Part shown: positions 1 through 64,000 of the stretch, piece by piece
Layout of the letters: each line of letters begins with the position of its first letter
How positions within the stretch are numbered: the first letter of the stretch is position 1
Assembly (NCBI RefSeq): GCF_000617845.2
Contig: NZ_DF820425.1
Span: forward strand, 4,949,725 to 5,013,724
Source of the DNA: Bradyrhizobium sp. DOA9
GTDB lineage: Bacteria; Pseudomonadota; Alphaproteobacteria; Rhizobiales; Xanthobacteraceae
Reading direction: 5' to 3'
DNA length: 64,000 nt
Position numbers and translations under genes: made by a program
Notes under the pieces: generated by a model
Told to the model about the DNA's origin: nothing
Database searches by the model: none
What the model saw: only the letters and a program-made list of their open reading frames with translations

Positions 1-616
1 CGAGCTTGCTCTCGGAGAGATCGAACTCGATGTGATAGGTCTCCTTCTCCGAGTTGCCCTTGTTGAGAAGACGGCGCGACAGGAACGTCGCTTGAATCGG
101 ATTGTCGCGCGAACGGCCGGGCTCTGCGATCGTCACGGTCACGGCCGGCGCGGCCACCGCGTCCGTTTTCTCGGGAGCTTTGGCCGCGGGCGCCTTGTCG
201 AGCTCCTCGTACAGCGACTTCAGCATCCGCGCGGTTTCCTTGCCGCCGGGGACGCAGAGATTGAGCCGCGCCTCGCTGCGGCTCGCGATCGCCTCCGAAT
301 AATCGTGGCAATTGTAGCCGCACTGGCCGCAATCCTGCTGCGCCATCGCCGCCATCATCTTGCGGCGGACGGGACGGCCTTCCGCGAGCTTCATGCGGTC
401 GGCGATCGGCATGGTCTGATCGTGCCATGGCGCTTCGCCGTCGTCGCCGTCGCCGGCCTGCATCACCGCGGCGCCCTGCTCCGCCGACAGCGGCGTTGCG
501 ACGTCGGGCGAGAGCAGTCCGGCAAAGAAGCCGTTCAGCCAGGAGCGCTGCGCATCCGAGAACGGGGCGCTGGCGGGAATGATGTCGAGTTTCGGTGGAG
601 GCGTGATCTGGTTCAT
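1..616 (-). CDS. Flavin/Fe-S reductase subunit (CysJ-like) paired with NirA, 3' end outside window
   Basis: The 205 residues visible are an N-terminal part; the frame runs off the window edge with no stop. Near residues 95-125 a CGQCGYNC motif and a later Cys (NLCVPGG) look like a 4Fe-4S binding site. After a linker, the segment from about residue 165 (RDNPIQATFLSRRLLN) begins the FAD-binding fold of sulfite-reductase alpha-type flavoproteins. The ATG at 616 overlaps the nirA stop in an ATGA, so the two are translationally coupled. By context it probably feeds NAD(P)H electrons to NirA. An assimilatory sulfite reductase subunit is the alternative. The classical N-terminal flavodoxin domain of CysJ is not seen here. 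Confidence 0.8.
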   Translation of the reverse strand, partial: MNQITPPPKLDIIPASAPFSDAQRSWLNGFFAGLLSPDVATPLSAEQGAAVMQAGDGDDGEAPWHDQTMPIADRMKLAEGRPVRRKMMAAMAQQDCGQCGYNCHDYSEAIASRSEARLNLCVPGGKETARMLKSLYEELDKAPAAKAPEKTDAVAAPAVTVTIAEPGRSRDNPIQATFLSRRLLNKGNSEKETYHIEFDLSESKL

Positions 617-2391
617 GCGGACACCTGTGCATCGGCAAGCTTGCGCAGCGTCTCGCCATCGTGGCGGCGCGCAAAGGCGAGGAAGGTTTCATCGGGTGAG
701 GCGCGGTGGGCGAGATAGGCCTTGAGCAGCGCCTCGACCGTCTTCGGCGCGTCCTCGGCCTTGAGGTCGTGATAGACCTCCTGCCCGACATCGGCATCGG
801 GGCCGAACCCGCCGCCGGTGAAGAGGTGATAGCCCTCGACCGTGTCCTCCTCGTTCACGGGCACGCGCGCCCCGATCAAGCCGATGTCGCTGATGTAGTG
901 CTGCGCGCAGGAATGATGGCAGCCGGTCAGATGGATGTTGACCGGCTTGTCCATGGCGACGCGCGGCTCGCACCAGTCGCCGATCTCGGCGGCATTGCGC
1001 TTGGTGTTGGACGCTGCGAAGCGGCAGCCGGCATTGCCGGTGCAGGCGATCAGGCCGGCACGGATGTGGGAGGCCTCGACCGCGAGCCCGATCTGCTTGA
1101 TCGCGGCAACGGCAAGCTCGACATTCGCGTCGCGCACGCCCGAGATCAGAAGGTTCTGCCAGACCGTCAGGCGGATCTCGCCGTCACCGAGATCGCGCGC
1201 GACCTTGGCGAGGCCCCGCATCTGATCGGAGCTGAGCTTGCCGAGCGTCAGCGATACGCCGATCCAGTTGAGGCCGTCCTGCTTCTGCTTGTGCACGCCG
1301 ATATGGGCCATGCGATCCGCGGCAGGCCGCGGCGCGAACGCCTCTTCCGGCACCCGCGCGAAAGGCGTCTTCAGCCGCTCCTCGACCAGCTTGAGGAAGC
1401 CGTCGTGGCCCATCGCGTCGAGCACGTATTTCAGCCGCGCCTTGTTGCGGTTGGTGCGATCGCCATGGTCGATGAAGACGCGCACGATAGCGTCGGCGAC
1501 GGCGGTTGCCTGCTCCGGCTTGACGATGATGCCGGAATATTTCGCAAAATCCTTGTGGCCGGTGATGCCGCCGAGGCCGAGCCGGAACCAGACGCCGGGC
1601 TCGACGCCGAAGCCGTCCTTCACCTCGTATGCGGTGAAGGCGATGTCGTTGGTCTCTTCCAGCACGGCGATCTTGCCGGCGCCGTCGAAGGCGACGTTGA
1701 ACTTGCGCGGCAGGCCGTAGAGCGAGCGGTCGTTGAGGATGTGGTAGTGCCACTCGCGCGCATAGGGCCGCGTGTCGATGATCTCCTGCGGATCGATGCC
1801 CGCGGTCGGCGTTCCCGTCACGTTGCGGATGTTGTCGGCACCGGAGCCGCGCGAGCACAGGCCGAGATCCTGGATGCCCTCGATCATTCTAATCGCGTGC
1901 TTCGGCGGGATCTCGCGCAGCTGCAGATTGGCGCGCGTGGTGACGTGGCTGTAGGGGCCGCAGAGCTCGTCGGCGAGCTCGGCAAGGCCCGACAGCTGCC
2001 AATGCTTCATGATGCCGTTAGGGATGCGCAGGCGGCACATGTAGGAGTCCTGCGTCGGCGCGACATAGAAGATTCCGTAATAGCGCCAGCGGAAATTGTC
2101 CGCCGGGCTCGGCGGGGTGTTGTCGAGGGCCTGCTGGCGCAGCCGCGGATAGGCGTCGAAGGGGTGCTCGTCGCGCTTGAACTTCTCCTGGTCGGCGAGC
2201 TTCTTGCCCGACGCGATCACCTTGTCCTGCGCCTTGATATGCACGGCGTCGGGACCGGTTGGCTCGGCATTCGCCTTGCCGCCGCCGCCAAGGCCGCGGC
2301 CGACGCGGCTGATCTGCAGGCCGGTCGTGAAGCCTTCGAGATAGCGTTTCTGCTCGTCGGTAAAGTCGACTGAGACGGTATCGATTTTCAT
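613..2391 (-). CDS. nirA: Ferredoxin-type nitrite reductase (NirA; siroheme/4Fe-4S)
   Basis: This 592-residue protein belongs to the siroheme nitrite/sulfite reductase family. It has two ferredoxin-like halves and a C-terminal 4Fe-4S/siroheme site: Cys450 and Cys456 in CTGNAGC, and Cys491 and Cys495 in GCHHSC. It would reduce nitrite to ammonium in the cytoplasm. I choose nitrite over sulfite because nasS and nasT lie directly upstream on the same strand and a NasT-type leader precedes it. The start is the ATG at 2391 (MKIDTVSVDF). The frame extends to a GTG at 2418 without a ribosome-binding site, and an AGGAG lies about 14 bases before the ATG. The stop overlaps the next gene by 4 bases. 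CysI is the alternative call. Confidence 0.88.
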   Translation of the reverse strand: MKIDTVSVDFTDEQKRYLEGFTTGLQISRVGRGLGGGGKANAEPTGPDAVHIKAQDKVIASGKKLADQEKFKRDEHPFDAYPRLRQQALDNTPPSPADNFRWRYYGIFYVAPTQDSYMCRLRIPNGIMKHWQLSGLAELADELCGPYSHVTTRANLQLREIPPKHAIRMIEGIQDLGLCSRGSGADNIRNVTGTPTAGIDPQEIIDTRPYAREWHYHILNDRSLYGLPRKFNVAFDGAGKIAVLEETNDIAFTAYEVKDGFGVEPGVWFRLGLGGITGHKDFAKYSGIIVKPEQATAVADAIVRVFIDHGDRTNRNKARLKYVLDAMGHDGFLKLVEERLKTPFARVPEEAFAPRPAADRMAHIGVHKQKQDGLNWIGVSLTLGKLSSDQMRGLAKVARDLGDGEIRLTVWQNLLISGVRDANVELAVAAIKQIGLAVEASHIRAGLIACTGNAGCRFAASNTKRNAAEIGDWCEPRVAMDKPVNIHLTGCHHSCAQHYISDIGLIGARVPVNEEDTVEGYHLFTGGGFGPDADVGQEVYHDLKAEDAPKTVEALLKAYLAHRASPDETFLAFARRHDGETLRKLADAQVSA

Positions 2392-2479
2392 GGTCGGTAA
2401 CGAAGCTCCTGCGGCCACCTCGGTGGCATCGACGGAAAATTGCGCGACCCGTGGGAACTCAGCTGGCTCTGACGCCTGC

Positions 2480-2514
2480 TTCGCTACCCGACGGTCCGAT
2501 CAGCTTCGTTGCTG
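2480..2514 (-). promoter_or_regulatory. Candidate NasT (ANTAR) target stem-loop in the nirA leader
   Basis: On the minus strand CAGC-AACGAA-GCTG (2514-2501) forms a hairpin with a six-base loop carrying A at position 1 and G at position 4, the signature of ANTAR targets. A second AGCGAA (2485-2480) follows about 15 bases later, but its flanks pair poorly. ANTAR targets normally have two such hairpins, the second overlapping a terminator. I do not see a convincing U-rich terminator, so the site is only partly supported. Its position between nasST and nirA is what one would expect. Confidence 0.45.
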
Positions 2515-2563
2515 TGGGACTTGGCTCAGCAGGCACCTATGACAAGCTGGCCGCAGTGCAATA

Positions 2564-2580
2564 TTCAAGTTGCGTGCCAG
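2564..2580 (-). promoter_or_regulatory. Candidate sigma-54 promoter of nirA
   Basis: Read on the minus strand the sequence is CTGGCACGCAACTTGAA. It matches TGGCAC-N5-TTGC except that the -12 GC is GA. The -24 GG lies at 2577-2578 and the -12 element at 2565-2566, giving an expected start near 2553 and a leader of about 160 bases before nirA. Sigma-54/NtrC control of assimilatory nitrite reductase is known in rhizobia. The assignment here is inference from the motif. Confidence 0.5.
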
Positions 2581-2725
2581 CCTGACGGAAATCGAAAATC
2601 TTGAATTTTCAGATAGTTAAAACAAGGGGGAGCGGATCCCGCCGGGGAACTTTCCCGAAATTCATGCAGTGCGCTCAAACATTAGCCAAACAGCCGGCAT
2701 GCTCAAAAACGGAGCAGCTCCGAAC

Positions 2726-3889
2726 TCAGGCCTTCCAGCGCCCGACCCCGAAGGCCTCGAGATGCCCGCGGATATTGGCGGGGTCGAAGGTCGGGCCGAC
2801 GAAGGCGCCGAACGCTGCGGGAGCCTCGGTCGGCGCCCTGTTGCCGAGCGCCGCGTCGTAGAGATCGGGCCTGAACACCGCCATCGCCGTCTTGACGCCG
2901 TCAGGGGTCAGCGCCGTCTGGCCCCAGCGCACCATCTGCGCATAGAGCCAGGCGGCTTGGACCGGATCGGGCCGTCCTGCCCCTTCGCGTCCGACCAAAA
3001 GGTAGCGGCTGCTTTCGCGGAAGGTGCCATCGGGCGAGATCTTCAGGCGCCCCGTCAGGGTGCGTTGGATGACCTCGGCATCGACGCCGATCCGTTCCGG
3101 TTGCGCCAGGATCTCAGCTGCCTCGGTCCGGTTCTCGGGATGCTCGATGAACTCGGCGGCCTTTACGGCGGCCCGCACCAGGGCTGCGACCACATCAGGG
3201 TTCTTATCGGCCCAGGTCTGCCGGACCGCCAGCACCTTTTCCGCCGCACGGACCAGGATGTCGGAGACGAAATGCAGGATGTGGCCGATGCCGAGATCGA
3301 CCGCGACCGAGTTCCAGGGCGCGCCGACGCAGAACGCATCGACATGGCCGTTCTTGAGACTGTCGACCATATAGGGCGGCGGCAGCACCACGAGGCGCAC
3401 GTCCTCGTCGGGATCGACGCCCGCCGCCGCCATCCAGAACCGCAATTGATAATTGTGGGTGGAGAACGGGAAGGTCATGCCGAAGGTGAGCGGCTCGGCC
3501 CCTGCCTTGCGCCTGACGGCAACGACCTTCGCCAGCGCTTTCGCCGTCGCCATCGGGTCGAAGCGATCGCCGTCGATCTGCTCCATCAGCGCGGCATGGA
3601 GCGCCGGCGACACCGTGATGGCGTTGCCGTTGATGCCGAGATTGAAGGGCGCGGCGATCGGCACCTTGACGTGACCGAGCCCGAGCGAGGACGCGATCGC
3701 CACCGGCGCAAGCAGATGCGCGGCATCGAACAGGCCGATATTGAGCTTGTCGCGGACGTTGGACCAGGAGACCTCGCGCACCAGCTCGACGTCGAGCCCC
3801 TCGGCGGCGGCAAAGCCCTTGTCGACCGCGACGATCAGCGCGGCGGCGTCGACCAGCGGAATGAACCCGATGCGGAGGGGAACGGTCAT
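2726..3889 (-). CDS. nasS: NasS nitrate/nitrite sensor (NrtA/TauA-like binding protein)
   Basis: The 387-residue protein begins MTVPLRIGFIPLVDAAAL and resembles the nitrate-binding NrtA/CmpA family but has no signal peptide, as expected for the cytoplasmic sensor NasS. In known NasST systems NasS holds NasT inactive without nitrate and releases it when nitrate or nitrite binds. The start at 3889 overlaps the nasT stop (ATGA), so the two are co-translated. The frame stays open upstream inside nasT, but nothing there looks like this family. A transport protein NrtA is the alternative. The lack of a signal peptide and of ABC genes, and the nasT neighbour, argue for NasS. Confidence 0.9.
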   Translation of the reverse strand: MTVPLRIGFIPLVDAAALIVAVDKGFAAAEGLDVELVREVSWSNVRDKLNIGLFDAAHLLAPVAIASSLGLGHVKVPIAAPFNLGINGNAITVSPALHAALMEQIDGDRFDPMATAKALAKVVAVRRKAGAEPLTFGMTFPFSTHNYQLRFWMAAAGVDPDEDVRLVVLPPPYMVDSLKNGHVDAFCVGAPWNSVAVDLGIGHILHFVSDILVRAAEKVLAVRQTWADKNPDVVAALVRAAVKAAEFIEHPENRTEAAEILAQPERIGVDAEVIQRTLTGRLKISPDGTFRESSRYLLVGREGAGRPDPVQAAWLYAQMVRWGQTALTPDGVKTAMAVFRPDLYDAALGNRAPTEAPAAFGAFVGPTFDPANIRGHLEAFGVGRWKA

Positions 3890-4476
3890 TTCAGCATCTC
3901 CGACGCGGTGATGATCGACTGGGCGATCTCGCCGATTTTCTTCTTCTCGCGCATCGCGGTGGAGCGCAGCAGCACATAGGCCTCGTCCTCGGTCAGGCCC
4001 TTCACCTTCATCAGGATGCCCTTGGCGCGCTCGATGACCTTGCGGTCCTCGAGCTGCGACTTGGTACGCTCCAGCTCCTCCTGAAGCTTGGCGAAGGCAT
4101 TGAAGCGGGACACGCACAGGTCGAGGATCGGCTTGATGCGCTCCTTCTTCAGCCCGTCGACGATATAGGCCGACACCCCCGCCTCGACCGAGGCCTGGAT
4201 CGAGGCTGAATCGCTCTGGTCGACGAACATCGCGACCGGCCGCTTCACCGCGCGGCTGACCTGGAACATCGCCTCCAGCACGTCGCGGCTGGGGTTTTCG
4301 AGATCGATTACGATGATGTCGGGGTCAGCCGCATAAATACGGGCCAAGAGGCTCTGCATCTCGCTGATATGGACGACCTGGGTAAACCCGGCCTCGCGCA
4401 ATCCCTCCTCCAGGATCGCGGCCCGGATCGGGCTTTCGTCGACGATCACGATTTTGGGCGACTGTTCGGCGCTCAT
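3886..4476 (-). CDS. nasT: NasT response-regulator antiterminator with ANTAR domain
   Basis: The 196-residue protein has an N-terminal receiver-like domain (KIVIVDESP, then DIIVIDLEN near residue 60). A coiled-coil linker follows (KLQEELERTKSQLEDRK), then a C-terminal ANTAR domain from about residue 140 (VIERAKGILMKVKGLTEDEA), an RNA-binding fold. NasT binds leader hairpins and prevents termination when freed from NasS. It is the first gene of the nasT-nasS pair, and the nirA leader about 1.4 kb downstream is the likely target. The ATG at 4476 is well placed. The 230 bases upstream (4477-4706) hold no gene I can support. Confidence 0.93.
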   Translation of the reverse strand: MSAEQSPKIVIVDESPIRAAILEEGLREAGFTQVVHISEMQSLLARIYAADPDIIVIDLENPSRDVLEAMFQVSRAVKRPVAMFVDQSDSASIQASVEAGVSAYIVDGLKKERIKPILDLCVSRFNAFAKLQEELERTKSQLEDRKVIERAKGILMKVKGLTEDEAYVLLRSTAMREKKKIGEIAQSIITASEMLK

Positions 4477-4706
4477 GGCTCACTCACGGCAGCTGATTCA
4501 TCCATAGCACGCCGGATCGCCCTGCAAAGGGTTGTAATTATGGGCAATTGGAACTAGCTCAGGCCGGTCAATCGGGCAGATCGGATATGGATCAGACGGC
4601 TGCGCCCAAGCTCAGCTTCGTGTCGCTCGTGCGCGTGTGAGGGAACGAATGTAAACTTTCGGTGCCGCCCACTGTGCCCGACGGCAGCTGATCTGAGCTT
4701 ACGCTC

Positions 4707-5270
4707 TCAGGGAATCTTCGCGCCAAGGATCATCTTGTCGAGAAGCGGCAGGGCCGCCAGCACCGTCGCCTCTTTGCGCCCGGAGACCGCCAGCCGCACG
4801 ACGTAGGAATTGCCGTCGCTGTCGACATCGGCGTAATGGGCGATCACTTCGATCGGCTGGTCCTTCAGGGACGGATTGTCGTAGCGGTTGATGATGACCT
4901 TTGGGTTGACCGAGGGAAGCGTGCTGATCTTGGCATTCTTGCCGGATGTCGTTGCCCATTCCCTATCGCTCGTTGCAACCCATCGACCCAATTCGGTCCC
5001 GTCCTTGTTGTAGCGGCCTTCGGCATAGATGATTGCCTCTGCGTTACCGAAGGTCTTCCCCTTGGGCACGAACATCGAGGCGCCGTATTTGAGGCTCGCG
5101 GCCTCGTCCCTGGTCCACCCATCGGGTGCCGTCACGCGTGGCCTGAATTCCGGACACATTCGTTGTTGCCGATCGCAGACATGGATGATCTTGTCGACTT
5201 CAGCTCGCGCCGGGAACATGGCGCCACAAGAAGCGGCAACGAAAGCCAAGCCGAGGATGAAACGGCGCAT
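4707..5270 (-). CDS. Secreted hypothetical protein
   Basis: I do not recognise the family. The start at 5270 gives MRRFILGLAFVAASC followed by GAMFPARA, a clear signal peptide with an AxA-type cleavage site, so the protein of 187 residues should be exported. The frame continues 20 codons upstream to 5330, but that extension would bury the signal peptide. The mature part has two cysteines close together (HVCDRQQRMCPEF), is otherwise soluble, and contains no catalytic motif I can name. It stands alone between nasT and the divergent rimO. Confidence 0.75.
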   Translation of the reverse strand: MRRFILGLAFVAASCGAMFPARAEVDKIIHVCDRQQRMCPEFRPRVTAPDGWTRDEAASLKYGASMFVPKGKTFGNAEAIIYAEGRYNKDGTELGRWVATSDREWATTSGKNAKISTLPSVNPKVIINRYDNPSLKDQPIEVIAHYADVDSDGNSYVVRLAVSGRKEATVLAALPLLDKMILGAKIP

Positions 5271-5411
5271 CGTGGTCAAGCTCCGTGAAATCAAGCAACG
5301 CGCGAGGACTGCCTTGGCTTCGCGTCGCATACGTTAGTTGTTGAATTTCGCCATCGGTTCAATTACTTGGATCGCAAATCCAGACAATTCAGATAGGGCC
5401 CAGGCGATTAC

Positions 5412-6731
5412 ATGGACAGAGCGCCGCGCATTTCATTCACGTCACTCGGCTGCCCCAAGGCCTTGGTGGATTCCGAGCGCATCATCACGCGCCTGCGCGC
5501 GGAGGGCTACGAGCTCGCCCGCAAGCATGACGGGGCCGACATCGTCATCGTCAACACCTGCGGCTTCCTCGACAGCGCCAAGCAGGAATCGCTCTCGGCG
5601 ATCGGCGAGGCCATGGCCGAGAACGGCAAGGTGATCGTGACAGGCTGCATGGGCGCGGAACCGGAAGCGATCGAGCAGGCCTATCCGGGCGTGCTCTCCA
5701 TCACCGGCCCGCAGCAATATGAGAGCGTGCTCGATGCCGTGCACCGTGCGCTGCCGCCGGCGCACAATCCGCATCTCGACCTGGTGCCGCCACAGGGCAT
5801 CAAGCTGACGCCGCGGCACTACGCCTATTTGAAGATCTCCGAGGGCTGCAACAATCGCTGCACCTTCTGCATCATTCCGAAGCTGCGCGGCGACCTGGTC
5901 TCGCGCCCGGCCGACGACGTGCTGCGCGAGGCCGAGCGGCTGGTCGGCGCCGGCGTCAAGGAGCTGCTGGTGATCTCGCAGGACACCTCGGCCTATGGCG
6001 TCGATCTGAAATATGCCGAGAGCCCGTGGAAGGACCGCCAGGTCCGCGCCAAATTTCTCGACCTCGCGCGCGAGCTCGGCGAGTTAGGTGCCTGGGTGCG
6101 ACTGCAATATGTCTACCCCTACCCGCATGTCGACGAGGTCATCGCGCTGATGAACGAGGGCAAGGTGCTGCCCTATCTCGACATCCCGTTCCAGCATGCG
6201 AGCCCGAACGTGCTGAAGGCAATGAAGCGCCCGGCCGCCCAGGACAAGACGCTCGAGCGGATCAAGCGCTGGCGCGAGCAATGTCCCGATCTCGCCTTGC
6301 GCTCGACCTTCATCGTCGGCTTCCCCGGCGAGACCGATGCCGACTTCGCCTATCTGCTGGACTGGCTCGAGGAGGCCGAGATCGATCGCCTCGGCTGCTT
6401 CAAATACGAGCCGGTTGCGGGTGCGACCGCGAACGCGATCGAGAACCCGGTGCCGGAAGAGATCAAGCAGGAGCGCTACAACGCGCTGATGGCCCGCCAG
6501 CAGAAGATCTCGGCGCGCCGGCTGAAGCGCAAGGTCGGCACGCGCCAGCAAATCATCATCGACGAGGTCGGCCCGACCGTTGCGAAGGGCCGCTCCAAGG
6601 CCGATGCGCCCGAGATCGACGGCGCGGTCTATCTCTCCAGCCGCCGCCCCTTGCGCGTCGGCGAGATCGTCACCGCCAAGATCGAGCGCGCCGACGCGTA
6701 CGACCTGCACGGCAGCGTTGCGGGGTTCTGA
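5412..6731 (+). CDS. rimO: Ribosomal protein S12 methylthiotransferase RimO
   Basis: RimO adds a methylthio group to the conserved aspartate of ribosomal protein S12, using S-adenosylmethionine and two Fe-S clusters. The 439 residues match the usual length. The N-terminal UPF0004 domain has Cys14, Cys50 (VNTCGF) and Cys79 (VTGCMG). The radical SAM motif CNNRCTFC supplies Cys146, Cys150 and Cys153. A C-terminal TRAM domain follows from about residue 370. The opening motif [12 protein letters not shown] is typical of RimO rather than MiaB. It is monocistronic here, followed by a palindromic repeat and a convergent gene. Confidence 0.96.
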
Positions 6732-6738
6732 AGCTCTC

Positions 6739-6818
6739 CGTCATTGCGAGCGCAGCGAAGCAATCGAGACTGCTTCCGCGGAGGGATTCTGGATTGCTTC
6801 GCTGCGCTCGCAATGACG
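6739..6818. repeat. Palindromic intergenic repeat, family A (copy 1)
   Basis: CGTCATTGCGAGCGCAGCGA at one end is mirrored by TCGCTGCGCTCGCAATGACG at the other, so the transcript would fold into a long hairpin. The same element recurs at 28361-28440 and, slightly diverged, at 61283-61362. It lies between the convergent ends of rimO and the next gene, where it could act as a terminator or mRNA stabiliser. Confidence 0.9.
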
Positions 6819-6830
6819 ATGTGGAGGCGG

Positions 6831-7850
6831 CTACGCCAGCCATTTCGGCACCCAGCGCTCCGGCCTTGGCGCGCGGGCGAGGTCGGCTTTCGCCTCGGAG
6901 AGCAATGCCGGCTCGCCGTCGATGGTCGGGCGCGCCTCGTATTCGAAGCTCGGCATGACGCGGCCGTCGGCGTAGAGTCCGAACCTCATCGCATACCATA
7001 ACCCGAGCTCAGGCTGAGCCTTCCACATCTCCTCGCGCAGATCGCGCAGCAGGGATTCGATCGAAGCCGCTTCCTCGAACGGCTGCGGCCCGCGCGTCAG
7101 CACGCGCGCCTGATACTGCTTGCCGACGATCGCGACCTCGAAACGCGTCTTGTCCCAGGCATTCTTGCCCTTGGGCAGATGGGCGGCGAGCCGCCAGCCG
7201 AGCTCGGCCATCAGGCGATGGTTGGCCCAAAAGTCCTCGCGATCCCGGCTCCATTTTTCCATGAAGCCGCGGAAATCAGGCAGCTCCGATGCGTCCTCGT
7301 CCGCTGCAGCGGCCTCGCCGGCCGGCCGTTCCGCGAGCCATTGCGCCAGCTCGACGGTCTGGCACTGGACCTCGTCATGGGGCTTGAGATCGCTCCAGGC
7401 CCTGTCGAAAGCTTGCGACGTCAGCTTGGCCAGCAGCCCGTCGAGGCTTGGCGCCAGCAATTCGTAATCGCCCTCGGAGCCCAGCCCGACGATCGGCGGA
7501 TTGTCGCGGTCGAGGCCGGCGCCATACCAGCCGCCGACGGCCGAGCCGTCCGGCAGGCGCATGAACAACGAAAACCTTTCGCGCAAGGGACTGCCGTCGA
7601 CGATCGGTGCGGAATCGGAGAACTGGCCTTGCAGCGAGAAGCGGCCGACGCTGCCCCAGGGACGGCCCTCGAGCCAGGCGGCGAAATCGACCAGCAGCGG
7701 AGGCGCGTCGATGCCCGGCGGAAATGCGCCGCGAATGCTGTCGAGGTCGATCGGGTAAGGCGTGTCGGACAAGGCTGAAACTGTCTGATTGGTCCCGTCT
7801 TGCTTGGTCTGAACCGACGTCAATCCGGTTCGAACCAAATCGCATCCCAT
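6831..7850 (-). CDS. Hypothetical protein with SUKH/SMI1-like segment
   Basis: Function is unknown. Near the middle GLDRDNPPIVGLGSEGDYEL followed by LAPSLDGLLAKL resembles the closing part of SMI1/KNR4 (SUKH) domains, which often occur in immunity proteins, but the match is short. The C-terminal half is acidic and tryptophan-rich with no motif I recognise. There is no signal peptide. The start is uncertain: the frame opens at 7916, I give the ATG at 7850, and a start nearer 7785 is possible because residues before SDTPYPIDLDSIRG look non-native. It is transcribed away from the membrane gene at 8004. Confidence 0.6.
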   Translation of the reverse strand: MGCDLVRTGLTSVQTKQDGTNQTVSALSDTPYPIDLDSIRGAFPPGIDAPPLLVDFAAWLEGRPWGSVGRFSLQGQFSDSAPIVDGSPLRERFSLFMRLPDGSAVGGWYGAGLDRDNPPIVGLGSEGDYELLAPSLDGLLAKLTSQAFDRAWSDLKPHDEVQCQTVELAQWLAERPAGEAAAADEDASELPDFRGFMEKWSRDREDFWANHRLMAELGWRLAAHLPKGKNAWDKTRFEVAIVGKQYQARVLTRGPQPFEEAASIESLLRDLREEMWKAQPELGLWYAMRFGLYADGRVMPSFEYEARPTIDGEPALLSEAKADLARAPRPERWVPKWLA

Positions 7851-8003
7851 GATCACAAACGCGCCAGTGATGCAATGGTTGCTGCACGGCATGACACGGC
7901 GAGACGGCCTGCGCACCGCAATATGACACTATAGTGCATTCACGCAGGGGTCACGGACTCGGCCTAACTCTGCCCGCGCTTTCAACGCGAGCGAGGAACG
8001 AGG

Positions 8004-8645
8004 ATGAGCCGCCTCTCGGACATGCTGCGCACGCAGCGCTTCGACGATTACCGCTTCTACCACCAGAGCACCGTCAACCAGACGCTGCACCTCTTCAGCG
8101 CCGTCATCTTCCTGTTCTGCTACGCGCTGCTGTTCATAGACCCCGCGCTCGCCGGCATCGTCGGCTGGCTTGCTATGCTGACGCGGCAGACCGGGCATTT
8201 CTTCTTCGAGCCGAACGGCTACGACGCCGTCAATGGCGTCAGCAACGAGTACAAGGAAGCGATCAAGGTCGGCTACAACCAGACCCGCAAGATCGTGCTG
8301 CTGCTGGTCTGGGGCAGCGCGCCGATCGCGCTGTACTTCTATCCGACGCTGTTCGGACTGTTAGACGCGCCGGCCTCCCGCCTCGACTTCATCCGGCACG
8401 TCGGCACGCTCTGGCTCGCGATCGGAATCGGCGGCGGGCTGGCACGCATGCTCCAGCTCTTCGTCACGCGCGACGTCACGACCGGCCTGGTATGGGCGTT
8501 CAAGGTGCTGACCGACCCGTTCCACAACATTGCGCTGTACTGGAATTCGCCGCTCAAGCTGATGCACGGCGAGCTGATCGACACCGCGATGGCGGAGGCG
8601 GATTGGGGCGACGAAGACGCCGAGGAAGCCGCTCACCTGACCTGA
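8004..8645 (+). CDS. Multi-pass membrane protein, possibly DUF962/Mpo1-like
   Basis: The 213-residue protein has about four hydrophobic segments (around residues 28-45, 48-62, 97-120 and 133-150). The start at 8004 has a GGAACGAGG ribosome-binding site. The stretch RQTGHFFFEP recalls the QFxGHxxFE motif of DUF962/Mpo1 dioxygenase-like membrane proteins, and there are other conserved-looking histidines near the N-terminus (FYHQSTVNQTLHLF). That similarity is only suggestive. The acidic C-terminal tail is probably cytoplasmic. It ends just before the argD leader promoter. Confidence 0.7.
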   Translation: MSRLSDMLRTQRFDDYRFYHQSTVNQTLHLFSAVIFLFCYALLFIDPALAGIVGWLAMLTRQTGHFFFEPNGYDAVNGVSNEYKEAIKVGYNQTRKIVLLLVWGSAPIALYFYPTLFGLLDAPASRLDFIRHVGTLWLAIGIGGGLARMLQLFVTRDVTTGLVWAFKVLTDPFHNIALYWNSPLKLMHGELIDTAMAEADWGDEDAEEAAHLT

Positions 8646-8683
8646 CCGACGCACGCCAAGCGGATGTTCGGCAAAACGCCCGC

Positions 8684-8713
8684 TTGACAAGCCCCGGCAT
8701 TCGCATGTATTGC
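8684..8713 (+). promoter_or_regulatory. Probable sigma-70 promoter of the argD leader
   Basis: A perfect -35 TTGACA at 8684-8689 is followed 17-18 bases later by GTATTG/TATTGC as a -10. The predicted start lies near 8719-8721, one to three bases before the leader-peptide ATG at 8722. The leader would therefore be leaderless or nearly so, as known for the trpL leader of Sinorhizobium. Confidence 0.6.
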
Positions 8714-8721
8714 CGCGCCCC

Positions 8722-8811
8722 ATGATCAACCGGACCAACCAGCGCACCGCAATGCTCCGTCGTCGCTCCCGCGACGATGAGAGGGTGCGCCATGTCCGAC
8801 GACGCCGCTGA
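8722..8811 (+). CDS. Arginine-rich leader peptide upstream of argD
   Basis: This 29-codon frame encodes 12 arginines, including RRR at positions 13-15 and RRRR directly before the TGA stop. The last 19 residues read [19 protein letters not shown] and hold 10 of them. A second in-frame ATG at 8752 gives that shorter form. The gene that follows is an acetylornithine aminotransferase of arginine synthesis, with a strong terminator between. I read it as the sensor peptide of a transcription attenuator: ribosomes stall on arginine codons when charged arginine tRNA is scarce. The predicted start lies within a few bases of the first ATG, so translation may be leaderless. Not proven; see the pairing described in the attenuator entry. 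Confidence 0.75.
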
Positions 8812-8878
8812 ACCACTAAAATTCAGCCGAGGTTTTCGAGAAGGCCGCACCCGCAAGGTGCGGCCTTCTTGGCTTTTT
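8742..8878 (+). promoter_or_regulatory. Candidate arginine attenuator (mutually exclusive RNA hairpins)
   Basis: Four pairing segments can be drawn. Segments 1:2 pair GCGCACC (8742-8748) with GGTGCGC (8784-8790), enclosing CGTCGC-TCCC-GCGACG (8761-8776). Segments 2:3 pair GGGTGCG (8783-8789) with CGCACCC (8846-8852), the antiterminator. Segments 3:4 form the terminator at 8838-8878. Stalling at the early arginine codons (8731, 8743, 8758-8766) would mask segment 1, free segment 2 and prevent the terminator. Smooth translation would let 1:2 and 3:4 form. A small extra hairpin, GCTGAA (8807-8812) with TTCAGC (8822-8827), straddles the leader stop. Confidence 0.7.
8838..8878 (+). terminator. Intrinsic terminator in the argD leader
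   Basis: AAGGCCGCACC (8841-8851), loop CGCAA, GGTGCGGCCTT (8857-8867): an 11-base perfect stem extended by flanking pairs, followed by TTGGCTTTTT. It lies after the leader-peptide stop and about 35 bases before the argD start, so it would block argD unless prevented. Confidence 0.9.
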
Positions 8879-8914
8879 GCGCCCGTCTTCCACCCGCCTC
8901 CAGAGGAGTACGAC

Positions 8915-10105
8915 ATGACCACGCATCCGTATGACGCGCTGATGGACATCACCGCACGGCCGAAGACCGTGTTCGTCCGCGGCGCCGGCTCCTACCTCTG
9001 GGACGACGGCCGCAAGCGCTATCTCGACTTCGTGCAGGGCTGGGCCGTGAATTGCCTCGGCCACTCCCCGCCCGCGATCGCCGACGCGCTCGCCGCGCAG
9101 GCCAAGCGGCTGCTCACGCCGAGCCCGGCCTTCTACAACGAGCCGAGCATGAAGCTTGCGCAGGCGCTGGTCGAGAACAGCGCGTTCGACCAGGTGTTCT
9201 TCGCCAATTCGGGCGCGGAAGCCAATGAGGGCGCGATCAAGCTCGCGCGCAAATATGGCAGCCTGCACAAAGGCGGCGCGTTCGAGATCATCAGCTTCGA
9301 AGGCGGCTTCCACGGAAGGACGCTGGCGACGATGTCGGCCTCGGGCAAGAAGGCGTTCGAGCCGCTGTTCGAGCCGAAGGTCGCGGGCTTCAAGAAGGCC
9401 AAGCTGAACGACATCGCCTCGGTGGAAAAGCTGATCAACGCCAACACCGTCGCCGTGATGCTCGAGCCGATCCAGGGAGAGTCCGGCGTGTGGCCTGCGA
9501 CCGATCAGTTCCTGCAGCAGCTGCGCGCGCTGACCGAGGCGCACGGCCTGTTGCTCATCCTCGACGAGATCCAGACCGGCATGGGCCGAACCGGAAAGTT
9601 GTTCCATTATGAGCACACAGGGATTGCGCCCGACATCATGACGCTCGGCAAGGGCATCGGCGGCGGCGTGCCGCTCGCGGCCCTGCTCGCGACCGAACGC
9701 GCCTCATGCTTCGAGCACGGCGACCAGGGCGGCACGTTCAACGGCAACCCGATCATGTGCGCGGCAGGCCTTGCCGTGCTTGAGGAGATCAAGAAGCCCG
9801 ACTTCCTGAAGCAGGTGGCCGAGACCGGCCTCCTGCTCGAAAGCGAGCTGCAGAAGGTCTCGGCCCGGCATGGCCTCGGCGGCGTGCGCGGGCGCGGCCT
9901 GCTGCTCGCGCTCGACCTCAAGCTGCCGATCGCACCCGGCATCGTCGCGCAGGCCTTCGAGGCCGGCGTGCTGCTGAACGCCCCGCAGCTCGACAGCTTG
10001 CGCTTCATGCCGGCGCTGAATGTCACGAGGAGCGAGATCGCCGAGATGATCGAATGTCTCGACGCGATTCTGACCAAGGCCGGCGCGGCACGGCGGGTGG
10101 CGTAG
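8915..10105 (+). CDS. argD: Acetylornithine aminotransferase
   Basis: ArgD is a class III PLP aminotransferase that converts N-acetylglutamate semialdehyde to acetylornithine in arginine synthesis, and it often also acts in lysine synthesis. The 396 residues show the family landmarks: [20 protein letters not shown] for cofactor binding, [18 protein letters not shown] with the PLP aspartate, and TLGKGIGGG with the Schiff-base lysine. The start at 8915 has AGAGGAG seven bases upstream. The frame is open back to 8777, but that stretch is the attenuator RNA. No argF follows; a repeat and a convergent gene come next, so this is a single-gene unit. Confidence 0.93.
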
Positions 10106-10116
10106 TGCTGATCTCG

Positions 10117-10247
10117 TGCCCCGGACGCAGCGCAGCGCCTCTGCGGCGGTGCGCCGCAGAGCCGGGGCCCATCTCTACGCAGTGGTGGTTGCAACTGGGT
10201 CCCGGCTCGGCGCTGCAATGCTTGCGCATTGCGGCTTGTCCGGGACA
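10117..10247. repeat. Palindromic intergenic repeat, family B
   Basis: The element opens TGCCCCGGAC and closes GTCCGGGACA, with inner inverted segments such as CTCTGCGGCG/CGCCGCAGAG. It fills the gap between the convergent ends of argD and qor and is noncoding. I see one copy in this window. Confidence 0.75.
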
Positions 10248-10253
10248 CGCAGG

Positions 10254-11231
10254 TTACGGCTTCAAGATCGAAGCGCCCGTGGTCTTGCGGCTTTCGAGAT
10301 CGACATGCGCCCTGGCGGCGTCCTTGAGTGCGTAGGCGTGGTTGATCGGCACGTGCAGCTTGCCGTTGATCACCGCGGCGAACAGGGTGTCGGCGCCTTC
10401 GAGCAGTTCCTTGCGCGTGCCGACATAATCGTTGAGCTTCGGCCGCGTCGCGAACAGCGAGCCGTGATTGTTGAGCTCGGCGATCGCGAACGGCGGCACG
10501 GGACCCGAGGCATTGCCGAACGACACGAACATGCCGCGCGGCTTCAGGCATGACAGCGAGCCCGGGAACGTCGCCTTGCCAACACCGTCATAGACGACGT
10601 CGCAGCCCTCGTTGCGGCTGATCTGCTTCACGCGCGCGACGAAATCCTCCTCGTTGTAGAGGATGACGTGGTCGCAGCCATTGGCCTCCGCAAGCTCGGC
10701 CTTCTCGCGCGAGCCGACGGTGCCGATGACATGCGCGCCGAGCGCCCTCGCCCATTGGCAGGCGAGCAGGCCGATGCCGCCGGCGGCGGCGTGGACCAGC
10801 ACGCGATGATGCGGTTCGACCTTGAAGGTTTTGTGCAGCAGGTACCAGACCGTCAGCCCCTTCAGCATCAGCACGGCGCCCTGCTCGTAGGTGATGTGAT
10901 CGGGCAGCTTGACCAGCTTCTCCCAGGGGATGTTGCGCTCGCCGGTATAGGCGCCGAGATTGTGGTAATAGGCGACGCGATCGCCGGGATGAAAATTGGT
11001 GACGCCGGGCCCGACCGCGACGACTTCGCCCGAGGCCTCGTTGCCGGCGATGAAGGGCAGTCCCGGCGCCTTGTAGAGGCCGGTGCGATAATAGACGTCG
11101 ATGAAGTTGAGGCCGACCGCATGCTGGCGGATGCGCACCTCGCCGGGCCCGGGCGCCGGCACGTCGACGCTCTCATAGACCAGGGCTTCGGGGCCTCCGA
11201 CCTTGTGCACACGGATGGCTTTGGTCATCAC
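10254..11231 (-). CDS. qor: NADPH:quinone oxidoreductase (zinc-less MDR family)
   Basis: The 325 residues are typical of quinone oxidoreductase 1, which passes electrons from NADPH to quinones. The N-terminal GroES-like domain has VGLNFIDVYYRTGLY. The nucleotide-binding site HAAAGGIGLLACQWARALGA follows near residues 148-167. The catalytic zinc cysteines of alcohol dehydrogenases are absent, as expected for Qor. The start gives MMTKAIRVHKVGGPEAL with a GAGGTCAGGTG upstream. It converges on argD and stands alone; the gene upstream is a divergent unit of lipid synthesis. Confidence 0.93.
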   Translation of the reverse strand: MMTKAIRVHKVGGPEALVYESVDVPAPGPGEVRIRQHAVGLNFIDVYYRTGLYKAPGLPFIAGNEASGEVVAVGPGVTNFHPGDRVAYYHNLGAYTGERNIPWEKLVKLPDHITYEQGAVLMLKGLTVWYLLHKTFKVEPHHRVLVHAAAGGIGLLACQWARALGAHVIGTVGSREKAELAEANGCDHVILYNEEDFVARVKQISRNEGCDVVYDGVGKATFPGSLSCLKPRGMFVSFGNASGPVPPFAIAELNNHGSLFATRPKLNDYVGTRKELLEGADTLFAAVINGKLHVPINHAYALKDAARAHVDLESRKTTGASILKP

Positions 11232-11398
11232 CTGACCTCCTCTTCTCGCGGCTGAGCGAAAGCCATCGCGCCCGCCTTGTCAACTCGACGCCCGCAGGAA
11301 CGACCCAACGCGACTATTTGGCGGCTCTCCGGCGGCTGCGCGGACTTCGCCTCGCCCTCATCGGCTTCGACCTCGCCGTGATTCTCGTGCGTCGCGCA

Positions 11399-12124
11399 TC
11401 ACGCCAAGGATCTCGCCATGCGGATCAAGGCGTCGCTGAAGCTGATCCAGAGCGCGATGGCGCAGAGCACGATGGTCACCCCGGCGCCGACTCGAAAATC
11501 CATTTGCAGCGTGTAGAAGGCGAGCACCGCCCAGATCGCGATCAGCGACATCGTCAGCCAGCGCAGCCGCACGACGCGGACCGGATGCAGCACATGGAAC
11601 GGCACGAACGTCAGCACGACCAGCGCGGCGACCAGCAGCGTCGACCACAGCGGCGGCCAATGCAGCAGGAACAGATAGAACGCGGCCGCGTTCCACAGCG
11701 CCGGGAAGCCGCGGAAATGATTGTCGTCGGCCTTCATGCGCTGGTCGGCGAAATACAATGCGCTGGTGACGATGATGGCGATGCCGAGCAAGGGAGCCGC
11801 AACCGGCAGCAGCATGCCGCTGGCGACGATCGCGTAGGCCGGCACGAAAACATAGGTGACGAAGTCGACCACGAGATCGAGCACGTCGCCCGACCAGTTG
11901 GGCTGCACGTTCTTGACGTCGAGCCGGCGCGCGATCGGCCCGTCGATCGCGTCGATGATCAGCGCGACGCCCAGCCATTGAAACATCGCCGCCCAGTGCT
12001 CGCGCACGGCCTCCAGCATCGCCAGGAGCGCGATCGCCGCGCCGAACGCGGTGAAGATGTGCACCGAGAAGGCCGCGGCGCGGATCGCCGGTTTCGGCTT
12101 CAGGGAATCCTGCTGAATATCCAT
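11399..12124 (-). CDS. pcs: Phosphatidylcholine synthase
   Basis: Pcs condenses choline with CDP-diacylglycerol to make phosphatidylcholine, a membrane lipid important for rhizobial symbiosis. The 241-residue membrane protein carries the CDP-alcohol phosphotransferase signature as found in Pcs: DGPIARR, then NWSGDVLDLVVD with the GxxxDxxxD aspartates. About eight hydrophobic segments follow. The start is given at 12124 (MDIQQDSLKPKP). An in-frame ATG at 12166 (MADVQTGR) is possible; neither has a strong ribosome-binding site. The frame runs open far upstream as an antisense shadow of the divergent hydroxylase gene. Confidence 0.92.
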   Translation of the reverse strand: MDIQQDSLKPKPAIRAAAFSVHIFTAFGAAIALLAMLEAVREHWAAMFQWLGVALIIDAIDGPIARRLDVKNVQPNWSGDVLDLVVDFVTYVFVPAYAIVASGMLLPVAAPLLGIAIIVTSALYFADQRMKADDNHFRGFPALWNAAAFYLFLLHWPPLWSTLLVAALVVLTFVPFHVLHPVRVVRLRWLTMSLIAIWAVLAFYTLQMDFRVGAGVTIVLCAIALWISFSDALIRMARSLA

Positions 12125-12253
12125 GGCTTCTGCTATCAGAATGCGACCGGTTTGCACATCCGCCATTGCGGCGCACGATCGCCCAATTCGCCATAAAAAC
12201 AGGGAAATATAGGTGGGCTTGAATTTGCCGCCCGGCGTGTCAAATGTCGTTCC

Positions 12254-13438
12254 ATGACAGACGCATCGACACTCCACGACGCGGCCGTGGTCGGCGGCGG
12301 ACCGGCCGGCCTTGCCGCGGCGATCGCTTTGGCGCAGGCGGGCGCCCGGACCGCACTGGTGGCGCGCCGTGTTCCCTATGCCGACAATCGCACCACCGCA
12401 TTGCTCGGTGCCTCCATCGATCTGCTGGAAAGCCTCGACGTCTGGTCGCGCTGCCGGGACAAGGCGGCTGCGCTGGAAGTCATGCGCCTCGTCGACGATA
12501 CCGGGCGGCTGTTCCGCAGCCCCGAGGTGCGCTTCTCCTGTCACGAAATCGGCCTCGACGCGTTCGGCTACAACATCGACAACCGCTCGCTGATGCTGGC
12601 GCTGGAAGCGCGCGCGGCCGAACTCTCCAATCTGGTCCGCTTCGACGACGAGGCCGAAAGCGTCGTCATCGAAGCCGACGACGTCGCGCTGCGCACGGCG
12701 TCCGGACAATTTCTCTCGGCTCGCCTCGTGGTCGGCGCCGACGGCCGGCACTCGCTGTGCCGCGAGGCGGCCGGCATCGAGGTGACGCGGCGCGAGCTGA
12801 ACCAGACCGCGCTGACCTTCAACGTCGGCCATAGCAGGCCCCATCGCAACGTCTCGACCGAGTTCCACACGCCGCACGGGCCTTGCGTGTTCGTGCCCCT
12901 GCCCGGCGACCGCTCCAGCATCGTCTGGGTCGCGGCGCCTGCGGAGGCCGAACGGCTACGCGGCCTGAGCGACGAGGAACTGTCGGCCGCGATCGAGAAG
13001 CAGTCGCATTCGATCCTGGGACGCATGACGGTGGAGCCCGGGCGCAACCTGTTCCCGCTCGCGATCGAGCGTCCGAAATGCTTCGGCCGCGACCGTATCG
13101 CATTGGTCGGCGAAGCCGCCCATGTGGTGCCGCCGATCGGCGCTCAGGGCCTCAATCTCGGCCTGCGCGATGCCGCCGACATCGCCCGCCTCGCCGGCGA
13201 GGCCATCGCCGCGGGACAGGATCCCGGCGCGGACGACGTGCTCAAGCGCTACGACCGCGCCCGCCGGCCAGACATTTTGAGCCGCACCTTTGCGATCGAC
13301 ATCGCCAACCGCTCCTTGCTCAACGACTTCCTGCCGCTGCAGCCGGTCCGCGCCGTCGGCATGCACTTGCTCGGCGCCATCGGCCCACTCCGGCGCTTTG
13401 CGATGCGCGAAGGCCTGACTCCGACTTGGCGGCGGTAG
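12254..13438 (+). CDS. UbiH/UbiF-family FAD-dependent hydroxylase
   Basis: This 394-residue flavoprotein monooxygenase is of the kind that hydroxylates the ubiquinone ring. The FAD fold opens with AAVVGGGPAGLAAAIALAQAGA (residues about 10-31). The middle motif VVGADGRHSLCREAAG and the C-terminal ALVGEAAHVVPPIGAQGLNLG are the other two flavin-binding signatures of the UbiH class. Which ring position it acts on (UbiH, UbiF or alphaproteobacterial UbiL) cannot be told from sequence alone. It is divergent from pcs across about 130 bases and is followed by the interrupted repeat and the insertion sequence. Confidence 0.87.
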   Translation: MTDASTLHDAAVVGGGPAGLAAAIALAQAGARTALVARRVPYADNRTTALLGASIDLLESLDVWSRCRDKAAALEVMRLVDDTGRLFRSPEVRFSCHEIGLDAFGYNIDNRSLMLALEARAAELSNLVRFDDEAESVVIEADDVALRTASGQFLSARLVVGADGRHSLCREAAGIEVTRRELNQTALTFNVGHSRPHRNVSTEFHTPHGPCVFVPLPGDRSSIVWVAAPAEAERLRGLSDEELSAAIEKQSHSILGRMTVEPGRNLFPLAIERPKCFGRDRIALVGEAAHVVPPIGAQGLNLGLRDAADIARLAGEAIAAGQDPGADDVLKRYDRARRPDILSRTFAIDIANRSLLNDFLPLQPVRAVGMHLLGAIGPLRRFAMREGLTPTWRR

Positions 13439-13602
13439 CTCCGAAGCACGTTAGGTTGGACGGCTTCACCGCTGGCTCGGTGCAACCCCTCCCGCTTGCG
13501 GGGGAGGTCGGCGCGAAGCGCCGGTGGGGGCTCTCTCCATTCAGGGACCTTCGCCGACAATTCCGATGCGGAGAGAGCCCCTCCCCAACCCTCCCCGCAA
13601 GC

Positions 13603-14805
13603 GAGAGCTTTGCACAAGAGGAGGATTTGCGATTCTCTAGGGCCTGTGGTGGAGGCGGATTCGGATGGCATATCGAGAGGTTGGGCAACTGAGCTTCGCG
13701 GATGCGCTGGTATCGCGGCGAGGGAAGGGTAGCCCGGTGCTGAAGCGGATTGGCGAACTGGTCGACTGGGCGGCAGTGGAGAGAGTGCTGAATGGTCTTC
13801 CGGAGCCGGAGCGCGGCCCTCCGCCCTATCCGCGACTGGTGCTGTTCAAGGCGCTGCTGCTGCAGCAATGGTATGGGCTTTCCGATCCGGCGCTCGAGGA
13901 AGCGCTCGACGACCGGGCCTCGTTCCGCGCCTTCTGCGGCTTTGTGCTGAGCGACGAGACGCCTGATCACACGACGATCTGGCGATTCCGCGAGGCTTTG
14001 CAGCGAGCCGGTCTGGACGAGAAGCTGTTCGCCGAGATCCTGCATCAGATCGACGCACGCGGGCTGGTGCTGCGCCGGGGCACATTGATCGATGCGAGCC
14101 TGATCTCGGCAGCAGTAAAGCCGCCGAAGCCGCCAAAGGACCCGCAGCCGCCCGGCCCGGACGGCCGTGAACCGAGCAAGCTGGTCAACAGCAAGCGCGA
14201 TCCAGATGCACGCTGGACCAAGAAGGGCGGCAAGCGGTACTTCGGCTACAAAGCCCATATCGGCATGGATCAGAGTTCGGCCATCGTCCGCCGCAGCAAG
14301 CTGACCGACGCTGCGGTCAACGACACGGTGCCCGCCGACGAGTTGGTCTGTGGTGATGAGAAGGCGGTCTATGCCGACCAAGCCTATGACAAGCACGAGC
14401 GCCGCAGCGGGCTCGCCGCGCGAGGAATCAAGCCGAGGCTGATGTTCCGGCCGAACAAGCATCATCCGCTCACCGAGCGGCAGAAGCGCTTCAACAATGC
14501 CGTGGGAAAGCGCCGCGCACCGGTCGAGCAGGTCTTCGCGCGCCTCAAGGGCAGCTACCGCTGGGCGCGCGCTCGCTATCTGGGTTTGGCGCGCAATCAG
14601 ACGCATCTGCGCCTGATCTGCCTCGCCATGAACCTCAAACGATGGGCGGTGCTGTGCCCGATAGGAGCCGCAGCGTGACCACCACCCGCCGCTACCCCGC
14701 GGCCACGAAAAACAGACGCCCCACCCCTCTGGGGCTACGCGAGGCCGTTCAAAAAAAGCCCCATATCGAACTTCACTCCAGCACAACTCATTACGCAAAG
14801 CTCTC
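13603..14805 (+). mobile_element. IS5-like insertion sequence, 1203 bases, apparently complete
   Basis: The terminal inverted repeats are GAGAGCTTTGC at 13603-13613 and GCAAAGCTCTC at 14795-14805, 11 bases and perfect, with two further matches inside. GCAAGC flanks both ends (13597-13602 and 14806-14811) and looks like a target duplication, although 6 bases is not usual for IS5. A single full-length transposase gene is inside. A short poly-A run and a CCCC...GGGG hairpin lie after the transposase stop. Confidence 0.85.
13665..14678 (+). CDS. IS5 family transposase
   Basis: The 337-residue protein is a DDE transposase. The N-terminal segment (RLVLFKALLLQQWYGLSDPA) is the helix-rich DNA-binding region. 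Catalytic segments are LIDASLI near residue 142, VYADQAYD near 228, and the C-terminal Y-x2-R-x3-E-like block (EQVFARLKGSYRWARARYLG). A proline-rich insert (PPKPPKDPQPPGPDG) follows the first aspartate. The reading frame is intact with no stop or frameshift, so the element could be active. The ATG at 13665 is the first in frame. Confidence 0.93.
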   Translation: MAYREVGQLSFADALVSRRGKGSPVLKRIGELVDWAAVERVLNGLPEPERGPPPYPRLVLFKALLLQQWYGLSDPALEEALDDRASFRAFCGFVLSDETPDHTTIWRFREALQRAGLDEKLFAEILHQIDARGLVLRRGTLIDASLISAAVKPPKPPKDPQPPGPDGREPSKLVNSKRDPDARWTKKGGKRYFGYKAHIGMDQSSAIVRRSKLTDAAVNDTVPADELVCGDEKAVYADQAYDKHERRSGLAARGIKPRLMFRPNKHHPLTERQKRFNNAVGKRRAPVEQVFARLKGSYRWARARYLGLARNQTHLRLICLAMNLKRWAVLCPIGAAA

Positions 14806-14854
14806 GCAAGCGGGAGAGGGAGCGCACCGTTCGTGTTGTCAGGAGTTGAACGCC

Positions 14855-15808
14855 TCACGGAAACGCCAGCCGTCCCGTCTGGATCGCCCACATCACGCTG
14901 GTCAGCGTGACCACCGATGCGAAGGTGCCGAGCAGCACCGCGACGGAGGCGGACTCGATCCAGGCGTCGTTCTGCCGGGCGATGACGAACACGTTGAGCG
15001 CCGGCGGCAGCGAGGCCATCAGCACGGCGGTGGCGGCCCAGGGCTGCGCGAACGGGCCGAACGCCAGCATCAGGGCGAGCGCCAGGAGTGGATGAATCAC
15101 GAGCTTGACCGCGATCACGCCGGGCACCTCCCACGGTACCCGATCGAACGGACGGAGCGCCACGGTCACGCCGAGCACGAACAGCGCGGTCGGCGCGGCC
15201 GCGTTCTGCAGGAAGGTGATGGTGCGGTCGAGCGCGACCGGCAGCTCGATATGCAGCGCGGCCACCGCAGCGCCGAAGCAGGCCGACATGATCAGCGGAT
15301 TGAGCACGATCTGCTTGAGCACGACGCCGAAGGCGTGGACGAGCGAGGGATGGTCGCGGTCGGAAAGCTCGATCAAGAGCGGCACGATCGTGAACAGGAA
15401 GATGCTGTCGCAGCAGAAGATCAGCGCGGTCGGCGCAGCCGCTTTCGGCCCGAGCACCGCGAGCGCGAGGCCCGGGCCCATATAGCCGATATTGCCGTAG
15501 CCGCCGGAGAGACCCGCGAGCGTCGCTTCGCGCAGCGTCAGCCGTCCGAGCAGCTTGCCGACCACCAGCGCCAGGGTGAATGCCGCGACCGTCGACAGCG
15601 TCGTCGCCACCAGGAACGGCGGATTGTTCAATTCCGAAAACGGCGTCTTCGACATGATCGAAAACAGCAGCGCCGGCAGCGACACGTAGAGCAGGAAGAA
15701 GTTCATCCAGGCCAGCCCCGATTCCGGGATGGACTTGACCTTGCCGCAGGCGAAACCGACGAAGATCAAGCCGAAATAAGGCAGTGCCAGATTGAGGATA
15801 TCGACCAT
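14855..15808 (-). CDS. AEC family transporter (auxin efflux carrier-like)
   Basis: The 317-residue inner-membrane protein has about ten hydrophobic segments arranged as two five-helix halves separated by a polar loop near residue 165, the layout of AEC permeases. The family exports or imports small organic anions such as malate or malonate. The substrate cannot be read from the sequence. The start gives MVDILNLALPYFGLIFVGFA. It ends only 26 bases from the palindromic repeat that holds the insertion sequence, and it is divergent from hspQ. Confidence 0.88.
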   Translation of the reverse strand: MVDILNLALPYFGLIFVGFACGKVKSIPESGLAWMNFFLLYVSLPALLFSIMSKTPFSELNNPPFLVATTLSTVAAFTLALVVGKLLGRLTLREATLAGLSGGYGNIGYMGPGLALAVLGPKAAAPTALIFCCDSIFLFTIVPLLIELSDRDHPSLVHAFGVVLKQIVLNPLIMSACFGAAVAALHIELPVALDRTITFLQNAAAPTALFVLGVTVALRPFDRVPWEVPGVIAVKLVIHPLLALALMLAFGPFAQPWAATAVLMASLPPALNVFVIARQNDAWIESASVAVLLGTFASVVTLTSVMWAIQTGRLAFP

Positions 15809-15914
15809 TGCTGAAGTTTCTTCTGAAGGCTTGGGGGCTATCCGTCCCGGAAACGAAGGTTAATTCCGGCTAAGGGCACTAGCATCGGCCACAATCCTGG
15901 TCTATCGACGGGGA

Positions 15915-16247
15915 ATGATTAAAGCGCGGACCGCCAAATTCCAGATCGGACAGGTCGTTCGCCACCGGATCTTCTCGTTCCGGGGGGTGATTTTCGACAT
16001 CGATCCGGAATTCAACAACACCGAGGAGTGGTGGCTGTCGATCCCTGAGGAGGTGCGGCCCCACAAGGACCAGCCGTTCTATCACCTGCTTGCGGAGAAC
16101 GCGGAGTCCGAATACGTCGCCTACGTCTCGGAGCAGAACCTGTTGCCCGACGATTCCGGCGAGCCGGTCCGGCATTCCCAGGTGGCCGAGATCTTCATCA
16201 AGGACAAGGCCGGCGGCTATCGCCCGCGCAATCCCTCGCTGAACTGA
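15915..16247 (+). CDS. hspQ: Heat shock protein HspQ
   Basis: HspQ (YccV) is a small haemimethylated-DNA-binding-like protein that acts as a specificity factor for Lon protease and slows DnaA overproduction in enterics. The 110 residues match the family length. The core FQIGQVVRHRIFSFRGVIFD, EEWWLSIP and HKDQPFYHLL is characteristic. The ATG at 15915 (MIKARTAKF) is supported by the family start. It ends just before a strong bidirectional terminator shared with the convergent IalB gene. Confidence 0.94.
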   Translation: MIKARTAKFQIGQVVRHRIFSFRGVIFDIDPEFNNTEEWWLSIPEEVRPHKDQPFYHLLAENAESEYVAYVSEQNLLPDDSGEPVRHSQVAEIFIKDKAGGYRPRNPSLN

Positions 16248-16270
16248 TCGTCGCCGGTCATCGGCCAGCA

Positions 16271-16299
16271 AAAAAGGCGCTCGAACCGAGCGCCTTTTT
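16271..16299. terminator. Bidirectional intrinsic terminator
   Basis: AAAAA-GGCGCTCG-AAC-CGAGCGCC-TTTTT: an 8-base perfect stem (16276-16283 with 16287-16294) with A-tract before and T-tract after. It serves both hspQ and the convergent IalB-type gene. Confidence 0.93.
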
Positions 16300-16321
16300 C
16301 ACGTCAGGGATTTGCTCCCGA

Positions 16322-17146
16322 TTACTTCTGACCGGTCGGAGCGGCGCCGGGGACACCACCGCCCTGCTCGAGCTTCTTGCGCTGCTCGTCAGCCTTCTTC
16401 TGAAGCTCTTCCTGAAGCTTCTTCTGGTTTTCCTCGAACACCTTCGGATCGGTCGGCGGACCGTCATAGGCCTTCTGGAATTCGCCGGCGAGCGGCAGCG
16501 GCAGCGTCAGCGGCGCACCGTTGGCATTGATCGCCTGGACAACGAGATTCTGGCCCTTCTTCATGTTGTTGATGAGCTCGGGCGTCGCCTCGTAGTCGGA
16601 CATGCAGCCGTTCTGGAAGCAGATCACATAGGGCTGCTGCAGCGGCGCGTTGCTGTCGACGATGATGCGGGTGCCGTGCACGAGCTGCATGCCGAGCGGC
16701 AGCGTCACGCGCAGGATCTTCTTCGGCTCGCCTTCCGGCTCGATGATCACGGCTGCGATGACCGGCTGGCCCGACTCGATGCGGCCGTCCTTGCCGGTGA
16801 AGCAGACCTGCTTGGCATTGGCGTCCTGGCCCTTGAGGCAGAACTTGGTCCAGGGCGCATAGATCAGCTGGATCTGCTGGTCGGCGGGCTGGGCTGCGCC
16901 CTGCTGCGGGGCGCCTTGCGCCGGAGCCTGCTGGGCCTGCGGGGATGCTGCCGGCGCCGGAGCCTTGGGGGCTGCCTTGGGCGGCGCCTTCGGAGCCGGG
17001 TTGGCCTTGGGCGCGGCGGGGGCGCCGGGAGCCGGCGCAGGGGTCTGGGCCTCGGCGGCAAACGGAACGGCCAATGCCGTCGCCGCCAACAGGGCGAGAA
17101 GTCGCCCGCGCGGCCGGACGGACGCGGCCAAGTAACGGAAATTCAT
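16322..17146 (-). CDS. Invasion-associated locus B (IalB) family secreted protein
   Basis: The 274-residue protein has a signal peptide (hydrophobic run LLALLAATALAVPFAAEAQ, cleaved near residue 33). A long Ala-Pro-Lys-Gln linker follows to about residue 90, then the IalB domain with paired cysteines (TKFCLKGQ, KQVCFTGKDG, VICFQNGCM). A charged coiled-coil tail (ENQKKLQEELQKKADEQRKK) ends it. IalB was named from Bartonella, but the family is common in free-living and symbiotic alphaproteobacteria and its periplasmic role is unclear. The low-complexity linker probably reaches through the cell wall. Confidence 0.9.
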   Translation of the reverse strand: MNFRYLAASVRPRGRLLALLAATALAVPFAAEAQTPAPAPGAPAAPKANPAPKAPPKAAPKAPAPAASPQAQQAPAQGAPQQGAAQPADQQIQLIYAPWTKFCLKGQDANAKQVCFTGKDGRIESGQPVIAAVIIEPEGEPKKILRVTLPLGMQLVHGTRIIVDSNAPLQQPYVICFQNGCMSDYEATPELINNMKKGQNLVVQAINANGAPLTLPLPLAGEFQKAYDGPPTDPKVFEENQKKLQEELQKKADEQRKKLEQGGGVPGAAPTGQK

Positions 17147-17407
17147 TGCGGAAAACCCTTTCTGAACGGGAAGTGCCCGAACCGCTCCGAAGCGCCGAAC
17201 CTGGCCGCCTTGGGCGCGGCTCTCTCCCCGTCAATTGAGGCGGATAAGTGACGGGCTCGACGCTCTTGCGCGATCGGGTGCCTTCTTAACGTGGCCGACG
17301 AAAAGATCAATGCCGACAAGCGTCTTTGGCCGGTCTGGTGCAAAACCCCCATCAAATTCCCTGTGATAAGATTCGGCCCCCGCCGGTTCTCGAATCACTG
17401 TGTGCCG

Positions 17408-19264
17408 ATGTTCATGTTCCTGCGCCTCTTCGAGGGCCCCGGCCTCCGCCTCTGTGCGCTTGCCCTTGCGCTTGCCCTTGCGCTTGCCGGGGGGCTGTCG
17501 GCGGGCGCCGCCGCGGCCGAGGAGGCCCATGCGATCGCCATGCACGGCAGGCCGGCGATGCCCGCCGATTTCAGACACATGCCCTACGCCAACCCCGATG
17601 CCCCGAAGGGCGGTCGCCTGACCTGGGGCATTCTCGGCACCTTCGACAGCCTCAATCCCTTCATCGTCAGGGGATTGGCAGTGCAGCCGGTCCGCAGCTA
17701 CGTGGTCGAGAGCCTGCTGGCGCGCGGGCAGGACGAGCCGTTCACGCTGTACGGCCTGCTCGCCAGGACGGTCGAAACCAATGACGAGCGAAGCTTCGTC
17801 ACCTTCCGCCTCGATCCCCGCGCCCGCTTCTCCGACGGCAAGCCGGTCACGGCCGAGGACGTGCTGTTCTCCTGGCAGCTGCTGCGCGACCACGGCCGCC
17901 CCAATCACCGGCAATACTACGGCAAGGTCGCCAAGGCCGAAGCACCCGATCCCCTCACCGTCCGATTCGACCTGGCAGGCGCCCACGACCGCGAGCTGCC
18001 GCTGATTCTCGGCCTGATGCCGATCCTGCCCAAGCACGCGATCGACGTCGCGACCTTCGAGGAGACGACGCTGGCGGCGCCGCTTGGCACAGGCCCCTAT
18101 CGCGTCACGGCGGTGAAGCCTGGCGCCAGCGTGACGCTCACGCGCAATCCCGATTATTGGGGCCGCGACCTCGCCATCAACCGGGGGCTCTACAATTTCG
18201 ACGAGATCAGGCTCGACTATTTTCGCGAGGCCAACGGCCAGTTCGAGGCTTTCAAGCGCGGCCTCTACGATTTCCGCGTCGAGCACGAGCCGCTGCGCTG
18301 GCACGACGGCTATGACTTTCCAGCCGCCAAAAGCGGCGAGGTGATCCGCGACACCGTCAGGCCCGGCATGCCGCAGCCGTCCGAATTCCTGGTGTTCAAC
18401 ACCCGCCGTCCCGTCTTCGCCGACATCCGCGTGCGGCAGGCCCTGACACTGCTGTTCGATTTCGAGCTGGTCAACCGCAGCTATTTCTTCGGGCTCTATT
18501 CGCGCGTGGCCGGCTATTTCGCAGGCTCCGAGCTGTCGGCCTATGGCAGGCCTGCGGATGCGCGCGAGCGGGAGCTGCTCAAACCGTTCGCCGCACAGAT
18601 CCCACCCGACATCCTGGAGGGCAGGTACCGCCTGCCCGTGACTGACGGTTCGGGCCGCGACCGCACGACACTGCGCGCCGCGCTGAAGCTGCTGTCGGAG
18701 GCCGGCTACGATCTCGACGGCACTCTGCTGCGCAACCGCGCGACCAAGGCCCCCCTCACCTTCGAGATCATGGTCACGACGCGCGACCAGGAGCGCATCG
18801 CGCTCGCATTCCAGCGCGACCTCAGGCGCGCCGGCATCGAGGCCAGCGTGCGCTCGGTCGATCCCGTGCAATTCGACCAGCGCCGGCTCGGCTACGAGTT
18901 CGACATGATCCAGAACCGCTGGGACCAGTCGCTGTCGCCCGGCAACGAGCAATATTTCTATTGGGGCAGCGCGGCCGCGGACAATCCGGGCACCCGCAAC
19001 TACATGGGCGCCAGGGACCCCGCCGTCGATGCCATGATCGCCGCCCTGCTCGAGGCCCGTGAACATACGGATTTCGTTTCGGCGGTGCGCGCGCTCGACC
19101 GCGTCCTGATCGCGGGCTTCTACACAATCCCGCTGTTTAACGTCTCGGAGCAATGGATCGCGCGCTGGAATCGGATAGAACGGCCAAAGGCCACCTCGCT
19201 CTCGGGCTATTTGCCGGAGACCTGGTGGTCGAAGGGGCAGCCGCAAGCTCATCAAGCGAAGTGA
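17408..19264 (+). CDS. Extracellular solute-binding protein, family 5 (YejA-like)
   Basis: This 618-residue protein is a periplasmic binding protein of peptide/opine ABC transporters, closest to YejA by its opening (HAIAMHGRPAMPADFRHMPY, then NPDAPKGG). The signal peptide contains a run of alternating Leu-Ala, encoded by a nine-base repeat at about 17459-17489. The start at 17408 (MFMFLRLFEG) puts the signal peptide at the N-terminus; the frame continues to 17291 without a plausible leader. No permease or ATPase genes are adjacent. The next gene begins 4 bases after its stop, which is odd for a transport operon. Confidence 0.87.
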   Translation: MFMFLRLFEGPGLRLCALALALALALAGGLSAGAAAAEEAHAIAMHGRPAMPADFRHMPYANPDAPKGGRLTWGILGTFDSLNPFIVRGLAVQPVRSYVVESLLARGQDEPFTLYGLLARTVETNDERSFVTFRLDPRARFSDGKPVTAEDVLFSWQLLRDHGRPNHRQYYGKVAKAEAPDPLTVRFDLAGAHDRELPLILGLMPILPKHAIDVATFEETTLAAPLGTGPYRVTAVKPGASVTLTRNPDYWGRDLAINRGLYNFDEIRLDYFREANGQFEAFKRGLYDFRVEHEPLRWHDGYDFPAAKSGEVIRDTVRPGMPQPSEFLVFNTRRPVFADIRVRQALTLLFDFELVNRSYFFGLYSRVAGYFAGSELSAYGRPADARERELLKPFAAQIPPDILEGRYRLPVTDGSGRDRTTLRAALKLLSEAGYDLDGTLLRNRATKAPLTFEIMVTTRDQERIALAFQRDLRRAGIEASVRSVDPVQFDQRRLGYEFDMIQNRWDQSLSPGNEQYFYWGSAAADNPGTRNYMGARDPAVDAMIAALLEAREHTDFVSAVRALDRVLIAGFYTIPLFNVSEQWIARWNRIERPKATSLSGYLPETWWSKGQPQAHQAK

Positions 19265-19268
19265 CGCC

Positions 19269-20771
19269 GTGAACCAGCCAGCCATATCGCCGACGCTCGA
19301 CACATTGTTTCAGCGCACGCTGACGCGGCAGCCGCACGCGACCGCCCTGCTCGATCCGCTGAACAAAGGGCGCATCACCGGGCACCAGCCGCGGCGGATG
19401 AGCTATGCCGAGGCCGATACCGCCATCGAGGCGCTGTCGGCGCATTTCGTCGAATCGGGCCTGCCGGCCAATTCCGTCATCGCGATCCAGCTGCCCAACA
19501 CGGTCGAGTTCGTGCTGACCGTGCTCGCCGCCCATCGTGCCGGCCTTGTCGTCGCCGTGCTGCCGCTGCTGTGGCGCCATGCGGAACTGACCGCCGCGCT
19601 CAACCGCACCGCCGCGCGCGCCATCGTCACCATGAGCACGGTCGACGGCGTCAGCTATGCCGATCTCGCCATGCACGCCGCGGCCGAGGCGTTCTCGATC
19701 CGGCACGTGTTCGGCTTCGGAAGCGACCTGCCCGAAGGCATGGCTTCGCTCGACGACGTGCTGGCGCGCCCGCCCGGCACCACGCGCGCCGTGATCCAGG
19801 ACGGCCGCAAGGCGGCCATGATCTCCTTCGACGTCACGGCGGAGGGCTTCCGGCCGGTGCCACGGCCGCATTTCAGCCTGATCGCGGGCGGCCTTGCGAT
19901 GTCGCTCGAAGCCGACATCAAGCAGGGCGCAACGGTCATGGCGGCGTTCACGCCGATGTCGTTCGCAGGGCTCGCCTCCTCGCTCGCGGTGTGGTTGCTC
20001 TCGGGCGGCACGCTGGCGCTGCACCATCCGTTCGAGAACGATGTGCTGGAGCAGCAGATCAACGAGCACGAATGCGAGGTGCTGATCGCGCCGGCGCAGC
20101 TTGCGCTGCGGCTCGGCGATGCCGACCTCGCGGCGCGGCTGCCTACTTTGCGCAACGTCATCGGCCTGTGGCGCGCGCCCGAGCAGGTGGCGGCGAGCGA
20201 TGCCTGGATCGCGCCGCATGCGCCGTTGACCGACGTCTATCTGTTCGGCGAGGCCGGGTTGTTCGGCGCCCGCCGCGGGGAGGACGGCATGCCTGCTACG
20301 GTGATGCCGGGGCCGCACGGCGCCCCGCGCGAGCAGTCCGGCTCTTCGATCGCGGGCGAGATCCTGCTGACGCCGAAGGGCACGCTCGGCCTGCGCGGTG
20401 CGATGGTGCCGATCGCCGCCTACGCCCCGCCGAAGCCGGTCGGCGACACCCTGACGGCGCAGCCGCCGCGCGACTATGTCGACACCGGCTATGCCGCGCG
20501 GCTCGACCGCCCGAGCGGCGCGATCTGCATCACCGCGCCGCCCTCCGGCATCATGGCCGTCGGCGGCTATCGCTTCCTCTCCAACGATTTGCAGGAATGG
20601 GCGCGCCGGCTCGGCCAGGGCGCCCTGCTCACGGCGCTGCCCGACCGGCTCTCCGGCCACCGGCTCGCCGGCCGCGCCCAGGACAATGCCCGCGCCCGCG
20701 AGGCGCTCAGCGAGCTCGGGCTTAACCCCCTGATGGTCGAGGCTTTTCGCGACCGCTCCGGAGCGGCCTAG
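19269..20771 (+). CDS. Class I adenylate-forming (AMP-binding) protein, degenerate active site
   Basis: The 500 residues follow the acyl-CoA synthetase/AMP-ligase fold: an N-terminal QLPNTVEFVLTVLAAHRAGL block, a middle domain with DTGY (RDYVDTGYAARLD near 405), and a short C-terminal domain. The usual ATP-binding loop (S/T-G-T-T-G) is replaced by MISFDVTAEGF near residue 185, and the C-terminal catalytic lysine region is not evident. It may have lost ligase activity or act on an unusual substrate. The start is GTG at 19269, 4 bases after the binding-protein stop, so the two are probably cotranscribed. Confidence 0.75.
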   Translation: MNQPAISPTLDTLFQRTLTRQPHATALLDPLNKGRITGHQPRRMSYAEADTAIEALSAHFVESGLPANSVIAIQLPNTVEFVLTVLAAHRAGLVVAVLPLLWRHAELTAALNRTAARAIVTMSTVDGVSYADLAMHAAAEAFSIRHVFGFGSDLPEGMASLDDVLARPPGTTRAVIQDGRKAAMISFDVTAEGFRPVPRPHFSLIAGGLAMSLEADIKQGATVMAAFTPMSFAGLASSLAVWLLSGGTLALHHPFENDVLEQQINEHECEVLIAPAQLALRLGDADLAARLPTLRNVIGLWRAPEQVAASDAWIAPHAPLTDVYLFGEAGLFGARRGEDGMPATVMPGPHGAPREQSGSSIAGEILLTPKGTLGLRGAMVPIAAYAPPKPVGDTLTAQPPRDYVDTGYAARLDRPSGAICITAPPSGIMAVGGYRFLSNDLQEWARRLGQGALLTALPDRLSGHRLAGRAQDNARAREALSELGLNPLMVEAFRDRSGAA

Positions 20772-20856
20772 GCGCGGTTTCAGCGCCTGCGTTGACGCAG
20801 CATTAAGACGGCCAAACTAGATTGCGCGCATCTGTCGCGTGATCTTGAGTGTCTCG

Positions 20857-22080
20857 ATGTCCCAGGCGGGCCCGATCCTGTTTGTGTCCGATGCCGAACG
20901 CCCCGCCTTCGTGGCGGCGTTGGACGAGGCCCGGCTGTTTCCCGTCGTTGACACCGACTGGACCAGCGCATCGCGCGCGGTCGACGACGTGCAGCCGGCG
21001 GCGGTTCTCGCTGCGGTGCATGTCGGGCACGAGGGGCATGTGACGCGGCTTGCAAAGAAGATCGCCGATCAATCGCCTTACCTGCCCTTCGTGGCCCTGG
21101 ACGCGGCGGGCTCGATGCCGCACAACGCCCTGCCCTTCTCCTCGCGCGGCGGCAATCCCGACCGGCTGATCGCGCGGCTCCGGGCCGCGCTGCGCGTGCG
21201 GACGCTGCACGCAACGGTCTTGCGCCGGCTGCCCGAAGTGAAGGTCGCGCTGCCGGAAGGCGATCCCGCGCGCGATGCCACCGTGCTCCTGATCGGCCGC
21301 GGCGCCGCTTACCCTGCGCTCTCCGTCGCGCTCGGCGAACGCGTCGGCGTGGTCGGCGCGCTCTCGATCGAGGCCGCCGCAAAGCACCTCAACACCCGCG
21401 ATCTCGACGGCGTCGTGCTCGCCGAAGGTTTTACCCCGCGCGTGACCGACGCGTTTCTGACCGTGCTCGCCGAGGACACCCGCTTCCGCAGCCTCCCCGT
21501 GGTCGTGACCGCCCACCAGCTCACCCAGAGCTACGACCTGCCCAATCTCGAGCTGATCGCGGGCGAGCCGACGAGGATCGCAGCCAATGCATTGCCGCTG
21601 ATCCGCCAGCACGCCATGGAAGCGCAGCTGAGCCGCACACTGCGCTCGATCGATGCCGGCGGCTGGCTCGATCCGCGCAGCGGCCTGCTCACGGTCGAAG
21701 CCTTCGCCCGCGATTTCGCCAAGGCGGTCGAGCAGACGCTCGCCCGCGGCGGCGGCCTGTCGGTGGCGCGCTTCGCCTTCGACCCCAACAATCCCCGCGC
21801 CCAGCTCGACGCCGCCCGCATCCTCAGCCGCCTGATGCGGCAGATGGATTTTGGCGCCGCGCAGAAGGACGGCTCGGTGATCGTCGTGTTCGCGGAAACC
21901 GACTTCCGCACCGCGCACATGATCGCCCGCCGCCTGTCCGCGGTGATGCGGCACACCTCGAACGGCAAGCACGAGATGCGCAGCGATCCCGTGGTCAGCG
22001 TGGACTCGCTGTCGCCGTCGGATACGGCAAGGTCTCTGCTGGCGCGACTGTCGGCGGACGCGTCACGGGCGGCATCGTAG
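20857..22080 (+). CDS. Receiver-like plus degenerate GGDEF protein
   Basis: The 407-residue protein has a receiver-like N-terminal part (ILFVSDAERPAF), a second receiver-like part around residues 140-260 (VLLIGRGAAYPAL), and a C-terminal domain like a diguanylate cyclase (DPRSGLLTVEAFARDF from about 274). The GGDEF signature is absent; the corresponding stretch reads QKDGSVIVVFAE. It is therefore unlikely to make cyclic di-GMP and may bind a ligand or partner. The ATG at 20857 is preferred over a GTG at 20839. It follows the AMP-binding gene by 85 bases on the same strand. Confidence 0.7.
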   Translation: MSQAGPILFVSDAERPAFVAALDEARLFPVVDTDWTSASRAVDDVQPAAVLAAVHVGHEGHVTRLAKKIADQSPYLPFVALDAAGSMPHNALPFSSRGGNPDRLIARLRAALRVRTLHATVLRRLPEVKVALPEGDPARDATVLLIGRGAAYPALSVALGERVGVVGALSIEAAAKHLNTRDLDGVVLAEGFTPRVTDAFLTVLAEDTRFRSLPVVVTAHQLTQSYDLPNLELIAGEPTRIAANALPLIRQHAMEAQLSRTLRSIDAGGWLDPRSGLLTVEAFARDFAKAVEQTLARGGGLSVARFAFDPNNPRAQLDAARILSRLMRQMDFGAAQKDGSVIVVFAETDFRTAHMIARRLSAVMRHTSNGKHEMRSDPVVSVDSLSPSDTARSLLARLSADASRAAS

Positions 22081-22096
22081 CGACAACCTCGGTGCG

Positions 22097-22185
22097 GTAG
22101 GGTGGGCAAAGCGAAGCGTGCCCACGAATTCTCGCATCATCGAAAGATGGTGGGCACGGCGCAAGAGCGCCTTTGCCCACCCTAC
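22097..22185. repeat. Palindromic intergenic repeat, family D
   Basis: GTAGGGTGGGCAAAGCGAAG at the left is mirrored by CTTTGCCCACCCTAC at the right, with inner GTGCCCAC/GTGGGCAC. It fills the gap between the convergent GGDEF-like gene and mfd. It probably folds as a cruciform or terminator hairpin. Confidence 0.85.
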
Positions 22186-22201
22186 GAGATCCCGCCTCGC
22201 C

Positions 22202-25200
22202 TCACGCCGCCTTCTTGCTCTCGGCGAGCTGCGCCAGCTGCCGCATGATCTCCGTCGTGCCCGCGAGCCGCTCTTCCGGCGTCTCCCAGTCCTGCAGGAA
22301 CACCACCTTCATGTCGGGCCGCACTTTGGCGGCCTGGCCGTAGCTGCGGATGAAGGTCACGAGGCGATCGGGATAGGCGAAGGAATTGTCGCGGAAGACG
22401 ATGACGGCGCCCTTCGGGCCGGCGTCGATCTTCTCGACATTGGCCCGGCGGCAGAACGCCTTGATCGCAGCGACCTTGAACAAATAGCGCACCTCGTCCG
22501 GCAGCACGCCGAAGCGGTCGCGCATCTCGGCGCCGAAATTCTCGATCTCCTCCTCGGTGTCGAGATCGGCAAGGCGCCGGTACAGCGACAGCCGCACCGA
22601 GAGGTCGCTGACGTAATCCTCCGGAATCAGCACGGGCATGCCGATGGTGATCGACGGCGACCAGCGGTCGGCGGCGGGCTCGGAGACGCCGGCCTTGAGG
22701 TTGACGATCGCCTCCTCCAGCATCGATTGATAGAGTTCGAAGCCGACCTCCTTGATGTGGCCGGACTGCTCTTCGCCCAGGAGATTGCCGGCGCCGCGGA
22801 TGTCGAGGTCGTGCGAGGCGAGCTGGAAGCCGGCGCCCAGCGTCTCCAGCGATTGCAGCACGGTGAGCCGGCGCTCGGCCTGCGCCGTGATCTTCTGCTG
22901 CGCCGGCAGCGTGAACAGCGCATAGGCGCGCAGCTTGGAGCGGCCGACGCGGCCGCGCAGCTGGTAGAGCTGGGCAAGGCCGAACATGTCGGCGCGGTGC
23001 ACGATCAGCGTGTTGGCATTGGGAATGTCGAGGCCGGACTCGACGATCGTGGTCGACAACAGGATGTCGAACTTGCCGTCGTAGAACGCGGTCATGATGT
23101 CCTCGATCACGGCCGGCGGCATCTGCCCGTGCGCGACCGCGACCTTCATCTCGGGCACGTTCTTGTCGAGGAAGTCCTTGACCTCGGCGAGGTCGTCGAT
23201 GCGCGGCACCACGTAGAACGCCTGGCCGCCGCGATAGCGCTCGCGGAGCAGCGCCTCGCGAATCATCAGGGGATCGTGCGGGGCGACGAAGGTGCGCACT
23301 GCGAGGCGATCCACCGGGGGCGATGCGATGATCGAGAGCTCGCGAACGCCGGTCAGCGCCAGCTGCAGCGTGCGCGGGATCGGGGTTGCCGAAAGCGTCA
23401 GCACGTGCACCTCGGCGCGCAGCGCCTTCAGCCGCTCCTTGTGGCTGACGCCGAAATGCTGCTCCTCGTCGACGATGAGCAGGCCGAGGTCGCGGAACTT
23501 GATCGCCTTGCCGAGCAGCGCGTGGGTGCCGACGACGATGTCGACCGAGCCGTCGGTGAGCCCCTTCTTGACCTCGTTGAGCTGCTTGGTCGGAATCAGG
23601 CGCGAGGCTTGCGCGACGTTGACGGGGAAGCCCTTGAATCGCTCGCTGAAGGTCCGGTAGTGCTGGCGCGCGAGCAGCGTGGTCGGCACCACGACCGCGA
23701 CCTGCTTGCCGTCGAGTGCCACCGCAAAGGCGGCACGCAGCGCCACCTCGGTCTTGCCAAAGCCGACGTCGCCGCAGATCAGACGATCCATCGGGCGGCC
23801 CTTTTCGAGGTCCTTCAGCGTCGACTCGATGGCGCCGAGCTGGTCCTCGGTCTCGTCATAGGGGAAGCGCGCGCAGAACTCGTCGTAGAGGCCCTGATGC
23901 ACCGGCAGCTTCGGCGCCTCGTGCAGCATGCGCTCGGCCGCGATCTTGATCAGCTCGCCCGCGATCTCGCGAATGCGGTTCTTCAGCTTCGCTTTTCGGG
24001 TCTGCCAGCCCGAGCCACCGAGACGATCGAGCTCGACCGTCGTTTGGTCCGAGCCGTAGCGCGACAGCAGCTCGATGTTCTCGACCGGAAGGAACAGTTT
24101 GGTCTCGGCGGCATAATGCAGCTCGAGACAGTCGTGCGGCGCGCCGGCGACGTCGAGCGTCTGCAGGCCGATGAACCGGCCGATGCCGTGATCGACGTGG
24201 ACGACGATGTCGCCGGCGGTGAGGCTCGTCACCTCCGAGATGAAATTGTCGAGCTTGCGGCTCGCCTTGCGCGGCCGCACCAGGCGGTCGCCGAGGATGT
24301 CCTGCTCGCTGATGAGTGCGATCTCGTCGGTCTCGAAGCCGCTTTCGAGGCCGAGCACGGCGAGCATGGTCTCGTTGCGCGGCGTCGCCTGCACCGTGCG
24401 CCAGGAATTGACGCTGGTGGTGTGGGCGAGCTTGTGGTCGCGCAGCATCGAAGTCATGCGGTCGCGCGAGCCCTCCGTCCACAGCGCGATCACGACCTTC
24501 TTGCGCTGCGCCTGCAGCGCCATGACGTGGCCGACGACGGACTCGAACACGTTGACTTTGCTGTCGTTGCGCTCCGGGGCGAAGTCGCGGCCCTTGCGCG
24601 CGCCGGCATCGACGACGCTCGTCCCATCTGTCGGCACCGAGAACGGCGTCAACCGCGCCAGCGGGATCGCGCCGAGGCGCTTGCCCCATTCCTCCTCGGT
24701 CAGATACAGCCGGTCAGGCGGCAACGGCTTGTAGATGGCGCCGCCGCCGGGATGCTCCATGGCCTCGCGCCTGGCCTCGTAATAGTCGAGGATCTGCTTG
24801 AAGCGTTCGCGCACGGCGTCCTCGGCCTGCGGCTCGATCGCGATCGCAGCGCCCTGCAGGTAGTCGAACACCGTGTCCATGCGGTCCTGGAACAGCGGCA
24901 GCCAGTGCTCCATGCCGGGATGGCGGCGGCCTTCGCTGACCGCCTCGTACAGCGCATCGTCGCGCTCGGGCGCGCCGAACTCGGCGACATAACCCATGCG
25001 GAATCTGCGGATGGTGTCGGTGACGAGCTGGAACTCGGACACCGGCACGAGGTCGAGCGAACGCATGTCGAGCAGCGTGCGCTGGGTCTCGGCATCGAAC
25101 GAACGGATCGATTCCAGGCTGTCGCCGAAGAAATCGAACCGCACCGGCTGCTCCAGGCCGGCCGGAAACAGGTCCAGGATGCCGCCGCGCACGGCATATT

Positions 25201-25720
25201 CGCCGGGCTCGCGCACGGTCGAAGAGCGGTTGTAACCGTTGTGCTCCAGCCAGGCGACGACGGTGTCCATCGGCACCACGTTGCCGGGCGCAACCGACAA
25301 CGCCTGCGCCGCCACGAGCTCGCGCGCGGGCACGCGCTGTACCACCGCGTTCACCGTGGTCAGCACGATCAGCGGCTTGTCGCTGCCGGTGAGCGAGGCG
25401 AGCCGCGCCAGCGTGGTCAGGCGCTGCGCCAGGATGCCGCCATGCGGCGAGACGCGGTCATAGGGTTGGCAATCCCAGGCCGGAAAGGTCAGCACCGGCA
25501 GATCGGGCGCGAAGAACCGCAGGGCCCGTTCGAGCGACTGCATGCGCCCGCCGTCGCGGCAGACGACCGCAAGGCTGACGGCCGGCTTCTTCGGCCTCGC
25601 CGCGATGGCGCGGGCGAGGTCCGAGACCACGAGCCCTTCGGCGCCCTCGGCGACATTGGCAAGCGTCAGGGCACGGCCGGGCGCGAGCAGCTCGGCCGGA
25701 GATTTCATGCCCTGCTTCAT
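22202..25720 (-). CDS. mfd: Transcription-repair coupling factor Mfd
   Basis: Mfd removes RNA polymerase stalled at DNA lesions and recruits UvrA. The 1172 residues match the standard length. Order of parts: UvrB-like N-terminal module, RNA-polymerase-interacting domain with the canonical DIVVHVDHGIGRFIGLQ near residue 505, RecG-like helicase with GDVGFGKTEVALRAA, DEEQHFG, SATPIPRT and LRGRVGR, then the TRG motif and the C-terminal UvrA-masking domain (D7). The ATG at 25720 overlaps the sdhE stop as ATGA, so the two are coupled. A diverged paralogue lies at 48111-51314. Confidence 0.97.
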   Translation of the reverse strand: MKQGMKSPAELLAPGRALTLANVAEGAEGLVVSDLARAIAARPKKPAVSLAVVCRDGGRMQSLERALRFFAPDLPVLTFPAWDCQPYDRVSPHGGILAQRLTTLARLASLTGSDKPLIVLTTVNAVVQRVPARELVAAQALSVAPGNVVPMDTVVAWLEHNGYNRSSTVREPGEYAVRGGILDLFPAGLEQPVRFDFFGDSLESIRSFDAETQRTLLDMRSLDLVPVSEFQLVTDTIRRFRMGYVAEFGAPERDDALYEAVSEGRRHPGMEHWLPLFQDRMDTVFDYLQGAAIAIEPQAEDAVRERFKQILDYYEARREAMEHPGGGAIYKPLPPDRLYLTEEEWGKRLGAIPLARLTPFSVPTDGTSVVDAGARKGRDFAPERNDSKVNVFESVVGHVMALQAQRKKVVIALWTEGSRDRMTSMLRDHKLAHTTSVNSWRTVQATPRNETMLAVLGLESGFETDEIALISEQDILGDRLVRPRKASRKLDNFISEVTSLTAGDIVVHVDHGIGRFIGLQTLDVAGAPHDCLELHYAAETKLFLPVENIELLSRYGSDQTTVELDRLGGSGWQTRKAKLKNRIREIAGELIKIAAERMLHEAPKLPVHQGLYDEFCARFPYDETEDQLGAIESTLKDLEKGRPMDRLICGDVGFGKTEVALRAAFAVALDGKQVAVVVPTTLLARQHYRTFSERFKGFPVNVAQASRLIPTKQLNEVKKGLTDGSVDIVVGTHALLGKAIKFRDLGLLIVDEEQHFGVSHKERLKALRAEVHVLTLSATPIPRTLQLALTGVRELSIIASPPVDRLAVRTFVAPHDPLMIREALLRERYRGGQAFYVVPRIDDLAEVKDFLDKNVPEMKVAVAHGQMPPAVIEDIMTAFYDGKFDILLSTTIVESGLDIPNANTLIVHRADMFGLAQLYQLRGRVGRSKLRAYALFTLPAQQKITAQAERRLTVLQSLETLGAGFQLASHDLDIRGAGNLLGEEQSGHIKEVGFELYQSMLEEAIVNLKAGVSEPAADRWSPSITIGMPVLIPEDYVSDLSVRLSLYRRLADLDTEEEIENFGAEMRDRFGVLPDEVRYLFKVAAIKAFCRRANVEKIDAGPKGAVIVFRDNSFAYPDRLVTFIRSYGQAAKVRPDMKVVFLQDWETPEERLAGTTEIMRQLAQLAESKKAA

Positions 25721-26007
25721 GCGTTGCCGTCCGCGATCGGAAACGCCTTGATGCGGGTAAACAGCGCGCCGGTGACGTCGGCCGGCAGCACCTTGTCGCC
25801 GGTGATGGCGGCATAGAGATCGGGATCGTTGACCTCGAGCAGGCGCTCGAGCTCGCCGAGCTCGTCATCGGACAGATTGCCGATCTCGGCATCCGCGAAG
25901 CGGCCGAGGATCAGGTCCATCTCGCGCGTGCCGCGGTGCCAGCAGCGGAACAGAAGCCGCTTGCGGCGGTCGTCCAGCCCGCTGCTCGATCGTGTCGTTC
26001 CCGTCAT
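25717..26007 (-). CDS. sdhE: Succinate dehydrogenase FAD-assembly factor SdhE
   Basis: SdhE helps attach FAD covalently to the flavoprotein subunit of succinate dehydrogenase. The 96-residue protein carries the family core RRKRLLFRCWHRGTREMDL with the RGxxE motif, then GRFADAEI and the acidic ELERLLEVNDPDLY. The start at 26007 (MTGTTRSSSGLDD) is chosen because the family begins just before the core; the frame extends to 26067 without similarity. It is translationally coupled to mfd and divergent from recG. Confidence 0.93.
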   Translation of the reverse strand: MTGTTRSSSGLDDRRKRLLFRCWHRGTREMDLILGRFADAEIGNLSDDELGELERLLEVNDPDLYAAITGDKVLPADVTGALFTRIKAFPIADGNA

Positions 26008-26111
26008 GTCCCAAATCCAGTCAAACGCAGAAAGCCCGGACGTGCCGGGCGGGGGTGATATAGCCACTCGGGGTGGCTATGTCAGCCCTTGTTGTTGCAA
26101 TTGTTTATGGT

Positions 26112-26185
26112 CGTCATTGCCGGGCTTGACCCGGCAATCCATCCTCTTGAAAAGATGGACGCGCGGGTCGAGCCCGCGCATGACG
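26112..26185. repeat. Palindromic intergenic repeat, family E
   Basis: CGTCATTGCCGGGCTTGACC and, at the other end, CGAGCCCGCGCATGACG form an imperfect inverted repeat, with inner CCGGGC...CCGG and GATGGA/TCCATC pairs. It lies only 12 bases before the recG start, so it would be in the 5' region of the recG message or overlap its promoter. Confidence 0.75.
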
Positions 26186-26197
26186 ATTGTTGCACGA

Positions 26198-28306
26198 ATG
26201 CGCCCTAGCCTGCTCAATCCGCTGTTTGCTCCCGTGACCAGCCTCCCCGGCGTCGGTCCGAAGCAGGACAAGCTGCTGCAGTACCTGCTCAGCCGCAGCG
26301 AGACGCCGCGGCTGGTCGATCTGCTCTTGCATCTGCCGAGCCAGGTGATCGACCGCCGGGCCCGGCCGAAGATCCGCGACGCGGCCCAGGGAACCATGGT
26401 GACGCTGGAGGTCACCGTCGATCGCCACCGCCCGCCGCCGCCGCGCAATTCGCGCGCGCCGTATCTGGTCAATGCCAGCGACGACACCGGCGACGTCGTG
26501 CTGACCTTCTTCCGTGCCAAGCCCGGCTATGTCGAAAAGCTGCTGCCGGTCGGCGAGAAGCGCTACGTCTCCGGCACGCTGCAGATGTATGACGGCATTC
26601 CGCAGATCGTGCATCCCGACCGTGTGCTGGACGAGGAAGCGATCTCGAAGCTGTCGGGCATCGATCCCGTCTATCCGCTCACGGAAGGCCTCGCGCTCGG
26701 CTCGCTCCGCCGTGCGATTGCGCAAGCGCTGCTGAAGCTGCCGGCCCTGCCGGAATGGATCAGCCCGGACGTGCTGCGCCGCTGCGACTTCCCGCCGATC
26801 GCGGAAGCGCTCAATCGCGTGCACCAGCCGCTTGAGCTGACCGACATCCTGCCCGACCGTCCCTTCTGGTCGCGCCTCGCCTTCGACGAGCTCTTGGCCG
26901 GCCAGCTCGCACTCGCCCTGATCCGCGCGCAGCTGCGCCGCCCCGCCGGCGTGCGCAACGCCGGCGATGGACACCTGCGCAACAAGATCATCGACGCCCT
27001 GCCTTACGCGCTGACGCCGTCACAGCGCAGCGCTGCGGCGGCGATCGCCGAAGACCTCAAGCAGCCGCTGCGCATGCTGCGCCTGCTGCAGGGCGACGTC
27101 GGCTCCGGCAAGACCGTGGTGGCGCTGCTCGCGGCCGCCGCGGTCGCCGAAGTCGGCAAGCAGGCCGCGCTGATGGCCCCGACCGAAATCCTGGCGCGCC
27201 AGCACATCAAGACCATCGCCCCGCTCGCCGAGCGCGCTGGCATGCGCGTTGCCATCCTCACCGGCCGCGAGAAGGGCAAGGAACGACGCGAGATCATCCT
27301 CCAGCTCGCCGAAGGCGAGATCGACCTCCTCGTCGGCACTCATGCGCTGATCCAGGATGACGTGATCTTCAGGGATCTCGCGCTTGCCATCGTCGACGAG
27401 CAGCACCGTTTCGGCGTGCGCGAGCGCCTCGCGCTGACATCCAAGGGCGAGGCCGTCGACGTGCTGGTGCTGAGCGCGACCCCGATCCCGCGCACGCTGG
27501 TGCTGACCTATTTCGGCGACATGGACATCTCCGAGCTGCGCGAAAAGCCGGCCGGCCGCCAGCCGATCGATACCCGCGCCGTGCCGATGAGCCGGATCAG
27601 CGAGGTCATGGAAGGCGTCGGCCGCGCGCTCGAAGCCGGCAAGCTGGTCTACTGGATCTGCCCGCTGGTGGATGAATCCGACGCCGAGGGCACCGAGCAT
27701 CTCACCAACGCGACCAAGCGGTTCGAGACCCTGCAAAAGCGTTTCGGCGACCACGTCGGGCTCGTCCACGGCCAGATGAAGGGCACCGAGAAGGACCGCG
27801 TCATGGCCCAGTTCGCCGCCCACCAGATCGGCCTGTTGGTCGCGACCACCGTTGTCGAGGTCGGCGTCGACGTGCCGGCGGCGACCATCATGGTGATCGA
27901 GAACGCCGAGCGCTTCGGCCTTGCCCAGTTGCATCAGCTGCGCGGCCGCATCGGACGCGGCTCGGAAGCCTCGACCTGCATCCTGCTCTACGGCGAGCCG
28001 CTCGGCGAGATGTCGAAGGCGCGGCTGAAAGTGATCCGCGAGACCACCGACGGCTTCCGCATCGCCGAGGAAGATCTGAAGCTGCGCGGCGAAGGCGACG
28101 TCTTGGGCGTGCGCCAGAGCGGCCTGCCCGGCTACCGCATCGCGCGGGCGGAGGTGCACGGCCAGCTCATCGCCCAGGCCAGAGACGAGGCGCTGCGCAT
28201 CCTCAAGGACGATCCCAAGCTGAAAGGCGAGCGCGGCGAGGCGCTACGCTGCCTGCTGTATCTCTACGAACGCGATGAGGCTATTCCGCTGATTGGGGCG
28301 GGATAG
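26198..28306 (+). CDS. recG: ATP-dependent DNA helicase RecG
   Basis: RecG drives fork reversal and branch migration in recombination repair. The 702 residues include the N-terminal wedge/OB fold (DLLLHLPSQVIDRRARPKI, LVNASDDTGDVVLTFF), Walker A GDVGSGKTVVALLAA, DEQHRFG in place of DExH, SATPIPRTL, and the C-terminal ATTVVEVGVDVP and QLRGRIGRG. The start at 26198 (MRPSLLNPLFAPV) matches family starts; the open frame back to 25829 crosses the repeat and sdhE and is not coding. It is divergent from sdhE-mfd, so two fork and transcription repair helicases sit back to back. Confidence 0.96.
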   Translation: MRPSLLNPLFAPVTSLPGVGPKQDKLLQYLLSRSETPRLVDLLLHLPSQVIDRRARPKIRDAAQGTMVTLEVTVDRHRPPPPRNSRAPYLVNASDDTGDVVLTFFRAKPGYVEKLLPVGEKRYVSGTLQMYDGIPQIVHPDRVLDEEAISKLSGIDPVYPLTEGLALGSLRRAIAQALLKLPALPEWISPDVLRRCDFPPIAEALNRVHQPLELTDILPDRPFWSRLAFDELLAGQLALALIRAQLRRPAGVRNAGDGHLRNKIIDALPYALTPSQRSAAAAIAEDLKQPLRMLRLLQGDVGSGKTVVALLAAAAVAEVGKQAALMAPTEILARQHIKTIAPLAERAGMRVAILTGREKGKERREIILQLAEGEIDLLVGTHALIQDDVIFRDLALAIVDEQHRFGVRERLALTSKGEAVDVLVLSATPIPRTLVLTYFGDMDISELREKPAGRQPIDTRAVPMSRISEVMEGVGRALEAGKLVYWICPLVDESDAEGTEHLTNATKRFETLQKRFGDHVGLVHGQMKGTEKDRVMAQFAAHQIGLLVATTVVEVGVDVPAATIMVIENAERFGLAQLHQLRGRIGRGSEASTCILLYGEPLGEMSKARLKVIRETTDGFRIAEEDLKLRGEGDVLGVRQSGLPGYRIARAEVHGQLIAQARDEALRILKDDPKLKGERGEALRCLLYLYERDEAIPLIGAG

Positions 28307-28360
28307 CTTTGAGGCAGTGCCGCAAGGTTCGTAACAAACGCAAGGGCACCGGATCCTCCT

Positions 28361-28440
28361 CGTCATTGCGAGCGCAGCGAAGCAATCCAGAATCTTTCCG
28401 CGGAGGCAGTCTGGGTTGCTTCGCTGCGCTCGCAATGACG
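28361..28440. repeat. Palindromic intergenic repeat, family A (copy 2)
   Basis: This copy is nearly identical to that at 6739-6818: CGTCATTGCGAGCGCAGCGA...TCGCTGCGCTCGCAATGACG with a central TCCAGAATCTTTCCGCGGAG. It lies between the convergent recG and the next gene. Confidence 0.92.
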
Positions 28441-28466
28441 TGTTGAGGGAGCGAGAATGCGCGCGA

Positions 28467-29324
28467 TCAGGATTTTGTCCGCGCGATGCTCGCCGCAAAC
28501 GCCTTCATCAGCTCCGCATCCGCCGCCTCGCCCTTCGCATCCTCGGCGAGATGCTCGAACCACCGCGCAAAGCCCTCGTAGATCTGGCTGGCGGGATGGT
28601 CCGGACCCAGGAATCCGGAAATCTCCCGCATCTCGGCGACCCAGCGATAGGCCTTCGGGATCATGTCGGGCAGTGCGACTTCGAGCCGCGCCAAAATGGC
28701 GGGTTGGCTCAGCGCGAGCTCGTCGCGCAGCGCATCGGCCGCGCCCGCTTTCGTCGCGGCGATCACCATCGCCGAGCCGATGCCGGCGAGACCCTTGACT
28801 ATGCCGGCATAGGACATTTTCAGCGCCGACGCCGCGCCGACCGGCCCCTCGACGATCCGCACGTCGAGACCGAGATCCCCGAGCACGGCGACGTCCTTGG
28901 CATGCTCGCCCGACATGTAGAAGGCCGGGCTCTTGCCACCTCGCTGCGGCGGAAAGCCGATGATGCCGGCATCGACGAACGGCGCCTGCGCCGAGCCGAT
29001 GATCTCCTCGATTCTCTGCACGGTATCGACATTGACGGCGTTGCAATCGACCACGACCGGCTTCTTCTCGCGCCTCGCGATCAGCGCGGCCAGCCGCTCG
29101 GCCAGCGCCACGGCTTCGCCCGGCGGCACGATCGAGAGGATGATGTCGGCGTCCGCGATCGCGTCGTCCTCGGCGCCGACCATGCCGGCATCCGCCGCGC
29201 GTTTCAGCGTCGCCTCGCTCCGCCCCTGCAGCGACGTCAGCACGCGCGCACCGTTCTCGCCGAGGCGGCGGGCCACCGCGCTGCCCATGGCGCCGGGGGC
29301 GAGGATCGCAATGGTTTTGGACAT
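28467..29324 (-). CDS. NAD(P)-dependent oxidoreductase with DUF1932 C-terminus
   Basis: The 285-residue protein starts MSKTIAILAPGAMGSAVARR, a Rossmann nucleotide-binding motif as in 6-phosphogluconate and 3-hydroxyisobutyrate dehydrogenases. IILSIVPPGEA and VVDCNAVN follow, then the substrate-binding part GKSPAFYMSGEHA. A DUF1932 helical domain begins around residue 180 (SALKMSYAGIVKGLAGIGSA) with the lysine where the catalytic Lys of this superfamily falls. The substrate is unknown. The start at 29324 is where the Rossmann motif begins; the open frame to 29411 is not similar. It is followed by repeat family A. Confidence 0.85.
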   Translation of the reverse strand: MSKTIAILAPGAMGSAVARRLGENGARVLTSLQGRSEATLKRAADAGMVGAEDDAIADADIILSIVPPGEAVALAERLAALIARREKKPVVVDCNAVNVDTVQRIEEIIGSAQAPFVDAGIIGFPPQRGGKSPAFYMSGEHAKDVAVLGDLGLDVRIVEGPVGAASALKMSYAGIVKGLAGIGSAMVIAATKAGAADALRDELALSQPAILARLEVALPDMIPKAYRWVAEMREISGFLGPDHPASQIYEGFARWFEHLAEDAKGEAADAELMKAFAASIARTKS

Positions 29325-29428
29325 CGTGCACTCCAGGTCGAATTCCGAGCGGCAGCCTCGCTCGACCCTGAGACTAGCAGAGGACGAATGCGCCTGCGTG
29401 AAAGCGGCCATCCCGCGGCGGAATGGCC

Positions 29429-30199
29429 CTACTCAGCCTTCGCAGGTTCGGGCCGGAGCGTGGAGGCATTGGCGATACGCGCGGCATTCGCCATGCCCGC
29501 AAGCGCGGCCGCCTTCTTCGGATCGGGCGCCGAGCCCGGCTGCACCACGCCGGCCGACATGATCAGCGTCGCGGCGTCCTCGGCGGTGAGATCGACCTCG
29601 ATGATCTTGCTCTTGGGGACATAGAAGAAGAAGCCGGTGGTCGGGTTCGGCGAGCACGGCAGGAACACCGAGACATGCTCCTCCTGCCCCGGCAGGCTGC
29701 GCGAGATGTCCTCGTTCGGCGATTGCGAGATCAGCACGATCGACCACATGCCCGGCGAAGGAAACTCGACCAGGCCCACTTTCCGGAAGCTCGATCCCTT
29801 GCCCGAGAACAGCGTCTCGAACACCTGCTTCAGGCCGCGATAGATCGCGCGCACCGCCGGGATCCGGCCGAGAAAGGTCTCGCCGACATCCACCAGCGTG
29901 CGGCCGATCAGGTTGGCCGCGAGGAAGCCGACCAGCGTCAGCGTGAAGAATGCGACAATCAGTCCCCAGCCGGGAATGACGTAGGGAAGATAGGTTTCCG
30001 GCCGATAGGCCAGCGGCACGAACGGCCGCACCACGCCGTCGACCCAGGTGACGAACCACCAGACCAGGTAGAGGGTGATCGCGATCGGCCCCGTCACCAC
30101 GAGGCCGGTCAGGAAGTAGTTGCGGAAACGGCCCATCAGGCCGGTATGAGGTTCCGGAACGGGATCAAGAGGCGCAGGCGCGTCGTCGCGGGGGGTCAT
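29429..30199 (-). CDS. DUF502 membrane protein
   Basis: The 256-residue protein has two transmembrane segments (about residues 30-50 and 75-98), then the conserved cytoplasmic block IPAVRAIYRGLKQVFETLFSG and the following VEFPSPGMWSIVLIS, typical of DUF502. The family's role is unknown, though distant eukaryotic relatives are called LIKE COV proteins. The tail is rich in Ala and Pro. It lies downstream of glmS on the same strand with an 83-base gap. No enzyme motif is visible. Confidence 0.88.
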   Translation of the reverse strand: MTPRDDAPAPLDPVPEPHTGLMGRFRNYFLTGLVVTGPIAITLYLVWWFVTWVDGVVRPFVPLAYRPETYLPYVIPGWGLIVAFFTLTLVGFLAANLIGRTLVDVGETFLGRIPAVRAIYRGLKQVFETLFSGKGSSFRKVGLVEFPSPGMWSIVLISQSPNEDISRSLPGQEEHVSVFLPCSPNPTTGFFFYVPKSKIIEVDLTAEDAATLIMSAGVVQPGSAPDPKKAAALAGMANAARIANASTLRPEPAKAE

Positions 30200-30282
30200 T
30201 CGGGTTCCAGGTCGGTCGCTGCCAACAAGCTAGGGTCTTCTAGCAGGTTTTGGAAGAGAGCGGCCGACCGATATCCGATTGC

Positions 30283-32109
30283 CTATTCCACAGTCACCGA
30301 TTTCGCGAGATTGCGCGGCTGGTCGACGTCGGTCCCCATCACGACAGCCGTGTGATAGGCGAGCAGCTGCACCGGGACGGCATAGACCATCGGCGTGAAG
30401 GCTGCCGCCATGTCCGGCATCACGATGGTGACGAGGGACTCCACGGTCGCCTCCGCCGCGCCCCTGGCATCGGTCATCAGGATGATGTTGCCGCCGCGCG
30501 CGGCGACCTCCTGCATGTTGGAGACGGTCTTCTCGAACACGCGGTCGTGGGGTGCGATGACGACGACCGGCATGGTCTCGTCGATCAGCGCGATCGGCCC
30601 GTGCTTGAGCTCGCCGGCGGCATAGCCCTCGGCGTGGATGTAGGAGATCTCCTTCAGCTTCAGCGCGCCTTCGAGCGCCAGCGGGAAGCTGGTGCCGCGG
30701 CCGAGATAGAGCACGTCGCGCGACTTGGCGATCCGATGCGCCAGCTTCTCGATCTGGAGCTCGCTGGTGAGCGCATCGGCCATCAGGCGCGGAACCTCGA
30801 CGAGGCCGTGGACCAGCTTGGTCTCATCCTGGTCCGACAATTCGCCGCGCGCCTTGCCGGCCGCGATCGCAAGGTTTGCCAGCACCATGAGCTGGCACGT
30901 GAAGGCCTTGGTCGAGGCGACGCCGATCTCGGGTCCCGCCAGCGTCTGCAGCACCGTCTCGCTCTCCCGCGCGATCGTCGAGGTCGGCACGTTGACGACC
31001 GCGATCGTGTGCACGCCCTCGGCCTTGGCATAGCGCAGCGCCGCCAGCGTGTCGGCGGTCTCGCCGGACTGCGAGATGAAGATGGCGAGATCGCCCTTGC
31101 GCAAGGGTGCCTCGCGGTAGCGGAATTCGGAGGCGACGTCGACCTCGACCGGCAGGCGCGCGAAGCGCTCGAACCAGTATTTTGCGACGAACCCGGCATA
31201 GCTGGCGGTGCCGCAAGCGGTGATGTTGATGCGGCGGATGTCGTTGAAATCGAACGGCAGCTCGACCGGCAGCGCGACGCGCTCGGTCGCCATGTCGACG
31301 TAGCGCGCCAGCGTGTGGCCGACCACCTCCGGCTGCTCGTGGATCTCCTTGGCCATGAAGTGGCGGTAGTTGGCCTTGTCGACCAGCGAGGTCGAGGCGG
31401 CGTGCCTGATCTTGTCGCGCTGGACGGCATGGCCGTCCTTGTCGAAGATCGCGGCGCTGTTGCGGGTCAGCACCACCCAGTCGCCGTCCTCGAGATAGCT
31501 GATCGTGTCCGTGAACGGGCCGAGCGCGATGGCGTCCGAGCCGAGATACATCTCGCCGTCGCCGTAGCCGATCGCCAGCGGCGGGCCGTTGCGGGCGCCG
31601 ATCATGAGGTCGTTGTCGCCGGCGAAGATGAAGCCGAGCGCGAAGGCGCCGCGCAGGCGCGCCAGCGTCAGCTTCACCGCTTCCACGGGCTTGTTGCCGC
31701 GCGTGAGCAGATCGTCGACGAGATGCAGCACGATCTCGGTGTCGGTCTCGGTGTGGAACACCGTGCCCTTCTTTTCGAGCTCCTCGCGCAGCTCGCGGAA
31801 ATTCTCGATGATGCCGTTGTGGACCACGGCGACGCGCTCGGTCGCGTGCGGATGGGCGTTGTTGACGGTCGGCTTGCCGTGGGTGGCCCAGCGGGTGTGA
31901 CCGATGCCGGTGGTGCCCAGAAGCGGCTCGGCCTCCAGCCGCTTCTCCAGGTTCTTCAGCTTGCCCTCGGCGCGGCGGCGCTCCAGGTGCTTGCCTTCGA
32001 GCGTGGCGACGCCCGCGGAATCGTAGCCGCGATATTCGAGACGTTTGAGCGAATCCACCAATTGCTCTGCAACCGGCTCGCGCCCGAGAATGCCGACAAT
32101 CCCGCACAT
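30283..32109 (-). CDS. glmS: Glucosamine-6-phosphate synthase (isomerizing)
   Basis: GlmS makes glucosamine-6-phosphate from fructose-6-phosphate and glutamine, the first step to UDP-GlcNAc. The 608 residues match the usual length. After the initiator, Cys2 (MCGIVGILG) is the glutaminase nucleophile. Two SIS sugar-isomerase domains follow (FISQSGETADT near 345 and YLGRGTSFPLALEGALKLKE near 480), and the C-terminus ends PRNLAKSVTVE as in the family. The start at 32109 is fixed by the Cys2 rule; the open frame to 32196 is not used. It is probably cotranscribed with glmU upstream, although a small plus-strand gene lies between. Confidence 0.97.
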   Translation of the reverse strand: MCGIVGILGREPVAEQLVDSLKRLEYRGYDSAGVATLEGKHLERRRAEGKLKNLEKRLEAEPLLGTTGIGHTRWATHGKPTVNNAHPHATERVAVVHNGIIENFRELREELEKKGTVFHTETDTEIVLHLVDDLLTRGNKPVEAVKLTLARLRGAFALGFIFAGDNDLMIGARNGPPLAIGYGDGEMYLGSDAIALGPFTDTISYLEDGDWVVLTRNSAAIFDKDGHAVQRDKIRHAASTSLVDKANYRHFMAKEIHEQPEVVGHTLARYVDMATERVALPVELPFDFNDIRRINITACGTASYAGFVAKYWFERFARLPVEVDVASEFRYREAPLRKGDLAIFISQSGETADTLAALRYAKAEGVHTIAVVNVPTSTIARESETVLQTLAGPEIGVASTKAFTCQLMVLANLAIAAGKARGELSDQDETKLVHGLVEVPRLMADALTSELQIEKLAHRIAKSRDVLYLGRGTSFPLALEGALKLKEISYIHAEGYAAGELKHGPIALIDETMPVVVIAPHDRVFEKTVSNMQEVAARGGNIILMTDARGAAEATVESLVTIVMPDMAAAFTPMVYAVPVQLLAYHTAVVMGTDVDQPRNLAKSVTVE

Positions 32110-32329
32110 GCGGATCACTATCCCCCAAATCGTCGAAAAATCGCCTAAACGACGCGCCCGGTTTTTAGCGAAAATCGCAGGGAACCAGATACTCAATAAT
32201 TATTGCTGATTGAGACAGCGCTGGAATCGCGATCGAGCTTGGCCTGCGTCGAATTGGCCGACCTTAAACCGTGCACGTTAACTTGTTGTCAACGGATTTG
32301 ACCAACGATTCAGGCCGGAGAACAAGGTC

Positions 32330-32548
32330 ATGAAAGGCTCGTCCGACCGCAAGGGTCTATCGTCGATGTATCTGCGCGCCAGCGAGACCACGGGCACGCA
32401 CCTCGCGCATTGGCCGCCGCCACAGCGCGGCAAGGAAAGCAAGCCCGTCTTCGTCAAGCATGTGCAGGGCGAACCCGCCAAGCGCGCCAAGCCGCGCGGC
32501 TGGCGCCTGACCCGCGCGATCTTCTCCGAATTCGCCGACGAGGAATAG
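32330..32548 (+). CDS. Small hypothetical protein, 72 residues
   Basis: I do not recognise a named family. The gene has a good ribosome-binding site (GGAGAACAAGG before ATG) and encodes a basic, proline- and lysine-rich polypeptide (THLAHWPPPQRGKESKP, KRAKPRGWRLTR) with an acidic end (FADEE). It has no membrane segment or signal peptide. It is transcribed against glmU and glmS, nested in the 445 bases between them. Codon use resembles its neighbours. It may be a small cytoplasmic protein; the coding call rests on the site and the open frame. Confidence 0.6.
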   Translation: MKGSSDRKGLSSMYLRASETTGTHLAHWPPPQRGKESKPVFVKHVQGEPAKRAKPRGWRLTRAIFSEFADEE

Positions 32549-32554
32549 CGGCGC

Positions 32555-33910
32555 TCACGTCCTCGGCTTCTTGCCGCCGGTCTTCAGCTCGCGATAGCGC
32601 GCCGCGCCGCCTTCGCGGATCGTCTGCGGGCTCCGCTCCAGCGCCATCGCATCGTCGGGGACGTCCTTCGTGATCACCGAGCCGGAGCCGATATAGGCGC
32701 CCTTGCCGATCGTCACCGGGGCGACCAGCGAGGAGTTGGTGCCGACGAAGGCGCCCTGCCCGATCACCGTCTTGTGCTTCTTGAAGCCGTCGTAGTTGCA
32801 GGTGATGGTGCCGGCGCCGATGTTGGAATTGGCGCCGATTGTAGCATCGCCGATATAGGAGAGATGGTTGACCTTGACGCCGGCCTCCAGCGTCGCCGCC
32901 TTGGTCTCCACGAAGTTGCCGATCCGCGCGCCGTCGCCGAGCGAGGTGCCGGGACGCAGCCGCGCATAGGGACCGATCGAGACGTTCTTGCCGAGCGTGG
33001 TCTCGACGATATGCGAGAACGAATGGATCACCGTGCCGTCCGCGATCGACACGCCCGGGCCGATCACGACGAACGGCTCGATCGTGACGTCCTTGCCGAA
33101 CGCGGTGTCGGCGGACAGATACACGGTCTCCGGCGCGATCAGCGTGACGCCGGCCTCCAGCGCCGCCTTGCGCAAGCGCGCCTGCATCACGCTTTCCGCT
33201 TCCGCGAGCTGCGCCTTGGTGTTGATGCCGCGCACCTCGTCCTCGCTGGTCTCGATCACCACCGACTCCCATCCCTGCCTGCGGACGATCTCGACCGCAT
33301 CCGTCAGATAATATTCGCCCTTGGAATTGGCGTTGCCGATCTGCCCGAGAATGTCGAGCGCGCGGCGGCCGTCGATCGCCATCACGCCGGCATTGCACAA
33401 ATCGATCTTGCGCTCGTCGGCGCTGGCGTCGGCCTGCTCGCGGATCGCAACCAGGCGGTCGCCCTCGACGATGAAGCGGCCGTAGCCGGTCGGGTCGGCG
33501 GCGCGAAAGCCGAGCGCGGCAATGGCGGCGCCGCGGGCCAGCGGCGCGCGCAGCCGCGCAAAGGTCTCGGCCGAGATCAGCGGCGTGTCGCCGAACGCGA
33601 TCAGGAGATCGTCGACGCCGCGCGCGATGGCCTCGCGCGCCGCCAGCACCGCATGCGCGGTGCCGAGCCGCTCGGCTTGCACGAAGGTCAGCGCGTCGGG
33701 GCGGATGCGCCTGGCCTCATTGGCGACCGCCTGGTGATCGGGGCCGATGACGACCGCGAGCGAGGTGCCGGTTCCCTTGGGTGAGGCGGCGAGCACGTGG
33801 GCGAGCAGACTCTGGTGAGCGACCGGATGCAGCACCTTCGGCAGGCTCGATCGCATGCGCGTGCCTTCGCCGGCGGCGAGCACGATCGTGAGGCTGGAAC
33901 GGGCGGTCAT
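32555..33910 (-). CDS. glmU: Bifunctional GlmU (GlcNAc-1-P uridyltransferase / GlcN-1-P acetyltransferase)
   Basis: GlmU acetylates glucosamine-1-phosphate and couples it to UTP, giving UDP-GlcNAc for peptidoglycan, lipid A and Nod factors. The 451 residues include the nucleotidyltransferase motif [19 protein letters not shown] at the N-terminus and a hexapeptide left-handed beta helix from about residue 255 onward ([20 protein letters not shown]). The acetyltransferase block [20 protein letters not shown] and [10 protein letters not shown] near 365-390 is intact. It lies upstream of glmS on the same strand, consistent with one pathway. Confidence 0.97.
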
Positions 33911-34083
33911 CGAAATCCTGACGGCTATGGCCGAATCAAATTGGCGCGGCGGGCGGTGCGGCCCTCGGAAGCTACCGCCTTGCTACCCCCGCAAACGCCC
34001 GGAATTCAAGTGCGGCGCGCTTTTCCTGTTAATGTTCCCTGATTGATTCGGGGAAGCCGGACGGGGCTGGGCGCTTAAGATTC

Positions 34084-35466
34084 ATGGCAAAGGATTCCGA
34101 CCCACTGGCGGATGCCTTCTCCACCAAGGAGACCGGCGGGCTGTTCTCCGGACTTCTGGCCGAGGAAAACGCCTTCGACCGGCGCATGATGTGGCGGCTG
34201 GGCTCGTGGGGCGTGGCGGCCGTCGGCGCCGTCGTCATTGCCGTGATGGCCAACCAGGCCCAGCTCGGCTGGCGGCGCGACCAGGTTGCGTCCGCCGATC
34301 TCGTGCGCCAGGCCGACCGGCTCCAGCTGCTGACCAAGGACAGCCAGAACGAAGCGCGCCGGCTCGCCGCCGCGATCGAGACGCTGAACAGCGACCGCGA
34401 CCGGCTGTACTCGCGCGTCACCGTGCTGGAGCAAGGGCTCGATTCCGTCACCGGCGCCATTGCCAAGCAGGCCGCCACGCCGCCGCCCGCGAAGCCGCAG
34501 GACGCAGCACTGGCAGCGCCCAGTGTCGCGCCGGTCGCCTCGACGCCGACCCCGGCGGGCGAGAAGCCGCGCAGCGAAGCCACCAAGGATGCTCAGAAGG
34601 ATTCTCAGAAGGACACTTCGAAGGAAGCGTTGAAGGAGCCGGCGAGCCCAGCGCCGCAGACCGCGGCCGCCGCCTCGCTCGTGCAGCAGAATCCGGTCAT
34701 GAATTCGGCGCTGCCGACCATTCCGCTGGTGCCCGCCAAGTCGCTCATGGCCCCGCCTGATCCGGCCGCATCGAAACTGATGCAGCCCGAAGCGGCTGAA
34801 AAGGCCGCCGAGAAGAAGGCCGAGCCGGCGCCCGCCGCGGCCGAGATCGTCGCGACAGCAACGAAAGCGCCGGACACAGCCGAGACCGAATCCCCGGCCA
34901 TCGCCGTTCAGCAGACGCGCTTTGCGATCGATCTCGGCGGCGCCAACTCGATCGACGGCCTGCGCGCGCTCTGGCGCGGCGTGACCAAGTCCAACCCGGA
35001 GATCGCAGCGCTGCGGCCGATCATCATGATCAAGGAAGGCACCACCGGCCTCGGCATGCAGCTCCGCCTCGGCGCCGGTCCCCTGGTCAACGCCGCCGCC
35101 GCCGCAAAATTCTGCGCAAGCCTCGCCGAGAACGCCCGTCACTGCGAGACCACCGTGTTCGACGGCCAGCGCCTGTCGATGCGCGGCTCCGACAAGACGC
35201 CGGACAAGGGACAGGAGAAGTCCCAAGAGAGGGTGCAAGAGAGGGTTCAGGACAACAGCGTCGAGAGGAGCCAGGACGCCGCACCGCAGGCCGAAGCCGC
35301 GCCGACGTCGAGTGCAAAGCCCGAGAAGCCGCAGCGCCGCCGCAGCTATTCGTCGAAACGTTCCAAGCGCGAGGAGCCCGCGCCCCCGCCTGCGGCGCAG
35401 CCGACGCCGGCCAAGCCGGAGGCCGCGTCGGCCACATCGACGCTGTCGTCGATCTTCAGGCGCTAA
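34084..35466 (+). CDS. Single-pass membrane protein with coiled coil and SPOR-like C-terminus
   Basis: The 460-residue protein has a short cytoplasmic N-terminus and one transmembrane segment (LGSWGVAAVGAVVIAVMA near residues 40-57). A coiled-coil stretch follows (ADRLQLLTKDSQNEARRLAA to about 115), then a long Ala-Pro-Lys-rich linker and a folded segment near 278-375. There FAIDLGGANSIDGLRALWRG, then RLGAGPLVNAAAAAKFCASL, resembles a SPOR peptidoglycan-binding fold. The end is again disordered. By layout it may be an envelope or division-associated protein. I cannot name it. The low-complexity tracts make it a poor candidate for homology transfer. Confidence 0.7.
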   Translation: MAKDSDPLADAFSTKETGGLFSGLLAEENAFDRRMMWRLGSWGVAAVGAVVIAVMANQAQLGWRRDQVASADLVRQADRLQLLTKDSQNEARRLAAAIETLNSDRDRLYSRVTVLEQGLDSVTGAIAKQAATPPPAKPQDAALAAPSVAPVASTPTPAGEKPRSEATKDAQKDSQKDTSKEALKEPASPAPQTAAAASLVQQNPVMNSALPTIPLVPAKSLMAPPDPAASKLMQPEAAEKAAEKKAEPAPAAAEIVATATKAPDTAETESPAIAVQQTRFAIDLGGANSIDGLRALWRGVTKSNPEIAALRPIIMIKEGTTGLGMQLRLGAGPLVNAAAAAKFCASLAENARHCETTVFDGQRLSMRGSDKTPDKGQEKSQERVQERVQDNSVERSQDAAPQAEAAPTSSAKPEKPQRRRSYSSKRSKREEPAPPPAAQPTPAKPEAASATSTLSSIFRR

Positions 35467-35567
35467 AGCATGATCCGGAAAAGTGCGAAGCGGTTTTCCG
35501 GAAAGATCATGCGCAAGCAACAAACTAAAGCGCGATGACGATTCATCCAAATCTCATCGCGCTTTAG
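35465..35567. repeat. Two adjacent palindromic repeats (family F)
   Basis: The first unit (35465-35512) reads AAAGCATGATCCGGAAAAGT and returns as CCGGAAAGATCATGC. The second (35525-35567) is CTAAAGCGCGATGA...TCATCGCGCTTTAG, a perfect 14-base inverted repeat. A partial relative of the first unit occurs at 42604. They follow the stop of the SPOR-like gene and could terminate it. Confidence 0.85.
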
Positions 35568-35681
35568 AACGCCCCGCCGCGACCGAAGCCGCTTGCATGC
35601 GGCGATCGGACGCTTGGACCCGAGCTGGCAGGTTTGCGTTCTTTCACAGCGCCCCGCCCCGTCCAAACCTTGCGGCATCCG

Positions 35682-36122
35682 ATGAACGAACTTGATGATG
35701 TGCTGAGACTGCTCGTCGCGGCGGGTACGGGCCTCCTGATCGGCATCGACCGCGACATGAACGACAAGCCGGTGGGAATGCGAACCCTGGCGCTGGTCGC
35801 TCTCGGCTCCGCACTGGTGTCGATCTCGGTGATCGAGTTCCAGAACCTGCGCGAGCATCCGGATGCGATCTCCCGGGTCATCCAGGGCGTCGTTGCCGGC
35901 GTATTGACCGGTGTCGGCTTCATCGGCGCAGGCGTCATCCTGCACGACGCCAAGGCGAAGACGGTTCACGGCCTCACCACGGCCGCAACCGTGTGGATTG
36001 CGGCGGGCCTTGGCATTGCGTGCGCGCTCGGCGCGTGGCTGCTCGTCGGCGCCGCGATCGCGGTGACGTTGCTCGTGCTGTTCGTTCTCGGCTGGGTCGA
36101 GCGCCGGCTGGGCTTGAAATAG
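35682..36122 (+). CDS. MgtC/SapB family inner-membrane protein
   Basis: The 146-residue protein has four hydrophobic segments. It carries the MgtC N-terminal core: LRLLVAAGTGLLIGIDRD, GMRTLALVALGSAL, VVAGVLTGVGFIGAGVIL and KTVHGLTTAATVWIAAGLG. It lacks the soluble C-terminal ACT-like domain of virulence-associated MgtC proteins, so it is the short form. MgtC proteins help growth at low magnesium, and some modulate ATP synthase. The start at 35682 (MNELDDVLRLL) is chosen over an upstream frame at 35634. It is probably monocistronic. Confidence 0.9.
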   Translation: MNELDDVLRLLVAAGTGLLIGIDRDMNDKPVGMRTLALVALGSALVSISVIEFQNLREHPDAISRVIQGVVAGVLTGVGFIGAGVILHDAKAKTVHGLTTAATVWIAAGLGIACALGAWLLVGAAIAVTLLVLFVLGWVERRLGLK

Positions 36123-36213
36123 CGCGCCGGCGGCCTGCCGGGACGTACCAAATGATACGGAAGAGGTTTGCGTAAGACGGCACTATCCGCAACGAATTCG
36201 ATTCGGAGCGGAG

Positions 36214-36369
36214 ATGACCGACGCGAACTTTCTGCGGGAGCAACTCGCGTTGATCCGCGACCTGGCCGACCGGGCCGATCCCCACATCAGGAAACGACTG
36301 CTCGCCTTGGCTGAAAAATACGAGCGCCGGCTGGCGGAGCAGAGCCGGAACACGCAAGGTCGCAATTGA
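36214..36369 (+). CDS. Small hypothetical protein, 51 residues
   Basis: An ATG at 36214 with GGAGCGGAG just upstream opens a 51-codon frame that reads MTDANFLREQLALIRDLADR and continues as an amphipathic, highly charged helix (KRLLALAEKYERRLAEQ). It has no signal peptide or membrane segment. It is unrecognised but resembles the many short helical proteins of bradyrhizobia. The gap between the MgtC-like gene and the next minus-strand gene suits it, and the helix-like pattern favours real coding. Confidence 0.6.
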   Translation: MTDANFLREQLALIRDLADRADPHIRKRLLALAEKYERRLAEQSRNTQGRN

Positions 36370-36402
36370 TCGCCCGCTGATCGCCGTCGGCGCAGGCGAC
36401 GA

Positions 36403-36549
36403 CTATTCCATGCGCGCCTTTTCCTTCAGGTCACGGATGCGCATCTCCGCCTCGTCCTTGGATTGGACGATGTCCGACCAATCCTCGACCCGCGCCTCCT
36501 TGCTCAGCCTCTTGAGCTCGCTGAGCTGCTCCTGCGTCGGCTTCTCCAT
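36403..36549 (-). CDS. Small DUF3072-like protein, 48 residues
   Basis: On the minus strand an ATG at 36549 with GAGGAGTGAGG upstream gives MEKPTQEQLSELKRLSKEAR, then EDWSDIVQSKDEAEMRIRDLK. The pattern (PTxxQxxxLKxLxxEA...ttkaEAexxIxxLK) matches the DUF3072 family of short helical proteins of unknown function. The ribosome-binding site is strong. The gene converges with the 51-residue gene at 36214, leaving 33 bases between them. Confidence 0.75.
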   Translation of the reverse strand: MEKPTQEQLSELKRLSKEARVEDWSDIVQSKDEAEMRIRDLKEKARME

Positions 36550-36695
36550 GCCTCACTCCTCGACGGCAATGCCTTCGGCAACACATGTTGAGAACCAGCG
36601 GGAGGCTCGCCTGTTCCTGGACGGTGTCCGGGCGGATCAATAGAAACCTCGCCTGCCCTGTTGCCTGCCCGCGCCTTCCCGACCATATTGCCGCC

Positions 36696-37076
36696 ATGAC
36701 AAAGAAGCCCTTCCGCCTCACGCCCTACCAGGTGCAGTTCCTGCTCGTGGTGGGATTCGTCACCCTCGGCTGCGCGCTCTACGTGCGCTATCTCGCGATC
36801 GAGTTTTCGCAGGTTGCGCTCGCCTGCGACGCCGGGCTTCAGACGCTGGTCTGCAAGTCGCGGTCGGTCGCAACCGTGCTGTTCAAGAATTCGGTGTTCG
36901 GCATCGTGGCGCTGGTGGTCGCAACGCTGAACCTGATGCGGCCGTCGATCGTGCTGCTCACCGTCGGCCTCGTCGCCGCGGGCCTCGGCATCGTGCTCTA
37001 CAATGTCGTGCTGTCGGGCCTTGCGATCGGCCTGCTCATCCTTGGCTTTGCTCGGCCCGCGCCCGCCACAGCGTGA
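36696..37076 (+). CDS. Small multi-pass membrane protein
   Basis: The 126-residue protein starts MTKKPFRLTPYQVQFLLVVG and has three or four hydrophobic segments (about 13-34, 62-80, 85-103 and 104-118). Two cysteines in a short extracytoplasmic loop (LACDAGLQTLVCKSR) could form a disulfide. The family is not recognised. The start at 36696 is preferred; the frame extends to 36585 over poor sequence. Its last 41 bases overlap the 3' end of ndvC on the other strand, a tail-to-tail overlap that could give antisense interference. Confidence 0.75.
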   Translation: MTKKPFRLTPYQVQFLLVVGFVTLGCALYVRYLAIEFSQVALACDAGLQTLVCKSRSVATVLFKNSVFGIVALVVATLNLMRPSIVLLTVGLVAAGLGIVLYNVVLSGLAIGLLILGFARPAPATA

Positions 37077-38691
37077 GGGCGAACAGCAGGTAGACCGCGC
37101 AGGTCCACAGCGACTGCCAATTGTCGCGGCCTTCGTTGAAGAGCACGTACACGGCCGACAGCGCCAGCACTCCCGCGAACACCGCCTCCGCGATCGGACG
37201 CTGGCCGATCTGCGGCCGGTTCAGCATCAGGAGCGCGAACGGCACCACCGCCATCGTCAGCGCGGCGTAGGGGAAATCCTTGTAGCGCGGGTCGAACACG
37301 AAGCCGAGCGCGGTCGCGGCCGCGATCACCGCCGTCACCGCCAGCGTCAGGCCGAGCACCGCGGTGAGCTTCGACCATTTCCGGCCCTCGCGCGGGCCGA
37401 GCAGGTCGAGGAAGGTCGGCAGGCTGCGGCCGATCACCATCGCCTGCGCGCAGAAGATCGGCGACAGGATGCCGGCCAGCAGCAGCGCGCCCCAGAGCAG
37501 CCAGCCGCCGATGCCGTAGCTCTCGTAATACATCTTGTCGGCGCCGATCCCGAGCAGGATTCCGGCCGTCGTCGCCGAGAGGCCGACGCCGAGCCAGGCC
37601 GGGAAGCGCGGCGTCCACGGCCGCCGGCGCAGCGTGATCAGCGCGACCGCGAACACCAGCACGGAAAGTCCCATGCCGGCGCCCATGTACCATTTCCAGT
37701 ACGGGAAATTGCTGATCGACTGGCCCGGCGGATATTTCAGATTCCGCCCCACGGAATCGTAGAGGCCCCAATAGCCGCCGACGGTGCCTTCCAGCTTGCG
37801 CTTCCACGGCTGGTCGTAGGACTCGATCAGGTTGACGCGGAATTTCTGCGCCTTCGCGAGGGCCAGGATTTCCGAAACGACACGCGCCTGGTTGGTGCGC
37901 GAGGGCAGCGCGCCGTCGCGCATGCGGCCCGCGCTCGGCCAGCCGGTTTCGCCGATCAGGATCTCCTTGCCGGGAAACGCCACCGCCATGCGCTCGCGGA
38001 TCGCCTGGATATGAGCGGAGGCGAATTTCGCCTTGATGGGGAAATCCTCCCAGTAGGGCAGGATGTGAATCGTGACGAAGTCGACCGCGTCATAGACTTC
38101 GCGGTTCTTCAGCCAATATTCCCAGACATCGGCATAGGTGACGGGCACGTTGACCTGCGTCTTCACCAGGCGGATGAGCGAGACGAGGTCCGCCGTCGTC
38201 ATCTCGCCGCGCAGCAGCACCTCGTTGCCGACGATGACCGAGGTGATGATGTCGGGGAATTGCTTGGTGAGGCGGATGGCAAGCCCGGCCTGCTCGTAAT
38301 TCTTGGTGCGGTTGCTGGAGAGCCAGATGCCCTGCAGCACTTTCAGTCCGCCGACCTTGGCGGCGATCGCCGGCACCTGGTCGAGCCCGTTCTCCATCGA
38401 ATAGGTGCGGACGCAGTCGGTGATCTCCTTGAGCTGGCGCAGGTCCTGCTCGATCTGGTCGGCCTCGATATGGGTCCAGGATTCCAGCGGCGTCTGCTCG
38501 CCGCGGAACGGCGCGTAGGAGACGCATTGAACCTTGTCGGCGGGGTCGATCGGGGCGCGCGCGAGCGTGATCGGCGTGGCAAGCCACCACCACACGGCAG
38601 CGATCGCACCCAGTGAGACGAGCAGAAGCGCCAGTGGCGTACGAAGAGAAATCGGTTCCGTCCTCCGCGAAGGGCCGTCGATTACCTGCAT
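37036..38691 (-). CDS. ndvC: NdvC: beta-(1,6)-glucan synthase-type membrane protein
   Basis: NdvC is needed for the beta-1,6 linkages in the cyclic beta-(1,3),(1,6)-glucans of Bradyrhizobium. The 551-residue protein has one N-terminal membrane segment (LALLLVSLGAIAAVWWWLA). A periplasmic glycoside-hydrolase-17-like domain follows (CVSYAPFRGEQ, VGNEVLLRGEMT, ETGWPSAGRMRDGA, LIESYDQPWK), then about eight C-terminal transmembrane segments from residue 345. The start at 38691 (MQVIDGPSRRTEP) fits. It is divergent from ndvD and ndvB and forms the glucan cluster with them. Confidence 0.88.
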   Translation of the reverse strand: MQVIDGPSRRTEPISLRTPLALLLVSLGAIAAVWWWLATPITLARAPIDPADKVQCVSYAPFRGEQTPLESWTHIEADQIEQDLRQLKEITDCVRTYSMENGLDQVPAIAAKVGGLKVLQGIWLSSNRTKNYEQAGLAIRLTKQFPDIITSVIVGNEVLLRGEMTTADLVSLIRLVKTQVNVPVTYADVWEYWLKNREVYDAVDFVTIHILPYWEDFPIKAKFASAHIQAIRERMAVAFPGKEILIGETGWPSAGRMRDGALPSRTNQARVVSEILALAKAQKFRVNLIESYDQPWKRKLEGTVGGYWGLYDSVGRNLKYPPGQSISNFPYWKWYMGAGMGLSVLVFAVALITLRRRPWTPRFPAWLGVGLSATTAGILLGIGADKMYYESYGIGGWLLWGALLLAGILSPIFCAQAMVIGRSLPTFLDLLGPREGRKWSKLTAVLGLTLAVTAVIAAATALGFVFDPRYKDFPYAALTMAVVPFALLMLNRPQIGQRPIAEAVFAGVLALSAVYVLFNEGRDNWQSLWTCAVYLLFALTLWRARAEQSQG

Positions 38692-38923
38692 CCACGCCGT
38701 CTGCCAAGGGGGCACCCAAGGTGGATCCCTCGCGCCCCCAGGGAATTTACCTTTGGCCGTTCGACCGTGATCTAGGATCGTGACTTTGCTGGACAAAATT
38801 CGAAATACAGGTCATGGACTCCGAAAGACTTTTCCGCCGCATTGGAGACCCATTTGGACGCCATCAGCTGGCGCGTCCGCGGACCTCCTGACGCGGACGG
38901 CCAGCGGATACATTGGGGAATTC

Positions 38924-39520
38924 ATGCGGCAACGGGTGTTCGAGTCACGAAATGCGGTCCTGCGGCAGTTCGCCGCCACCTTGGCCGTCTCCTGCCTGCT
39001 CGTTCTGATCGCCGTTGGCGGCGCCTCCGCCCAGAGCGGCACGCCGACCCCCGACCAGGGCAAGGCGGCCGCCCAGCCCGCCGAGGCCGCCAAGGACGCC
39101 GCCCAGAATCAGAACCAGAAGCGAACTGACGAGTTCGCCGAGGCTGCCCGCACCATCAACGGTCCGGCCGGCAACCCCGAATGCGTTTGGCTCGGCCGCC
39201 GTGCGGTTCAGTTGATGTACAGGGACGACCTCGATACCGCCTTCCGCCACATCGATCTCTACGATCGGTTCGGCTGTCCCGGCGGCCACATCCAGGCCGC
39301 GTTCCGCTGCTTGACCCGCTTTCTCCCTCAGATCGACGACAAGGCTCCGAATACCCTGAACAATCTGACCCAGGCCTGTTGGATCAACCCGGCTGCGCAG
39401 CCGCAGCAGACGACGGCGGCCGCCTCACCGTCGCCCACCCCGGCTCCCGGCGCCTCGCAGCCCCAGCCGGCAGCGAGCCCCTCGCCCGCGGCCAGTCCGA
39501 CGCCGGGCCCATCCAAATAG
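38924..39520 (+). CDS. ndvD: NdvD-like cyclic beta-glucan biosynthesis protein
   Basis: The 198-residue protein has a signal peptide or anchor (FAATLAVSCLLVLIAVGGASAQ). A Gln-Ala-rich segment follows, then a folded core with cysteines (NPECVWLGRRAVQLMYRDDL, DRFGCPGGHIQAAFRCLTR, LTQACWIN) and a Pro-Ala-Ser tail. It sits between ndvC and ndvB where the 26-kDa NdvD is found in Bradyrhizobium. NdvD has an accessory role in making the periplasmic cyclic glucan. The start at 38924 has GGGGA upstream; an extension to 38780 is unlikely. Naming rests on position and general features. Confidence 0.75.
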   Translation: MRQRVFESRNAVLRQFAATLAVSCLLVLIAVGGASAQSGTPTPDQGKAAAQPAEAAKDAAQNQNQKRTDEFAEAARTINGPAGNPECVWLGRRAVQLMYRDDLDTAFRHIDLYDRFGCPGGHIQAAFRCLTRFLPQIDDKAPNTLNNLTQACWINPAAQPQQTTAAASPSPTPAPGASQPQPAASPSPAASPTPGPSK

Positions 39521-39735
39521 TCGCAGGCCGGCTTCAGCCTCCGTTCAGGAACGACGGGCGATATCTGCGGTCGGCACTGCCGCTCGTCCCAAAATGCCAT
39601 GCCCTCATAAGGACATGAGGCCATGACAGTTGTGAAACCGCGCGGTGGAGGTATGCTTCCTTTGCCGCGGACACGGTCGGATCTCGGGGTCAGATCCGCT
39701 TCCCTGCCACCTCAGCCCCTATTGGTTTAGCCGCG

Positions 39736-42402
39736 ATGCGCGTTGTCGCCGCCGTTCTGTTGCTCGTGTCTGCGCTCCATGCAGGCGTCTGGGGAGTCCT
39801 GCGCGAGAAGGAACCCGCGCCTGACTTCAAAGGCCTGTTGCCCAGCGTCTCCTACGCGCCGTTCGAAGGCTCGGCCCACCCCGACATCGACAACATCCCG
39901 ACGGTCGAGAAAATCCGCGCCGACCTGAAGACACTGTCGACCATGACGCGCGCGATCCGCCTCTACTCGTCGACCGGCGGCGTGGAGCTGGTGCCGCCGA
40001 TCGCGGCCGAGTTCGGCCTCAAGGTCACCGTCGGCGCCTGGATCGACAAGGACAAGGATCGCAACCAGCGCGAGATCAAGGCGGCCATCGAGCTCGCCCG
40101 CAAGAACAGCAACGTCGTCGGCGTCGTCGTCGGCAACGAGGTGATCTACCGCGGCGAGCAGAAGGTCGAAGACCTCATCGACATGATCAAGAAGGTGAAG
40201 GGCGCGGTCCGCGTGCCCGTCACCACCGGCGAGATCTGGAACATCTGGCGCGACAATCCCGAGCTCGCCTCCAGTGTCGATTTCATCGCGGCGCACGTGC
40301 TGCCCTATTGGGAAAACTTCCGCTCGGACCAGGCCGTCGATCAGGCCGTCGACCGCTACAACCTGCTGCGCAACCTGTTCCCCGGCAAGCGCATCGTGAT
40401 CGCCGAGTTCGGCTGGCCGAGCCAGGGCTACAACTTACGCAACGCCGATCCGGGCCCGTTCCAGCAGGCGCTGGTGCTGCGCAACTTCGTCAGCCGCGCC
40501 GAAGCCATCGGCATGGAATACAACATCGTCGAAGCCATCGATCAGCCCTGGAAGTTCTTCGAAGGCGGCGTCGGTCCGTATTGGGGCGTGCTCAACGCCA
40601 GCCGCGAGCCGAAATTCGCCTGGACCGGCCCGGTCGAGAATCCGGACTATTGGAAGCTGATGGGCATCGCGCTGCTGGTTGGCGTGCTGCTGTCGCTGCC
40701 GATCCTGCGGATCGAAAAGGCGACCGCGAGGCAAGCTTTCCTGCTGTCGGCGACCGCCAACGGCGTCGGCGCCTGGGCCGCGACCGTGTTCGCGTTCTGG
40801 AACAGCCACTACTTCATCTTCGGCTCGGCCTTCGCGTTGACGCTGGGCATGATCCTGCTCGTTCCGCTCGTCCTCATCGCGATGGCGCGCATCGACGAGA
40901 TCGCCGCGGTCGCCTTCGGCCGGCCGCCGCAGCGGCTGATCACGAAGGACAAGCCGGTCGCGAACGTGCCCGAGAATTACTGCCCCAAGGTCTCGATCCA
41001 CATCCCCGCTTATTTCGAGCCGGTCGAGATGCTGAAGCAGACGCTGGATGCGCTGTCGCGGCTGAACTATCCGAACTACGAATGCGTGGTGATCATCAAC
41101 AACACGCCGGATCCCGCCTTCTGGCAGCCGATCCAGGACCATTGCCGCGCGCTCGGTGAACGCTTCAAGTTCATCAACGCCGAGAAGGTGCAGGGCTTCA
41201 AGGCCGGCGCGCTACGAATCGCGATGGACCGCACCGCGGCCGATGCCGAGATCATCGGCATCCTCGATGCCGACTATGTCGTCGAGCCCGACTGGCTCAA
41301 GGACCTCGTGCCCGCTTTCGCCGACCCGCGCGTTGGCCTCGTGCAGGCGCCGCAGGAGCACCGCGACGGCGACCTGTCGATCATGCACTACATCATGAAC
41401 GGCGAATATGCCGGCTTCTTCGACATCGGCATGGTCCAGCGCAACGAGGCCAACGCCATCATCGTGCACGGCACGATGTGCCTGATCCGCCGCGCCGCGA
41501 TGGACATGGCCGGAGGCTGGTCGAGCGACACGATCTGCGAGGATTCCGATCTTGGCCTTGCCATCCAGGAGCTCGGCTGGACCACCCACTACACCAACAC
41601 CCGCTACGGCGCGGGCCTCTTGCCCGACACCTACGAGGCCTTCAAGAAGCAGCGCCACCGCTGGGCCTATGGCGGCCTGCAGATCGTCAAGAAGCACTGG
41701 CGCCGCTTCCTGCCCGGCGCGAGCCGGCTGACGCCCGACCAGAAGCGCGAATATGGCCTCGGCTGGCTGAACTGGCTGGGCGCCGAAAGCCTCGGCGTGG
41801 TGGTGGCGCTGCTCAACCTCGTCTGGGTGCCGATCGTCGCCTTCGCCGACATCGCCATCCCCGACAAGATCCTGACGCTCCCGATCATCGGCGCCTTCAT
41901 CGTCTCGCTGGCGCACTTCCTGTCGATGTACCGCGCCCGCGTCGCCATCAAGCCCGGCCAGATGCTGGGCGCCATGATCGCGGCGATGAGCGTGCAATGG
42001 ACGGTGTCGCGCGCGGTGGCGCAGGGCCTGATCACCGAGCACATCGCCTTCGCCCGCACCTCCAAGGGCGGCCTGTCCAGGATGTCGATCGAGTTCCAGG
42101 CGTTCTGGGAGGCCGTGATCGGCGCGCTCCTGCTGATCGGCGCCGGCGTGCTGATCGCCACCAACAATTATCGGCAGATCACCGAGATCTACATCTTCGC
42201 CGGCGTCTTGGTGTTGCAGAGCCTGCCGTTCCTGGCCGCTGTCGCGATCGCCATCCTCGAGCTGAGCCGCATCAACTCGTTCCAGTTCTGGCACGACAGC
42301 GCGATCCGCACCGCCGAGCTGATTGGCCTGCGTCCGGTCGCGCTGCCCCCCGTAGGCGCGCCGCAAGCCGTGCCGACCGAGGTGCGGCGGGAGGCGAACT
42401 GA
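39736..42402 (+). CDS. ndvB: NdvB: cyclic beta-(1,3)-glucan synthase (GH17-GT2)
   Basis: The 888-residue, roughly 100-kDa membrane protein matches the Bradyrhizobium NdvB size. A signal/anchor segment is followed by a GH17-like periplasmic domain (VSYAPFEGSAHPDIDNIPT, VVGNEVIYRGEQ, IAEFGWPSQG). Four membrane segments come next, then a family 2 glycosyltransferase from about residue 425: IIGILDADYVVEPDWL with the DxD, CEDSDLGLAIQELGW, and the processivity motif KKQRHRWAYGG. More membrane segments end it. The enzyme would polymerise UDP-glucose and pass the chain to the periplasm, where NdvC and NdvD complete the cyclic glucan. Confidence 0.93.
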   Translation: MRVVAAVLLLVSALHAGVWGVLREKEPAPDFKGLLPSVSYAPFEGSAHPDIDNIPTVEKIRADLKTLSTMTRAIRLYSSTGGVELVPPIAAEFGLKVTVGAWIDKDKDRNQREIKAAIELARKNSNVVGVVVGNEVIYRGEQKVEDLIDMIKKVKGAVRVPVTTGEIWNIWRDNPELASSVDFIAAHVLPYWENFRSDQAVDQAVDRYNLLRNLFPGKRIVIAEFGWPSQGYNLRNADPGPFQQALVLRNFVSRAEAIGMEYNIVEAIDQPWKFFEGGVGPYWGVLNASREPKFAWTGPVENPDYWKLMGIALLVGVLLSLPILRIEKATARQAFLLSATANGVGAWAATVFAFWNSHYFIFGSAFALTLGMILLVPLVLIAMARIDEIAAVAFGRPPQRLITKDKPVANVPENYCPKVSIHIPAYFEPVEMLKQTLDALSRLNYPNYECVVIINNTPDPAFWQPIQDHCRALGERFKFINAEKVQGFKAGALRIAMDRTAADAEIIGILDADYVVEPDWLKDLVPAFADPRVGLVQAPQEHRDGDLSIMHYIMNGEYAGFFDIGMVQRNEANAIIVHGTMCLIRRAAMDMAGGWSSDTICEDSDLGLAIQELGWTTHYTNTRYGAGLLPDTYEAFKKQRHRWAYGGLQIVKKHWRRFLPGASRLTPDQKREYGLGWLNWLGAESLGVVVALLNLVWVPIVAFADIAIPDKILTLPIIGAFIVSLAHFLSMYRARVAIKPGQMLGAMIAAMSVQWTVSRAVAQGLITEHIAFARTSKGGLSRMSIEFQAFWEAVIGALLLIGAGVLIATNNYRQITEIYIFAGVLVLQSLPFLAAVAIAILELSRINSFQFWHDSAIRTAELIGLRPVALPPVGAPQAVPTEVRREAN

Positions 42403-42723
42403 CCCTGCTCCACGCCGGTCTTGGGACCTCGTGCTTCAAATCGACGAGGTCTTCGGCGTGGATGACCAGCCACCAATTGAGATGAGAATCGTGGCCTAAG
42501 CGGCGGATAGCCCAAACAAATCCCCGCTGCTGCCGCGATCTTCGGCAACCACCCGCACTATTGACCTCCGCAGCCACTCCCCCTACACAGCGCGGGCCGA
42601 AGGCATGATCCGGAAACAGCCGGTTTTCCCCGCGACGCGACCTTTATGCGAAGCGGCAAGACATGCCTCTCGAATGTCCGACGACGATGGCGATCTCTTA
42701 TTCTTAGCCATCAGCGGCCATGG
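42403..42723 (+). other. Intergenic gap between ndvB and tRNA-Lys
   Basis: About 320 bases with no gene I can support. It holds a diverged copy of repeat family F around 42604-42650 (GCATGATCCGGAAACAGCCG...TTTTCC) and presumably the tRNA promoter. A short frame crosses the tRNA, but its translation (RVAQPVEHVTFNHGVL) is only the tRNA read as protein. Confidence 0.6.
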
Positions 42724-42799
42724 GAGCGCGTAGCTCAGCCGGTAGAGCACGTGACTTTTAATCACGGGGTCCTGGGTTCGAGCCCCAGCGCGCTCACCA
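42724..42799 (+). tRNA. tRNA-Lys (anticodon TTT)
   Basis: A 76-base cloverleaf. The acceptor stem GAGCGCG pairs with CGCGCTC. The D arm is GCTCAGCCGGTAGAGC, and the anticodon arm CGTGA-CTTTTAA-TCACG gives anticodon TTT. The T arm is CTGGG-TTCGAGC-CCCAG, and the CCA end is encoded (42797-42799). The accessory segment begins directly after it, as often happens when tRNA 3' ends serve as integration sites. Confidence 0.97.
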
Positions 42800-43108
42800 G
42801 TAAAATCAGTAGGTTGTGGCTGATCAGATCATTGCTTGCTGCAGTCTGGGGGCACGTCAGGGGCACAAATCACGGAAATGCCCGGGATTGGCCCGCATCT
42901 CCCACAGTGCTGGCGCGGGCGGTGATCGGCAGGACGGGCCGAGCGGCAGCTGCCGGCGTTTACAGCGGGCGACCTAAAGCCCAATCCGGTGGCAGACACT
43001 TCGCGCAAACTCGTTGCCAGCTCACGAAGCCATTTCCCTCGGGCCTCGAAGCACCACTGAAACAAAGCCGTCCTAGCGCGTCGCTTTGTTGACCTAAGGG
43101 GGATTGCC

Positions 43109-43192
43109 ATGTGGACGCTTATTGCCACCTTGTACCGCGAGTTTTGCCTGGCCCGGCTTGAGGAGATCAGGAAGCTCGAACCGACGCTGTAA
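43109..43192 (+). CDS. Tiny protein, 27 residues
   Basis: An ATG at 43109 with AAGGGGGAT upstream opens a 27-codon frame reading MWTLIATLYREFCLARLEEI and ending RKLEPTL. It is helical with a hydrophobic then basic face, like many very small rhizobial proteins. The frame is short, so chance cannot be excluded, but the ribosome-binding site and helix pattern are good. Function unknown. Confidence 0.45.
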   Translation: MWTLIATLYREFCLARLEEIRKLEPTL

Positions 43193-43350
43193 CAGCGGCG
43201 GCGCCCTGCTCCGTCACAAGCCTGTGGCACAGCCATTGCATTTTGAGAGCCAACTGGGATTTCAGAGCCCAGTTAGAAAATAGGCCCGCCGAGACGCGTA
43301 TTTCGAGTTCGGCGCCGCTCGTTGTAGCTCTAACTATTAGGAACTGGCTC

Positions 43351-43560
43351 ATGTCTTATGATGCAGCCACCGTGCAAATGCTTCGCGACGTCCTGGACGA
43401 CGTTCTTTCCAGTCCGACATTCACCCAGCAGAATCGACGGACCGCAGTCGAGGTCGCCGAACGCGTCCTCAAGCTCGCTGCCCAAGGCGAGCGCCACCCC
43501 GAGAATATCAAACGCCATTTGCGGAACGAGTTTTTCGCTTCGAATCTCGCGAGGCATTGA
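43351..43560 (+). CDS. Small hypothetical protein, 69 residues
   Basis: The frame begins MSYDAATVQMLRDVLDDVLS and continues as alternating acidic and basic helices (RRTAVEVAERVLKLAAQGER, HPENIKRHLRNEFF). AGGAACTGG lies upstream of the ATG. No membrane segment, signal or cysteine is present. It resembles short helical proteins common in bradyrhizobia, but I cannot name the family. It is followed immediately by a strong intrinsic terminator at 43561, which supports its being a real transcription unit. The start at 43351 is chosen; the frame is open to 43243. Confidence 0.65.
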   Translation: MSYDAATVQMLRDVLDDVLSSPTFTQQNRRTAVEVAERVLKLAAQGERHPENIKRHLRNEFFASNLARH

Positions 43561-43584
43561 AGGCCCGGCGCGGCGGGCCTTTTA
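43561..43584 (+). terminator. Intrinsic terminator
   Basis: AGGCCCG (43561-43567), loop GCGCGG, CGGGCCT (43574-43580), then TTTTATTT. It directly follows the TGA of the 69-residue gene. Confidence 0.88.
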
Positions 43585-43757
43585 TTTGCGCGGCTTGCAC
43601 AATATTTCTGCGAGCCAACTGAGCCGGTCGTTTGTTTCAGTAATGCGGGTACTTGGGGCGACACCTCATACTCGAGCCTCACGCCGGTCCATCCGCGAGC
43701 CCCTGCTTGGCTAGTCCATCAGGGGCTTTGCTGTTCGCGCTATCTCGGGCAATCCCG

Positions 43758-43901
43758 ATGCCTCTTTTTACTTACAAGCTTATTGATGCGCATTTCGTTT
43801 CGGACTTCGGAGCGCACGATTTGCCTAGCGAAACGGAAGCGCAAATAGAGGCCATCAAGCTCGCTCGTTCGTTGCGCGAGAGCGGAACGCCACCAGCGTG
43901 A
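43758..43901 (+). CDS. DUF6894-like small protein, 47 residues
   Basis: The frame reads MPLFTYKLIDAHFVSDFGAH, then DLPSETEAQIEAIKLARSLR. The opening MPLF, the acidic DLPS turn and the following Ala-rich helix are the pattern of the DUF6894 family, common in bradyrhizobia. Usual members are nearly twice as long and end in a beta strand after the helix, so this one looks truncated. A terminator hairpin overlaps its stop codon, however, so the short form seems to be the present gene. Start chosen at the family-like MPLF. Confidence 0.6.
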   Translation: MPLFTYKLIDAHFVSDFGAHDLPSETEAQIEAIKLARSLRESGTPPA

Positions 43902-43918
43902 TCCGGCTTGGTGGCGTT
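43883..43918 (+). terminator. Intrinsic terminator overlapping the DUF6894-like stop
   Basis: AACGCCACCA (43883-43892) pairs with TGGTGGCGTT (43906-43915), a perfect 10-base stem followed by TCGTTT. The T run is short, so efficiency is uncertain. Confidence 0.7.
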
Positions 43919-43946
43919 TCGTTTCGGTGGCCTATTCCCGGCCAGA

Positions 43947-44135
43947 TTAGACCCTATGGGCCGATCCGCCGCGCGTCTGAATCATGCTGCGCTCCGGGGT
44001 GGTCGTGATGGAGGTGCCGTTATCGTAGTACGTGAACTTGAAACCGGGAATACTCAGCTGCAGAATGGCCGTTGCTTCTTTTCCGCCAGACACCTTCTCC
44101 AGTTCTTCATCGCTGAGGATATGTTCGGGATTCAT
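43947..44135 (-). CDS. Double-glycine leader peptide (bacteriocin/RiPP precursor-like), 62 residues
   Basis: The N-terminus MNPEHILSDEELEKVSGG is a classic double-glycine leader (LSDEELExVSGG), processed at Gly-Gly by C39-type peptidase transporters. The 44-residue core after it is KEATAILQLSIPGF... with a hydrophobic start and a Thr/Ser-rich middle, and no cysteine. A ribosome-binding site GGAGAAGA precedes the ATG. No export or modification gene is adjacent. It could be a bacteriocin, a toxic peptide or a signalling peptide secreted by a transporter elsewhere. A second such gene lies at 46285-46473. Confidence 0.7.
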   Translation of the reverse strand: MNPEHILSDEELEKVSGGKEATAILQLSIPGFKFTYYDNGTSITTTPERSMIQTRGGSAHRV

Positions 44136-44466
44136 TTGTCTTCTCCGCTGTACGAGCTGCTTCTTACTCCTACAGCATGGTCCAACGAGCGGGCCTCTTC
44201 AGTGACCCCGCTCACATTCGGACGGACGTGCTACTATTGTATATCGAGCTAGGCCGGCCATTTGCACAGCGCCGCTGGCGGCGCTCGACGGATAGCGGGC
44301 CGTGCATGGTTAGAGACCCGCTCCGAGGCGATCCGCCGGCTTGTCGAGATCGGGCTCAAGAAACCATAACGTCATCGCGCGATAAACTGGTCCACCTAAA
44401 CCCTTGCCCGAGCGGCGGAGGTGCGGAATCATGCAGTTTTCAGAGCTATTTTACTGGGGGCGGCGC

Positions 44467-45270
44467 ATGGGGGTTTCAGGGAAAGTATCGGCGCGAATCT
44501 CAGCACAACTAAAAAAATATCAGAAGGTGCTGGAAACGGCGAAGCAGCGGGACATAGGCGAAGCCGATACAGTAACTATCATCACTGACTTCCTCTGCGA
44601 CGCGCTGGGCTACGACAAATACAAGGAAGTTTCCAGTGAGCATGCCATCCGCGGCACCTACGTCGACCGCGTCGTAACGGTCGATAATAAGAAGCGGTTC
44701 TTAATTGAGGCAAAAGCCATTGGCGTCGAGCTGAAGGATTCTCACGTCAAGCAAGCTGTCGACTATGCTGCCAACGAAGGCGTGTCTTGGGTTGTCCTGT
44801 CGAATGGCGCGATCTGGAGACTGTACAATCTGAAATTCGGCAAACCGATCGATAAGACGCTCGTCTTCGAAATCGACGTACTGTCATGCGATTGCAAGAG
44901 CGACGACGTAGTTGGATGCTTCGGCAGCTTAAGCGCCGAAGGCTATTCGAAGGACTCGCTGACCGAGCTGCTGACCGAAAAGCAAACCAGTAGCAAATAT
45001 ACAATCGCTGCCATATTGCGAACCGACAAGATGTTGGAAGCTATCCGCAAGGAGGTTCGCCGGCTCTCGGGCCTAAGGCTAGATCCTGAATATCTGTCCT
45101 CGTTGTTGGAAAATGAAATAGTAAAGCGGGAACTGGTCGACAGCGAAGAGGCACAGGCCGCCACAGCATATGTGAAAAAACTCAAGAAGGCGTCAGAGAG
45201 GGAGAAGGCTGAGGCTGCCAACGTGCCGAACGAAGTTGCGGCTGCCCAAGCCACACTGCAAACGACTTAG
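44467..45270 (+). CDS. Stand-alone HsdR_N-type nuclease-domain protein
   Basis: The 267-residue protein resembles the N-terminal PD-(D/E)xK domain of type I restriction subunit R (HsdR_N). It has an N-terminal helix (SAQLKKYQKVLETAKQRD), then ITDFLCDALGYDKYKEVSSE, then Asp67 in GTYVDRVV with Glu81 and Lys83 in LIEAKAIG. KQAVDYAANEGVSWVVLSNG and WRLYNL follow. The helicase and specificity parts are absent, so it is an orphan domain. A coiled-coil region ends the protein. The start is MGVSGKVSARIS at 44467; a GGAGG-preceded ATG at 44431 is also possible. The role may be defence or a remnant. Confidence 0.75.
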   Translation: MGVSGKVSARISAQLKKYQKVLETAKQRDIGEADTVTIITDFLCDALGYDKYKEVSSEHAIRGTYVDRVVTVDNKKRFLIEAKAIGVELKDSHVKQAVDYAANEGVSWVVLSNGAIWRLYNLKFGKPIDKTLVFEIDVLSCDCKSDDVVGCFGSLSAEGYSKDSLTELLTEKQTSSKYTIAAILRTDKMLEAIRKEVRRLSGLRLDPEYLSSLLENEIVKRELVDSEEAQAATAYVKKLKKASEREKAEAANVPNEVAAAQATLQTT

Positions 45271-45313
45271 GTAAAAGCTGCCAGTTGGTCGAGATCCGGC
45301 TGAGGAAGGGGAA

Positions 45314-46179
45314 ATGACCGACACGCCGAAATTCGGATTCTTTCCCGGGCGGCGCGACCGAGATCGCACCTTTCTTGAGATGGTCCGCGTAGAGGGAATT
45401 TTTCAAAGTGCTGCGGCAAAGCTCGAATGGGCAAACAGGCACATCGCCGAATTGGATCGGCAATCATCCGAGCATCTGAAAGCCACTTGCACCTTTCGTT
45501 TACAGCGATCCGGCCTGGCCGGCGGCACGCGCATGCTGTTCAATGCGCCCTACAGCGTACCGCTTCGCTTCGGCCTGATGATTGGGGATGTCGCCAATAA
45601 CCTGAGATCCACGCTCGACCACATTGCCTGGAAGGTGACGTCGCGACACGTTCCCGATGAAAATCTGCAGAGGAAAATTCAGTACCCGTTCCCCGGCAAG
45701 AACGGTCTTCAGCAAGCGATCAAAAGCACATTCCTGATCAGGGCTGGCGATGAAGCCGTAAAGATCGTTGAGAAGTACAGCGATGCCATCAACGGACTCG
45801 ATCAGCTCAACAACGGGGATAAACATCGGCTGACGACGCCACTTTCACAGGTGGCGGAAATCCGCGGCTCTCCACAAAGGCGCCCCCGCCAAACGACTAC
45901 GTCCCAGCCAACGAACTTCTGATGGGACCTCTACACAAGAAGACCATTCTGACAGGCGGCTTTCCGATCTACATGGACAGAAGCGGAGCCGTCGATCTGA
46001 GCAATTTTGATATGACGCTGCATTTGATTCTTTTGGATGGTCCCTTCGCAGGCCAGCCGGCGATTTTGGCTTTGAAGCATTTGGCGCAGACCGCAGAGGC
46101 GATCGTGGCGGACTTCTGCAAGGCATTCCCTAATATGCTGTCGCCGACGTACTTCGCTGGCGATGACGATCCTCTCTAA
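45314..46179 (+). pseudogene. Hypothetical gene apparently split by a frameshift
   Basis: The first frame (45314-45922) encodes a 202-residue protein opening MTDTPKFGFFPGRRDRDRTF, with GLMIGDVANNLRSTLDHIAW and LDQLNNGDKHRL in the middle. After that it turns into low-quality sequence (GSPQRRPRQTTTSQPTNF). The other frame is open from 45823 and runs through THFTGGG-like sequence into a well-formed C-terminal part (45922-46179, DLSNFDMTLHLILLDGPFAG). Both halves look native, so one base change near 45825-45880 probably broke a single gene of about 288 codons. Two overlapping genes joined by TGATG at 45920 are the alternative. Function unknown. Confidence 0.55.
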
Positions 46180-46243
46180 ATGCAACGGGCTGGCCGGGGA
46201 TACGACCTCGCTTTGAGACCGCCCGTAAATTTCCCAGGTCAGC

Positions 46244-46274
46244 AAAAACCCGCCGGCCCGGGAAGCCGACGGGT
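46244..46274 (-). terminator. Intrinsic terminator of the second double-glycine peptide
   Basis: On the minus strand ACCCGTCGGC (46274-46265), loop TTCCCGG, GCCGGCGGGT (46257-46248) with one mismatch, then TTTTT. It begins 11 bases after the stop of the peptide gene. Confidence 0.82.
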
Positions 46275-46284
46275 TTCGGCGGGC

Positions 46285-46473
46285 TCAATGGCCCAACAAA
46301 AACACCTTCGGGGGAAGCGGCTGAGGATTGAGGGCCACACGGTCGAGCGCGGAGGCTTGGTGCGAAACGGCAAATCGGTGCTGTAATCCACCTACGACGA
46401 TAATTCCGCCCACCACGCGATCGAGTTCATCAGAGTCCAATTCGGTAACCTTGAAATCGGCTGTATTGGTCAT
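46285..46473 (-). CDS. Double-glycine leader peptide, 62 residues (second copy type)
   Basis: With the start at 46473 (good site AAGGAGAGACC) the N-terminus ends ELDSDELDRVVGG, a double-glycine leader. The core begins IIVVGGLQHRFAV and has a C-terminal VALNPQPLPPK motif, a proline-rich tail seen in many bradyrhizobial peptides. It shares no sequence with the peptide at 43947 beyond the leader. A strong terminator follows the stop, so it is its own unit. Export would need a transporter encoded elsewhere. The frame extends to 46527 but with no second ribosome-binding site. Confidence 0.65.
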   Translation of the reverse strand: MTNTADFKVTELDSDELDRVVGGIIVVGGLQHRFAVSHQASALDRVALNPQPLPPKVFLLGH

Positions 46474-46894
46474 TGGTCTCTCCTTTTGCAGTACCATAGC
46501 TGCGCAGGCGAGAATGTGTCCGGCCACTGCGGCCGACTGTGAGCCAGATCACCCTCCTGTGAAGCGGATACTCTCAAGCTCGCCTCTCGGTGTCACAAGC
46601 CGTCCGCCGCCGCTCAATCGCGATCGTCAGGGCGATGTCGAGGCATCTGGCGAACGCCACGATCAATTCGGTGGGTATACTCTTGTGAAACCTATCAACC
46701 AGCGCCGCAGTGACCCGCGATCAATATCAGGATGCCATCGCGTGTTGGATCGAGGCTGCCGGGATGGAACATCGCCCCATCCCCGTCCCCTCGTACTTGC
46801 GCCGCGCTGCGCTGCGGCCGGGTAGTTGAAATCCACAAAACCCGCTGACAACGCCTGCGAAACGTGTACGCTTCCCCAAAACCGGAGGAGCGGC

Positions 46895-47065
46895 ATGTTT
46901 GAAATCAAGGGTTTCGACACGGCGGGCGTCGTCAGCCTCAAGCGGCCTTCACTCGCGGCGGCCCTCAAGAAGGCCCGAGAGCTGGTCGAGGACGGCTGCT
47001 GGGACGTTCAGGTCGTCGATCCCGCCGGCCGGGTCTACTCTTCGTTCGAGGAGCAAGCGGCCTAG
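46895..47065 (+). CDS. Small hypothetical protein, 56 residues
   Basis: The frame starts MFEIKGFDTAGVVSLKRPSL with GGAGGAGCGG upstream, an excellent ribosome-binding site. The rest, AAALKKARELVEDGCWDVQV and VDPAGRVYSSFEEQ, looks like a compact alpha/beta fold. No family name comes to mind, but the composition resembles the surrounding core genes rather than the accessory segment. I therefore place the right edge of that segment before it. It converges with the membrane gene at 47077, 11 bases away. Confidence 0.7.
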   Translation: MFEIKGFDTAGVVSLKRPSLAAALKKARELVEDGCWDVQVVDPAGRVYSSFEEQAA

Positions 47066-47076
47066 CGCGCCTCGCT

Positions 47077-47802
47077 TCAGCTGTCCGGCACTGCGACCGT
47101 AGCCGGCGCGGTCAGTGGCGCCCCTCCGATCGACACCGGGCCCAGAGGCCCCAGCGGCTTGGGCTCGCGCACCAGCCGCTTGCGCATCGCGGCGGACAGG
47201 CCGTAGCGCGCGTTCGCTCTGCGAACGGACGACGTCACGTCCGACATCATCACGTTCTGCAGCGATTCGACCTTGGCGATCAGCGTCGACAGCTGCGAGG
47301 AGATCTTCTTCACGTCGATCCGCTCGTCGGTGATGCTCTGCCGCAGCGACAGCAGCAGCATCGAATCCTGCTGCAGCAGAACCGAGTTCTGGTCCGCCGC
47401 CTGGTTGTTCTGCTGCAGCAACGCGGTGTGTTGCTGCTGGGCCGCCTGAATGTCCTTCAACGCAGCGATGACGGGGTCCGGCTTCGGCTCGGGCGCTTCC
47501 GGACGCGGAAGCAGCTCGGCCAGGCGAGCGACGTTCAGCGAGGAAAAATCCGCCGGCGAGGTGTAGACGGCCGCCGCGCCGTTGATGGCCAACGCACAAA
47601 GCGCAAAGGCCATGATCGGTTTGCGGCTGGATCGCTTGACCGGCTCCGCGGCCTCGGGAGTCTCGGATTGCCGGGATGCCGCGGCATCGGCCAGTGCGAC
47701 GGCGTCGAGCTCTTCGGCGAAGCTTGCTGTTTCGAAGGACGTGGTCACGTGCTTGGACCCCAATGAGCGAGCAACAGGCGGCCGCCCTTGGAACGTCCTC
47801 AC
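47077..47802 (-). CDS. Single-pass membrane protein with coiled coil
   Basis: The 241-residue protein has an acidic cytoplasmic N-terminus and one transmembrane segment (KPIMAFALCALAINGAAAVY near residues 61-80). A proline-rich spacer follows, then a long glutamine-rich coiled coil (DIQAAQQQHTALLQQNNQAA). The periplasmic end is a Pro-Gly-rich region. Its layout, anchor plus periplasmic coiled coil, suggests a structural or partner-binding role in the envelope. No known motif. The start at 47802 is supported only by the open frame. A repeated Gln-codon tract makes the middle low in complexity. Confidence 0.75.
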   Translation of the reverse strand: MRTFQGRPPVARSLGSKHVTTSFETASFAEELDAVALADAAASRQSETPEAAEPVKRSSRKPIMAFALCALAINGAAAVYTSPADFSSLNVARLAELLPRPEAPEPKPDPVIAALKDIQAAQQQHTALLQQNNQAADQNSVLLQQDSMLLLSLRQSITDERIDVKKISSQLSTLIAKVESLQNVMMSDVTSSVRRANARYGLSAAMRKRLVREPKPLGPLGPVSIGGAPLTAPATVAVPDS

Positions 47803-48110
47803 GACGAGTCCTTGTACGCAGCACCCTTACACAACTGCCTAAAATTGTGAGCTTTTCTGATTAATTCCACGTTAGCGGCCGGGCCGGCAGACGGCTCGGA
47901 AACCCCGGTCGATTACGGATCTGCACGCTCTCGCCGCACAGCCCCAACCATGGCCGCCTCCGCAACGGATTTTCCGAATTCTGGCATCATGCCACTGTTT
48001 TGCCCGACGGATCAAGGGTCGAACGTCGGGGTCCATCGTCTCCGGTGCAGGACGCATGACCGCACAATGACTTAGCTACTGTGCATGGGGTTGTTTTCGC
48101 AGTTTTTGAT
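47803..48110 (+). other. Intergenic region upstream of the 47802 gene
   Basis: About 308 bases between the divergent start at 47802 and the end of the Mfd-like gene. I see no supported gene; an antisense frame at 47872-48057 lacks a good start. Toward 48075-48110 the sequence is T-rich (GGGGTTGTTTTCGCAGTTTT), which may serve as terminator for a plus-strand transcript. No other structure is evident. Confidence 0.4.
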
Positions 48111-51100
48111 TTACCCCTCGTCCAGCAGCTCGAACAGCTCCTCCACCCGCTCGAACGGCGCATCGCGCATCGGGCTATGATAGACGACGCGGTCGCCGTC
48201 GCGTTGCAGTGACTTGCCGCGTGACTTGCGCAGGCGTCCGGGCAGGAACGTCGCGGCCGCGGCTTCCGGGCCGACGTCGAGGCGGATGATGCCGCGTCGC
48301 TTGCATTCGATCCTGAGCTTGGCCGCGGCGAAGAAGTCGCGCGCGAGCTTCGGCAAGGGTCCGAAGCGGCGGGAGGTCTCCTCCTCGAGGTCGTCGAGAT
48401 CGTCCTCGTCGTTGCATCGCGCGGCGCGGGCATAGAGCTCGAGCCGCACCGGCTCGGACTGCACGTAGCTCTCGGGCAGCATGTCCCCGACCGGCAGGTT
48501 GAGGTCGGGCACCCACAGCGCAGCGTGCTGCTCGTCAGTCTTCTCCGAGGCCATTTTCAGGAGGTGGCTGTAGAGCACCGGTCCGAACACCTGGACGTGG
48601 CCGGATTGCTGCTCCGAGAACAGATCGCCCGCGCCTCGCAGGTCGAGGTCGCGCTCGCTGATGGCAAAGCCCGCGCCCGGCCGGCTGAATTCCTCGAGCA
48701 CGGCGAGGCGCTTCTCGGATTGTCCTGATGCCGTCTCGGTGAGCAGATGCGCGAAGGCGCGGATGCCGCTGCGGCCGACGCGTCCGCGCAGCTGGTGCAG
48801 CTGGGCAAGGCCGAACTTTTCCGGCCAGCACACCACGATGGTGTTGGCGCGGGGAATGTCGAGGCCGCTCTCCACGATGTTGGTCGCGAGCAGGACGTCG
48901 GCATGGCCTTCGACGAAGCTCATCATGCGGTCGTCGATCTCGTCGGCCGCCAGCCTGCCATGCAGACAGACGATGCGAAGGTCCGGCGCCACGGCCCGTA
49001 CCCGCGCCAGCATGGGATCGAGATCCTGGATGCGCGGGCAGATCAAGAAACTTTGGCCGTGGCGGCGCTGCTCGCGGAGCAGTGCCGAGGCGATCGCCGC
49101 ATCCGACAGCGGCGCGATCCTTGTCGCGACCGGAAGCCGGTGCACCGGGGGCGAAGCGATCACGCTGAGATCGCGGAAGCCGGCAAGGCCGGCGGCCAGC
49201 GTGCGCGGGATCGGCGTCGCGCTCATCATCAGGACATGGACGTTCCTGGCGAGCCCTGCGAGCTTGGCCTTCTCCGCCGCGCCAAAATGCTGCTCCTCGT
49301 CGACGATGACGAGGCCGAGATCGTCGAACCTGACGTCCTTGCCGGTGAGCGCCTGCGTGCCGATCACGACCTTGATCCGGCCGCTGCGCAGGCCCTCCCT
49401 GGTGTCCCGCAGCGCCGCGCCCGAGGTGGCGCGCGACAGGTTGCCGACCTCGATGCCGAACGGGGCAAAGCGCTTCTGGAACGTCGCGACGTGCTGGCGG
49501 GCCAGCACCGTCGTCGGCACCGCGACCGCCACCTGCTTGCCCGACAGCACCACGGCGGCCGCGGCGCGCAGCGCGACCTCGGTCTTGCCGAAGCCGACGT
49601 CGCCGCAGATCACCCGGTCCATCGGATGGCCCGATGCGAGATCGTCCAGCACGTCCCGGATCGCCTGGGCCTGGTCGATGGTCGTGAAGTAGGGAAAGCG
49701 CGCGACGAACTTCTCGTAGGCCGATCCCGGCGGCACCAGCTTTTCGCCGCGCCGCCGCCGTCGCTGGCTGATGTGCCTGGCGAGCGCCTTGCCCGCGATC
49801 TGGATCTCGCGCTCGGCCTCGCCGCGGCGCGCCCACCATGTGCTGCCGTCCGCCTTGTCGAGCGAAACCTTGCCGAGCTCGGCGGCGTAAGGCCACATCA
49901 AGGCGAGATCGGGCGGCGGCACCAGCACCGCATTGTCGCCGGCGAACTTCAGGCGGATCATCTCGCGCATCGCGCCGCCGCCGGTGTTGACCGTCTGCAG
50001 GCCGTCGAGCACGGCAAGGCCGCGCTGGAGATGAACGACCACGGTGCCCTGCTCCGGCGCGTCGGCATGGTCGAAGGCCGCGCTCCAGGCGCGCGCCAAC
50101 GGTTGCGGATGATGCGCGCGGCTGCCGAGCACGTCGGACGCCGTCACCACGACCAGAGGCTTCTTCCCCGGCACGACGAAGCCGGCATCGAGATCGGCGA
50201 GCAGCGCCGCCTCGCCGCACCGTCCGCGCGCCACCTCCCCCCAGTCCTCACAGCGCTCCGCCTTGACGCCGCTCATCCGCTCCATCACGCGCAGATCGTC
50301 CTCGTGCGCGGCGACGAGGACCAGCCGCGACCCGGCCCGGCGCGTCTCCTCGACGAAGCCGCGCAACGCCTTTCGGGAGGATGTCAGCTTCGAGAACTCC
50401 GGGATGGCCTGGCACGGCGCCGTCCGCGGCAACACCTTCATGCCCTTGGAGAGCCGCTTCCAATCGCTCCGCCCGAGATATTCGCGCTGCCGCTCGCTGC
50501 GGGGCGCGGCCTCCTCGATCGTGTCGAGCCATCCGTCGGCGTGCAAGGGAACGCTTGCATCGGCGATCCATTTGGCGCCCGCGCAATAATCGAACAGGCT
50601 CGCGCGCTTGCCGCCCTTGCCGGCAAGGCCGAGCCGCTCCGACATGGGATCGACGAGCAGCTCCCTGGTTTCGAAAATGATCCTGTGCTCATGCGGGTCG
50701 AACGCCACGATCCGTTTGATCGTCTGCTGCGAATGCTCGATCCGGAACGGCCCCAGCGCGCCGGCGGGAAATATCTCGAAGGTCTGGCCGTGAAACAGCG
50801 CCCCGCCCGGATAGTCCGGCTCGTCGTCGAGATCGTAACCGAGGGATTGGAGGCGGGACTCGAGGTCGTGCTCGGAGAACGGGCCGCCCACCTTCAAGCT
50901 CAGGCTCAGGCGCGACAGGCTGGCCGGCGGCGGCAGGCGCTCCATCACCGCCTCCGCCGTCGAGACGAGAAACACCGGCTTCTTGGATTTCGCAAGACGC
51001 CTCAGAACGGAGGCTCTGCGCCCTGCAAGCTCGTGCGACGGCTCCAGCTGATCGAACGGCAACGTGTTCAAGCGCGGAAACACCATCACCTCGCAGGAAG

Positions 51101-51314
51101 GGTCGAGCGCGTGAATGACGCTGCCGAGCCGCTCGGCCCTGTTCTCGCTCTCGGCGAGAAAGACGATGCCGCTGCGTCCGGACTGCTTCCATTGTGCAAG
51201 CAGATGAAGGGCCATCATGCCGAGAGGCGAGGAAGACGAGATCGTGGCGCGCTGCGATCCTTTGCTCTTCTTCGGCGGCTTCTTGGTCACGCCCGCCTTC
51301 TTGGAAAGCCTCAC
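48111..51314 (-). CDS. Mfd-like DEAD-box helicase, diverged paralogue
   Basis: The protein keeps the Mfd order: a UvrB-like N-terminal part, a middle domain, a RecG-like helicase (GDVGFGKTEVALRAAAAVVL, DEEQHFGAAEKA, SATPIPRTLAAG, TNIVESGLDIPRANT, LHQLRGRVGRSGI) and a TRG/D7-like end. The RNA-polymerase-interacting segment is altered: the canonical VHVDHGIGRF is replaced by VVHLQRGLAVLDGLQTV. It may thus not bind RNA polymerase in the usual way. It is distinct from the canonical mfd at 22202. The start is unclear. The frame is open to 51494 but a terminator abuts that GTG, so I give the GTG at 51314; a later start is unlikely because Mfd-like sequence begins near residue 25. Confidence 0.85.
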   Translation of the reverse strand: MRLSKKAGVTKKPPKKSKGSQRATISSSSPLGMMALHLLAQWKQSGRSGIVFLAESENRAERLGSVIHALDPSCEVMVFPRLNTLPFDQLEPSHELAGRRASVLRRLAKSKKPVFLVSTAEAVMERLPPPASLSRLSLSLKVGGPFSEHDLESRLQSLGYDLDDEPDYPGGALFHGQTFEIFPAGALGPFRIEHSQQTIKRIVAFDPHEHRIIFETRELLVDPMSERLGLAGKGGKRASLFDYCAGAKWIADASVPLHADGWLDTIEEAAPRSERQREYLGRSDWKRLSKGMKVLPRTAPCQAIPEFSKLTSSRKALRGFVEETRRAGSRLVLVAAHEDDLRVMERMSGVKAERCEDWGEVARGRCGEAALLADLDAGFVVPGKKPLVVVTASDVLGSRAHHPQPLARAWSAAFDHADAPEQGTVVVHLQRGLAVLDGLQTVNTGGGAMREMIRLKFAGDNAVLVPPPDLALMWPYAAELGKVSLDKADGSTWWARRGEAEREIQIAGKALARHISQRRRRRGEKLVPPGSAYEKFVARFPYFTTIDQAQAIRDVLDDLASGHPMDRVICGDVGFGKTEVALRAAAAVVLSGKQVAVAVPTTVLARQHVATFQKRFAPFGIEVGNLSRATSGAALRDTREGLRSGRIKVVIGTQALTGKDVRFDDLGLVIVDEEQHFGAAEKAKLAGLARNVHVLMMSATPIPRTLAAGLAGFRDLSVIASPPVHRLPVATRIAPLSDAAIASALLREQRRHGQSFLICPRIQDLDPMLARVRAVAPDLRIVCLHGRLAADEIDDRMMSFVEGHADVLLATNIVESGLDIPRANTIVVCWPEKFGLAQLHQLRGRVGRSGIRAFAHLLTETASGQSEKRLAVLEEFSRPGAGFAISERDLDLRGAGDLFSEQQSGHVQVFGPVLYSHLLKMASEKTDEQHAALWVPDLNLPVGDMLPESYVQSEPVRLELYARAARCNDEDDLDDLEEETSRRFGPLPKLARDFFAAAKLRIECKRRGIIRLDVGPEAAAATFLPGRLRKSRGKSLQRDGDRVVYHSPMRDAPFERVEELFELLDEG

Positions 51315-51495
51315 TTGATCCCGCTTCTGCTCTTGAATCGCCGCAAACTGAGTGCGAGCCGCCTCGATCCTCGAATCGGCAGCTCGCCGCCATGCATATG
51401 GGATTTGCCATGCGAACGCACCCCTCCCCGGCAACGTTCGAGGCGGCGGCGCGATCCCTTTCGATCCGGCTTTTGACCGTGAGAATGGCGGCACG

Positions 51496-51526
51496 AAAAA
51501 CCCCAGCGCTTGGAGCCACGCTGGGG
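51496..51526 (-). terminator. Intrinsic terminator just upstream of the Mfd-like gene
   Basis: On the minus strand CGCCCCAGCG...CGCTGGGGTTTTT: stem CCCCAGCG/CGCTGGGG (51519-51526 with 51501-51508), a 10-base loop and five T. It points into the Mfd-like gene, so it either ends an upstream transcript or acts as an attenuator in its leader. Confidence 0.8.
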
Positions 51527-51730
51527 CGTTTCGTTCAAAATGAATCGGTTAAGCAATGACCTCTTCTTAGCAGCGGGTTCGCCGGGCGCTTGTGAATTGG
51601 TTCACACGCATTCGAGGTTCCAGGACTGGCCGATCGGACCAACTCCGGCCGGCCGGAACGGGCTACCGCATCGTCCGGTTTGAGCGCGCCCTCGCCGCGC
51701 GCTATGATGCCCGCTTTGACGGAGGATCAT

Positions 51731-51970
51731 TTGAAACCATTCATTTTCATCGGCGCCGTCGCGCTGCTTGCGGCGGTCCCCTGCCATGCACAGACGCTGG
51801 TCGATCCCAGCAAGGTCGCTCCCGAATACCGGGAGGCGGCCGAGAAGCGCCGGGCCGAGCAGCTGCGCCAGCGCGAATGCGCGCGGCAGGCCGATCTCGA
51901 GAAGGTGCTGCCGAGGGACCGCACCGCCTTCCTCAACCGTTGCCTGGAAACGATGGCGGCCAAGCAATAG
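51731..51970 (+). CDS. Small secreted protein, 79 residues, TTG start
   Basis: A perfect GGAGG with five-base spacing precedes a TTG at 51731. That start gives MKPFIFIGAVALLAAVPCHA, a clean signal peptide ending at an AxA-like site. The mature part (QTLVDPSKVAPEYREAAEKR, then CARQADLEKVLPRDR) is charged and helical, with two cysteines (ECARQ and NRCLE). ATG codons further upstream in the frame would spoil the signal peptide, so the TTG is preferred. The family is unknown; a short periplasmic helper protein is the simplest reading. Confidence 0.7.
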   Translation: MKPFIFIGAVALLAAVPCHAQTLVDPSKVAPEYREAAEKRRAEQLRQRECARQADLEKVLPRDRTAFLNRCLETMAAKQ

Positions 51971-52085
51971 CGGCTGACCGACTGTTTCGACCGGAATCGT
52001 CTGCGACGGGCCGACGGCATTCAAGCTTTCTTCAGATATTTCGGATCAGCTGACGATCCATTTTCAAAGCGATTGTCATCCGCGC

Positions 52086-52370
52086 ATGAGTTCGGTCCAG
52101 ATCCAGTGCACGCGGTGCAAGAACGTGTTTCGCGATCACGCCGGGCGGTTGCAGGACGGCTATTCCAGGCAATGTCCGAGCTGCGAAGTCGTCCTGTTCT
52201 TCGGCGAGGACTCTCAACATCCCTTCATCAAGCGGGCGATGCGCCATGCGCGCCAGGTCCGCAAGGAGATGCGGGAGCTGCAGGCCGCGAGGCTTGCCGC
52301 ATCCGAGCCGGAGGTGGCGCAGTCGAGGAGATTTGCAGGCAGGACGCGATCGGCGACGCGGGAGGACTAG
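52086..52370 (+). CDS. Small zinc-ribbon protein, 94 residues
   Basis: MSSVQIQCTRCKNVFRDHAG and the following QCPSC give two CxxC pairs (CTRC and CPSC, 18 residues apart), a zinc-ribbon arrangement. A helical, arginine-rich tail follows (IKRAMRHARQVRKEMRELQA). The protein may bind RNA or DNA or act as a chaperone-like adaptor. The ATG at 52086 is not strongly preceded by a ribosome-binding site. It converges with the Nudix gene 5 bases beyond. Other short two-CxxC proteins in this window lie at 54222 and 62863. Confidence 0.7.
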   Translation: MSSVQIQCTRCKNVFRDHAGRLQDGYSRQCPSCEVVLFFGEDSQHPFIKRAMRHARQVRKEMRELQAARLAASEPEVAQSRRFAGRTRSATRED

Positions 52371-52374
52371 CGGC

Positions 52375-52764
52375 TCAGCTTCGCCGCTTGCGCGGAAACA
52401 GGCGGTCGCGGATATAGCGCGAGGTCGGCGTCAGGCGGATGCCGCGCGGCTTGTGCCAGGCGGCGCGGTCGATCTCCTTCTTGTCGCCGATCGCCAGCCT
52501 GCCCTTGGCGGACTTTGCGATGAAGATCGCGTCGCTCATCTTGCGGCCGGAGCGCTTGTTCCTCGCCTTCACTTCCTTCCAGAGGCTGATCCTGCCGAGC
52601 TTCAGCTTGGGCAGTTCCTCCTTGATCTCCCGGCGCAGGCAGTCCTTCTCCGACTCGCGCGCACGCTTGCGGCCGCCCGGAAACATCCACAGGCCGTCGG
52701 ACCGGCGTCTGACCAACAATACCTTGCCGCGTCTGGCGGCAACCAGCTTGGAAGACTTCGCCAT
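52375..52764 (-). CDS. Nudix hydrolase
   Basis: The 129-residue protein has the Nudix box, GRKRARESEKDCLRREIKEE, fitting Gx5Ex7REUxEExGU except that the last Gly is Pro (EELPKL). Nudix enzymes hydrolyse nucleoside diphosphates linked to other moieties. The substrate cannot be told. The start at 52764 (MAKSSKLVAARRGKVLLVRR) has the expected beta strand before the box. The frame extends to 52866 over non-native sequence. The C-terminal tail is rich in arginine and lysine, as in some RNA-related Nudix proteins. Confidence 0.88.
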   Translation of the reverse strand: MAKSSKLVAARRGKVLLVRRRSDGLWMFPGGRKRARESEKDCLRREIKEELPKLKLGRISLWKEVKARNKRSGRKMSDAIFIAKSAKGRLAIGDKKEIDRAAWHKPRGIRLTPTSRYIRDRLFPRKRRS

Positions 52765-52897
52765 TGCTGCCGTTGTCGAAAACAGAATCGACCCAATGGT
52801 AACTTGTCTAGTCGAACAGACAAGTTGGCGGCGCGGCTTGATCACAGGCCGCGCGCTACCCGACATGGGCGGCAGACACAGCGCTGGCGGGGCGAGG

Positions 52898-53983
52898 TCA
52901 ACCCTTCCCCGCCTCCGCCCGGTCCTCGGTCCTGATCCAGGCCATCATCAATTCCCAGGCCACCGACAGGATGATCGGTCCGATGAACAGTCCGACGATG
53001 CCGTGGGCCAGCGTGCCGCCGATGACGCCGACGAAGATCACGATGGTCGGGGTGGTCAGGCCGCGGCCCATGACGAGCGGCTTCAGCATGGTGTCGATGA
53101 AGCCGACCAGGACGAAGAACACGGTGAGCAGCAGCGCCGTGGTGACGTCCTTGGCGGTCCATATCCAGATTATCACCGGCAGCAGCACCAGGAAAGCACC
53201 GATCTGCACGATCGAGAGCAGCAGCACGATGAAGGCAAGAAGGCCCGCACTCGGCATCGATGCGAGCTTGAAGCCGATACCGGCCAGCAGCGCCTGCACG
53301 ATCGCGACGCCGATCACGCCCTGCGCCACGGCGCGGATGGTCGCACCGGCCAGCGAGAGGAAATGCTCGCTCTGCTCCGGCACGATCCGAAACAGGAAGC
53401 CGCGGCCGGCGGCGACCAGGCGCGGTCCATGCGGAAACAGGAAGCCCGCGACGAACACCGAGACCAGAAACTGGAGCGTGCCGACGCCGGCATCGCCCGC
53501 GAGCGAGAGCAGCGGGCCAGCCAGCGGCTGGAGATATGGCGCCACCTCGCGCACCACCGCCCGAATGTTGTTGTAGGCCTGATCCCAGAGCTCGTACAAC
53601 CAGGGGCCGACCAGCGGCCAGGACTTGAGCTGCTCGGGCGCCGATTGGAGCACCAGGTCGCCGGTGCCGAGCTGGCGCGCCAGCTCGCGCACGCCGTCCA
53701 CGGCGCTGATGCCGAGCCAGGTCGCCGGACCGATGACGATGCCCAGCGTGATCAGGGTCAGGATCGCGGCCGCGGTTTTGGGCCGTCCTCCCAGGATCTT
53801 GGCAACCCAGCTGAACGCCGGATAGAACGCGACCGCCAGCACGCCGCTCCAGGCCAGGATCGGCACGAACGGGCGGATGATCAGGAAGGTCCAGATGATC
53901 AGCAGGGCAAGCAGGCCGAGCCGGATCACGAGCTGGATGACGTCCTCACCCGTCAGCAGCTGACGGAGGCTTTTCACGGGCAC
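52898..53983 (-). CDS. AI-2E/PerM family transporter
   Basis: The 361-residue inner-membrane protein has about eight hydrophobic segments. The conserved end VIFVGVIGGTLAHGIVGLFI followed by GPIILSVAWELM is characteristic of the AI-2E (PerM, YdiK, TqsA) family. Members export autoinducer-2 or act as Na+/H+-type exporters. The substrate is not predictable here. The start at 53983 (MPVKSLRQLLTGEDVIQL) is the first in frame. It stands as a single gene between a Nudix hydrolase and small hypothetical genes. Confidence 0.9.
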   Translation of the reverse strand: MPVKSLRQLLTGEDVIQLVIRLGLLALLIIWTFLIIRPFVPILAWSGVLAVAFYPAFSWVAKILGGRPKTAAAILTLITLGIVIGPATWLGISAVDGVRELARQLGTGDLVLQSAPEQLKSWPLVGPWLYELWDQAYNNIRAVVREVAPYLQPLAGPLLSLAGDAGVGTLQFLVSVFVAGFLFPHGPRLVAAGRGFLFRIVPEQSEHFLSLAGATIRAVAQGVIGVAIVQALLAGIGFKLASMPSAGLLAFIVLLLSIVQIGAFLVLLPVIIWIWTAKDVTTALLLTVFFVLVGFIDTMLKPLVMGRGLTTPTIVIFVGVIGGTLAHGIVGLFIGPIILSVAWELMMAWIRTEDRAEAGKG

Positions 53984-54221
53984 AGCTTTCCTTGCGGCAT
54001 GAACGCAACGTCCGCGCTTGCGGGTCCAGCCGTTATTGCCAGCAACGCATCTGGCGTCAAGACGACTGGAACCGGCGGCAGCCCCGACGGGGAACAGAAT
54101 CCGGGCAAGTCCAACCCCGGTTGGCTAACGCCCGTTAACCGGATTTCCCCGCGCCGGTTTACGCCGCTGCAAATGCTGGAGACTACCTTCCGTTCGCAGT
54201 CACCGAAACGCATTCCGGGCC

Positions 54222-54449
54222 ATGGCCAACAGCATCTGGACGATCGAAGAATTCACCTGTGCGAGTTGCGGCATGAACTACACCGCGACCAAGGAGGAGC
54301 ACAGCGAGGCCCACAGCGGCAGCTTCAAATGCGGCATCTGCAACGGCGTCGTGCACGCCTGGTCCGGCAAGCATCATTTCTTCGGCTGGCAGGCCGTGAA
54401 GACGAAGCCGCCTGTGTTCGGGAGGCGCTGGGCCGGCGTCGAGTGGTAA
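54222..54449 (+). CDS. Small zinc-ribbon-type protein, 75 residues
   Basis: MANSIWTIEEFTCASCGMNY begins the protein and FKCGICNGVVHAWSG follows, so CASC and CGIC form two CxxC pairs 20 residues apart. A Trp- and Phe-rich end (KHHFFGWQAVKTK, RRWAGVEW) completes it. Function unknown; a metal-binding nucleic-acid or redox adaptor is possible. The start at 54222 fits the fold. It lies 238 bases from the AI-2E gene. Between 53984 and 54221 no other gene is seen. Confidence 0.75.
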   Translation: MANSIWTIEEFTCASCGMNYTATKEEHSEAHSGSFKCGICNGVVHAWSGKHHFFGWQAVKTKPPVFGRRWAGVEW

Positions 54450-54551
54450 GCCGCCCGCGATGATCCCGGATCGGCCGAATTGCACCGGCGCCGTTTGGAC
54501 TCCGTTCACCGATCGGGGCTAGATCAGGACGGCCCCTCCGCTTCGAACACC

Positions 54552-54854
54552 ATGGCCGACCTCAACGCCATCCTGACCAGGCTCAACGACCGTCTGCTCC
54601 GCCTCGAGGGCGAGCTGTTTGTGCTGCGCTCGCTGGCGCGCGCGACGCTGACCGCGGGCGACGACCATGCCGCGCGCATGCGCAAGCTGGTCGAGGCCGC
54701 AAAAGTCGCACTCGACGACGAGGCCAAGCGCCCTCTCGACAAGCCGACCCGCAAATATGTCGACGCGGCAACCGCACTGGTGGAGGAGTTGTTGGTGGAG
54801 CCGACACCGGCGCGGCCGCTGTTCACGGTCATCGACGGCGGCAGGCGCGACTGA
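54552..54854 (+). CDS. Small helical hypothetical protein, 100 residues
   Basis: MADLNAILTRLNDRLLRLEG opens a helical coiled-coil-like protein (ELFVLRSLARATLTAGDD), with a basic helix (RKLVEAAKVALDDEAKRPLD) and a hydrophobic end (ALVEELLVEPTPARPLFTVI). There are no cysteines or membrane segments. The start at 54552 is chosen because the frame upstream to 54480 is not native in composition. It converges with the cysteine-repeat gene at 54878. Function unknown. Confidence 0.65.
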   Translation: MADLNAILTRLNDRLLRLEGELFVLRSLARATLTAGDDHAARMRKLVEAAKVALDDEAKRPLDKPTRKYVDAATALVEELLVEPTPARPLFTVIDGGRRD

Positions 54855-54877
54855 GCGGTCAACGCGCGGGCGATCAG

Positions 54878-55303
54878 CTAGCGTCCGTACAGTCCCGGCG
54901 GTTGCATGCCGTTGCGGTAGCACTGGCCGTCCGCATAATTATACGCAAAGCCGTGGGGGCAGAGCCCGCCACGTCGTCCGGAATATTCGGGCTGACCGTA
55001 AGCGCCGGGCGCATGCGCTCCGTTCGGATAGCAGCGGCCGTTGGAGTAGTTGTAGTCATAACCGTGCGGGCACAGGCCGCCGCGTCGTCCATAATATTCG
55101 CCCGGTCCGGGATCCCGCGTATAGACACCCGGCGCGTGATAGTCATTGGGATAGCAACGGCCGTTCGAGTGGTTGTAGTCGTAGCCGTGCGGACATTGCC
55201 CGCCCGGACCGCCTCTGAATTGCACTTGCTCCACCATGGGCGCTGTCGGTGCCGCAGGCACGGTTGCGAACGCAAGCAGGCCGGCCAGCGCAAGCTCGAT
55301 CAT
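54878..55303 (-). CDS. Secreted protein with three Cys-x12-Cys repeats, 141 residues
   Basis: An N-terminal signal peptide (MIELALAGLLAFATVPAAPT) is followed by three tandem units of C-P-H-G-[YF]-x-Y-N-x-x-[ND]-G-[RQ]-C-Y-x-N. The cysteine pairs are 37/50, 78/91 and 115/128. Between units lie Gly-Pro-Tyr-rich spacers. Each pair probably makes a disulfide in the periplasm or outside. I do not recognise a named family; tandem CPHG units suggest a small metal-binding or structural secreted protein. The DNA of the units is also repeated (at about 54912, 55026 and 55146). The divergent partner at 55459 is separated by 155 bases. Confidence 0.8.
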   Translation of the reverse strand: MIELALAGLLAFATVPAAPTAPMVEQVQFRGGPGGQCPHGYDYNHSNGRCYPNDYHAPGVYTRDPGPGEYYGRRGGLCPHGYDYNYSNGRCYPNGAHAPGAYGQPEYSGRRGGLCPHGFAYNYADGQCYRNGMQPPGLYGR

Positions 55304-55458
55304 AACGATTCCTCCAAATCACGGGGACAAGCCTATCAGGATTCGTGTCCCACGAAATGACCTGACAATTGAGACACGGCCGGCCTGAACCCTGCATGAA
55401 CTGGGCCTGGACTGCGACAATGCGTCGGCGCCCAATCCCGCTCGCGATGCAGTCTTTA

Positions 55459-55674
55459 CTAGATCGTGGAACTCTCCGCCTTGAGCCGGCTGAGTCCCGC
55501 CTCGATGATCGCGATCTCCTCGTCGATCTGGCCGATCGGCAGGCTGAAATCATAGCCGGACCGGCTCTTCAGATCGACCGCGAGCCGCTGCCTGTGCAAC
55601 ATCAGCTCGTCGAGTCCACGGCGGTTCTTCAGACGCACATAGGCGTCGACGATCTGTTCGATCGCGCTCGGCAT
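55459..55674 (-). CDS. Small helical hypothetical protein, 71 residues
   Basis: From MPSAIEQIVDAYVRLKNRRG through LDELMLHRQRLAVDLKSRSG and IGQIDEEIAIIEAGLSRLK the protein is a run of amphipathic helices with no cysteine, signal or membrane part. The start at 55674 is preferred because the upstream frame (to 55752) lacks a helix and has a poor ribosome-binding site. It is likely cytoplasmic. No family name comes to mind. The gap of 292 bases beyond it up to 55967 has no gene I can support. Confidence 0.6.
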   Translation of the reverse strand: MPSAIEQIVDAYVRLKNRRGLDELMLHRQRLAVDLKSRSGYDFSLPIGQIDEEIAIIEAGLSRLKAESSTI

Positions 55675-55966
55675 GAAATCTGTCCCGACGAAAAGGCCCG
55701 GCGGCGTACCCACGCCGTCGGACGATTTCAAGTGTCGCGGTACGCAATACAAATCCGCGACGGATTCATCGATACGCCAAGCTGGTTGAGATCGTGTTAC
55801 CGTTCGATGATTTCGTGGTGCGTGACACGAAAAGGCCGCCGGCGGTCACGCCGGCGGCCAAAGCCGGGTTCGAAAACGAATGCGGGTTGAAATGTCGCCA
55901 GCCCCGGTTGACGCACTTTATCAGCCATCGGAGATATCTTCGTTAAGAACGAAACACAGGAACCCG

Positions 55967-56260
55967 TTACGTGCTCTCGTCGATGACGCAGAAATAGGTG
56001 CGCGGCAATTTTCGATAGGCGCGGTAACGGTAGTACGGCCGGTAGGCGTAGCCGCGATAGACCGCCGGCGGCTCCTCGCCGTAATAGGCGCCGTGATAGA
56101 AATTGATCACCGGCCCCTGCGCGCAACGGTAGGCGTCCCAAGTCGGGCCGATTGATGGCGCGACCCCGGTCTCGGGCGGCACCGCCGGGTAAGGCCCGCC
56201 AGCTTGGGCCGAAGTGACCGCCATCAGTGTCGCGACGACGAAAAACCCCATGCTGTGCAT
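55967..56260 (-). CDS. Secreted Tyr/Arg-rich protein, 97 residues
   Basis: A signal peptide (MHSMGFFVVATLMAVTSAQA) is followed by a Pro/Gly-rich segment and a Tyr/Arg-rich end (VYRGYAYRPYYRYRAYRK, then LPRTYFCVIDEST). Two cysteines (RCAQG and FCVID) may pair. Such tyrosine-rich secreted proteins are frequent in bradyrhizobia, with no known activity. It could start at the second Met (MGFF). It is divergent from the formyltransferase gene at 56449. Confidence 0.7.
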   Translation of the reverse strand: MHSMGFFVVATLMAVTSAQAGGPYPAVPPETGVAPSIGPTWDAYRCAQGPVINFYHGAYYGEEPPAVYRGYAYRPYYRYRAYRKLPRTYFCVIDEST

Positions 56261-56448
56261 GCGCTCGCTCCCGCGCCGGTGTCATGCCCGCATGGAAGCA
56301 CCGGTCAGCTCGGCCGTGCAATCCCGGAGTTCACGCAATCGGCGCCCGGTTGCATTGTTGATAACCCACGCAAATGCTGTGCGGGTGGTGACAGGGCGTG
56401 CGGACGTGTTATCGGGGATGACGCAGTTGCGAGACGGATCGGACACCC

Positions 56449-57036
56449 ATGCGCATTACCCTCGTCGGCTCCCGCCATTTCGGCGTGACCACCCTGAACA
56501 TGCTCCGGGAGCACGGCGTCTCGGTCGTCCGGGTCGTCGTGGTCGACGCCGACGACCGCCTCGCCGCGGCGGCCAAGGCGGCGGACATCGAGGTCCAGGT
56601 GCAAGCCAACCCCAAGCTGGTGGTGGCCTCCGAGATCGCCCCGAACACCGATCTCATCATCACCGCACACAGCCATGCCAGGATCGGCAAGGATGCGCTC
56701 GCCGCTGCCAGGCTCGGCGGGATCGGCTATCATCCCTCGCTGCTGCCGCGCCACCGCGGCAAGGCTGCGGTGGAATGGACCATCAAGGAAGGTGACCCGA
56801 TCGCCGGCGGCACGATCTACCATCTCGCCGACCGCATGGATGCCGGTGCGATCGCCGCCCAGGACTGGTGCTTCGTCAAGAAGGGCGAGACCGCACGGGA
56901 GCTTTGGGAGCGCGCGCTGGCGCCGCTCGGGCTCAAGCTGCTGGCGGACGTGATCGACTACGCCAAGGTCCACAAGGCGCTGCCCGCCAAAGCCCAGGAC
57001 GAGCAGTTCGCGACCTCCGCACCGAGCCTCTCTTAG
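56449..57036 (+). CDS. Formyltransferase-domain protein (Fmt/GART-like)
   Basis: The 195-residue protein is a formyl transferase N-terminal domain: MRITLVGSRHFGVTTLNMLR, then the signature GIGYHPSLLPRHRGKAAVEW with Asn-His-Asp positions changed (YHPS), and TIYHLADRMDAGAIAAQDW. Methionyl-tRNA formyltransferase has an added C-terminal domain of about 100 residues that is absent here, so it is not Fmt proper. Similar stand-alone enzymes formylate nucleotide sugars or other amines with 10-formyl-tetrahydrofolate. The acceptor is unknown. The ATG at 56449 matches the fold start. Confidence 0.85.
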   Translation: MRITLVGSRHFGVTTLNMLREHGVSVVRVVVVDADDRLAAAAKAADIEVQVQANPKLVVASEIAPNTDLIITAHSHARIGKDALAAARLGGIGYHPSLLPRHRGKAAVEWTIKEGDPIAGGTIYHLADRMDAGAIAAQDWCFVKKGETARELWERALAPLGLKLLADVIDYAKVHKALPAKAQDEQFATSAPSLS

Positions 57037-57144
57037 GCCAAACCCCCTGAGCCACGCCTTCCTGAGTCGTCCTGACGTTTACCCTTAACGTGAGGGGGCC
57101 TTGATTCCGCTTCGGAAATCGGAGCCAAAAGGGCAAATAAACCA

Positions 57145-57166
57145 TTGTTCCCACAGGAACAATTTT
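57145..57166. promoter_or_regulatory. Inverted repeat upstream of the secreted-protein gene
   Basis: TTGTTCC-CACA-GGAACAA is a perfect 7-base inverted repeat followed by TTTT. It could be an operator for the gene at 57247 or a weak terminator of the formyltransferase gene. The position, 80 bases before the ATG, suits either. Confidence 0.45.
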
Positions 57167-57246
57167 CGCTTTGGCATCGCAACAAATTTCCGTCACATTT
57201 CGTCCGAATAACCGTCAGGTAATCAGACACATTCAAGGACGAATTC

Positions 57247-57597
57247 ATGCGTTTTGGTCGCATTGCGGTGTTCTGTGCCGCCTCAGTTTTCGCCGGCACC
57301 CTCGCCGCTCCCGCCTTCGCCCAGAATCCCTATGACGGCAATTGGCAGGTCACCATTGTGACCAAGAGCGGTTCGTGCGAGCCGACCGCAAGCTCCATGC
57401 TGACGGTTGCCGACGGCAAGATCACCGCGCCCGGCGCTAACGTTTCCGGCACCATCGGCAATGGGGGCCTTGTGAAAGTTTCGATCAATGGTGCATATGC
57501 CAACGGTCAACTCAGCGGCAACGCCGGATCGGGGAAGTGGAATGGAGCATCTGCAGGCATACCGTGCAGCGGGCGGTGGGAAGCATCGCGCCAATAA
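57247..57597 (+). CDS. Secreted hypothetical protein, 116 residues
   Basis: A signal peptide (MRFGRIAVFCAASVFAGTLA, cleavage after PAFA) precedes a small beta-rich domain (YDGNWQVTIVTKSGSCEPTA, then KVSINGAYANGQLSGNAGSG). Two cysteines (SCEPT and PCSGRW) probably pair. The fold reads like a small lipocalin-type or beta-sandwich domain, and the next gene product has a similar motif, so the two may be related. The ATG at 57247 is preceded by AAGGACG. Its end overlaps the next gene. Confidence 0.8.
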   Translation: MRFGRIAVFCAASVFAGTLAAPAFAQNPYDGNWQVTIVTKSGSCEPTASSMLTVADGKITAPGANVSGTIGNGGLVKVSINGAYANGQLSGNAGSGKWNGASAGIPCSGRWEASRQ

Positions 57598-58087
57598 ACC
57601 AATTGAAGCTCGCGCCCGGAACCGGCGGCTGCTGATTGCGGCCGCCGTCTTGTTTGCGGCGGGGATCGCCAGTACCCAAAGCAAGGCCCAGTCCGGTCCG
57701 TTCGCCCCGCTGGCCGGCAGCTGGAGCGGCGGTGGCACGGTCACGCTGGATGACGGCTCGACCGAGCGGATCCGCTGCCGGGCCAAATACGCTCCGATCG
57801 GACCGACCATGGAGATGTCGCTGACCTGCGCCAGCGATGCCTACAAGTTCAACCTCGGCGCCAACGTAAAGGCCGAAGGCGGCGCCATCGCGGGCAGCTG
57901 GTCTGAGACGAGCCGCAACATCTCCGGTTCGCTCCAGGGCCGCGGCAGTGGCGGAAACTACGAGCTGGTAGCCTCCACCGCCGGCTTCAACGCCAACATC
58001 TCTCTGAAGACGTCCGGAAGCAAACAGCACGTCACGATGCGCGCGGACAGCCAGTTCCGCGGCGCGAACATCTCGATGTCGAAGTAG
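57542..58087 (+). CDS. Membrane-anchored/secreted protein related to its neighbour, 181 residues
   Basis: The start at 57542 (MEHLQAYRAAGGGKHRANKP) gives a basic N-terminus followed by one hydrophobic segment (RRLLIAAAVLFAAGIASTQS) and then a beta-rich domain (APLAGSWSGGGTVTLDDGST, RCRAKYAPIGPTMEMSLTCA, IAGSWSETSRNISGSLQGRG). SWSGGG and GSWSE repeat a core that also ends the neighbour (KWNGAS). The gene overlaps the previous one by 56 bases in another frame. A GGGGAAGTGG site precedes the ATG. Function unknown; probably periplasmic. Confidence 0.7.
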   Translation: MEHLQAYRAAGGGKHRANKPIEARARNRRLLIAAAVLFAAGIASTQSKAQSGPFAPLAGSWSGGGTVTLDDGSTERIRCRAKYAPIGPTMEMSLTCASDAYKFNLGANVKAEGGAIAGSWSETSRNISGSLQGRGSGGNYELVASTAGFNANISLKTSGSKQHVTMRADSQFRGANISMSK

Positions 58088-58136
58088 GACACCAGGTGAC
58101 AGGACGATCGATCCGGCGCCCTCGCCGGATCGATTT

Positions 58137-58535
58137 TTATGCGCCGGGCACGAACGCCGTGACCTCGATCTCGACCTTGGCACGCTCGTCGACGAGGCCT
58201 CCGATATAGAGCAGCGTCGAGGGCGGAAAATTGCGCCCGAGCGTTTCCTTGCAGGCCGCGCCAATGCCGGCACCTGCCGCTTCGTACTCGGCGCGACTGG
58301 TCAGGTACCAGGTCAGGCGGACAATGTGCTCGGGGCCGGCGCCGGCCTCACCCAGCAGCTTGACGATCCGCTTCAGCGCAGTCGCGACCTGGGCTGCCAT
58401 GTCGGGCGCGTAATTGCCCGCCTCGTCGCCGCCGGTTTGTCCGGCCAGAACCACCCACCGGCCCGGCCCTTCGACTGCGACGCCGTGGGAAAAGCCGCGC
58501 GGTTTTTTCCACTCGGCCGGCTGCAGGATACGCAT
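58137..58535 (-). CDS. RidA family (YjgF/UK114) protein
   Basis: The 132-residue protein fits the RidA superfamily, small trimeric enzymes that hydrolyse reactive enamine/imine intermediates. It starts MRILQPAEWKKPRGFSHGVA and has WVVLAGQTGGDEAGNYAPDM, AALKRIVKLLGEAGAG-like helices and VRLTWYLTSRAEYEAA. The end, STLLYIGGLVDERAKVEIEV, has Arg replaced at the usual catalytic Arg105 position, as in some non-archetypal subgroups, so deaminase activity is uncertain. The start at 58535 fits the family. It is divergent from the EamA transporter. Confidence 0.87.
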   Translation of the reverse strand: MRILQPAEWKKPRGFSHGVAVEGPGRWVVLAGQTGGDEAGNYAPDMAAQVATALKRIVKLLGEAGAGPEHIVRLTWYLTSRAEYEAAGAGIGAACKETLGRNFPPSTLLYIGGLVDERAKVEIEVTAFVPGA

Positions 58536-58676
58536 GAGCAATCTCTCCCGATGTTCTCGTTGTTCGGCCGATGCCTTAACATGCCGACCTGCATCGCTGC
58601 ATCCGCAGATTTGGCCGTTGCAAACGGCGGCAATGTCGCCGATACCGGCCGCCCCTTCGTATTCCACCCCGCCGAA

Positions 58677-59552
58677 ATGAGCACCACACCGTCGAAAATG
58701 ATGGCTGCACTGTGGATGGCCGGCTGGCTGTCGCTGATGCTCGTCATGGCGGTGGCCGGGCGCGAGACCACGCGCGAGCTGAATGTTTTTCAGATCATGG
58801 AAGTGAGGTCGCTGGCCGGCTTCGTGTTGCTGTCACCGATCATCTACCGCGCCGGCGGCTTGAAGGCGCTCAAGACATCGCGCCTGCCGCAGCATGTCGC
58901 CCGCAATCTGGTGCACTATATTGCGCAGCTCGGCTGGTTCTTCGCGCTGACACTGATTCCGATCGGCCAAGTGGTGGCCATCGAGTTTACCATGCCGATC
59001 TGGACGGCCCTCCTCGCGGCAAGCTTCCTGTCCGAGCGGATGACACCGTGGAAGATCGCCGCCATCGTTCTCGGCCTCGTCGGCGTCATCGTCATTGTCC
59101 GACCGGCGGCCGGGGAGATCAATCCGGGCCAGCTCATCGCGCTCGGCGCGGCCATGGGATTCGGTGTCTCGATGGCGCAGGTCAAATCGCTGACCCGCAC
59201 CGAGAGCGCGCTCTCGATCCTGTTCTGGATGCTCGTGGTTCAGTCGGTGGCAGGCTTCGTTCCGACGCTGTTCGTCTGGACCTGGCCATCGCTGTATGTC
59301 TGGGCCTGGGTCGGCGTGATCGCCGTCTGCGGCACGTTCTCACATTATTGCCTCGCCAGCGCGATGCGCTACGCCGACGCGACGATCGTGGTTCCCATGG
59401 ACTTCCTGCGGGTTCCATTGACCGCAACCGCCGGCTGGCTGCTGTATTCCGAACAGCTCGATGCCTGGACCGTGCTCGGGGCCGTGCTGATCCTGTTCGG
59501 CAATCTTCTCAATTTGAAGCCCGCTTCGCCGGTTCCCGCCCGCGCACCGTGA
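58677..59552 (+). CDS. EamA/DMT-family transporter
   Basis: The 291-residue protein has ten hydrophobic segments in two repeated EamA halves (first half VVAIEFTMPIWTALLAASFL and SERMTPWKIAAIVLGLVGVI; second half TIVVPMDFLRVPLTATAGWL and LYSEQLDAWTVLGAVLILFG). Such transporters move metabolites or drugs across the inner membrane; the substrate is unknown. The start at 58677 (MSTTPSKMMAALWMAG) is chosen, but an upstream in-frame ATG near 58580 could add about 30 residues. It is a single gene next to the divergent ridA-like gene. Confidence 0.86.
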   Translation: MSTTPSKMMAALWMAGWLSLMLVMAVAGRETTRELNVFQIMEVRSLAGFVLLSPIIYRAGGLKALKTSRLPQHVARNLVHYIAQLGWFFALTLIPIGQVVAIEFTMPIWTALLAASFLSERMTPWKIAAIVLGLVGVIVIVRPAAGEINPGQLIALGAAMGFGVSMAQVKSLTRTESALSILFWMLVVQSVAGFVPTLFVWTWPSLYVWAWVGVIAVCGTFSHYCLASAMRYADATIVVPMDFLRVPLTATAGWLLYSEQLDAWTVLGAVLILFGNLLNLKPASPVPARAP

Positions 59553-59754
59553 ACCTCACGCCGCCTCCCGCGACAAAACCAAGTGGCCGTGTGATCTTGA
59601 TCACGCTGGAGAGACGCTCCATCGTGCACATTCGGCCACACAGCGGCGGGTTGAACGCAACGGACTGACCGTTTTGGTGGCACGAAGTCGGGCACTTCGT
59701 GTAGGTTCGCTGCCAATTTGTTGCTGCCTGCAATTCGATTCTGGGGATTTCAGA

Positions 59755-61182
59755 ATGCGCTATCTCACCCTCCTCGCTTCGCTGATGTGCATGGCGCTGT
59801 CGATCAGTGCCGCCAAGGCCGACCGCCGCGTCGCCTTCGTGGTCGGCAACGGCTCCTACAAGAACGTCGCGCAATTGCCGAACCCGCCGATCGACGCCAA
59901 GGCGATGGCGGCCACGCTGCGCAATGTCGGCTTCGAGGTGATCGAAGGCTCCAATCTCAGCCGCGACCAGATGACCGAGAAGCTGCTCGATTTCGGCCGC
60001 AAGGCGCAGGGCTCCGACATCGCGCTGTTCTATTATGCCGGCCACGGCATCGCCGTCAGTGGCACCAACTACCTGCTGCCCGTCGACGCCGACATCAAGT
60101 CGGAGATGGACGTCAAGCTGGGCGCGGCGATCAACATCGACCTGACGCTCGAGCAGACCATGGGCGATGCCAAGGTCAAGCTCGTCTTCCTCGATGCCTG
60201 CCGCGACAATCCGTTCGCCGCCAAGATCAAGTCGAATTCGGCGACCCGCAGCGTCAACGTCCAGAGCGGCCTCGCCGAGATGAAGTCCGGCGAAGGCACG
60301 CTGATCGCATTCGCCACTGGCCCGGGCCAGACCGCGCTCGACGGCCAGGAGGGCAACAACAGCCCGTTCACCCGTGCGCTAATCGACAACATCACCAAGC
60401 CCGGCGTCGAGATCCAGCAGGCGATGACGTCGGTGCGCGCTCAGGTTAATGAGGAGACGCGCAAGGGCCAGCTGCCCTGGGGCCACACCAACCTGACCGG
60501 CTCCGTCTATCTCAATCAGGCCCCGACCACCCAGGTCGCCGCCGCGGCCCCGACCGCGACCGGCATCGTGCCGGCGGCGACCGGAAGCTCGGACGGTGTC
60601 GAGCTGGAATATTGGCGCTCGGTCAAGGAATCCAACAAGGCCGAGGAGCTCAACGCCTATCTCACCGCTTACCCGAACGGCCAGTTCAAGGCGCTGGCGC
60701 TGGCGCGGCTTGCGGCGATCAAGAGCGGCCCCTCGACTGCGACCCGCACGCTCAACGCCGGCATCGATCCTGCGACCTTCACTGACGAGGCCAACCAGCT
60801 CACCGAAGACCAGCTTGGCCTCGACAAGACGCAGCGCCGCGACGTACAGCGCCGCCTCAACGGTCTCGGCTTCGACACCAAGCAGACCGGCGTGTTCAGC
60901 GACGAGACCCGCGCGGTGATCAAGCGCTGGCAGGCTGCGCGCGGCTATCCCTCATCGGGCTATTTCAACAAGAACCAGCACAAGGCCCTGCTCTCGGAGG
61001 TCGTGGCTGCCCCGGCCACGGCGAGCGACACCAGCCAGAAGCCGGCTCGGCGCGCCGCCACCGCCCCGGCTCAGAGCAGCGCCCCGGCGCCGCAGCAGCG
61101 CAGCAATCCCGGCGACGCCGCGGGTGCGGCCTTCGTCGGCGGCGTGGTCGGCGGCATGATGGGCGGCATGTTCCGCCGCTGA
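59755..61182 (+). CDS. Caspase-family (peptidase C14) protein with peptidoglycan-binding-like domain
   Basis: The 475-residue protein has a signal peptide (RYLTLLASLMCMALSISAAKA) and a caspase-fold domain. The catalytic dyad is His97 in FYYAGHGIAVSG and Cys149 in FLDACRDNP. A Ser/Thr/Ala-rich linker follows, with a TPR-like short stretch (EYWRSVKESNKAEELNAYLT). A peptidoglycan-binding-like domain (RRDVQRRLNGLGFDTKQTGV and RAVIKRWQAARGYPSSGYFN) and a Gly-rich tail (AAFVGGVVGGMMGGMFRR) end it. It would be secreted to the periplasm. The start at 59755 gives the signal peptide; the frame to 59674 does not. Confidence 0.9.
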   Translation: MRYLTLLASLMCMALSISAAKADRRVAFVVGNGSYKNVAQLPNPPIDAKAMAATLRNVGFEVIEGSNLSRDQMTEKLLDFGRKAQGSDIALFYYAGHGIAVSGTNYLLPVDADIKSEMDVKLGAAINIDLTLEQTMGDAKVKLVFLDACRDNPFAAKIKSNSATRSVNVQSGLAEMKSGEGTLIAFATGPGQTALDGQEGNNSPFTRALIDNITKPGVEIQQAMTSVRAQVNEETRKGQLPWGHTNLTGSVYLNQAPTTQVAAAAPTATGIVPAATGSSDGVELEYWRSVKESNKAEELNAYLTAYPNGQFKALALARLAAIKSGPSTATRTLNAGIDPATFTDEANQLTEDQLGLDKTQRRDVQRRLNGLGFDTKQTGVFSDETRAVIKRWQAARGYPSSGYFNKNQHKALLSEVVAAPATASDTSQKPARRAATAPAQSSAPAPQQRSNPGDAAGAAFVGGVVGGMMGGMFRR

Positions 61183-61208
61183 GAGCGAGACGGATCCCAG
61201 ACGACAGA

Positions 61209-61232
61209 AGCCCGGCTCGCGCCGGGCTTTTT
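61209..61232 (+). terminator. Intrinsic terminator of the caspase-like gene
   Basis: AGCCCGG-CTCGCG-CCGGGCT followed by TTTT: a 7-base perfect stem 26 bases after the caspase-like stop. Confidence 0.88.
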
Positions 61233-61282
61233 GCCATTCTCGTACGGGAAGACAAACGGGAGGACGGCGCTGCCGCACACGC

Positions 61283-61362
61283 CGACATTGCGAGCGAAGC
61301 GAAGCAATCCAGACTGTCTCGGCCGAGGGATTCTGGATTGCTTCGCTTCGCTCGCAATGACG
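61283..61362. repeat. Palindromic intergenic repeat, family A (copy 3, diverged)
   Basis: CGACATTGCGAGCGAAGCGA ... TCGCTTCGCTCGCAATGACG mirrors itself like the copies at 6739 and 28361, with GAAG in place of GCAG changed on both sides, so compensating changes preserve the hairpin. Confidence 0.88.
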
Positions 61363-61417
61363 AGAGATTGGGATAGAGATGCGAGCGCAGGGACGTTCCA
61401 GCCTGCGGATCGCTCCC

Positions 61418-61657
61418 CTACTTCCCCGCCGCCTTCCGCAGTGCCTCGTTGATGCGGTCCTGCCAGCCGGGGCCGCCCTCCTGGAAGAACTCGAGCACGT
61501 CCTGGTCGATGCGCAGCGTGACCTGCTCCTTGATCCCCGGCGCCACGTTGGGCTTCGGCGGCGCCGCGGCGACCTTGGCGGTCACCTTCTTGAACGCCGC
61601 CTCGGCCTCCGATCGCGCGTCGCCCAGCGTGCGCGGCCGCCTCGGTTGATCTGCCAT
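61418..61657 (-). CDS. Orphan BrnA-type antitoxin-like protein, 79 residues
   Basis: The C-terminal part VTLRIDQDVLEFFQEGGPGW followed by QDRINEALRKA matches the ribbon-helix-helix region of BrnA antitoxins (LRLDxDVLxWFkxxGxGYQxRIN). The N-terminal part is a basic and Ala/Pro-rich arm. BrnA normally pairs with the RNase BrnT; no such gene is adjacent, so this is an orphan. It may act as a DNA-binding repressor or remnant. The start at 61657 lies 3 bases after the cysK stop, so the two are likely cotranscribed. Confidence 0.75.
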   Translation of the reverse strand: MADQPRRPRTLGDARSEAEAAFKKVTAKVAAAPPKPNVAPGIKEQVTLRIDQDVLEFFQEGGPGWQDRINEALRKAAGK

Positions 61658-61660
61658 GTC

Positions 61661-62638
<978 letters not shown>

Positions 62639-62862
62639 GCTGAACTCCCTGTGGCGACGATTTGCGCTTCTTACGCAGCACGTGCGCAGTTACGGATAGC
62701 CTGCGAGAACACGCAAGCGACAATTGCGGCACATGTTAAATACGCTGCATCGCAAAATCGCGTGAGCTTTAATTAGCAGAAAACCAACGTATTTGTGTTG
62801 CGACCTCGTCAACTGATTCTGCTTATGTTAGACTTAGGTCTTAAAGCAGGGAGGTCACCACG

Positions 62863-63081
62863 ATGTCAGCAGTTGCTGAAGTGATGTCGACCGTATCGCT
62901 AAGGCGTGATCCGCGTTGCAGCGAATTGCCGACCTGTCCCGTCTGCGCCGACTCCATGGTCGCCGCCGAAGCATCTGCCTACGTCTCGGACCACGTCATC
63001 AGCTATCTCTGGACGTGCGACAATTGCGGCTACGGCTTCGTGACCAAGCATGCCGTGAAGCGGCGGATCGTGTGCAACTGA
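62863..63081 (+). CDS. Small zinc-ribbon-type protein, 72 residues
   Basis: MSAVAEVMSTVSLRRDPRCS starts a small protein with CPVC and CDNC pairs (PTCPVCADSM and WTCDNCGYGF) and a basic C-terminus (TKHAVKRRIVCN). A GGGAGGTCACC ribosome-binding site is good. Two CxxC pairs separated by about 25 residues suggest a zinc-ribbon, possibly DNA- or RNA-binding. It is divergent from cysK across 224 bases that hold no other gene. Function unknown. Confidence 0.75.
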   Translation: MSAVAEVMSTVSLRRDPRCSELPTCPVCADSMVAAEASAYVSDHVISYLWTCDNCGYGFVTKHAVKRRIVCN

Positions 63082-63096
63082 GTTTGGACCCTTGAT

Positions 63097-64000
63097 CTAG
63101 CGCGGGGCGATATCGCCTCTCGCCCAGTCCGCGCGCGTACGCTGATAGAATTCCTCGAACTTTCCCTGTGCGATCGCGTCCCTGATGCCCTGCATCAGGG
63201 ACTGGTAGTACGCGACATTGATCTCCGACAGCAGCATTGCGCCCAGCGTCTCGCCGGCCTTGACGAGATGATGCAGATAGGCGCGCGCGCAGCTGCGCGT
63301 CGACGGCCATGAGCTCTCTTCATCGAGCGGGCGTGGATCGTCGGCGTGGCGCGCGTTGCGCAAATTCACCGCGCCATAGCGCGTGAAGGCGACGCCGTGC
63401 CGGCCGTTACGCGTCGGCATCACGCAATCGAACATGTCGATGCCGCGCTTCACCGCTTCGAGGATGTCGTCGGGCGTGCCGACGCCCATCAGATAGCGCG
63501 GGCGCTGCTTCGGCAGCAATGGCGCGGTCTCGTCGATCATCGCCAGCATCACGGCTTGCGGCTCCCCGACGGCAAGACCGCCGATCGCATAGCCGTGGAA
63601 GCCGATCTCGACGAGGCCTTGCGCGCTCGCATGACGAAGCTCGGGCACGTCGCCGCCCTGCACGATGCCGAACAGCATGTAGCCGTCCGGGGCATTGTCG
63701 AAGGCGCGCTTGCTTCTCTCGGCCCAGCGCAGCGACAATTGCATCGCGCGCTCGATGTCGGCGCGCTCGGCGGGCAGCCGCACGCATTCGTCCATCTGCA
63801 TGGCGATGTCGGAGCCGAGCAAACGCTGCACCTCGATCGAGCGCTCCGGCGACAGCTCGACCTTCGCGCCGTCGATATGCGAGCGGAAGGTGACGGCGTG
63901 CTCGCTGACCTTGCGCAAATCCGCCAGCGACATCACTTGGAAGCCGCCGGAATCGGTCAGCATCGGTCCGTTCCACCCGGTGAACCTCTGCAGGCCGCCG
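63097..64000 (-). CDS. tgt: tRNA-guanine transglycosylase (Tgt), N-terminus outside window
   Basis: Tgt exchanges guanine-34 for preQ1 in tRNAs with GUN anticodons. The 301 residues visible begin [12 protein letters not shown] and have [10 protein letters not shown], then [15 protein letters not shown] and [12 protein letters not shown]. The catalytic aspartate region is present in [20 protein letters not shown] and [10 protein letters not shown]. The usual zinc site CxCxxC-H is missing: [20 protein letters not shown] lacks the three cysteines, and the H in TIHN is changed (SEIN). The frame is open at the window edge. Confidence 0.93.

Follow-up and report, generated by a model that had tools for sequence, protein, structure and literature searches.

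The fungal arginine attenuator peptide is encoded by an arginine-responsive uORF before an arginine gene, as at the locus described here; unlike this locus, it is eukaryotic and translational and acts by nascent-peptide arrest at high arginine. In Salmonella, consecutive Arg codons of the speF orf34 leader sense arginine (PMC6386406). As described there, that leader differs from ours in preceding a polyamine gene, in working through RNase G and Rho and not an intrinsic terminator, and in encoding another peptide. Among Alphaproteobacteria, uORFC-8-2 before cysS in Rhodobacterales is, like our locus, predicted to be an attenuator and has codons for a single amino acid in pairs; it differs in that the amino acid is cysteine and the gene encodes a tRNA synthetase (PMC8632094). 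The trpL ORF of Sinorhizobium has been described as leaderless (PMC10117765). We recognised no arginine attenuator of this type before a bacterial argD in the literature searched, an earlier mention being possible, in line with the suggestion of an earlier note on this DNA that such an element may be new. Here we describe a region upstream of argD in Bradyrhizobium sp. DOA9 that is very probably a ribosome-mediated transcription attenuator, sensing charged arginine tRNA and controlling argD.

The features of the locus are collected in Table 1, with positions counted in the window, i.e., the whole stretch of 64,000 nucleotides that was analysed. The Arg-rich 29-codon frame and the TTGACA box that the earlier note had pointed out were both found on reading the sequence, the latter as part of a predicted promoter. 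Arg richness alone is indecisive, because 8 of the 532 ATG-initiated ORFs of 12-45 amino acids in this G+C-rich window (both strands, nested starts counted) reach at least 38% Arg, two of these being the leader frame itself and its internal start. The leader peptide, a very short query, matched no Pfam family at E 0.1, the DUF2618 peptide of the speF orf34 type included, and no NCBIfam family at 0.001. At the gathering score, the sole Rfam match in the whole window was a tRNA gene (42724-42796), and no T-box or riboswitch family of Rfam matched in it.

Table 1. Features of the argD leader region (positions in the window).
Feature	Position	Strand	Description	Basis
Intergenic stretch before argD	8645 (upstream ORF end) to 8915 (argD ATG)		holds promoter-like box, leader ORF and terminator	
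Predicted promoter	8684-8711	+	TTGACA 8684-8689; -10-like TGTATT 8706-8711	sequence, conserved spacing
Leader ORF	8722-8811	+	29 codons, 12 of them Arg; Arg13-15 (8758-8766) as predicted sensor	
Protector pairing	8731-8735 with 8794-8798; in the window also 8742-8748 with 8784-8790	+	CGGAC with GTCCG	fold; probability >0.5 in 78/84
Hairpin over Arg13-15 codons	8758-8766 with 8771-8779	+		94.9% of cells paired
Antiterminator (predicted)	8783-8791 with 8843-8852; 8795-8803 with 8832-8841; 8806-8812 with 8822-8829	+		folding; 89.2% of cells paired
Intrinsic terminator	8836-8879	+	stem about 8836-8850 with 8857-8871; short T tract to about 8878; G+C-rich	
argD	8915-10105	+	acetylornithine transaminase, class PRK03715	NCBIfam NF002985, 651.9 bits (cut-off 568); Pfam Aminotran_3

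Related loci were collected from 60 genomes of relatives (ArgD at E 1e-100 in 33 of 60), from 198 genomes of the same family (26 of 198 at E 1e-90, 20 with at least 64% identity and 6 with about 45%) and, as a third source, from the best 80 loci in a search of genome contigs, among which the nearest named relatives of this ArgD are B. agreste, B. stylosanthis and B. iriomotense (95-96%). Matches without a locus, 3 of 33 in the set of relatives and 3 of 33 in the phylum set used below, stand outside the leader counts. Versions of the leader ORF were found in 102 of the 104 loci whose ArgD is at least 69% identical; some genomes were fetched twice, and once duplicates are removed the 104 loci reduce to 84 leader regions, 72 ORF sequences and 60 peptides. 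One of the two exceptions (L149) has a leader of its own, MLNLANRNRRRRSPAALARAR followed by a stop, and a terminator, both read by eye. At the other (L070), the leader ORF is lost and the 5' part is replaced by a transposase-like end while the terminator is kept; argD would be left there with an unregulated terminator or a new promoter.

The pattern of change within the leader ORF is indirect evidence that it may be translated. In the 84-row alignment, each of the 153 gap runs within the ORF spans 3 bases, and 3' of the leader stop gap runs of 1, 2, 3, 4, 5 and 6 bases occur. The spacing of two conserved ORF motifs is a multiple of 3 in 83 of the 84 rows, and the true distance in the 84th (L130) is 60. 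ORF length as a multiple of 3 was discarded as evidence, being true by definition, and indel lengths were used instead. Residue conservation was counted over 83 rows (L031 left out): Arg is invariant at positions 4, 8, 14, 23 and 26, Arg13, Arg14 and Arg15 are present in 82, 83 and 82 rows, and Arg27, Arg17, Arg28 and Arg29 in 81, 54, 54 and 75 rows, respectively.

The distance from the end of TTGACA to the leader ATG is 30-33 bases in all 84 leader regions, and a Shine-Dalgarno match of at least 4 bases precedes this ATG in 1 of 84. Before the argD start a match of 4-6 bases is present in 84 of 84, with AGAGGAG lying 5' of the ATG in the window. The -35 spacing and the near absence of a Shine-Dalgarno sequence fit a leaderless ORF, and transcription would be expected to start at or next to the leader ATG at 8722.

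The argD frame is open upstream to an ATG at 8777, within the leader ORF, so gene callers may place the ArgD start too early. We rejected an N-terminal extension of ArgD from 8777, given the Shine-Dalgarno sequence at the later start in every leader region and a distance from leader stop to argD that varies widely (99-138 bases). These observations bear on the reading that the region is such an extension (8777-10105), or a chance Arg-rich frame in G+C-rich DNA beside an ordinary terminator, which we regard as most improbable. It can draw on the open frame and on the 131 of 3000 random windows that hold an RRR-containing uORF, and it has to face the conservation, the 3-base indels, and the shuffles and background controls given below.

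All three mutually exclusive pairings proposed in the earlier note are complementary in the window, and each was modified on comparison. The upstream pairing of 8742-8748 with 8784-8790 is not general, other alignment rows differing there, and in our models CGGAC:GTCCG appears to be the more general protector. Pairing of 8783-8789 with 8846-8852 covers part of a larger predicted antiterminator, which includes a second helix and a hairpin over the stop codon. The terminator, placed at 8841-8851 with 8857-8867, is present with its T tract before argD and has a longer stem. More specifically, the antiterminator is an interrupted long hairpin in which GGGTGCGCC pairs with GGCCGCACCC and TCCGACGAC with the conserved GTTTTCGAGA, followed by the stop-codon hairpin; codons 26-27 and GTTTTCGAG would thus be conserved because they are part of it.

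The terminator core was located in 84 of 84 leader regions, and its 17 double-change cells were reached by 0 of 500 shuffles. The hairpin over Arg13-15, analysed in 41 of the 84 rows, has 3 double changes, a count that 2 of 500 shuffles equalled or exceeded. Covariation in the antiterminator is modest (84-row alignment, 82 distinct): 15 double-change cells were reached by 21 of 500 shuffles, the 2 pairs with changes on both sides are not above shuffles (475 of 500 gave at least as many), and a single pair is disrupted in 53 of 82 rows. Because this covariation is too weak within the genus, the case rests on conservation, stall profiles and recurrence.

To follow the effect of ribosome position, the A-site was placed at each codon in turn. 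For each placement, the RNA 3' of the ribosome was folded as far as the 5' arm of the terminator, and we calculated what it would cost to free this arm. In the window the cost is 7.4-7.7 kcal/mol at codons 1-3, rises to 10.7-17.7 kcal/mol at codons 4-17, passes through 9.1 and 6.2 kcal/mol at codons 18 and 19 and lies at 1.8-4.1 kcal/mol from codon 20 to the stop, with 4.5 kcal/mol for the RNA without a ribosome. The mean profile of the 84 leaders has the same shape and, as modelled, is that of a textbook attenuator. In three leaders (L001, L030 and L023), none of 60 shuffled ORFs each reached the stall contrast; among 60 synonymous recodings of each, 0, 2 and 0 did so, respectively.

This profile bears on which Arg codons act as the sensor. 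The earlier note had pointed to the RRRR just before the stop, which we rejected as the sensor: the terminal run is part of the antiterminator's 5' strand, a ribosome at this point would cover the antiterminator and is predicted to give termination, and the last two Arg codons of the run are variable. The model instead points to RRR at codons 13-15 as the predicted sensor. With a ribosome placed in this RRR and the 3' arm of the terminator still unmade, the 5' arm is held by the leader in every one of the 84 cases. All 84 full-length RNAs form the terminator when folded without a ribosome. As long as the 3' arm is missing, CGGAC:GTCCG forms in 11 of 84 leaders versus 78 of 84 in the full RNA, and the 5' arm is mostly paired, though weakly held, in 62 of 84 without a ribosome and in 25 of 84 with a ribosome at the stop. 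The models thus reproduce the protector feature of attenuators in part.

We propose that transcription begins at or next to the ATG of the leader ORF and that, if the leader is translated in step with transcription, a shortage of arginyl-tRNA would stall the ribosome at Arg13-15 (or at Arg4, 8 or 17). The downstream leader would then adopt the long antiterminator fold, sequestering the terminator's 5' arm and letting transcription run into argD. When no ribosome is present, the upstream pairings would also favour the terminator in the finished RNA. A leader that reads Arg codons might instead exert its main effect through the stability of the mRNA, through Rho termination or on the translation of argD. 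A model for this is Salmonella orf34, the known leader ORF of speF in which Arg codons follow one another (PMC6386406); we consider it very unlikely here, since a strong intrinsic terminator is present in every one of the 84 leader regions, its 5' arm pairs with the leader, and the argD ribosome binding site lies beyond it.

Similar leaders were also seen in other lineages. Searches for argD of the PRK03715 type gave matches in 11 of 289 genomes from the same taxonomic class, 5 of these matches being over the curated cut-off, in 33 of 398 genomes of the phylum, and in 22 of 150 and 8 of 369 genomes around a Burkholderia-like genome, some genomes recurring among the samples. Among 52 distinct upstream regions of distant PRK03715 argD genes (56-69% ArgD identity), an RRR-containing uORF precedes the gene in 24, together with a terminator in 23; the corresponding counts are 131 and 44 in 3000 random windows taken from the same loci, and 2 and 1 at 48 other aminotransferase loci. 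The automatic test found no RRR uORF at 28 of the 52 distant loci, 5 of which have an RR leader by eye; RR-only leaders are missed by this test (L184, L185, L197, L202 and L203), as is, among the near loci, L149. No leader was seen at the four loci of genus g405 (L163-L165 and L167) nor at L177-L182 and L204-L209, among others.

The distant leaders, for example MNRIQSELRRRRSPLP, MLSLQTNLRRRRSLLP, MNKLSNIPNLRRRRT and MSPRTRICVSRRRACI, each ending at a stop, resemble one another in little more than their Arg run and their location ahead of argD. Their ATG is preceded, at a distance of 4-11 bases, by a -10-like box of varying quality, and a Shine-Dalgarno match of at least 4 bases was found in 2 of 28. 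The stall test was applied to 32 leaders (3 near and 29 distant). Its measure is how far the cost of freeing the arm when the ribosome sits on the Arg run exceeds that at the stop and without a ribosome, and each leader was compared with 100 shuffles. In 27 of the 32, at most 5 of 100 shuffles were as high (Fisher 1.7e-22, a combined value that overstates the evidence because related leaders are not independent). Four leaders were not significant (L160, L197, L210 and L196, with 18, 11, 7 and 6 of 100 shuffles as high), and one, L077, contradicts the model (100 of 100). Chance RRR uORFs with a terminator from the same DNA passed a like test (at most 3 of 60 shuffles) in 2 of 40 cases, and the contrast between 27 of 32 leaders and 2 of 40 look-alikes is the safer reading. 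One leader (L200) has two candidate frames, and the putative terminators of L074, L077 and L096 have poor T tracts.

On the ArgD tree 16 changes of leader label are needed, at least 10 of them forced by well-supported branches, suggesting that leaders were often gained or lost; the count took L150 as having none, although the leader of L074 is also present upstream of it. The Arg codons and alternative pairings, for which conservation was to be expected under the earlier proposal, are kept in Bradyrhizobium and neighbouring genera and also, with quite different leader sequences, in other Proteobacteria.

The Burkholderia-like leaders coincide with an RNA family already in Rfam. Of the 18 loci given to the search, 3 (L158, L159 and L161) matched RF02884 (BcKCsr7), a family filed as an sRNA; the matches begin shortly 5' of the leader ATG, cover an RRRR leader ORF and end at the terminator, immediately upstream of argD. 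In the window, the covariance model gave no match at the gathering threshold, the leader there scoring below the family score. In a 2024 review, Bc_KC_sr7, nc5U30 and RIT34 are listed as names of a single RNA that is expressed in Burkholderia cenocepacia (PMC10987360), and a 2017 study reports 82 5' UTRs that yield short transcripts via processing or attenuation (PMC5688073); argD and arginine do not appear in the main text of the latter. The Rfam matches suggest that Bc_KC_sr7 precedes argD in B. cenocepacia itself.

An expressed sRNA raises the possibility that the main product is a terminated RNA or a peptide acting in trans, as claimed for rnTrpL and peTrpL of Sinorhizobium, and that attenuation is secondary. 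The expression listed for B. cenocepacia (PMC10987360) and the trans functions of trp leader products cited in PMC10117765 speak for this. We judge it very unlikely, since from one lineage to another both peptide and RNA sequence change completely, and what persists is the Arg run, its stall position and its location before argD; trans action would in any case be compatible with attenuation and does not exclude it. On the attenuation reading, we think it likely that the leaders form an unnoticed arginine branch, a common control of PRK03715 argD in ArgR-less Proteobacteria in which leaderless uORFs were kept or rebuilt many times with new sequences and an Arg run at the stall position, BcKCsr7 being the terminated product.

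The argD with this leader is one of two in the genome, since a second argD is present that is 45% identical, belongs to class PRK01278 and has argF (ornithine carbamoyltransferase) directly 3'. Upstream of this second gene (L138, upstream of 1447; G000:C1:1749010), a perfect hairpin, GTGCCGCC...GGCGGCAC, with a T-rich tail lies directly 3' of a -10-like box, and a similar hairpin was seen before argD in L132-L136. A DNA search of the same genome for a second copy of the leader returned only the locus itself and two short matches to its upstream flank, and no plasmid-borne ArgD relatives were found at E 1e-100. An argD of the PRK03715 class with at least 64% identity is present in only 20 of the 198 genomes of the family, suggesting transfer of argD, perhaps with its leader, or many losses.

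The repressor ArgR (PF01316) was not found in the genome itself (0 of 1) nor in 52 genomes with and without the leader (0 of 52), while 9 of 14 control genomes matched. Because ArgR was not found in these lineages, the attenuator bears on how these bacteria sense arginine and, in a rhizobial host, would provide a link to nitrogen metabolism. If our proposal is correct, arginine would become a further amino-acid signal of classical ribosome-mediated attenuation in bacteria, and an Rfam sRNA family seen in Burkholderia would gain a function. Moreover, leaders with different Arg runs would offer a natural series to test how stall position sets termination.

In summary, the resemblance to trp/his-type attenuators claimed in the earlier note is borne out in silico by a leader ORF with an Arg run, a terminator and a predicted stall-dependent antiterminator. 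With such systems, e.g., trpL/rnTrpL of S. meliloti as described in PMC10117765, the argD leader shares a short ORF with codons for the end product and a terminator before a biosynthetic gene, and would also share an antiterminator freed by the stalled ribosome and a probably leaderless ORF. As a predicted attenuator, it differs from them in the much longer Arg-rich peptide in Bradyrhizobium and in its signal and target, Arg codons and argD.
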